21,168 bases of DNA from positions 1 to 21,168 of IMG/VR virus record IMGVR_UViG_3300032116_001531; one strand, 5' to 3'. This stretch comes from a virus. Position numbers and translations under genes: made by a program. The notes under the pieces were generated by a model. It was not told the DNA's origin and did not search any database. It was given only the letters and a program-made list of their open reading frames with translations. Positions 1 to 21,168 of the stretch are shown here, piece after piece (within the stretch, counting starts at the first letter, position 1; the number at the start of each line of letters is the position of its first letter).

Positions 1-807
1 ATTCTTCCAGAGCTGCGGCCCAATCAGCCAATCCGCATCGGATTGGCGCAGGATTTTCTGCGTTGCCACATCCGGGTGGAACAGGAGCATGGTCGCCCTT
101 TCCTGCTCCGTGCGGATCGTCTCCAGCTGCTCGGCCACGAAAGGCACCGCGAGCGCGCATTGGAACACGTTATTCTTGAAAATGTCGCAGTTGCCGGCGC
201 TCATCTGAAGGTCAAAACCTTCAACCCGCGATATCTGGAACGACAACACGCGCCCCTTGTCGGAGACGGCCGTTTCGGCCTTCAGTGAAGCGGTTGCGCC
301 GCCTGATACGGTGGCGGCCGCGCCGGCATCCGTGCGGACCAGCCGGAATTCTCTCAGCTCAAATTTCAAGCCAGGCGCGCGGGCGGCGCGGTAGGCACGC
401 GGCCTCGCATCGACCTGGAAAGCCGGGAGGGATTGCCATGCATCGGCGTTGCTGGCGCGCCATTCGAAACGAGCATTGATGGTCGCGGCGGCGGCAAGCG
501 TCGAAAAATCCACGAATTCGCACGTGACAGCAGCGCTGAGGACCGCCGAACAGAGCACCTCATCTTGCACAATCGTCGAGCTGGCATAGACCAATTGCGG
601 GGCGCTTGTTTCTGCAACAAGACCGCGCACGTAAGCCTCGAACACCGTGCCGGGCATGAGGTCGAACCCCCCTTGCGGCACCGGCTCCACGCGCATCATG
701 TAGGACGCGCCCGAAAAATAGGATTTCAGTTCGATGCGCCCGGCCGCTTCGGGCGAAATTTCGCCCGAATTGAAACTGGTTTTCAGCGTGCCAGGATTGA
801 AGGCCAT
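1..807 (-). CDS. Tail tubular protein B / stabilisation-like tail protein, 5' part (cut by window edge)
   Basis: This is an open frame of 269 codons with no stop before the window edge, so only the N-terminal part of the protein is visible. The ATG at 807 overlaps the TAA of the upstream gene by one base (TAATG), which points to translational coupling. Residues about 11-27 (SFNSGEISPEAAGRIEL) and 41-56 (EPVPQGGFDLMPGTVF) match the opening of the large tail or stabilisation proteins of podovirus-type phages, whose usual form is F-x-x-GE-(L/I)SP...GR-x-(D/E)L...PLPQGG...RPGT. These proteins form the lower part of the short tail beneath the portal and TtpA-like adaptor. The position directly after a TtpA-like gene supports this. 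The central part is less conserved and I assign no domains there. I am fairly sure of a tail structural role, less sure of the exact name. Confidence 0.72.
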   Translation of the reverse strand, partial: MAFNPGTLKTSFNSGEISPEAAGRIELKSYFSGASYMMRVEPVPQGGFDLMPGTVFEAYVRGLVAETSAPQLVYASSTIVQDEVLCSAVLSAAVTCEFVDFSTLAAAATINARFEWRASNADAWQSLPAFQVDARPRAYRAARAPGLKFELREFRLVRTDAGAAATVSGGATASLKAETAVSDKGRVLSFQISRVEGFDLQMSAGNCDIFKNNVFQCALAVPFVAEQLETIRTEQERATMLLFHPDVATQKILRQSDADWLIGPQLWKN

Positions 808-1421
808 TACGGGCGCACCAGGTTGAATTGATCCTGGATGAACATCGGCTGGCGATTGGCCCCGGCCGCCCCATCGAGCTTCGCTGCCTGACCCAGAAGG
901 CCACCAAGGCCGTCATCGCGGGCGGTTCCGATCGCCACGCGCTCCAGCTCTTGTGCAAGGGGGATTTGCTGCGCGGCGGCGAGTGCAAACCGCGATGCAA
1001 GCAGCGTCACGACCGCATCCAGAAAAACAGCTGGCCATAGATCGGGATCAAGCATCACCATGAACCGCGCATACACGTCCGGTTCATCACAAAAGAGAAA
1101 ACGGCCCTCCTGGCCGAAATCACGGACAAGGCTGTCAAGGTCTCGGGGATTGGTCATCACCCGCAACTGTTGCGATAGTCGCCCGCCCGGCAGATTGAAG
1201 GCATAGCGATAGCCGCCACGATAATCCTGCGTATCATCCCGATCGAGCCGATGCGTCTTCATGGCCCAATTCCATTCCTGACGTGACAGGCAGGACTTGA
1301 TGGTGCGTTCTGTCACAGAAACAGCAAGCTCGGCCTGTTCAGTCTCGGCGGCAAAATCCACATTGGGCAACCCGGCCATCCTGAAAGCCTGGTTTGCGAT
1401 CGTGTTGAAATCCAGCGGCAT
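807..1421 (-). CDS. Tail tubular protein A-like head-tail adaptor
   Basis: This 204-aa protein resembles the T7 gp11/TtpA class, which forms the ring joining the portal to the tail tube. Visible family traits are an N-terminal helical segment starting IANQAFRMAGLP, the middle 'EWNWAMKTHRL' and 'YRYAFNLPGGRLSQQLRV' segments (family form: HPWxFA...Y.Y..P.d.lRVL), and the C-terminal 'LWPAVFLDAVVTLLASRFALAA' segment (family form: FxxAxxxRLAxxLA). The ATG at 1421 is preceded by GGAG at a good distance (GGAGCGCTTGCG-ATG). The stop overlaps the start of the next tail gene. Its place between capsid and TtpB-like genes is the usual order in podoviruses. Confidence 0.78.
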   Translation of the reverse strand: MPLDFNTIANQAFRMAGLPNVDFAAETEQAELAVSVTERTIKSCLSRQEWNWAMKTHRLDRDDTQDYRGGYRYAFNLPGGRLSQQLRVMTNPRDLDSLVRDFGQEGRFLFCDEPDVYARFMVMLDPDLWPAVFLDAVVTLLASRFALAAAQQIPLAQELERVAIGTARDDGLGGLLGQAAKLDGAAGANRQPMFIQDQFNLVRP

Positions 1422-1475
1422 CGCAAGCGCTCCGGTAAGCGGGGAAGGGCGGCGGCCGAGGCCGCCGCCCGATCA

Positions 1476-1754
1476 TCAAGCCAGAATAGCCGCGACCACG
1501 GTGACGTTGCCTGTGGCAGGAACCGCCGTCACGTTGTAGAGCCCGCCCTTGTTGGAGGCGCAGCTGACTTCGATCTGGTCGCCTACGCGGAGCTGGTTGC
1601 GCGCCGCGTTGAAATAGCCGGCAGTAGCCACCACGGAGAAGGCATCAGCCGTGGCGTAGAAATATTTGGTAATCATCGTGGTGCTGGCTGTGCCATCCGT
1701 GTTGCCGCGCGGGGTCTGATACAGACGCACCAGGGAGCGAGGGGAATATGCCAT
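1476..1754 (-). CDS. Small capsid-associated protein (possible head decoration/fibre), function unproven
   Basis: This 92-aa protein has no catalytic motifs. It is rich in small and beta-forming residues, with a repeated V-x-A/G pattern, 'AGYFNAARNQLRVGDQIEVS' in the middle, and a C-terminal 'GNVTVVAAI' strand, so it is probably a compact beta-rich fold. The ATG at 1754 has a clear AAGGA 8 bases upstream. It lies 60 bp after the major capsid gene, the place where phages often keep a decoration or head-fibre protein. Small proteins of this kind next to capsid genes are common in prophages and usually annotated as hypothetical. The decoration role is inferred from position and composition only. 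Confidence 0.6.
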   Translation of the reverse strand: MAYSPRSLVRLYQTPRGNTDGTASTTMITKYFYATADAFSVVATAGYFNAARNQLRVGDQIEVSCASNKGGLYNVTAVPATGNVTVVAAILA

Positions 1755-1814
1755 GGTTGCATTCCTTGTTCGGGAGGGAAGAGGCGGCGCGCCGGCCGGC
1801 GCGCCGCGCGATCA

Positions 1815-2669
1815 TCAGACGGTGGTCGGCATCAGGCCGCGCACGCGCTTCACGCCGCCCGGCAGGATGACGCGCGCGCAGCCGGAAATGCTCTGGCCAA
1901 TATGCCAGGCCTTCTCGCGCGGGAGCCAATCGAGGCGCGCGCCCGTCAGTTCCTGCGTCACGCGGCCGACGCACCGCTTGTTCCACACGAAGAGATCGAT
2001 GTTGTTCGCAACCGGCGCGCGGCTGGTGAAGAACGAATTTTCCATGGGGAAATACGTCGTTCCCAGCCAGGTTCTCGCGCCGATCTTCTTCATGAACGGG
2101 CTGTCTCCCACGTAGTCGGACGAGGCAAACGACTGAATGTTCAGGAACCGCATCATGACGATGGGCGGCACCGCGCAGAAGTTCTCCGCCATGGAAAGCT
2201 GCGCGCCCGCGATGTTCGCCACCGCCGTTTGCGTCATCGCCAGCGTGATGGTGTCGCCACCGCCCGCAGCGCCGATGACTTCGACGCTCGCTTCCTGGGT
2301 GATCGCATCGAGCACGAAGTTGTCATACTGGCGGCCGATCGCTCGCTTGCCACTTTCCGTGAGAGCCGCCTGAAGGTTGGCGGAAATCTTGTTCGTGTCG
2401 CGGGTCTTGAATTCCGCATCCGCGTCGAAATCCAGGATCGTGGCGCTCACGCGATCGGTCTGAACGCCCATGAGGCCGACCTGGGAAATGCCCAGCGGAT
2501 GTTCAGTGGCGTCGGCGGCCGTAATGGTGTTCCAGAACACTTGGTTGCCCACGACCTCATCGGTATCCGTGGTCATGCCCTTGGTGAGAAAACCTTCGGA
2601 CTGAAGCGCGAGATTGACGTCCGAGGTATAGAACTGGTTGAACCAGGCCTGAATGTTGGGTGCCGACAT
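1815..2669 (-). CDS. Major capsid protein
   Basis: This 284-aa protein lies between the scaffold/Acb2-like genes and the tail adaptor genes, where the capsid gene is expected. Its features fit a HK97-fold coat protein without a long scaffolding delta domain: an early 'FYTSDVNLALQSEGFLTKGM' helical N-arm, a central helix-rich segment ('SANLQAALTESGKRAIGRQYDNFVLDAI' region), a 'PPIVMMRFLNIQSFASSDYVG' A-domain-like segment, and a late 'NIDLFVWNKRCVGRV' strand with a 'RVILPGGVKRV' tail. The ATG at 2669 has GGAG upstream (CGGAGAAACAAGCC-ATG). A separate scaffold gene (3207-4145) is consistent with this short capsid protein. The 143-bp gap upstream holds a strong hairpin and one copy of an 11-bp repeat, which may set its expression. 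Confidence 0.8.
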   Translation of the reverse strand: MSAPNIQAWFNQFYTSDVNLALQSEGFLTKGMTTDTDEVVGNQVFWNTITAADATEHPLGISQVGLMGVQTDRVSATILDFDADAEFKTRDTNKISANLQAALTESGKRAIGRQYDNFVLDAITQEASVEVIGAAGGGDTITLAMTQTAVANIAGAQLSMAENFCAVPPIVMMRFLNIQSFASSDYVGDSPFMKKIGARTWLGTTYFPMENSFFTSRAPVANNIDLFVWNKRCVGRVTQELTGARLDWLPREKAWHIGQSISGCARVILPGGVKRVRGLMPTTV

Positions 2670-2745
2670 GGCTTGTTTCTCCGGGTGAAAGAGTGTTTTC
2701 GCCCCGAACCGAGGGCCACGTTTCTACCCGGTGTCAGGCAGGTAT

Positions 2746-2793
2746 CGGCGCGGGTCCATTCCGGTGCTCGCCGGATATTGATGGCCCGCGCCG
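2746..2793. other. Strong hairpin between the acb2-like and capsid genes
   Basis: CGGCGCGGG (2746-2754) pairs with CCCGCGCCG (2785-2793). After one bulged T (2755), CCAT (2756-2759) pairs with ATGG (2781-2784), giving 13 bp in all. The loop holds a further CCGG/CCGG pair. No T-tract follows on the minus strand, so it is not a classical intrinsic terminator. It may attenuate transcription, mark a processing site or stabilise the capsid mRNA 5' end. Confidence 0.55.
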
Positions 2794-2795
2794 CC

Positions 2796-2806
2796 TGTTA
2801 AGTGGG
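2796..2806. repeat. 11-bp repeat TGTTAAGTGGG, copy 1
   Basis: First of three exact copies (others at 6532-6542 and 9598-9608), all in the same orientation. This one is in the gap between the acb2-like stop and the capsid start, next to a strong hairpin. On the transcribed (minus) strand it reads CCCACTTAACA. Its role is unknown: operator, promoter element or other protein-binding site are possible. Confidence 0.6.
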
Positions 2807-2812
2807 GAAGGC

Positions 2813-3163
2813 CTATGCCTTGGTCGCGGCCTTCACGGCATACATGGCGGCCGTCTCGACATTCGTGATGGCGATGGCCTTGAGGCGCGCGCGCTCGGCA
2901 TTCACCGCCTGATGCTCGGCATTGGCCAAGCCGATATCCGTTGGGACCGACTCGATCAGATCGATAAGAGCGGCGGCCTGGCGCTTGATGGCATCGACCA
3001 GCTCGCTTTTGCTCGGGTTGAAAGTGACGCCCACGCGATATTCGCCCAGCGTCAGCGGCTCGCGCTCGGCCCGTTCGGCCGGCTCGGGAAGAACCGGATC
3101 GACCACGGGCAGATCATGAGCCGGGTCTTGCTTGGGCGTGGAATTGTCGGCTTTCTTCGTCAT
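2813..3163 (-). CDS. acb2: Acb2/Tad1-hairpin family protein, probable cyclic-nucleotide sponge (anti-CBASS)
   Basis: This 116-aa protein starts at the ATG at 3163, chosen because GGGAG lies 9 bases upstream; a TTG at 3193 in the same frame is less likely. Residues 1-36 form a charged, Pro-rich linker (VDPVLPEPAERAER). Residues 38-70 (LGEYRVGVTFNPSK...VDAIKRQAAALIDLI) and 93-116 (RLKAIAITNVETAAMYAVKAATKA) match the two helical halves of small phage proteins now called Acb2/Tad1-hairpin domain proteins: Y-R-x-G-x-x-FNPS...VD-x-IK...A-x-L-ID, then a region ending in (T/A)-E-x-AAM-x-AVKAAT. Characterised Acb2 binds cyclic di- and trinucleotides made by CBASS cyclases and so blocks effector activation. 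Y42 and K60 are my candidates for the ligand-binding Tyr and Lys. The position beside scaffold and capsid fits what I recall of other acb2 genes. The family call is from recognised pattern, not a search; sponge activity is inferred. Confidence 0.7.
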   Translation of the reverse strand: MTKKADNSTPKQDPAHDLPVVDPVLPEPAERAEREPLTLGEYRVGVTFNPSKSELVDAIKRQAAALIDLIESVPTDIGLANAEHQAVNAERARLKAIAITNVETAAMYAVKAATKA

Positions 3164-3206
3164 GGTGGGATACTCCCTGGGGTGATGCGGCAATCAGGCC
3201 GCGCTG

Positions 3207-4145
3207 TCAGCTCACGCCCTTGAGCGCGAGAATGCGGTTCTGCACATCGAGGCGATATTTCGGATCGTCGCGATACTTGTCGGATGCTCGCGCCTTCTCC
3301 AGATCGGCAAGCTCCTGCGCCTGTCCGCCCAGCGCACCGTTCAGCGCGAGGCCGTCGCCGCGCACCATGTTCATGATGAATTCGATGGCCATGATGCCGC
3401 CGGCCGTATCCGTGAGGCTCGCCAACTGATCGACGGACTTCGCGGGCATGCCATGCCGCTCCAGCGTGCGGGTGAATTCGACGGCCGTGTTGATGCGCGC
3501 TTCGATAGCCGCCTTCTTGTCGGCATCGCTGAGCCCCAGCGCATCAACCGGCAAAAGCTGCGCCCTTTCCGCCTCGGTATTGATCGCCGGCTGAAGATCG
3601 AAGGTCTGCACGACATTCTCCAGAATGCCGTTCAGCAGGCGCGCCCCCTGCAACTTGCCGACACCCTCATTCTTGAAGACATCGAGCACGGCCGAGACCA
3701 GTTTCTGATCCTGTTCGCCGCCCGTGAAGAAATCGGCGGCCAGTTTCTCGGTCGGCTTGTAGGCGTATTCGGCGGCATCGGCCGGCGCGAGCCCATGCTT
3801 GGCAATATGCTCGCGGAACCCCTTCTGGCTGTCCAGCAGCCGATCGAGCGTTTCGCTCACATCCTTGCCCCGATATGCCTCGGGCACGCGCTCCAGCAGC
3901 TTCACGAGATCGGGCGAAAGGCCATTGGCCTTTCCGGCATCCGGCTTGCCCGGATCGGCCTTGCTTTTGTCGGCATCGGCGGCGGCGCTGCCAGCGGGAA
4001 GGGAGCCACCCGCCTTGTCGCCGCCGCCTTTGGGCTCCGGTTGCCCGGTGCCAGCCGCCGCGCTTGCCTTCGCGCCGGCCCCTTCCGCGCCGGCCCCAGC
4101 CGGTTGACCACCCGACGCGGGATCGGAATTGAGATTGTCCGTCAT
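3207..4145 (-). CDS. Capsid scaffolding protein
   Basis: This 312-aa protein fits a podovirus scaffold. Residues 1-75 are a low-complexity Gly/Ala/Lys/Pro linker (ASGGQPAGAGAEGAGAK...). The rest is predicted mainly helical and highly charged, with a C-terminal 'LEKARASDKYRDDPKYRLDVQNRI' segment that looks like the coat-binding helix-loop-helix end of many scaffold proteins. Scaffolds fill the procapsid interior, direct coat assembly and then leave. The ATG at 4145 has GGGAG 6 bases upstream. The order portal, Bbp19-like, scaffold, (Acb2-like), capsid agrees with the role. There is no sign of a protease domain. Confidence 0.72.
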   Translation of the reverse strand: MTDNLNSDPASGGQPAGAGAEGAGAKASAAAGTGQPEPKGGGDKAGGSLPAGSAAADADKSKADPGKPDAGKANGLSPDLVKLLERVPEAYRGKDVSETLDRLLDSQKGFREHIAKHGLAPADAAEYAYKPTEKLAADFFTGGEQDQKLVSAVLDVFKNEGVGKLQGARLLNGILENVVQTFDLQPAINTEAERAQLLPVDALGLSDADKKAAIEARINTAVEFTRTLERHGMPAKSVDQLASLTDTAGGIMAIEFIMNMVRGDGLALNGALGGQAQELADLEKARASDKYRDDPKYRLDVQNRILALKGVS

Positions 4146-4156
4146 GTGTTGCTCCC

Positions 4157-4552
4157 TCAGAAAATGATGCTGTCCGTGCGAGACAGCGGCGGTTGCTCAT
4201 TCGCCGCGCGGATGAGGTTCATGAGCGCCAGAACCATGCTGTTCTGGCCCTCGCGATACAGGGCGAGATCGGTCGCGGCCTCGCGGTTGAGGCTGTTTGT
4301 GGTCAGAAGGCGCACTTGCTGGCCAAGGGTCTTTTGCTGAAGCCATGCCAGAAGGCGCTGGCCTTCCTCGGTGACAAAGAGCCGTTGCACATCATCCAGG
4401 ATCGGATCACGTTTCCGAGCCTCGGACTGAATGTCCTCGACAGCCGCTTCCAGCGGCGAACGCCATTCCGGCAATCCCTCGGACGGCGTGACCGGGCGCG
4501 TTGTGTCAGCAACGGGGATCGCAATGCGTTCTCGGTCGCGACGGCGTTTCAT
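4157..4552 (-). CDS. Bbp19-like phage protein between portal and scaffold
   Basis: This 131-aa protein has a basic N-terminus (MKRRRDRERI), a Pro-rich linker, and a helical core at residues 55-116 containing 'RLFVTEEGQRLLAWLQQKTL' and 'ALYREGQNSMVLALMNLI'. That layout (F-x-(T/S)-x-EG-x-(R/V)-L...REG-x-x-x-(V/L)-x-x-x-x-(N/I)) matches the small domain family named after Bordetella phage BPP-1 Bbp19. The function of the family is not established; its genes lie among head assembly genes. The ATG at 4552 overlaps the portal stop (ATGA), so translation is probably coupled. Confidence 0.55.
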   Translation of the reverse strand: MKRRRDRERIAIPVADTTRPVTPSEGLPEWRSPLEAAVEDIQSEARKRDPILDDVQRLFVTEEGQRLLAWLQQKTLGQQVRLLTTNSLNREAATDLALYREGQNSMVLALMNLIRAANEQPPLSRTDSIIF

Positions 4553-6141
4553 GTGGCGGTTCCGGGCGCGGGCGGTTGCGGCGGGGGCGCGGCGGCGGCG
4601 GCCTGCGCCTGCACGGCGGCTGCGGCAGCGGCCAGCTTCTGCTGGCGGTAGGCCACGCGCTCATCCACGTTCTTGGTGAACTCCGTGAGAACGCCCGTTT
4701 CGTAGGCGACAGCCTCATAGAGCGCGTCACGATCAATGTATTCGTCAGGATCGCCGCCCGTCTGCTGGAGCATCCCGAGATAATTAAAAGCCGGCTCGAA
4801 TTGCTGCACGCGCATGGCCGCAGCCAGCGGCGACAGCACATCGAGTTGCATCAGCATCTGGTCAAATTCAATCTTGCGCGGGATCAGGCCAAGGTTGAAC
4901 GCAATTTCCACCCCGCGCCAGAACAGTTTCGGCACGAATTCCTCAACCATCCGGCCGTAAGCGCCACGGTAGGAACGCAGCTGCTCCTTTTCGCGCACCA
5001 TATATTCGGTCGCGGAGCCCGGCGTTGTGCCACCGGCCGGCAATTGCTGGCGCTGGAGGCCGGTCGCAATCTGCTGGCGCAGCTCGGTCGTGAGCTGGCC
5101 ACCGAGATCGGTGCGGCCGGTTGCGGGATCAAGCCGGGCGATATCCGGCCCGAACATGCCGCCCGTATTGTCCACCTTCCACATCGCGCCAGGTGCCAGC
5201 GCGGCGGTATCGGGATTGAATGAACCGTTCTTGCGATACATCCAGATGCCCAGCATCTGAATGGCAAAGCTCTTGAGCTGCAATTCCTGCGCGCTGTTGA
5301 GAACCTTGATCGTCGGCAGAAGCGTGAGGATCGGCCCGCGACCATAGGCCTCGCCCGGCACGCGCTGGAATGGCATGAGAATGACGGGACAGGTTTTGAA
5401 GACCTTTTGCCACACCGCACCTTCTTGGCCACCGGGACCGGTGAGATAAACGAACATATCCCAGGCGAGGCCAGAGGCGCGGCGCACGAAGCATTGTTCG
5501 ATTTCAACGCGATCCTGCGGCTTGTCACGCAAGGCATCAAGCCATTCGGTGGAAAATCGGGCGCGCGGGAAAGCTTCATGAATGGCTTTCCGGCTCAACA
5601 TCTGTTTCCAGCAAATGAGCGTTTCGCGGCCGAACATATCGACCTCGGTCGCGATTTGCTCGATCGGGATGGAGGCGAACAAGGCCGGCATGCGCGGCGT
5701 GCCTTCCAACATGAGGATGGCCCCGGTTGAAACGTGGCTGTCGATGCAGACTTCCAGCAAGGCCGACGAGAAGTTGCCGCCCAGGAACATGGCGTTCACA
5801 ACATCGTTGCCGTCCTGGAGCATCGTGGCGACGGCATCGGCTTTGCGCTGGCCATCTGTGGCGGCCATGATGCGGTTGCGCACAAGCCGGCTCATGCGCA
5901 AGCGGGCCAGGGGCTGGCCGGGTGGCGCGATATCGTCGCGAAGCTGCGCGGCCGAGGCAAATACCAGATTGGCGGCTGTGGCATCGTGCAGCTTCACCGC
6001 CCGTTGCGCGCCATCCGCCACCCGCCCGACCGGCTGACGGTTCGGGATGGCGTAATCATACGCCTCCTGAATGATCCGGTTCCAGTGGTCCTTGTTGGCC
6101 CAGGCCAGCGCGCGGCGCGCCTTGAGTGCGTCCGTGCTCAT
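4549..6141 (-). CDS. Portal protein (T7-type head-to-tail connector)
   Basis: This 530-aa protein has the length and layout of T7 gp8-type connectors, the dodecameric ring at the capsid vertex through which DNA is packaged and ejected. Visible family features are an N-terminal helical region with 'WNRIIQEAYDYAIPNR', a 'FLGGNFSSALLEVCIDSHVSTGAIL' helix then strand, a clip region around 'PVILMPFQRVPGEAYGRGPI', the following 'LPTIKVLNSAQELQLKSFAI' helix, and the late 'GTTPGSATEYMVREKEQLRS' segment (family: ATE-(V/I)...). The C-terminus is an Ala/Gln/Pro-rich tail (AAAAAAVQAQAAAAAPPPQPP). The ATG at 6141 overlaps the preceding gene's stop (ATGA) and its own stop overlaps the Bbp19-like start. Confidence 0.88.
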   Translation of the reverse strand: MSTDALKARRALAWANKDHWNRIIQEAYDYAIPNRQPVGRVADGAQRAVKLHDATAANLVFASAAQLRDDIAPPGQPLARLRMSRLVRNRIMAATDGQRKADAVATMLQDGNDVVNAMFLGGNFSSALLEVCIDSHVSTGAILMLEGTPRMPALFASIPIEQIATEVDMFGRETLICWKQMLSRKAIHEAFPRARFSTEWLDALRDKPQDRVEIEQCFVRRASGLAWDMFVYLTGPGGQEGAVWQKVFKTCPVILMPFQRVPGEAYGRGPILTLLPTIKVLNSAQELQLKSFAIQMLGIWMYRKNGSFNPDTAALAPGAMWKVDNTGGMFGPDIARLDPATGRTDLGGQLTTELRQQIATGLQRQQLPAGGTTPGSATEYMVREKEQLRSYRGAYGRMVEEFVPKLFWRGVEIAFNLGLIPRKIEFDQMLMQLDVLSPLAAAMRVQQFEPAFNYLGMLQQTGGDPDEYIDRDALYEAVAYETGVLTEFTKNVDERVAYRQQKLAAAAAAVQAQAAAAAPPPQPPAPGTAT

Positions 6142-6380
6142 CCGAGCGTTGCCTTGCCCTTGTCAGCATCGAGAAGACGGGAACCCTGCCGACGCTTCGA
6201 AGCCCGGCCCTGCGCCTCCGCAGAGGCGCGGGACTGCTCATTCACGGTCTGCTGCTGCGCGACTTGCGACACCTGCTGTTGTAGTTGCGCCTGTTGCGAC
6301 GCCTGCTTCTGGCTTTTGCTTGCGCCCCCGCCGAACAGGGAGCCGAGCGATCCGAGACTTTTCTTGACGATTTTCGCCAT
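6138..6380 (-). CDS. Small Gln/Ala-rich basic phage protein
   Basis: This 80-aa protein has a Gly/Leu-rich start (KKSLGSLGSLFGGGASK), a Gln-rich middle (QQAQLQQQVSQVAQQQ) and a basic end (RASKRRQGSRLLD). It has no recognised domain. Similar short Gln-rich ORFs are common between terminase and portal in podovirus-like prophages; the function is unknown. The ATG at 6380 has GGAGG 7 bases upstream, a better signal than most genes here, and the stop overlaps the portal start (ATGA). Its first 143 bases lie inside the 3' end of the gp13-like gene in another frame. Both frames look used. Confidence 0.62.
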   Translation of the reverse strand: MAKIVKKSLGSLGSLFGGGASKSQKQASQQAQLQQQVSQVAQQQTVNEQSRASAEAQGRASKRRQGSRLLDADKGKATLG

Positions 6381-6798
6381 CGCGCGACCTCCAGACGAAG
6401 GTTTCGAGAGCCGGAAAATCGGGATCGACCGGGCGCATGCCGATGAGACGGTGCAGCTTGCGGCCCGGTATCCACCCTTGTTCGGTTCTGGAAACCACAG
6501 CGACGGGCGCAGATTGCGCGAGGCGGCGCATTGTTAAGTGGGCAAGCCGCACCAGAAATCGCACGGTCGCTGTTGGCAGATCAGGCCGGGAGAAGGTCCA
6601 CAACTCGAAAGCGGTTTCACCTTCCGGTGTTTGCCCCAGAGGCCAGAAGCCGATCACGGCCGCCAATCCCTCAGCATCATCCACAGCCGCCATTTCCGAG
6701 CGGAAGCACTGGAGCGCCAGCGTGCGGCTTTCGCGCCGCCGCATCCGGGGAGCGGCCAGCGCATGAACATCATGGATCGAACCCGCGCGCACCTGCAT
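6238..6798 (-). CDS. T7 gp13-like / GNAT-like fold protein
   Basis: This 186-aa protein starts with V-R-A-G-S-I-x-D-V-x-A-L-A, as in GNAT N-acetyltransferases and in the related T7 gp13 internal virion protein family. It continues with a 'GLAAVIGFWPL' strand, 'FELWTFSRPDLPTATVRFLVRLAHLTM' (strand then helix), 'APVAVVSRTEQGWIPGRKLHRLIGM' (the usual 'WL..LGF' position), and 'LETFVWRS' as the last core strand. Residues after about 150 are basic and low-complexity, overlap the small Gln-rich gene, and may be unstructured. No clear acetyl-CoA binding R/Q-x-x-G-x-G/A loop is visible, so catalytic activity is doubtful. The ATG at 6798 overlaps the large terminase stop (TGATG). Confidence 0.62.
   Translation of the reverse strand: MQVRAGSIHDVHALAAPRMRRRESRTLALQCFRSEMAAVDDAEGLAAVIGFWPLGQTPEGETAFELWTFSRPDLPTATVRFLVRLAHLTMRRLAQSAPVAVVSRTEQGWIPGRKLHRLIGMRPVDPDFPALETFVWRSRDGENRQEKSRIARLPVRRGRKQKPEAGVATGATTTAGVASRAAADRE
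6532..6542. repeat. 11-bp repeat TGTTAAGTGGG, copy 2 (inside the gp13-like gene)
   Basis: Exact second copy, same orientation as the others. It is inside coding sequence and forces His-Leu-Thr codons CAC TTA ACA; TTA is a rare codon in this GC-rich DNA. Keeping it within a gene suggests a DNA- or RNA-level role. Confidence 0.6.
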
Positions 6799-8360
6799 CA
6801 GATCACGCTGAAATCGCTTTTGATGATGGTATTGGAGCCGCGTTGCTCGCGCTCGCGACGGCGGGAAATCCCGATATTGGCCGCTTCCTCGATAATCACC
6901 GCGCGGCCGCGCATGCCAAGCACGGCATATTGAAGCGCATCCTGCACATCGGCGAATTTGTTCTTGAAGGGTTTGATGACTTCCGTGGAGCCGCTGGAAA
7001 CTTTCTTGTTGACGTAATGCGAAACGAAGCCTTTGCGCAGCATCTTGCAGCCTGGTGCGAGAAGAAGCATCGGCGTATGGGCATCGATCATGCGGGTGAG
7101 AAGCCCACGCACGCCGTCGAGCCGGATACCAATTTCATTGGAGGGTGCCGGCATGATGGTGACACTCAGCGCCAGCGACAGAGTTTCCATCCAGGCCAGT
7201 TCGCCCATGGAACGATCGGCCCCATACCAGCCGGCCGGATCACCCCATGCGCCGCCGATGATGGCCTTGGGGGAAACGGTGGCAAGCGCGACTTTGCACA
7301 TTTCGGCAAAGGTCGAGATATGCGTCACGCCATCCTTCTGCGGGACAACCTCAGCAAGTGACCGAATTTGGCCGGCCTCCGTTGACTGGAGGATGACCAT
7401 GGCCGGGTGGCCCGCCTGGTCAAAACCGAGATACACCGGCATTTGCGGATCGTAGGCCAGCGGTTCGGTCGAATAGTGGATCTGATCGTTGAATTCGGGG
7501 AAGACGATTTCCCCCTCGCGTGACGGGCCAAACTCGCCATGCACGAAGCGGCGCACCTCATGCGGCGGCCGCACCTTTGCATCGGTTTCATACTTGGCCC
7601 GCGTGACAGGCGGGAAAAACTCGGCATTCGGCGCGAGGCCGGAAGGCTGGCGGAAGAGGTTGAAGAACGGGTTTTTCTTGTCGATGCATTCCTCATGCAC
7701 CCAATGATCGACGTCAGGGGGGTTGAGCGAGCCCCACACGCGGCGCGGCAAGACCTGTTCGCCAGCCTCCATGCGCCGCACCAGCTCCGGCGTGAGATAT
7801 TGCCCGCCTGGATAACGACCCGTGCGCCCAAACAGGAAGGTTGGAGCCTTGCGTTCGAACAGGTCGATTTCGTCAAAGCATCCCCAGCTCGGCTGATAGC
7901 CGCGCATCATCGCCTCAATCGACACATCCCCCAGGCCAAAGAAATCCACGACCATTTCCAGCGCGATATTCTTGACCAGCGCGCGGAACGTGTAGCGGCC
8001 CGGCCGATCCTGCCCGCCCTCGAACTTGGCACCGGGAAAATCGCGCGGGAACACCGAAAACCAGCTGGGAAGCGTGTTCTTGTAAAGGTCGCGATAACTG
8101 TTTCGCAGGATGCAGCCATGGGCACGGATCACGCCATCATTGCAGATAGGCATGCGCAAGGTTTGGATCAGCGCGGTTTGCATGCTGGCCGTGGTCTTGC
8201 CCGAGCCTTCCGGCCCCATCAGCAGATCGCACGGCCCCTCCGAGAGCATGAAGGCCTGCGCGATCGGCTTCGGCGTGCGGAAATTCAGCCGGTTTGGGTC
8301 GTATTCGGTTGCCTTGTCCCAGTTCTCGAATTGTGGCGCGCCAAGCGGATCGTTTTCCAT
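6798..8360 (-). CDS. terL: Terminase large subunit (packaging ATPase/nuclease)
   Basis: This 520-aa protein is the DNA-packaging motor and headful or site-specific nuclease. The ATPase domain carries Walker A GPEGSGKT (49-56), Walker B WGCFDEID (159-166) and coupling motif SLNPP (211-215). The RNase H-like nuclease domain shows FDQAG (D314), GDPAG (D374) and FADVQDALQY (D471/D474), the three acidic positions expected. I place the start at the ATG at 8360 because GGAGG lies 8 bases upstream; a longer frame to 8432 has no comparable signal. The TGA of the upstream ORF overlaps this ATG (TGATG). Sequence style is that of terminases paired with T7-type portals. Confidence 0.92.
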   Translation of the reverse strand: MENDPLGAPQFENWDKATEYDPNRLNFRTPKPIAQAFMLSEGPCDLLMGPEGSGKTTASMQTALIQTLRMPICNDGVIRAHGCILRNSYRDLYKNTLPSWFSVFPRDFPGAKFEGGQDRPGRYTFRALVKNIALEMVVDFFGLGDVSIEAMMRGYQPSWGCFDEIDLFERKAPTFLFGRTGRYPGGQYLTPELVRRMEAGEQVLPRRVWGSLNPPDVDHWVHEECIDKKNPFFNLFRQPSGLAPNAEFFPPVTRAKYETDAKVRPPHEVRRFVHGEFGPSREGEIVFPEFNDQIHYSTEPLAYDPQMPVYLGFDQAGHPAMVILQSTEAGQIRSLAEVVPQKDGVTHISTFAEMCKVALATVSPKAIIGGAWGDPAGWYGADRSMGELAWMETLSLALSVTIMPAPSNEIGIRLDGVRGLLTRMIDAHTPMLLLAPGCKMLRKGFVSHYVNKKVSSGSTEVIKPFKNKFADVQDALQYAVLGMRGRAVIIEEAANIGISRRREREQRGSNTIIKSDFSVI

Positions 8361-8686
8361 CACCAGCCCCTCCAGAACCCAAACCCGAGCCCGATTGCGG
8401 CGATGCCCCACCCCGGCCCCAGCAGGAGCCAAGCCGAAAAGTTCGGTTTTTTTTGAAAATCGACTTCAGGGTGAGCCGGAAGGCCCCGAGGGGGGAGGGG
8501 CGCGCGCGCGTTTTGCCCCCCTCGCGCGCGCGTGGCCGGCGCGAAAACAGGGGGGGCGGGGGGTTGGCGCGAGGCGAGGCCAGGCGCGGCCGGAAACAGG
8601 GGGGACGGCGCGAAAATGCCATGCATCCTGCTGTTATAGCCGATAGCACATCGCTCATATGTGCCTGAAATCGTGCGGTTATTCAT
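8360..8686 (-). CDS. Putative Pro/Ala-rich protein with C-terminal membrane segment, between terS and terL
   Basis: This 108-aa frame starts at the ATG at 8686, which overlaps the small terminase stop by 8 bases. Its TGA overlaps the large terminase ATG, so the frame fits the operon exactly at both ends. The N-terminus (MNNRTISGTYERCAIGYNSR) is ordinary; residues 24-80 are Pro/Ala/Arg-rich low-complexity from a G/C homopolymer tract; residues about 84-106 (SAWLLLGPGWGIAAIGLGFG) form one plausible transmembrane helix. An A8 run on the coding strand (complement of 8447-8454) just before the helix could allow slippage. I do not recognise a family. The good junctions argue for a gene, but the low-complexity middle argues that part may be non-coding or structural DNA. 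Confidence 0.42.
   Translation of the reverse strand: MNNRTISGTYERCAIGYNSRMHGIFAPSPLFPAAPGLASRQPPAPPVFAPATRARGGQNARAPLPPRGLPAHPEVDFQKKPNFSAWLLLGPGWGIAAIGLGFGFWRGW
8488..8532. repeat. G/C homopolymer hairpin with (CG)n tracts
   Basis: GAGGGGGG (8488-8495) pairs with CCCCCCTC (8516-8523), and two copies of CGCGCGCGCG (8501-8510, 8523-8532) lie in and beside the loop. Further G-runs (8540-8553) follow, with two near-copies of GGCGCGAAAA nearby (8529-8538 and 8608-8617). The tract sits between the terminase genes. It could be a packaging-site structure or simply a GC slippage region. Confidence 0.4.
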
Positions 8687-9269
8687 CGTTCTGGCTCCGA
8701 TCGTCGGAACTTTCGACGGGATTTCCCGCCTCCGATGCCGCAAAGCGCGCTTGCTCCTGGTCGATCGCGATCAGGTCCAGGAAGCTCGAAGGCTCAAGGC
8801 CACCCTTAGCCACCTTCAACGCGGATGGATCGAGACCGCCCAGGTTCACGTTGATTTCCGGCCGCACCGCCTCGCCCTTGTCATCCTCTGCCGCGCGCTT
8901 GGCATGCTGATATGGCAACACCGCCTCTAGGCACGCCCTTTTGAAGAAGAGCACATCCATCAGCGTCATATCGTCCTTGATATGCAATTCGCGGCCGATT
9001 TCTTTCATTTCCCGCGCTAGATCGCGCGGATCAGCCATGCCCAACCGTGCCAGCTCATAGAGCGCATCCCCTAATCTGCGCTGGATGAAACCGGCCATTT
9101 CGGCCGTGCGGCGGTTCGGCCGGCCCGCGCGCCCGCCCAACGGCCGCGCCTTCAGCAGCGGCCCGGCCTCGCCCTCGAACAAATCCGGCGCGGCCGTGTG
9201 TGTGACAGTCGCCACCCCTGATTTTGCACCCTCGCGCTGATCGAGAACACCCTTTGGACCAGATGACAC
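8679..9269 (-). CDS. terS: Terminase small subunit
   Basis: This 196-aa protein probably selects phage DNA for packaging. I chose the GTG at 9269 because AGGGGG lies about 6 bases upstream; a TTG at 9293 in frame has no such signal. Residues 44-75 ('GGRAGRPNRRTAEMAGFIQRR') show the GGRxGxxNRRT motif followed by a helix that is common at the N-terminal DNA-binding part of small terminases of this type. A helical centre ('DDMTLMDVLFFKRACLEAVLPYQHAKRAA') and the 'EINVNLGG' strand resemble the oligomerisation region. The location next to the large terminase supports the call. Confidence 0.72.
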   Translation of the reverse strand: MSSGPKGVLDQREGAKSGVATVTHTAAPDLFEGEAGPLLKARPLGGRAGRPNRRTAEMAGFIQRRLGDALYELARLGMADPRDLAREMKEIGRELHIKDDMTLMDVLFFKRACLEAVLPYQHAKRAAEDDKGEAVRPEINVNLGGLDPSALKVAKGGLEPSSFLDLIAIDQEQARFAASEAGNPVESSDDRSQNDE

Positions 9270-9379
9270 GGAAAACCCCCTCACTTTGCGCAACGCCGGG
9301 CAAGATGGTTGCGATGGTTAGGCCGTCATAACCACTTCATAACCAGTTTTATGAAGCAATTTCAGAGACTTAATTATAT

Positions 9380-9462
9380 TGGTTGGTTGGTTAGGCTCTT
9401 TCTCTCTCTCTTGATGCGCGCATGTGCACATTAGCGCGCGCGCGCGAGTAACCAACCAACCA
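9380..9462. repeat. Nested inverted repeat (14-bp arms around a palindrome)
   Basis: The outer arms TGGTTGGTTGGTTA (9380-9393) and TAACCAACCAACCA (9449-9462) are perfect complements. Inside lie GCGCGC arms (9416-9421, 9434-9439) around the 10-bp palindrome ATGTGCACAT (9422-9431), and a CT-tract (9397-9412). The element could form a cruciform or a long RNA hairpin upstream of the terminase genes. Confidence 0.75.
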
Positions 9463-9597
9463 TTGCCATTAAGTCTTTGAAAATGCTCCTGAAAAAAGGT
9501 TGCGAGGCTCAATAACCATCTGCAACCAACCAACCAACCCCATGCCCGCAAGGCAGGCGCACCAATCGGCCCCCTATTCATCCCGTGGATTGGAGCG

Positions 9598-9608
9598 TGT
9601 TAAGTGGG
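9598..9608. repeat. 11-bp repeat TGTTAAGTGGG, copy 3
   Basis: Exact third copy, in the non-coding region upstream of the terminase genes. If these are sites for late transcription on the minus strand, this copy is placed to drive terS and terL, and copy 1 the capsid gene. That is inference. Confidence 0.6.
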
Positions 9609-9736
9609 CGGAATAGAAGCGCCGAAAAAAGGGTGCGGGATTGCGGAATAAGCGTGCCGCCTCAAAGGGTTCGGGCTCAAAATGGGTCTAAAAGCGGCAT
9701 CGCGCCTTCGCGCGATCACATGCGAGAGCCCTGCGA

Positions 9737-9779
9737 AACAGGATCGATGCGCGCGGCCCTTGGCCGCGCCGATCCTGTT
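9737..9779. terminator. Large hairpin after the antirepressor gene, possible terminator
   Basis: AACAGGATCG (9737-9746) pairs with CGATCCTGTT (9770-9779), and GCGCGGCC (9751-9758) with GGCCGCGC (9762-9769) around a 3-base loop. This makes an 18-bp stem with one 4-base bulge. It begins 15 bases past the antirepressor stop on the minus strand; only a short TTT follows the stem there. A termination role is likely from position, but the U-tract is weak. Confidence 0.5.
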
Positions 9780-9793
9780 CGCGAGATCAATCC

Positions 9794-10696
9794 TCAATCG
9801 AGGAGATGGGTGCTGCACTCGGCCATGGGGATGCTGGTCCCGTTGGCGATGCGCCGTCCCGGCCCGATGCGCTTCGGTCCGGTGGCATGGGCTCCGGGAA
9901 TGGCTTGCAGATGCTTCCGCCAATCCTCGCGCCCCACCATGATTTCCGCGAGGAACGGGCTGGCATTGGCCACCCACAAATGCGCTTCATCCACGCGCAA
10001 CCCGCACTCGAAAAGCGCTTTGCGAACAGCATCATCGCCGTTCAGCGCGGCATGCAGCGCATCTTCCACGCTCCATCGCGTGTCACCGATGGCGAGGCGC
10101 GCCTGCAACAGCCGCAGCAGCAGCAACCGGCCTTCATCCGGCTCGCCGCCGCGCCCGGCGCTGCATGGCAGGCCGAATTCGTGCCACAGCTTGCGGGCAT
10201 GGGCCACGCCGAGGTTCATGCGCGCCTCGCGCACGATATCGAGGCGCAGGCGCATCAGGCTCATGGGCTCGCCGCCCACCATGGGTTCGGGCGCGGCCGG
10301 CATGGCGGTTCCCAGCGGGCGCGGGGCGGCCAAGGGCTCGGGCTCGGGTTCCGCGCGATATTGGCCGGTCTGGCGGATGGAGGGGATCACCTCATGCGCC
10401 AGCCAGCGCTTGAAGCGCTCAGCCTCGCTCTTGCGCGAGGTAAACACCAGCCGATAGACGCCGGGTTCAGAGATGATCGTCATTTCCTGCGCGCCACCGC
10501 CGCGCTCAGAGCGTGAAAGGGGGTCGGCAGTAGCGACCCCCTTTTCGTCATCATCGAGCCGCCCCAGCGCGTCCTTGTGGTTCACCAGGTTGAGCACCCG
10601 GCACACGTCCTTACCCACAAACCACGGCGCACCGTCGCGCATCACCACGCGCACAAGGTCGTCATCGAAAACATAGGGGATTATCTGCGCGCTCAT
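9794..10696 (-). CDS. BRO-N domain antirepressor
   Basis: This 300-aa protein has a BRO-N domain at residues 8-112: 'VFDDDLVRVVMRDGAPWFVGKDVCRVLNL' then 'ALGRLDDDEKGV', 'MTIISEPGVYRLVFTSRKSEAERFKRWLAHEVIPSIRQTGQY'. This is the standard order (F..lRvv..dg.pwFvakDVc..Lg...n....l...ek.....st.gG.q....isE.GlY.Li..Srk.ea..Fk.Wv..evlPsIr.tG.Y). A Pro-rich linker leads to a C-terminal domain (145-300) that I do not recognise, though 'VREARMNLGVAHARKLWHEFGLP' is similar to phage regulatory C-termini. Such proteins bind and inactivate phage repressors. It stands alone between the late and early modules. The ATG at 10696 has AGGA about 9 bases upstream. Confidence 0.85.
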   Translation of the reverse strand: MSAQIIPYVFDDDLVRVVMRDGAPWFVGKDVCRVLNLVNHKDALGRLDDDEKGVATADPLSRSERGGGAQEMTIISEPGVYRLVFTSRKSEAERFKRWLAHEVIPSIRQTGQYRAEPEPEPLAAPRPLGTAMPAAPEPMVGGEPMSLMRLRLDIVREARMNLGVAHARKLWHEFGLPCSAGRGGEPDEGRLLLLRLLQARLAIGDTRWSVEDALHAALNGDDAVRKALFECGLRVDEAHLWVANASPFLAEIMVGREDWRKHLQAIPGAHATGPKRIGPGRRIANGTSIPMAECSTHLLD

Positions 10697-10958
10697 CGCC
10701 GCATTCCTTCTGCCAGAATGTGCGGAGCAGGATCGCGGCCGTTCTCAGGGCCGTCCGGCTCCGGGGCTGAAAACCGTGGCAGAAGACACGCCTCCACGCC
10801 TTTGGGCTTTCGCCTTGGACATGCGCATGGAGACCCCGGATGAGATCGGAATTCGAGACATATCGACTCTCGGAAACGCTTCTGCTTTTGATCGTGGAGG
10901 TTTTCAGGCTCCGCGCGCATCAGGATGTGCGTCGCCGCTTTTTGTCAAGGATCAGCGC
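10697..10958. promoter_or_regulatory. Divergent intergenic region between antirepressor and membrane protein gene
   Basis: These 262 bases separate a minus-strand gene from a plus-strand gene, so promoters for both probably lie here. I see no confident -35/-10 pair. A minus frame (10693-10920, 75 codons) ends with an ATGA overlap at the antirepressor start but has no ribosome binding site or recognisable protein character, so I do not call it a gene. Confidence 0.35.
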
Positions 10959-11387
10959 GTGTCGGACACCCCCAAATCTGTATCGCCGCCACGGGATAAA
11001 GAGCCGCTGACCGTTTTTGATTTGTACCCGCGCCAAACCACACTGGAAGATATCACTTTCGCCACCATGGACGACTTTCTCCACGCCGAGCGCATGGAAT
11101 TGCTCGTACTGGCAGGGCTCGCTATTGGCACGCTGGCTTGCGTCGCGCTCCTTTATTGGGTCATCCGGCGAATTCGGCGAGGCCAGATGTTCACAGGCTT
11201 AGCACCGCGCATAGATCGCGCTTACCACTTTTGCCTCTATGGCTCGGTGGCCTGCTTCTTCACAGCATCGTGGTTCGGCCGCCATGGCAATATCGTTGCC
11301 GTGGCGGCCGTTTTGCTGTTGGCGGCCGCCTTCGCATTGGCCGGCATGAATTGGTTCTTCAGCCGCCGAAAACCGCCTGGCGGCTGA
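10959..11387 (+). CDS. Three-helix membrane protein, opposite to the surrounding operons
   Basis: This 142-aa protein starts at the GTG at 10959, chosen for AAGGA 7 bases upstream. The frame is open upstream to 10776 but that part looks non-coding. A soluble acidic N-terminus of about 45 residues is followed by three likely membrane helices: residues about 47-69 (ELLVLAGLAIGTLACVALLY), about 88-106 (YHFCLYGSVACFFTASWF) and about 112-133 (IVAVAAVLLLAAAFALAGMN), each flanked by basic residues (RRIRRG, SRRK). No family is recognised. A lone gene on the other strand, between early and late modules, is typical of a lysogenic-conversion or superinfection-exclusion gene expressed from the prophage; that role is only inferred. 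Confidence 0.6.
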   Translation: MSDTPKSVSPPRDKEPLTVFDLYPRQTTLEDITFATMDDFLHAERMELLVLAGLAIGTLACVALLYWVIRRIRRGQMFTGLAPRIDRAYHFCLYGSVACFFTASWFGRHGNIVAVAAVLLLAAAFALAGMNWFFSRRKPPGG

Positions 11388-11388
11388 A
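11358..11388. terminator. Hairpin at convergent gene ends
   Basis: TTCAGCCGCC (11358-11367) pairs with GGCGGCTGAA (11379-11388) around an 11-base loop. The hairpin covers the stop codon of the plus-strand membrane gene and lies where the minus-strand early operon ends. No T-tract follows on either strand, so intrinsic termination is uncertain. Confidence 0.4.
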
Positions 11389-11453
11389 AATTGACCGGCA
11401 GTAAAATGATGTCGGCCGATCGGCGCGGCTCGCAGCTTGCGCACGGGCATTCG

Positions 11454-11765
11454 TCATCCATCGTGCGCGCCTTCCTTCATGGCCGCTTCGGCCTCGATCT
11501 TGATGCGATAGGCGCGCACGCGGAATTCATCCGCTTCCATCGCGCTCACATGCTTGAATTCGGCCGGCAAATCGGCTGACCACCCCGGAAACATTCGACC
11601 AGGCAGGAACACAATCCCGGCTTCAAGCAACGCTTGTAACCCCTGCTGCGCCCGCTCCATCTGCGCTTCCTTCACAAAGGCCAATTGCTCTTCCCAGGGT
11701 GGCGCGCCTTTCATTTCATCGGCCCGATGAATGCCCCGCGCGATCGTCTCCAGAATGTCAGGCAT
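11454..11765 (-). CDS. Hypothetical early protein (103 aa)
   Basis: The start is set at the ATG at 11765, which overlaps the upstream stop (TGATG). An in-frame ATG at 11780 lies inside that upstream gene and is less likely. The protein is mostly helical and charged ('ILETIARGIHRADEMKGAPPWEEQLAFVKEAQMERAQQGLQAL'), with a 'FPGWSADLPAEFKH' loop and a C-terminal Arg/Glu-rich helix. I recognise no family. It is the last confident gene of the long early operon, after the helicase. Confidence 0.55.
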   Translation of the reverse strand: MPDILETIARGIHRADEMKGAPPWEEQLAFVKEAQMERAQQGLQALLEAGIVFLPGRMFPGWSADLPAEFKHVSAMEADEFRVRAYRIKIEAEAAMKEGAHDG

Positions 11766-11926
11766 CACAATCCCGTCCATTTGGGTTGAACAAGCTCAAC
11801 CGTGACGATGCTTTGGGGATGCTCTTTGCGCAGACTGGCCGCGCATTTTTCTGCGCTGTCGCGCGTTTTGTAATGTCCGCGCCATGGCCGGCCATCGATA
11901 AACACACGAAATCGATGCTTACCCAT
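11765..11926 (-). CDS. Small hypothetical protein (53 aa) after the helicase gene
   Basis: This small gene reads MGKHRFRVFIDGRPWRGHYK... and ends QSIVTVELVQPKWTGL. Its ATG at 11926 overlaps the helicase stop by 8 bases, and its TGA overlaps the next ATG, so it fills the space between two genes exactly. The composition (basic start, alternating strand-like pattern V-x-I-x-G, a central Ala/Lys helix) looks like a real beta-alpha-beta mini-domain. The function is unknown. Confidence 0.6.
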   Translation of the reverse strand: MGKHRFRVFIDGRPWRGHYKTRDSAEKCAASLRKEHPQSIVTVELVQPKWTGL

Positions 11927-13856
11927 CAATCACGTCCTCCTGTTCAGCCCCGGTCGCCTCACGGTCGTAGCCGGCCAGATCGATAATCGTGCAGCGCTCC
12001 AGAACGCGGCCGATCTTCACATGCGGCGGAATATCCGGCCCCGTCAGCACCACATGCGCGGGCGCCTGGCGCAGGGTGCGGGTCCATGCGCCATCGCGCC
12101 ATTTGGTGCCAGAGAACAGCGCGTTCAGGCTTGGCCCCTTATGCGGCACGGCGAACAGGTAATGGGTTCGCCTGTCCTCATGCCGCCGCGCGAATTCGGC
12201 ATCCGCAAAAAGCGCATCCCGGAGCTTTTTCGCGCGCCCATCCTCCAGATCGATGATGCCAAGGCCCGCGCAGGCGAAGCGCTCGCGCACGGCTTTCGTG
12301 TCCATGTGCCCGGCTTCATGGTCCTTCAGCACCGCGCCCACGGTCGGCTTGTTGCCGTTGGTCCAGGCCACGATCGTTTGCGCCAGCAGGTGCTCCAGGC
12401 AGTTGCGCCAGTTGTCGGAAATCAGGCTTCTTTCATAGGCGGTTTTCTCGCGCATCCATTCGCCCAGCTGTTCCTCGCCGGCCGTCACCGGCAAGCCCGC
12501 ATCTTCCATGCCGGCATCGCCCAGCAGGGTTTGCGCCGAGGCGAGCAGGGTGCCGAATGTGTCGCCGAAACGCGCATCGAGCCCCGCGAGGCGAAACACC
12601 TTGCGCCACGCCACCAGATGCCCGTTGAATTCCTGCCACCCATCCATCAGCCGGCGCAGCAGCATGCGGCCGGTCTGGTGCGGATCATGCGGAAACTCGC
12701 TTGTCAGCGTTCCCGGCGCGAAGCGATCGAGATTGAAAATCGCCATGCGGGAATAATCTTGCGCCTCAAATTGCGGCGGGTTGATCGCGGCCGCGAAAAC
12801 CGGGCTTTGCAGGCGGAATTTCGTGCCCTTGTGATCCTGCCCGCCGCGCACGCGCAAGGAGCCTGAATACATCTGGCGGATCATCTCGATCAGCTGGTTG
12901 GCGCGTTGGTTGTTGTCGGCCTTTTGCTCGAATTCATCGAGCGCGATCGGCCGGCTATCCTGCCCGAGAATTTGCACAATGCCGGCCTCCGAAGCGTTGC
13001 CGGCATCGAGCATCGCATCGCCCAGCAAGGCCTTGATAAAGCCATGGCCTTCCATGCCGATCAGCGAGGATTTGCCCACGCCGCGATCGCCCACAATCAT
13101 CGAGAACGGCCGTTGCTCCAGCGCACCGGAATAGAACGCGCAGCCAATCGCGCCCAGCAGCAACACCGCATCCAGCTCGCGCCGCTGGAACCGCCAGGTC
13201 ATCAGGTGTTTCAGCACTTGAGGCCCAGGGCTGTCCTCGATCGGGATTTCATCCTGCCATGGCGCGAGAATGCCCGGCGCGGCCGCATAGAATTTCCCGC
13301 CCAGCATGCCGGGGTCGCGCTGTTTCAACTCGCCATCATGCACCACGAAAACCGCATCGCCGGCATGCCACACGAACAGCCCCGGAGATTGGCGGCCGGC
13401 CGCCCAGCCGCCACGGCCGCGCACCTTGTCTATGGGGTCGAACAGCCCTTGCCGCGCCGCCACATTCAGCAGGCAATTCCAAGCTTGCCGCGCCTCGACA
13501 TTCGAGAACACCGGCCCATCCTTGTTCACTTGCGGCCAATGGTGAAACACGAAATTGGAGTGCCCCTTGAACAAATCGAACAGCACCTCCGGCTTTCGCT
13601 TGGATGCCGGCACGCTGATGATCTGACCCAGGGTATCCACCACATGCATCACGTCCCCTTGCACGCCGAGAACGTTGATCGGGCAATTACCCGGCAACTT
13701 CTGGTCCGGGTAGCCGTCCCATTCGTTATAGTTGTAATGCCAATTGTCCTTACCCGGTCGTGGGCTCGAAACCTCACGCTCGCGCGAGCGCGTCATATCC
13801 GCGCTGATATCGCGAAAAAGCCCAACCAGCGTGCGAAGACCGTCAGAAATCGCCAC
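11919..13856 (-). CDS. AAA+ / SF3-like phage replicative helicase
   Basis: This 645-aa protein starts at a GTG (13856) with GAGG 6 bases upstream. The NTPase core lies in the centre: Walker A GDRGVGKSS (256-264), Walker B PIALDEFE (303-310) and a sensor-1-like AAINPP (356-361). The N-terminal 230 residues ('WHYNYNEWDGYPDQKLPGNCPINVLG', 'WHAGDAVFVVHDG') look like the start of phage/plasmid helicases that act with a separate primase. The C-terminal 200 residues probably form a helical and winged-helix region. The TOPRIM primase of the same operon lies about 800 bp upstream, so the two would form the replication fork machinery. Confidence 0.75.
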   Translation of the reverse strand: MAISDGLRTLVGLFRDISADMTRSREREVSSPRPGKDNWHYNYNEWDGYPDQKLPGNCPINVLGVQGDVMHVVDTLGQIISVPASKRKPEVLFDLFKGHSNFVFHHWPQVNKDGPVFSNVEARQAWNCLLNVAARQGLFDPIDKVRGRGGWAAGRQSPGLFVWHAGDAVFVVHDGELKQRDPGMLGGKFYAAAPGILAPWQDEIPIEDSPGPQVLKHLMTWRFQRRELDAVLLLGAIGCAFYSGALEQRPFSMIVGDRGVGKSSLIGMEGHGFIKALLGDAMLDAGNASEAGIVQILGQDSRPIALDEFEQKADNNQRANQLIEMIRQMYSGSLRVRGGQDHKGTKFRLQSPVFAAAINPPQFEAQDYSRMAIFNLDRFAPGTLTSEFPHDPHQTGRMLLRRLMDGWQEFNGHLVAWRKVFRLAGLDARFGDTFGTLLASAQTLLGDAGMEDAGLPVTAGEEQLGEWMREKTAYERSLISDNWRNCLEHLLAQTIVAWTNGNKPTVGAVLKDHEAGHMDTKAVRERFACAGLGIIDLEDGRAKKLRDALFADAEFARRHEDRRTHYLFAVPHKGPSLNALFSGTKWRDGAWTRTLRQAPAHVVLTGPDIPPHVKIGRVLERCTIIDLAGYDREATGAEQEDVIDG

Positions 13857-13864
13857 GTCAAACC

Positions 13865-14236
13865 TCAGCGATGAACCAGCTCTTCAAGCGTCGGTTGCTT
13901 GTCGTAGATCGTGGCATGCACGAAGCCCTCTTGCGGCTTGCGCTTGGCCGGCTTGGGCTCGGGCTTCAAGCCCTCATCCATGGCCACGAGCACGCGCGCG
14001 AAGACGCCGAAGGCGCGTTGCACGCTCCAGCCGGCATCGCACCACGCGCCCAGCCCGGCCGGAGCCTGGATCGATATCCAGAGCGTTTCCGGTTTCGTGT
14101 CCGGGTCGCGGCGCACAATCTCAGCCAGCTCCAGCACAAAGCGCGCCTGGTCGGCCGGCTTCACGCCGGGCAACCATTTTTCGATCACCAGAGCGGCCGC
14201 GCCGATTGCCACTTGCAGCGGGATATCGTCAGTCAT
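13865..14236 (-). CDS. Hypothetical early protein (123 aa)
   Basis: The ATG at 14236 has AAGGG 8 bases upstream and lies inside the last 8 bases of the preceding gene. The protein has an Ala-rich N-terminal helix (PLQVAIGAAALVIEKWLPG), 'ADQARFVLELAEIVRRDPD', a central 'TLWISIQAPAGLGAW' strand and a basic Pro/Lys hinge (KPEPKPAKRKP) before a short C-terminal tail. No family is recognised. It sits between primase and helicase genes, so a replication accessory role is possible but not shown. Confidence 0.55.
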   Translation of the reverse strand: MTDDIPLQVAIGAAALVIEKWLPGVKPADQARFVLELAEIVRRDPDTKPETLWISIQAPAGLGAWCDAGWSVQRAFGVFARVLVAMDEGLKPEPKPAKRKPQEGFVHATIYDKQPTLEELVHR

Positions 14237-14642
14237 TGCCGCAACCCTTCAGGTTTAGATCACCGATCACCTTGGCCAGCACATGCGCGGCAATCTCGCG
14301 AGCAATATCGTTGCCCAGCGCGAGCAAGAATTCCTCGCGCGATTGGTGCCAGCGGCGCGCCCGTGAGACGCCGAGATTGAGGCCATTGATAGAAAAATCC
14401 ACGCGGACCGCGTGTTCATTTGTTGCAGGCCGGTATTCGCTTTGCGCGACAGCCTTCAGGTAATTGTTATCAAGCCGCATGGCATCGACCAGGCGCGCGC
14501 GGCTTTCCTGTTCCAGCTCGCGCAGCAGGCGCGCCGCATCGGCCCCGTTGGGCGCGGGCAGCGCTTCCACATGCACATTCACATCAGGCGCGCACCCTGG
14601 AGCCGGAAAGAAAAAAACGTTGTCACCCTTGGCCATCATCAT
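14229..14642 (-). CDS. Hypothetical early protein (137 aa)
   Basis: Three ATGs lie in a row (14642, 14639, 14636). I choose the first, which follows GAGGGG closely and overlaps the primase stop (ATGA). The residues 'VNVHVEALPAPNGADAARLLRELEQ' and 'FSINGLNLGVSRARRWHQSREEFLLALG' suggest an alpha/beta protein of unknown family. It is translated directly after the primase and may act with it; no motif shows how. Confidence 0.52.
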   Translation of the reverse strand: MMMAKGDNVFFFPAPGCAPDVNVHVEALPAPNGADAARLLRELEQESRARLVDAMRLDNNYLKAVAQSEYRPATNEHAVRVDFSINGLNLGVSRARRWHQSREEFLLALGNDIAREIAAHVLAKVIGDLNLKGCGND

Positions 14643-15691
14643 CCCCTCGATTTTACCAGATCGTTCAAATCGTTCACTTGCGGCGGCGGCCGCAGCACCG
14701 CCACGGGCAGACCATGGCGGCGGATCGCGGCTTGCGCGCGCTCGAAATCCCGCAGGGCGGCCGGGTTGTTCCAATCGTTATGCGGGCAAAGGATGATGCC
14801 GGTGCAGCCCTCCCCACCGCGCACATGCTTGAGGCTGTGGAGGCTTGGCGCGACCTCTGCCGCATCATCCCGGTTTTGCGCCATCATGGCGGTCCAACCG
14901 TTTTCCAGCCCTTCATTCACCACCTTGCGATGGCCGGGCTTCGAGGATCGGCGCAGATAAATCAGCCCGTCTTGAACCTCGCCCATCATGAGCTTGGCCT
15001 TCTCCACCGGAGCCTTGCCGCGCCCGTCACGCGCGAGGAAGGTGAAATGCCCGGCGAGCTGGTTTCCGTCCGCGTCATCGATCGCGGAGACAATGCAGGG
15101 AAAGCGCGGCCCCGGCACGCGCCGCCGCCCGTCCGTGGTGGCACCCCGCCACCATTCCACCGAAGGGTGGAAGCGCACGCGATCACTCAGGCCGTGCAGC
15201 ATGGCCAATGGCGTGCCGCGCGCTTCCATGTATCGCTCGGCCAGCGAGCCGCCGAGCGGCCGCGCCGCCTCGAACAATTCGCGCGCCCGGCCGCGCATCC
15301 AATCCCGCCGCTTCTGCTCGCGCTCGCGCGCCGAAACATCCTCTTTCACCGCGCGCGTGGCATCCACCGGCGGCGCAGCACCGCCCAGCCAGGAGCGCGC
15401 CCATTCGATCGCGCCTTTGAGATCGAGCCGGTTCACCGCCATGATGAGGTGCAGCAGATCGCCGCCATTGGTTCCCGGCTTGTCAGGCCTGCCTTGCCAG
15501 AAACCGACGCGGCCGGCTTTCGAGCCCTTCACCACCACCGAAACCGCACCGATATCGCCATGGTTCTTGGAGCTGGAAGCCCATTCGCCGCCCTCCATCT
15601 GGCCGGCCGGCAGCAGCGTTTGCGCCAGCGCCAGCGCGCGCATGTTCAGCGCATCGTTGAGCGGCCCGATGGTGTTGCGCGGCGCGGTCAT
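14639..15691 (-). CDS. TOPRIM-domain phage primase
   Basis: This 350-aa protein starts at the ATG at 15691, which overlaps the upstream stop (ATGA); the frame continues to 15874 but that part duplicates the membrane gene in another frame. Residues 40-105 ('GDIGAVSVVVKGSKAGRVGFWQG', 'GGDLLHLIMAVNRLDLKGAIEWARSWLG') resemble the N-terminal region of phage primases lacking an obvious zinc site. The TOPRIM part is at 255-345: VVNEGLENGWTA (E260), GIILCPHNDWNNP (304-309) and a late DLNDLVK (D341, D344). In most relatives the middle motif reads D-x-D; here His304 stands at the first position. It would make primers for the helicase downstream. Confidence 0.75.
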   Translation of the reverse strand: MTAPRNTIGPLNDALNMRALALAQTLLPAGQMEGGEWASSSKNHGDIGAVSVVVKGSKAGRVGFWQGRPDKPGTNGGDLLHLIMAVNRLDLKGAIEWARSWLGGAAPPVDATRAVKEDVSAREREQKRRDWMRGRARELFEAARPLGGSLAERYMEARGTPLAMLHGLSDRVRFHPSVEWWRGATTDGRRRVPGPRFPCIVSAIDDADGNQLAGHFTFLARDGRGKAPVEKAKLMMGEVQDGLIYLRRSSKPGHRKVVNEGLENGWTAMMAQNRDDAAEVAPSLHSLKHVRGGEGCTGIILCPHNDWNNPAALRDFERAQAAIRRHGLPVAVLRPPPQVNDLNDLVKSRG

Positions 15692-15891
15692 CCGCGCCAG
15701 CTCCGCTTGATCCAGAGCGCAAACACATCGAAAGCCGCACAGGCGCAGATCGCGGCCGCCAACCCGCCCAGCACATAAACGGCCCAGCCGGCCGCATTGG
15801 CCTGCACCAGATAAAGCCCGGCCGCCACACACAGCCGCGCCCATAATTCGGCCGCGCACGCGCCCACGATGCAAAGGATGACGCGCCTCAT
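15688..15891 (-). CDS. Small two-helix membrane protein (67 aa)
   Basis: This gene begins at the ATG at 15891, which overlaps the preceding stop (ATGA), and its stop overlaps the primase start. Residues 4-30 (VILCIVGACAAELWARLCVA...) and 38-61 (AGWAVYVLGGLAAAICACAA) are likely membrane helices, with a basic C-terminus (KRSWRG). The layout resembles a small holin, but it lies in the early operon, far from any lysis gene, so a role in early takeover or exclusion is as likely. No family recognised. Confidence 0.6.
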   Translation of the reverse strand: MRRVILCIVGACAAELWARLCVAAGLYLVQANAAGWAVYVLGGLAAAICACAAFDVFALWIKRSWRG

Positions 15892-16277
15892 TTCCCCGCC
15901 CTCACCTTGAACGTGCTGGCCTTCAGGTGCGGGCGCTCGCCCAGCACGTCGCTGGCCTTCCGCCAGCTGCGCCGCCCATCGCGCTCGCGCGCATCCTCTT
16001 GCCGGAAATCCGAGGCGAGGCGGCACAAAGCCTGCCACACCCCCAGGAGCTTCGCGCCCTTGCGCTCGAAGCGCAGGCTCATCATCAGATCGTAGACCAG
16101 CGCACCACGCCGGGCGCGGCGGTTGTGGAATGCCTTGCGGCATCCCGTGCAGCAGAAATCATCGCCCGCCTTGCGCGGCTGAAACTCCCCGCCGCACTCC
16201 AGACACGCGACTAGACGGGCGCGATAGGAAGGCCGCGCCGACTCGGTGACGGGGTTAGGCGCTACACCGGGCGTCAT
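15888..16277 (-). CDS. Zinc-ribbon early protein
   Basis: This 129-aa protein has one zinc-binding pattern: C25-x2-C28 (CLECGGEF) and C42/C43-x2-C46 (FCCTGCRKAFHNRRARRG). That 'FC...CRKAFHNRRARRG' form is known from small phage and prophage proteins of alphaproteobacteria; its function is not established. The following part ('ALVYDLMMSLRFERKGAKLLGVWQALCRLASDF') is helical. Start and stop both overlap neighbouring genes by ATGA, and a nucleic-acid-binding role in early regulation or replication is probable. Confidence 0.62.
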   Translation of the reverse strand: MTPGVAPNPVTESARPSYRARLVACLECGGEFQPRKAGDDFCCTGCRKAFHNRRARRGALVYDLMMSLRFERKGAKLLGVWQALCRLASDFRQEDARERDGRRSWRKASDVLGERPHLKASTFKVRAGK

Positions 16278-16666
16278 GGCGCGCCCTCGCCAGCCACAGC
16301 GCGCGCCACGCGATCAATCAACCGATCGAAATCCGCGTCGTCGCGCTTGTCCTCGATCTGTTGCACGCACAGGCACACGGCCGCGCGCGTCAGACCCAAG
16401 GCCTCGGCAATGCCCATTTGCGTGAAACCCGCCTCGGTATGGGCGAGATAGGTCGCAATCGCCCGCGCCTTGTGCGCACGCAGCGTCAGGGCATCAGCCG
16501 CCACCCCGCGCCGGTTCGTTCCGGGCCTGCACGCATGGCACAGGGCCACGGGCACGCGCAGCTCGGCCGCCGCCGCCACGAGGAAGCCGCCCCATACGAG
16601 GCGCACGGGCAACCATGGCACGGGAGCCCCGAGGCGCGGCGCATCCTGTTCTGCCGCTGTCATCAT
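16274..16666 (-). CDS. DnaA C-terminal-like helix-turn-helix protein
   Basis: Residues 66-122 (KARAIATYLAHTEAGFTQMGIAEALGLTRAAVCLCVQQIEDKRDDADFDRLIDRV) follow the DnaA domain IV pattern: R-x-IA-x-YL, a helix-turn-helix with 'IAEALGLTRAAV', then '-x-IE-x-x-x-x-D-x-x-F...L'. DnaA domain IV binds DnaA boxes in duplex DNA. Here the domain stands alone, with a 65-residue N-terminus holding a hydrophobic segment (WLPVRLVWGGFLVAAAAEL) and Cys43/Cys46 (CHAC). It is carried in the early operon before the replication genes, so it may be an origin-recognition protein or regulator. Start overlaps the upstream stop (ATGA). Confidence 0.6.
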   Translation of the reverse strand: MMTAAEQDAPRLGAPVPWLPVRLVWGGFLVAAAAELRVPVALCHACRPGTNRRGVAADALTLRAHKARAIATYLAHTEAGFTQMGIAEALGLTRAAVCLCVQQIEDKRDDADFDRLIDRVARAVAGEGAP

Positions 16667-16968
16667 GACAGCACCGGGAAATATTGGCGCTTGTTCAGCT
16701 CGCGAGCGACGACTTTAAGAAATTTACGGCGATGCTCAGAAAACCTTGAGCCATAGCGCCCAGCCACAGGCGGCACTGCCTCACGGGCAACCGGGAGAAT
16801 GTCTTTCAGGACCGCAAAAAGATCATCAACGCCGCTAACGGCGGTATACGAATAAGAGACGACATGCCCAAATTGATCGGCATGAAAGGTGCAGTAACCG
16901 CGCCCAATTTCGAACTCGACGCGCCAATCGCAGGCACCGCCGACAACCTTCCAATTACCGCCACTCAT
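16663..16968 (-). CDS. Hypothetical early protein (101 aa)
   Basis: This protein has a beta-rich first half ('WKVVGGACDWRVEFEIGRGYCTFHADQFGHVVSYSY') and a helical basic second half ('RFSEHRRKFLKVVARELNKRQYF'). It is not recognised. Its DNA is less GC-rich and less repetitive than its neighbours, which may mean separate acquisition. It is joined to both neighbours by ATGA overlaps. Confidence 0.58.
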   Translation of the reverse strand: MSGGNWKVVGGACDWRVEFEIGRGYCTFHADQFGHVVSYSYTAVSGVDDLFAVLKDILPVAREAVPPVAGRYGSRFSEHRRKFLKVVARELNKRQYFPVLS

Positions 16969-17264
16969 GCGCCGCCCTCCAGCAAGCGCTCATCCGCTTC
17001 GGTGCGTGCCGCAATGAGCTTGATGGACATGGCGTCGATCGCCAGAACGCTGATGCGCAGGCATTCCCCGCACAACACACGCGGCCCCTGATGCGAGGCC
17101 GCATAGCCCTTGAACACCGGCACGCGCTCGGGAATGCCCTCCAGCGCAATCTCTCCGAGCGTGACAGTCGCCCGCTCCATGGATGCATCACAATGCGGGC
17201 AATCCGGCGCGCAACGATCGGCGCGAAACTCGCGGCTCACCTTGGGGCGGATAAAGTCGCTCAT
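16965..17264 (-). CDS. Small Cys-rich (probable zinc-binding) early protein
   Basis: This 99-aa protein carries C18-x3-C22-x2-C25 (CAPDCPHC) and C65-x2-C68 (CGEC), which would make a four-Cys zinc site. The stretch between them holds short strands, and a C-terminal helix ('VLAIDAMSIKLIAARTEADERLL') follows. The function is unknown; a nucleic-acid or protein adaptor role is likely. The ATG at 17264 overlaps the Cro-like gene's stop (ATGA). Confidence 0.6.
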   Translation of the reverse strand: MSDFIRPKVSREFRADRCAPDCPHCDASMERATVTLGEIALEGIPERVPVFKGYAASHQGPRVLCGECLRISVLAIDAMSIKLIAARTEADERLLEGGA

Positions 17265-17491
17265 GCGCGCACCCGCTCGGCTTGATGACCGGCCACGCGC
17301 TTTTCCAGCACGCGATGCCGCTCGCGTTCATGCTTCTGGATGGCGTCCAGCACGCGCTTGCGGGTCGAGGCGAGGAAGTCGCCTTCCCCCCGCAGGATGC
17401 GGCTCACGGTCGGCGCGGCAAGGCCGGCTTCGTCGGCGATCTGCTTCGCGGTCAAGCCAATATCGGCCGCCCTCTTTTGAAGGTCGCTCAT
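17261..17491 (-). CDS. Cro-like HTH regulator
   Basis: This 76-aa protein starts at the ATG at 17491, preceded by AAGGA 8 bases upstream; an in-frame ATG at 17512 lies within the operator. Residues 13-34 (LTAKQIADEAGLAAPTVSRILR) form an HTH with the XRE/LacI-like pattern, followed by a charged helix. It is the first gene of the leftward early operon and faces the CI-like gene, the classic Cro position. A -35-like TTGACG (complement of 17553-17558) lies upstream; the -10 is weak. Cro would repress the repressor promoter through 17512-17530. Confidence 0.75.
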   Translation of the reverse strand: MSDLQKRAADIGLTAKQIADEAGLAAPTVSRILRGEGDFLASTRKRVLDAIQKHERERHRVLEKRVAGHQAERVRA

Positions 17492-17511
17492 TGGTTCTTC
17501 CTTGAAATGCA

Positions 17512-17530
17512 ATTTGAACGTAATTCAAAT
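17512..17530. promoter_or_regulatory. Operator palindrome between Cro-like and CI-like genes
   Basis: ATTTGAA (17512-17518), spacer CGTAA, TTCAAAT (17524-17530): a perfect 7-5-7 palindrome just upstream of the Cro-like start. Related half-sites occur before the rightward operon (18285-18290 TTCAAA and 18306-18312 ATTTGAA), which suggests one repressor controls both. Confidence 0.7.
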
Positions 17531-17607
17531 GTCGATCTGATTTGCCCCAAGGCGTCAAGGCCCATCGTGCGAATGAATGTTAAGAAACAGCCGGCGATAA
17601 CTGCGCT

Positions 17608-17621
17608 CAGGATTTATCCTG
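17608..17621. promoter_or_regulatory. Second palindrome, upstream of the CI-like start
   Basis: CAGGAT-TT-ATCCTG (17608-17621) is a perfect 6-2-6 palindrome ending 14 bases before the CI-like ATG. It does not resemble the 17512 operator, so a different protein (antirepressor partner, Cro or host factor) might bind it, or it may fold in the mRNA leader. Confidence 0.45.
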
Positions 17622-17635
17622 TGGGAGCGTTGGCT

Positions 17636-18259
17636 ATGTCTGATCGCGCGAGAAGAAAAACGGGCAGCGCCGGAAGTGGTCCGGGCAAGCGGGCGCGCAC
17701 CCGCCTGATGCAACTGGAATGGCTGGAATGGCTGGCCGAGCGATCCGGCCACACTTTCACCGAGATCGCCCGGCGCGCGAACAAGAACCCCGGCACGCTC
17801 ACGGAATTGCGCAACGAGGACAAGGATCGCGTCCTGTCCGATGCGACGATTGACGATATCGCGCGCAAATATGGCGTGCCCGACCCGCTCGAATTTCGTG
17901 CGATGCCCGGTTTCACCGAGGATGCCGTGCCCTATCGCGGCGCGCAGGCCGCGACGAACGACACAACCGATGCCTGGGAAATGCGCGCCAACGTGCTGGA
18001 GGCCCTGGGCATCTTCGCGGGAGACGAGCTGCATGTGGATTTGTCGCGCCTGCCCAGGGATGGTGACGTGGTGATTGCGCAGATATTCACGGGCGCGATG
18101 AGCGCGCGCACCGTGTTTCGCCTGTATCGCGAGATCGGGCGCTTTGCCTTCCTCACGACCGCCTATCACGATCCGCGCCAGAACCTGATCGAGATTGCCG
18201 GCATGTCAGACGTGGCAATCAAGGGCGTGATGGTATCGGCCACGAAGAACGTTCGATAG
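17636..18259 (+). CDS. CI-like repressor with degenerate S24 peptidase fold
   Basis: This 207-aa protein starts at the ATG at 17636 (GGGAG 8 bases upstream); an in-frame ATG at 17573 has no such signal. After a basic tail, residues 26-62 hold an HTH ('FTEIARRANKNPGTLTELRN'). Residues 118-203 have the outline of the LexA/CI S24 domain: 'FAGDELHVDLSRLPRDGDVVIAQIF' (family: ...GDxxxVD....GDxVva), 'ARTVFRLYRE' (family: TVKRLyre) and a final 'VAIKGVMVSAT' strand. The catalytic Ser expected about 8 residues before G129 is absent (Leu), and the Lys of TVKRL is Phe161. Self-cleavage is therefore unlikely. This protein would maintain lysogeny and be switched off another way, possibly by the antirepressor. 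Confidence 0.8.
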   Translation: MSDRARRKTGSAGSGPGKRARTRLMQLEWLEWLAERSGHTFTEIARRANKNPGTLTELRNEDKDRVLSDATIDDIARKYGVPDPLEFRAMPGFTEDAVPYRGAQAATNDTTDAWEMRANVLEALGIFAGDELHVDLSRLPRDGDVVIAQIFTGAMSARTVFRLYREIGRFAFLTTAYHDPRQNLIEIAGMSDVAIKGVMVSATKNVR

Positions 18260-18312
18260 ACGTTCGAACGAATACCGGACTTCATTCAAACAAAATTCCT
18301 TGCGCATTTGAA
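18249..18312. promoter_or_regulatory. Rightward operon control region with repeats and operator half-sites
   Basis: ACGTTCGA occurs at 18249-18256 and 18260-18267, 11 bp apart, the second within the palindrome CGTTCGAACG (18261-18270). Then come TTCAAA (18285-18290) and ATTTGAA (18306-18312), matching the 17512 operator half-site. A possible promoter is TTGCGC (18300-18305) and TATCGT 16 bases on. It precedes the gene at 18363. Confidence 0.5.
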
Positions 18313-18362
18313 AAACTTTCATATCGTGATCCAGCGCAACTGATTTGCGCCTGGAGGTCGAT

Positions 18363-18515
18363 ATGCAGCAACACGTTCACATCATCGTGCCCACGCTGCC
18401 GGTGCTCATCGCCGGCTGCCTCATCGCCGCGCTCGGCTTCGGCCTGTTCGCGCGCGAGCTTCGCGCCTGCCGGCGCGGGGGCCGCTCCTGCCTCACCGGG
18501 AGGCCGCGCATATGA
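18363..18515 (+). CDS. Small single-helix membrane protein (50 aa)
   Basis: This short gene has an excellent ribosome binding site (GGAGG, 5 bases before the ATG at 18363), and its TGA overlaps the next ATG. It reads MQQHVHIIVPTLPVLIAGCL... with one membrane helix at residues about 8-29 and a basic Cys-containing tail (RELRACRRGGRSCLTGR), so the C-terminus probably faces the cytoplasm. It is the first gene of the rightward operon. The function is unknown. Confidence 0.6.
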   Translation: MQQHVHIIVPTLPVLIAGCLIAALGFGLFARELRACRRGGRSCLTGRPRI

Positions 18516-18853
18516 GCTACATCAACCACACCTTCTATCTGGGCGATGTTGCGCGCGAGCTTTCAGCCACGCCGGACAAGCTGGCATTCCTGCTCAACGA
18601 GATTGCAGAGCACTTCGACGGCGCGCCCGATGATCGGTTTATCGAAAAGCTGATCGCGGACCTCGACAACGCCACCAAGGGAATGATCGGCATCATCGCC
18701 AAGGCGATCGAGGCGGAGAGCGCGGTGCTGGCGAAGCCGAAGGCCGGGCCGGAAAAGCGCGCGAGCACGGCCGATCTCGACCAGGCGGACAGGTTTCCGC
18801 GCGCGGTGCAGAGCCGCCGGCCGGTGCCGCCACCGGAAGGGGATGGCACATGA
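18512..18853 (+). CDS. Hypothetical protein of the rightward operon (113 aa)
   Basis: The ATG at 18512 overlaps the upstream stop, and its TGA overlaps the next ATG. Residues 1-70 look globular and helical ('DVARELSATPDKLAFLLNEIAEHFD', 'RFIEKLIADLDNATKGMIGIIAKAIEAE'); the last 40 are Pro/Arg-rich and probably unstructured. I recognise no family. It is acidic in the first half, unlike its basic neighbours. Confidence 0.58.
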   Translation: MSYINHTFYLGDVARELSATPDKLAFLLNEIAEHFDGAPDDRFIEKLIADLDNATKGMIGIIAKAIEAESAVLAKPKAGPEKRASTADLDQADRFPRAVQSRRPVPPPEGDGT

Positions 18854-19251
18854 GCGCCACCCGCAAGAAGAAGAGCACGCTCACCTTGTCGCAGCGCCGT
18901 GCGCTCAGATTGGCGGCCGCGCATGGCGGCACGCTGATCAGCATCGAGGGGTTTTACCGGCCGAGTTTCGCGTTGCGCGCGGAAAAAGTGAACGTCACGA
19001 CCGTGCAGGCGCTTATTGCCCGCTCGATCTTCGAACCGCACGGCAAGAAGATGGTGCGGCTCACCATGGGCGGGCATTACCTCGCCAGCGAGGCCACGGC
19101 CGAGGCGGAAGCGGCACAGGCGGCCGTTGAGGCGGATCGCCGCAAGCGCGCGGCCGCGTCGAAAGGCCCGCGCAAGCCGCACAGCGCGCTGTGGACGACC
19201 GAAACACGACCGAACCCGACTGCGCGGAGGCTTCCATATGCCGACAACTGA
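18850..19251 (+). CDS. Winged-helix-like protein of the rightward operon (133 aa)
   Basis: Residues 11-75 ('LTLSQRRALRLAAAHGGTL...VNVTTVQALIARSIFEPHGKKMVRLTMGGHYL') follow a winged-helix outline: helix, GG turn, helix, 'TVQALIARSIF', a short wing 'KKMVRLT'. This is common in small phage regulators. An Ala/Arg-rich helix and a disordered tail follow. No DNA target is visible. The last 14 bases overlap the next gene. Confidence 0.52.
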   Translation: MSATRKKKSTLTLSQRRALRLAAAHGGTLISIEGFYRPSFALRAEKVNVTTVQALIARSIFEPHGKKMVRLTMGGHYLASEATAEAEAAQAAVEADRRKRAAASKGPRKPHSALWTTETRPNPTARRLPYADN

Positions 19252-19504
19252 ACCGGAATACGGCATTGGCCTGCATCGGGATGACGGCACGGAGGCGCTG
19301 TTTACCGGCCGGCTGATGCTGGACTGCTGGGGCTATCTCATCGCGTTTGGCCTGCCACAGTCCGACCACGGCGATCAGCCGGCGAAGAATGTCTGGAGCA
19401 CGGCGTTCAAGCAGGATGCCGAGCGCGTGGCAAGGCTCCTGCAAGACAACTGCTTTCCCGGCCGCCTCACCACCAGCGTGGTGGAAGTCAGGAGGGGCGC
19501 ATGA
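19238..19504 (+). CDS. Hypothetical protein upstream of xis (88 aa)
   Basis: The start is the ATG at 19238 with GGAGG 7 bases upstream; the frame stays open back to 19016 but that stretch lies inside the previous gene. The protein reads MPTTEPEYGIGLHRDDG..., then 'ALFTGRLMLDCWGYLIAFGL' and 'FKQDAERVARLLQDNCFPGRL'. It looks like a small alpha/beta domain of unknown role. Its TGA overlaps the xis start (ATGA). Confidence 0.58.
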   Translation: MPTTEPEYGIGLHRDDGTEALFTGRLMLDCWGYLIAFGLPQSDHGDQPAKNVWSTAFKQDAERVARLLQDNCFPGRLTTSVVEVRRGA

Positions 19505-19869
19505 GCACCGGCCTTCTGACGGTAGACGCGGCCGCCGAGTATCTGGCAATATCGCCCAAGCACCTGTTGAAACTGGTGCGCGACGGAAAAATCCAGTTTG
19601 TCTCGATTGGCCTCGGAAAGAAGCGATTTGCCTATCGCTTCCGCCAGTCGGACCTGGACACTTTCATTCAAGGGAGCAGCACATGGCAAAACGGGAAAGT
19701 GGCCTCTTCCAAAGGGCGGGGAGCCCGGTCTGGCACTACGATTTCCGCGTGCGGGGTTATCGATTTTCGGGCAGCACTGGAACGGCCGACAGGCGGAAAG
19801 CGCGAGAAATCGTGCGCGACAAGAAAGAGGCCGCACTTGCATCTGCTTCCGCAGCCACCGCGCCCATGA
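19501..19869 (+). CDS. Excisionase / HTH_17 DNA-binding protein
   Basis: Residues 3-57 (TGLLTVDAAAEYLAISPKHLLKLVRDGKIQFVSIGLGKKRFAYRFRQSDLDTFIQ) match the MerR-like HTH_17 domain of phage excisionases: 'LTVDEAAEYL.vs...l..lv..G.I......g...ryRf...dLd.fi'. It would bind the att arm and direct excision. The domain ends near residue 58; the remaining 65 residues are read from the first 187 bases of the integrase gene in another frame, and are Arg/Ser/Pro-rich. This tail may be disordered. The ATG overlaps the preceding stop (ATGA). Confidence 0.72.
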   Translation: MSTGLLTVDAAAEYLAISPKHLLKLVRDGKIQFVSIGLGKKRFAYRFRQSDLDTFIQGSSTWQNGKVASSKGRGARSGTTISACGVIDFRAALERPTGGKREKSCATRKRPHLHLLPQPPRP

Positions 19870-20819
19870 CATTCGGCCAGGCCTCCACCCGCTGGTGGGA
19901 GGAAGCCGGCCAGCACTGCGCCAAGCCTCGCGAGATCATGGCGCAGCTCGCGTGGCTTCAGGCCGAGATCGGCAAGTCAACGCCGCTCACGGCCGTCACG
20001 AATGAAGTGGTGGCGCGCCTGGTCGCGCGCCGCCGCACCGATACGCTTCCGCTGTCCGACGAGGATCGGAAGGCCGGCAAGGATGCGCAGCGCATTTCAT
20101 CCGCCACCGTCAACCGCTCTGTCACGCAGCCCTTGCGGCGCATCCTGAAACGCGCGGCCGAGGCCTGGGATAGAGACGTGGCCAAGATCAACTGGCGGCA
20201 GCACATGTTGAAGGAGGCGAGCGTGCGCGTGCGCGAGGCCTCGGAAGATGAGGAAGCCCGCATTTTTGAACACTTGCCGGCCGAGTTTCATCCGCCCGTT
20301 CTCTTCGCGATCCTCTCCGGTTGCCGCTTCAACGAAATCATCAGCATGCGCTGGGATTGGATCGATTGGGGCGCGCGCCGGATCACGATCCACGGGAAGG
20401 GCGACAAGATCGCGAGCATCCCGCTCTCGAACAGCCTGCGCGAATTGCTGTTCCCCCTGCGCGGCCGCCACCCGGAATTCGTGTTCACCTACACGCCGCA
20501 GGAGCGCCGCGCCAACGTGAAGGCCAAGAACCAGCCGGTTCCCATGAAGCGCTGGAATTTGCCCTATCATTGGGAAAGGACGCGCAAGGCCGCTGGCATC
20601 CCCAACAGCCGAGAGAACCGCGTGGCCGGCCTGCGCTTCCACGATCTGCGCCACACCACGGCCAGCCGCATCCTGCGCCACACGGGCAACCTGAAAATGG
20701 TCAAGGACTTGCTTCGGCATTCCTCGATTGCCACCACCACCCGCTATGCCCATATCCTGGACGATGAAATCTCCAGCGCCATGGATGCGGTTTCGAGCAA
20801 GAAGGCCCAAGCGTCATGA
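19683..20819 (+). CDS. int: Tyrosine recombinase (phage integrase)
   Basis: This 378-aa protein starts at the ATG at 19683, with AGGGAG 6 bases upstream; the frame is open further back but that part is the xis region. The first 60 residues ('GLFQRAGSPVWHYDFRVRGYRFSGS') form an arm-binding-like beta domain, 61-175 the core-binding helices, and 185-365 the catalytic domain. Catalytic residues are visible: R215 (LSGCRFNEI), Lys at 239/242 in the beta hairpin, H320-x-LR-H (R323), H346 (LLRHSS) and nucleophile Y355 (TTTRYAHI). It inserts the phage at the tRNA-Gly gene whose 3' end lies at 20954-20999. Confidence 0.93.
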   Translation: MAKRESGLFQRAGSPVWHYDFRVRGYRFSGSTGTADRRKAREIVRDKKEAALASASAATAPMTFGQASTRWWEEAGQHCAKPREIMAQLAWLQAEIGKSTPLTAVTNEVVARLVARRRTDTLPLSDEDRKAGKDAQRISSATVNRSVTQPLRRILKRAAEAWDRDVAKINWRQHMLKEASVRVREASEDEEARIFEHLPAEFHPPVLFAILSGCRFNEIISMRWDWIDWGARRITIHGKGDKIASIPLSNSLRELLFPLRGRHPEFVFTYTPQERRANVKAKNQPVPMKRWNLPYHWERTRKAAGIPNSRENRVAGLRFHDLRHTTASRILRHTGNLKMVKDLLRHSSIATTTRYAHILDDEISSAMDAVSSKKAQAS

Positions 20820-20881
20820 GCGACACAACTCACGAAGGCATGACGCGGGCGGTGGAGCTTTTGCTGTGGCAGTCCCGCTAA
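20816..20881 (+). CDS. Very small ORF (21 aa) after integrase, doubtful
   Basis: ATG at 20816 overlaps the integrase stop (ATGA); the product is MSDTTHEGMTRAVELLLWQSR. It may be a short peptide, a translational read-out or the remnant of a longer gene cut at att. There is no support beyond the coupling. Confidence 0.2.
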   Translation: MSDTTHEGMTRAVELLLWQSR

Positions 20882-20953
20882 AACTTCCGTTCGCCATCAC
20901 CGCAAACGCAAAAATGCCAACATTCCCAAGGAGTTGTTGTGCTTCTCTTTTAT

Positions 20954-20999
20954 GCTTCCCAAGCTGAACGCGCGGGTTCGATTCCCGCTACCCGCTCCA
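20954..20999 (+). other. tRNA-Gly(CCC) 3' fragment = probable attR core
   Basis: The 46 bases from GCTTCCCAAGC to the 3' ...CCGCTCCA match the 3' part of a glycine tRNA: end of the anticodon stem, anticodon CCC, variable loop, T-arm (GCGGGTTCGATTCCCGC) and 3' acceptor with CCA. The 5' half is absent; the bases before it (20941-20953) do not pair as a tRNA. This is what is expected at the downstream edge of a prophage inserted into a tRNA gene, next to int. The full tRNA should be at the left end, outside the window. Confidence 0.8.
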
Positions 21000-21168
21000 A
21001 CCATAACCTATTGAATTATCAGAAATCCTTCCATCGGATGGCACCCGCTTTGGAGGCGCTACAGCGGAACAAAAGCGCATCGAAAGCCCAGCAACGGAAC
21101 ACAAAGTCCCGTAAAACTTCCGATGGCTGTTCGCGTGCCGTTCCTTATCGTAAGCTTTTCATGCCGGC
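21000..21168. other. Flank beyond attR (host or second element)
   Basis: This 169-bp stretch holds no complete gene. It carries two copies of CGGAACA (21065-21071, 21095-21101) and at 21105-21122 a sequence nearly identical to 20871-20889 on the prophage side. It could be host DNA, or the end of another integrated element that uses the same tRNA. A frame opens at 21123 (ATGGCTGTTCGC...) and reaches the window edge with no stop; too short to judge. Confidence 0.45.

Follow-up and report, generated by a model that had tools for sequence, protein, structure and literature searches.

The array and the genes around it

The stretch of DNA analysed here (the window, 21,168 nucleotides) is an IMG/VR virus record that we read as an integrated prophage. 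Its genes run leftward, all those named here lying on the minus strand: a DUF7146 primase (14639-15874; PHROG 510), a 645-aa AAA+ helicase (11919-13856; PHROG 21086), a Bro-N antirepressor and others (Bro-N at 9794-10696), then an array of short boxes, a putative terminase small subunit (TerS, 8679-9272) and the terminase large subunit (TerL, 6798-8330, start not settled). TerS is named from its position, starts with GTG after an SD-like GAGGGGG and gave neither a Pfam or PHROG match nor a relative in the phage search. TerL is 28.9% identical to the TerL of BcepC6B over 88% of the query, and an alignment search of genome contigs with it returned no relative. Only 34 bp separate the end of the array from the start codon of TerS, and 2.4 kb separate it from the helicase gene. 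At the right end of the window, positions 20960-21010 read as if a tRNA-Gly attachment site had kept its 3' half, and a comparable tRNA-Gly end with host flank is found in a relative, the prophage IMGVR_UViG_3300026302_000043 (G001; locus L013, about 930-985); ARAGORN found no whole tRNA. The segment GCGCAAAGTGAGGGGGTTTTCC before the TerS start (9270-9292) is identical in G001 and is longer than a Shine-Dalgarno sequence needs to be.

The array as a whole (9306-9536, about 230 bp), a putative replication origin, is supported by its density of boxes and by a homologous array in G001. It consists of TGGTT/AACCA boxes spaced 8 bp, with 14 copies in 9290-9560 (271 bp), where the density elsewhere predicts 0.37, and all six copies of TGGTTA/TAACCA in the whole window fall within it. 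Word counts place an outer TGGTT pair at 9306 and 9315 (9306-9319, plus strand) and outer AACCA boxes at 9514, 9524, 9528 and 9532 (9514-9536, minus strand). The inner clusters, found by reading, are TGGTTggtTGGTT with an 8-bp period (9380-9392, plus strand) and its inverted counterpart AACCAaccAACCA (9450-9462, minus strand). Between the left outer pair and the left inner cluster, reading and word count together identify an AACCA pair that is re-inverted with respect to the inner boxes (9327-9345, minus strand), its two CATAACCA boxes occupying 9327-9334 and 9338-9345 at a spacing of 11 bp, which agrees with the one helical turn given in the first-pass annotation.

That annotation had also described perfect 14-bp arms enclosing GC arms and a central palindrome, preceded by an AT-rich stretch, and direct reading bears this out: the arms are TGGTTGGTTGGTTA at 9380-9393 and TAACCAACCAACCA at 9449-9462, the palindrome ATGTGCACAT occupies 9422-9431 within its GC arms, and 25-bp windows starting at 9330-9370 are 68-76% AT. 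The structure is larger than was described, the 14-bp arms being part of an imperfect, ungapped inverted repeat of 53 nt (9341-9393/9449-9501, 42 of 53 positions complementary) with a score of 28.8; when the whole window was dinucleotide-shuffled 60 times, the highest score was 16.6. A tandem of four AACC units, the other element noted, is indeed present at 9524-9539; comparison with relatives, by reading, indicates that the repeat unit is TGGTT with its 8-bp period, as in TGGTTggtTGGTT, and that the intervening GGTT and the AACC tandem are incidental to it. An apparent avoidance of TGGTTA outside the array (none in the window where 1.1 are expected, and two in G001 where 4.3 are expected, the expectations being computed from shorter words) was set aside, the counts being too small.

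The core between the inner clusters (9394-9448) carries, on the minus strand, GCGCGCGCGCTAATGTGCA[C/T]ATGCGCGCAT, which is conserved in G001. Within it lies an alternating purine-pyrimidine run of 18 bp (9414-9431), the longest in the 21,168 bp; alternation over the whole core is ordinary (0.59, reached by 20% of windows), and only the run stands out. The centre is GC-rich and alternating, and the AT-rich segments, candidate melting sites, lie instead between the inner and outer boxes, at 9346-9379 (about 72-76% AT, with an AT-rich counterpart in G001) and 9463-9500 (60-68% AT).

The suggestion in the first-pass annotation that a DnaA-C-like protein of the early operon could bind these repeats is not supported: the protein encoded at 16274-16666 (minus strand) has only sub-threshold MarR/HTH matches and was not found in MT835534 (tblastn, E 0.01), and the array contains no DnaA box TTATNCACA with one mismatch allowed, the window as a whole having four one-mismatch sites where 4.7 are expected. 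GC3 skew in the window makes no clean switch at the array, and a DNA search of the region against phages gave no match. Among the papers listed by literature searches on the origins of BcepC6B, BPP-1 and sphingomonad phages, none concerned this array.

Conservation in a relative and in the helicase family

G001 is 82% identical to the window in TerL, 78% in the helicase and 61% in TerS. In G001, too, the array immediately precedes TerS, at about 3.9 kb from the helicase gene; the genes preceding the array differ from those in the window, Bro-N having no tblastn match in the G001 loci. The homologous inverted repeat (L004:5794-5846/5902-5954) pairs at 38 of 53 positions, with a score of 20.0 against a shuffle maximum of 16.8 (40 shuffles). 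TGGTTA occurs eight times in the 17.2-kb G001 locus L007, every time within the array; elsewhere there are two copies in the rest of G001 and one in G002 beyond the window. Conservation of the arms with compensatory change, which had been proposed as a check, is what the comparison shows: GGTTGGTTGGTTA in the window has become GGTTGTGTGGTTA in G001, with the matching change in the opposite arm.

Such paired changes could also belong to an RNA element, a hairpin with an attenuating or stabilising role in the leader at the 5' end of the terminase transcript. The region 9370-9470 folds as RNA at -44 kcal/mol (z = -6.2), and three of its 28 predicted pairs are altered on both sides between the window and G001. 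Mirrored DNA boxes, however, yield the same compensation, and the direct and outer copies, which are unpaired, carry the same lineage-specific word as the paired ones. The Rfam scan adds no convincing match: its sole hit, at 9081-9152, lies outside the array (E 0.76; 19 bits, where the gathering score is 52). We regard an RNA hairpin as the least probable of the readings considered here, and a highly improbable one.

A search with a helicase alignment returned 30 viral and nine genome loci, the latter all Sphingomonadales or labelled SPHING1. After eight near-identical loci had been dropped, 31 of these 39, together with the window and MT835534, made up 33 non-duplicate loci. A mirrored box array lies downstream of the helicase gene in 29 of the 33, with ten box words; we assigned these arrays from scan output and reading, and those of L064 and L065 are weak. 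Of the remaining four loci, L042, L048 and L067 end less than 0.5 kb from the helicase gene and L060 shows no array. The box word differs by lineage (TGGTT, GGAAC, GGTTC, GTTAC, GCTAC, CGGACT, GTGTCT, TTCCC and TGACAC, with CTTACGG in L045). In many of the 17 loci that were printed out, the order is the same: boxes, an AT-rich segment, inner boxes, the core, inverted inner boxes, a second AT-rich segment, a re-inverted pair and an outer pair. The distance from array to helicase gene is about 0.05-0.4 kb in many relatives and larger in others. The strongest inverted repeat of the set, in L057 (8752-9014; 75 of 91), has CGGACT boxes. MT835534 has similarly arranged GGTTCT boxes, its inverted repeat (32 of 47, score 14.0) ranking sixth among those listed for its record. 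An exact-word scan ranks the arrays of the window, BcepC6B and MT835534 below first place; since their box copies vary, we rely for these three arrays on reading and on the scan for inverted repeats.

The alternating run recurs in this family. The longest run of a locus falls within the array in 25 of the 29 window-type loci, where 0.46 would be expected by length. A count made without our array calls places it between the helicase gene and TerL in 25 of the 28 loci that have both genes (4.80 expected by length); in both counts the loci, being related, are not independent of one another. The exceptions to the first count are L045, L055, L074 and L029; in L045 the region considered took in only half of its array, and there the alternating run supplied the rest of an array of which the k-mer scan had found no more than a part. 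Outside the window-type family, the top alternating run lies in three of nine arrays, all of them ties.

Which gene the boxes follow bears on whether the array could be a packaging site (pac or cos), where TerS would bind the boxes and TerL would cut nearby. Small-terminase rings can bind direct repeats. The array adjoins TerS in the window and, despite the different preceding genes, in G001 too, and among window-type loci the box word follows TerL no less closely than it follows the helicase (AUC 0.90 against 0.89-0.915). The association of box and helicase is itself imperfect, as L053 and L056, with TGGAAC boxes, have helicase C-termini only 16-27% identical to those of L041, L043, L044 and L054. 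Column contrasts within this family, drawn from only 11 different-box pairs, give a signal that is not confined to the C-terminus. Also on the side of packaging, another record, IMGVR_UViG_3300031951_001276 (L003, L005), matches the window at 100% along 9215 bp and starts at window position 9215; its start, about 90 bp past the array, may reflect a break that the repeat introduced in assembly.

Eight phages with a TerL related to that of the window or of BPP-1 and without such helicases (Rollin, VA-RY-3, Ss1, Y3, DC33, zth2-2, RapA and AP1; the first four covered as loci of 7-9 kb) speak against packaging, six of the eight having no box dyad near TerS. Rollin offers a point in its favour in that its top inverted repeat (20 of 25) lies just before the gene preceding TerL, at a score of 14.0 that is within the shuffle range. 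In VA-RY-3 a cluster of TTTTATC words lies upstream of the late genes, at a distance of 1.4 kb, and in Caulobacter phage RapA a weak dyad of TGTAACC is found next to a VapE-type primase (L027, 2697-2879). The RapA record carries TerL annotations at both ends, and Limnohabitans phage DC33 (L024, PQ492659.1) is recorded as Inoviridae, yet encodes a protein 61% identical to the TerL of BPP-1.

Arrays after primase-helicase genes and the likely reader of the box

Ten further loci were chosen by their primase or helicase. Four of them, phi105, Bella96, phiSP119-3 and phi1422, have mirrored iteron pairs 10-57 bp after that gene, and all four are absent from the TerL match lists, which again argues against a packaging site. 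In Bella96 the array ranks second among the inverted repeats of the locus, with 17.0 against 18.0 for the first, and phi1422 encodes a 23.5% relative of the window helicase. Arrays are weak in A9Y, MR14 and Wrath, and none is evident after the primase in PY223, MQ-4 and MT835930.

BPP-1, which has TerL relatives of its own, was reached through the annotation of BcepC6B, a match of the window TerL. BPP-1, BcepC6B and Acinetobacter phage 4316 each have the strongest inverted repeat of their genome on the stretch from a D5_N primase-helicase gene to TerS, which may include small genes as well; in BcepC6B the repeat stands at the start of the record and the primase at its end. Each of the three has its own 9-bp box pair. 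Their TerS proteins belong to different Pfam families (Sf6_terminase in BPP-1, Terminase_2 in BcepC6B and 4316), and tblastn with the window TerL found nothing in the BPP-1 and 4316 genomes, two further points against packaging.

This family allowed the relation between box and protein to be followed in a larger sample. Of 80 viral loci with BPP-1-type primase-helicases, 77 were usable, three being dropped for having less than 250 bp downstream. In 68 of the 77, an inverted repeat within 500 bp downstream of the gene outscores all the 500-bp control windows taken from that locus; in each of the nine others, a strict inverted array of two boxes is found within 1100 bp. Strict arrays of this kind (two-box, 9-bp, inverted, within 1100 bp) are present in 60 of 79 loci examined, these nine included, and use 31 distinct words.

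Pairs of primase-helicases at least 80% identical (217 with different boxes, 47 with the same box), taken from the 60 loci with strict arrays, were then compared column by column. Fifteen of the 20 columns most strongly associated with the box lie in the last 85 of 854 residues, where 2.0 would be expected, and the columns differing with the box are concentrated at residues 815-843. The contrast is 0.267, a value that none of 2000 within-cluster permutations matched (maximum 0.138); same-box pairs are closer overall (0.948 against 0.874), for which the permutation corrects only in part. In pairs of 45-80% identity the box-associated signal is not C-terminal. At the column of L093 residue 833, chosen as the top column of the scan, aspartate goes with box base C in 19 of 22 cases and asparagine with box base G in eight of 12 (16 of 19 and seven of 11, respectively, over 47 non-identical segments). 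These patterns point to the C-terminus of the primase-helicase as the likely reader of the box in BPP-1-type phages.

That the box-linked residues map to the primase-helicase, in a scan over the columns of this protein, also tells against packaging, which we consider very unlikely. A third possibility is that the boxes are operators for a phage transcription regulator of the late genes, as their place at the junction of early and late genes and the small HTH-like genes nearby (in the window, and bbp27) might suggest. Against it stand the position of the arrays after a helicase or primase-helicase gene in two families and the covariation of the boxes with the C-terminal domain of the primase-helicase in one of them; an operator array seems to us very unlikely.

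A probable replication origin and its known counterparts

The first-pass annotation had left a replication origin, a packaging site and an RNA element side by side. Comparison supports the first well and the other two less, and we consider it highly probable, from sequence comparison, that the array is the replication origin of this phage. Its place near TerS and away from the helicase gene, in both the window and G001, counts against this reading, as do the GC3 skew, the GC-rich core, the equally close tracking of TerL by the box in window-type loci, column contrasts there that extend beyond the C-terminus, and the primases with weak arrays or no evident array after them. BPP-1-type primases and window-type helicases have no tblastn match to each other, and for that reason the covariation carries over to the window only through the shared layout and fold class; because the family that covaries is not related in sequence to the window helicase, we have lowered our confidence in an origin to this level and raised that in the rival readings slightly.

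In the mechanism that we infer, the 645-aa helicase, as proposed initiator, would bind the TGGTT boxes through its C-terminal domain, so that a pair of facing hexamers would assemble where the inner clusters mirror each other. Melting would occur in the AT-rich segments that separate the inner from the outer boxes, the alternating core between the hexamers would absorb torsion or be remodelled, and the DUF7146 primase would then start replication in both directions. We speculate further, and more tentatively, as we hold it somewhat less than an even chance, that sphingomonad phages share an inside-out version of a SaPI-like origin, in which mirrored boxes surround an alternating core that is kept for a Z-DNA-like flip or for torsion between the facing hexamers, and in which the box serves as a rapidly changing password, recognised by a handful of residues of the helicase C-terminus. 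If this is true, the sequence of the protein could reveal the specificity of its origin, as suggested by the D/N code of the BPP-1-type phages. The paired change of box and C-terminus in that family makes origin recognition by the helicase directly testable and offers a way to locate origins in uncultured prophages.

The link to known systems comes from the predicted structure of the helicase. Its AF2 model, built on an alignment of 30 sequences, has a pLDDT of 83.8, and its top Foldseek matches are viral primase-helicases and the C-terminal region of NrS-1; a sequence-profile search of the PDB with the 645-aa protein gave no helicase match. VIA-align places the SCCmec protein Cch first (Z 15.7, 420 residues, model 60-631, rmsd 5.6) and the SaPI5 primase-helicase third (Z 14.2, 389 aligned, rmsd 7.1), and MCM proteins reach Z values of up to 14.5 over the AAA+ part; matches less than 1 Z apart are ties, and Cch leads the best MCM by no more than 1.2, although its alignment spans almost the entire model. 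As modelled, the window helicase has the fold of the Cch and SaPI Rep helicases, the matches to Cch and SaPI5 both extending over most of the model.

SaPI Rep recognises iterons downstream of its own gene through its C-terminal domain, the C-terminal domain of Cch2 binds direct repeats downstream of its gene, at a putative origin (PMC7581432), and PICI origins consist of two iteron sets around an AT-rich region (PMC6092414). The window array likewise has mirrored sets of short iterons, in opposite orientation, downstream of the gene for a self-loading helicase with a matching predicted fold. It differs in having a GC-rich alternating core, in having its AT-rich segments outside the inner sets and in being carried by tailed phages, and it lies 2.4 kb away from the initiator gene, where SaPI and PICI origins lie immediately 3' of it. 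Its distance from the helicase gene and a centre that is not AT-rich keep us from filing it as a strict member of the SaPI/PICI class; judged by its layout, it nevertheless appears to work like a SaPI-type origin with a GC-rich core. The SCCmec elements supply the best fold match in Cch and, in Cch2, a comparable use of downstream repeats, whereas their putative origin has three 5-nt iterons in place of two mirrored clusters with outer boxes.

The reported recognition sequence of the NrS-1 prim-pol, 5'-TTTGGTTA-3', occurs in the G001 array (L004, about 5942), and the NrS-1 authors suggest origin use. There the site has two copies in the NrS-1 genome and is recognised for primer synthesis, and its presence in G001 is probably a coincidence. 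The arrays of BPP-1, BcepC6B and 4316 share with that of the window their mirrored two-box iterons and their position, past a D5_N primase-helicase gene and ahead of the terminase genes; they are unlike it in their 9-bp period and AT-rich inner dyad, and their protein has a fused prim-pol domain and no sequence similarity to the window helicase. Taken together, the loci examined suggest that tailed phages use a layout closely similar to SaPI/PICI origins, with a GC-rich alternating core in the sphingomonad phages.
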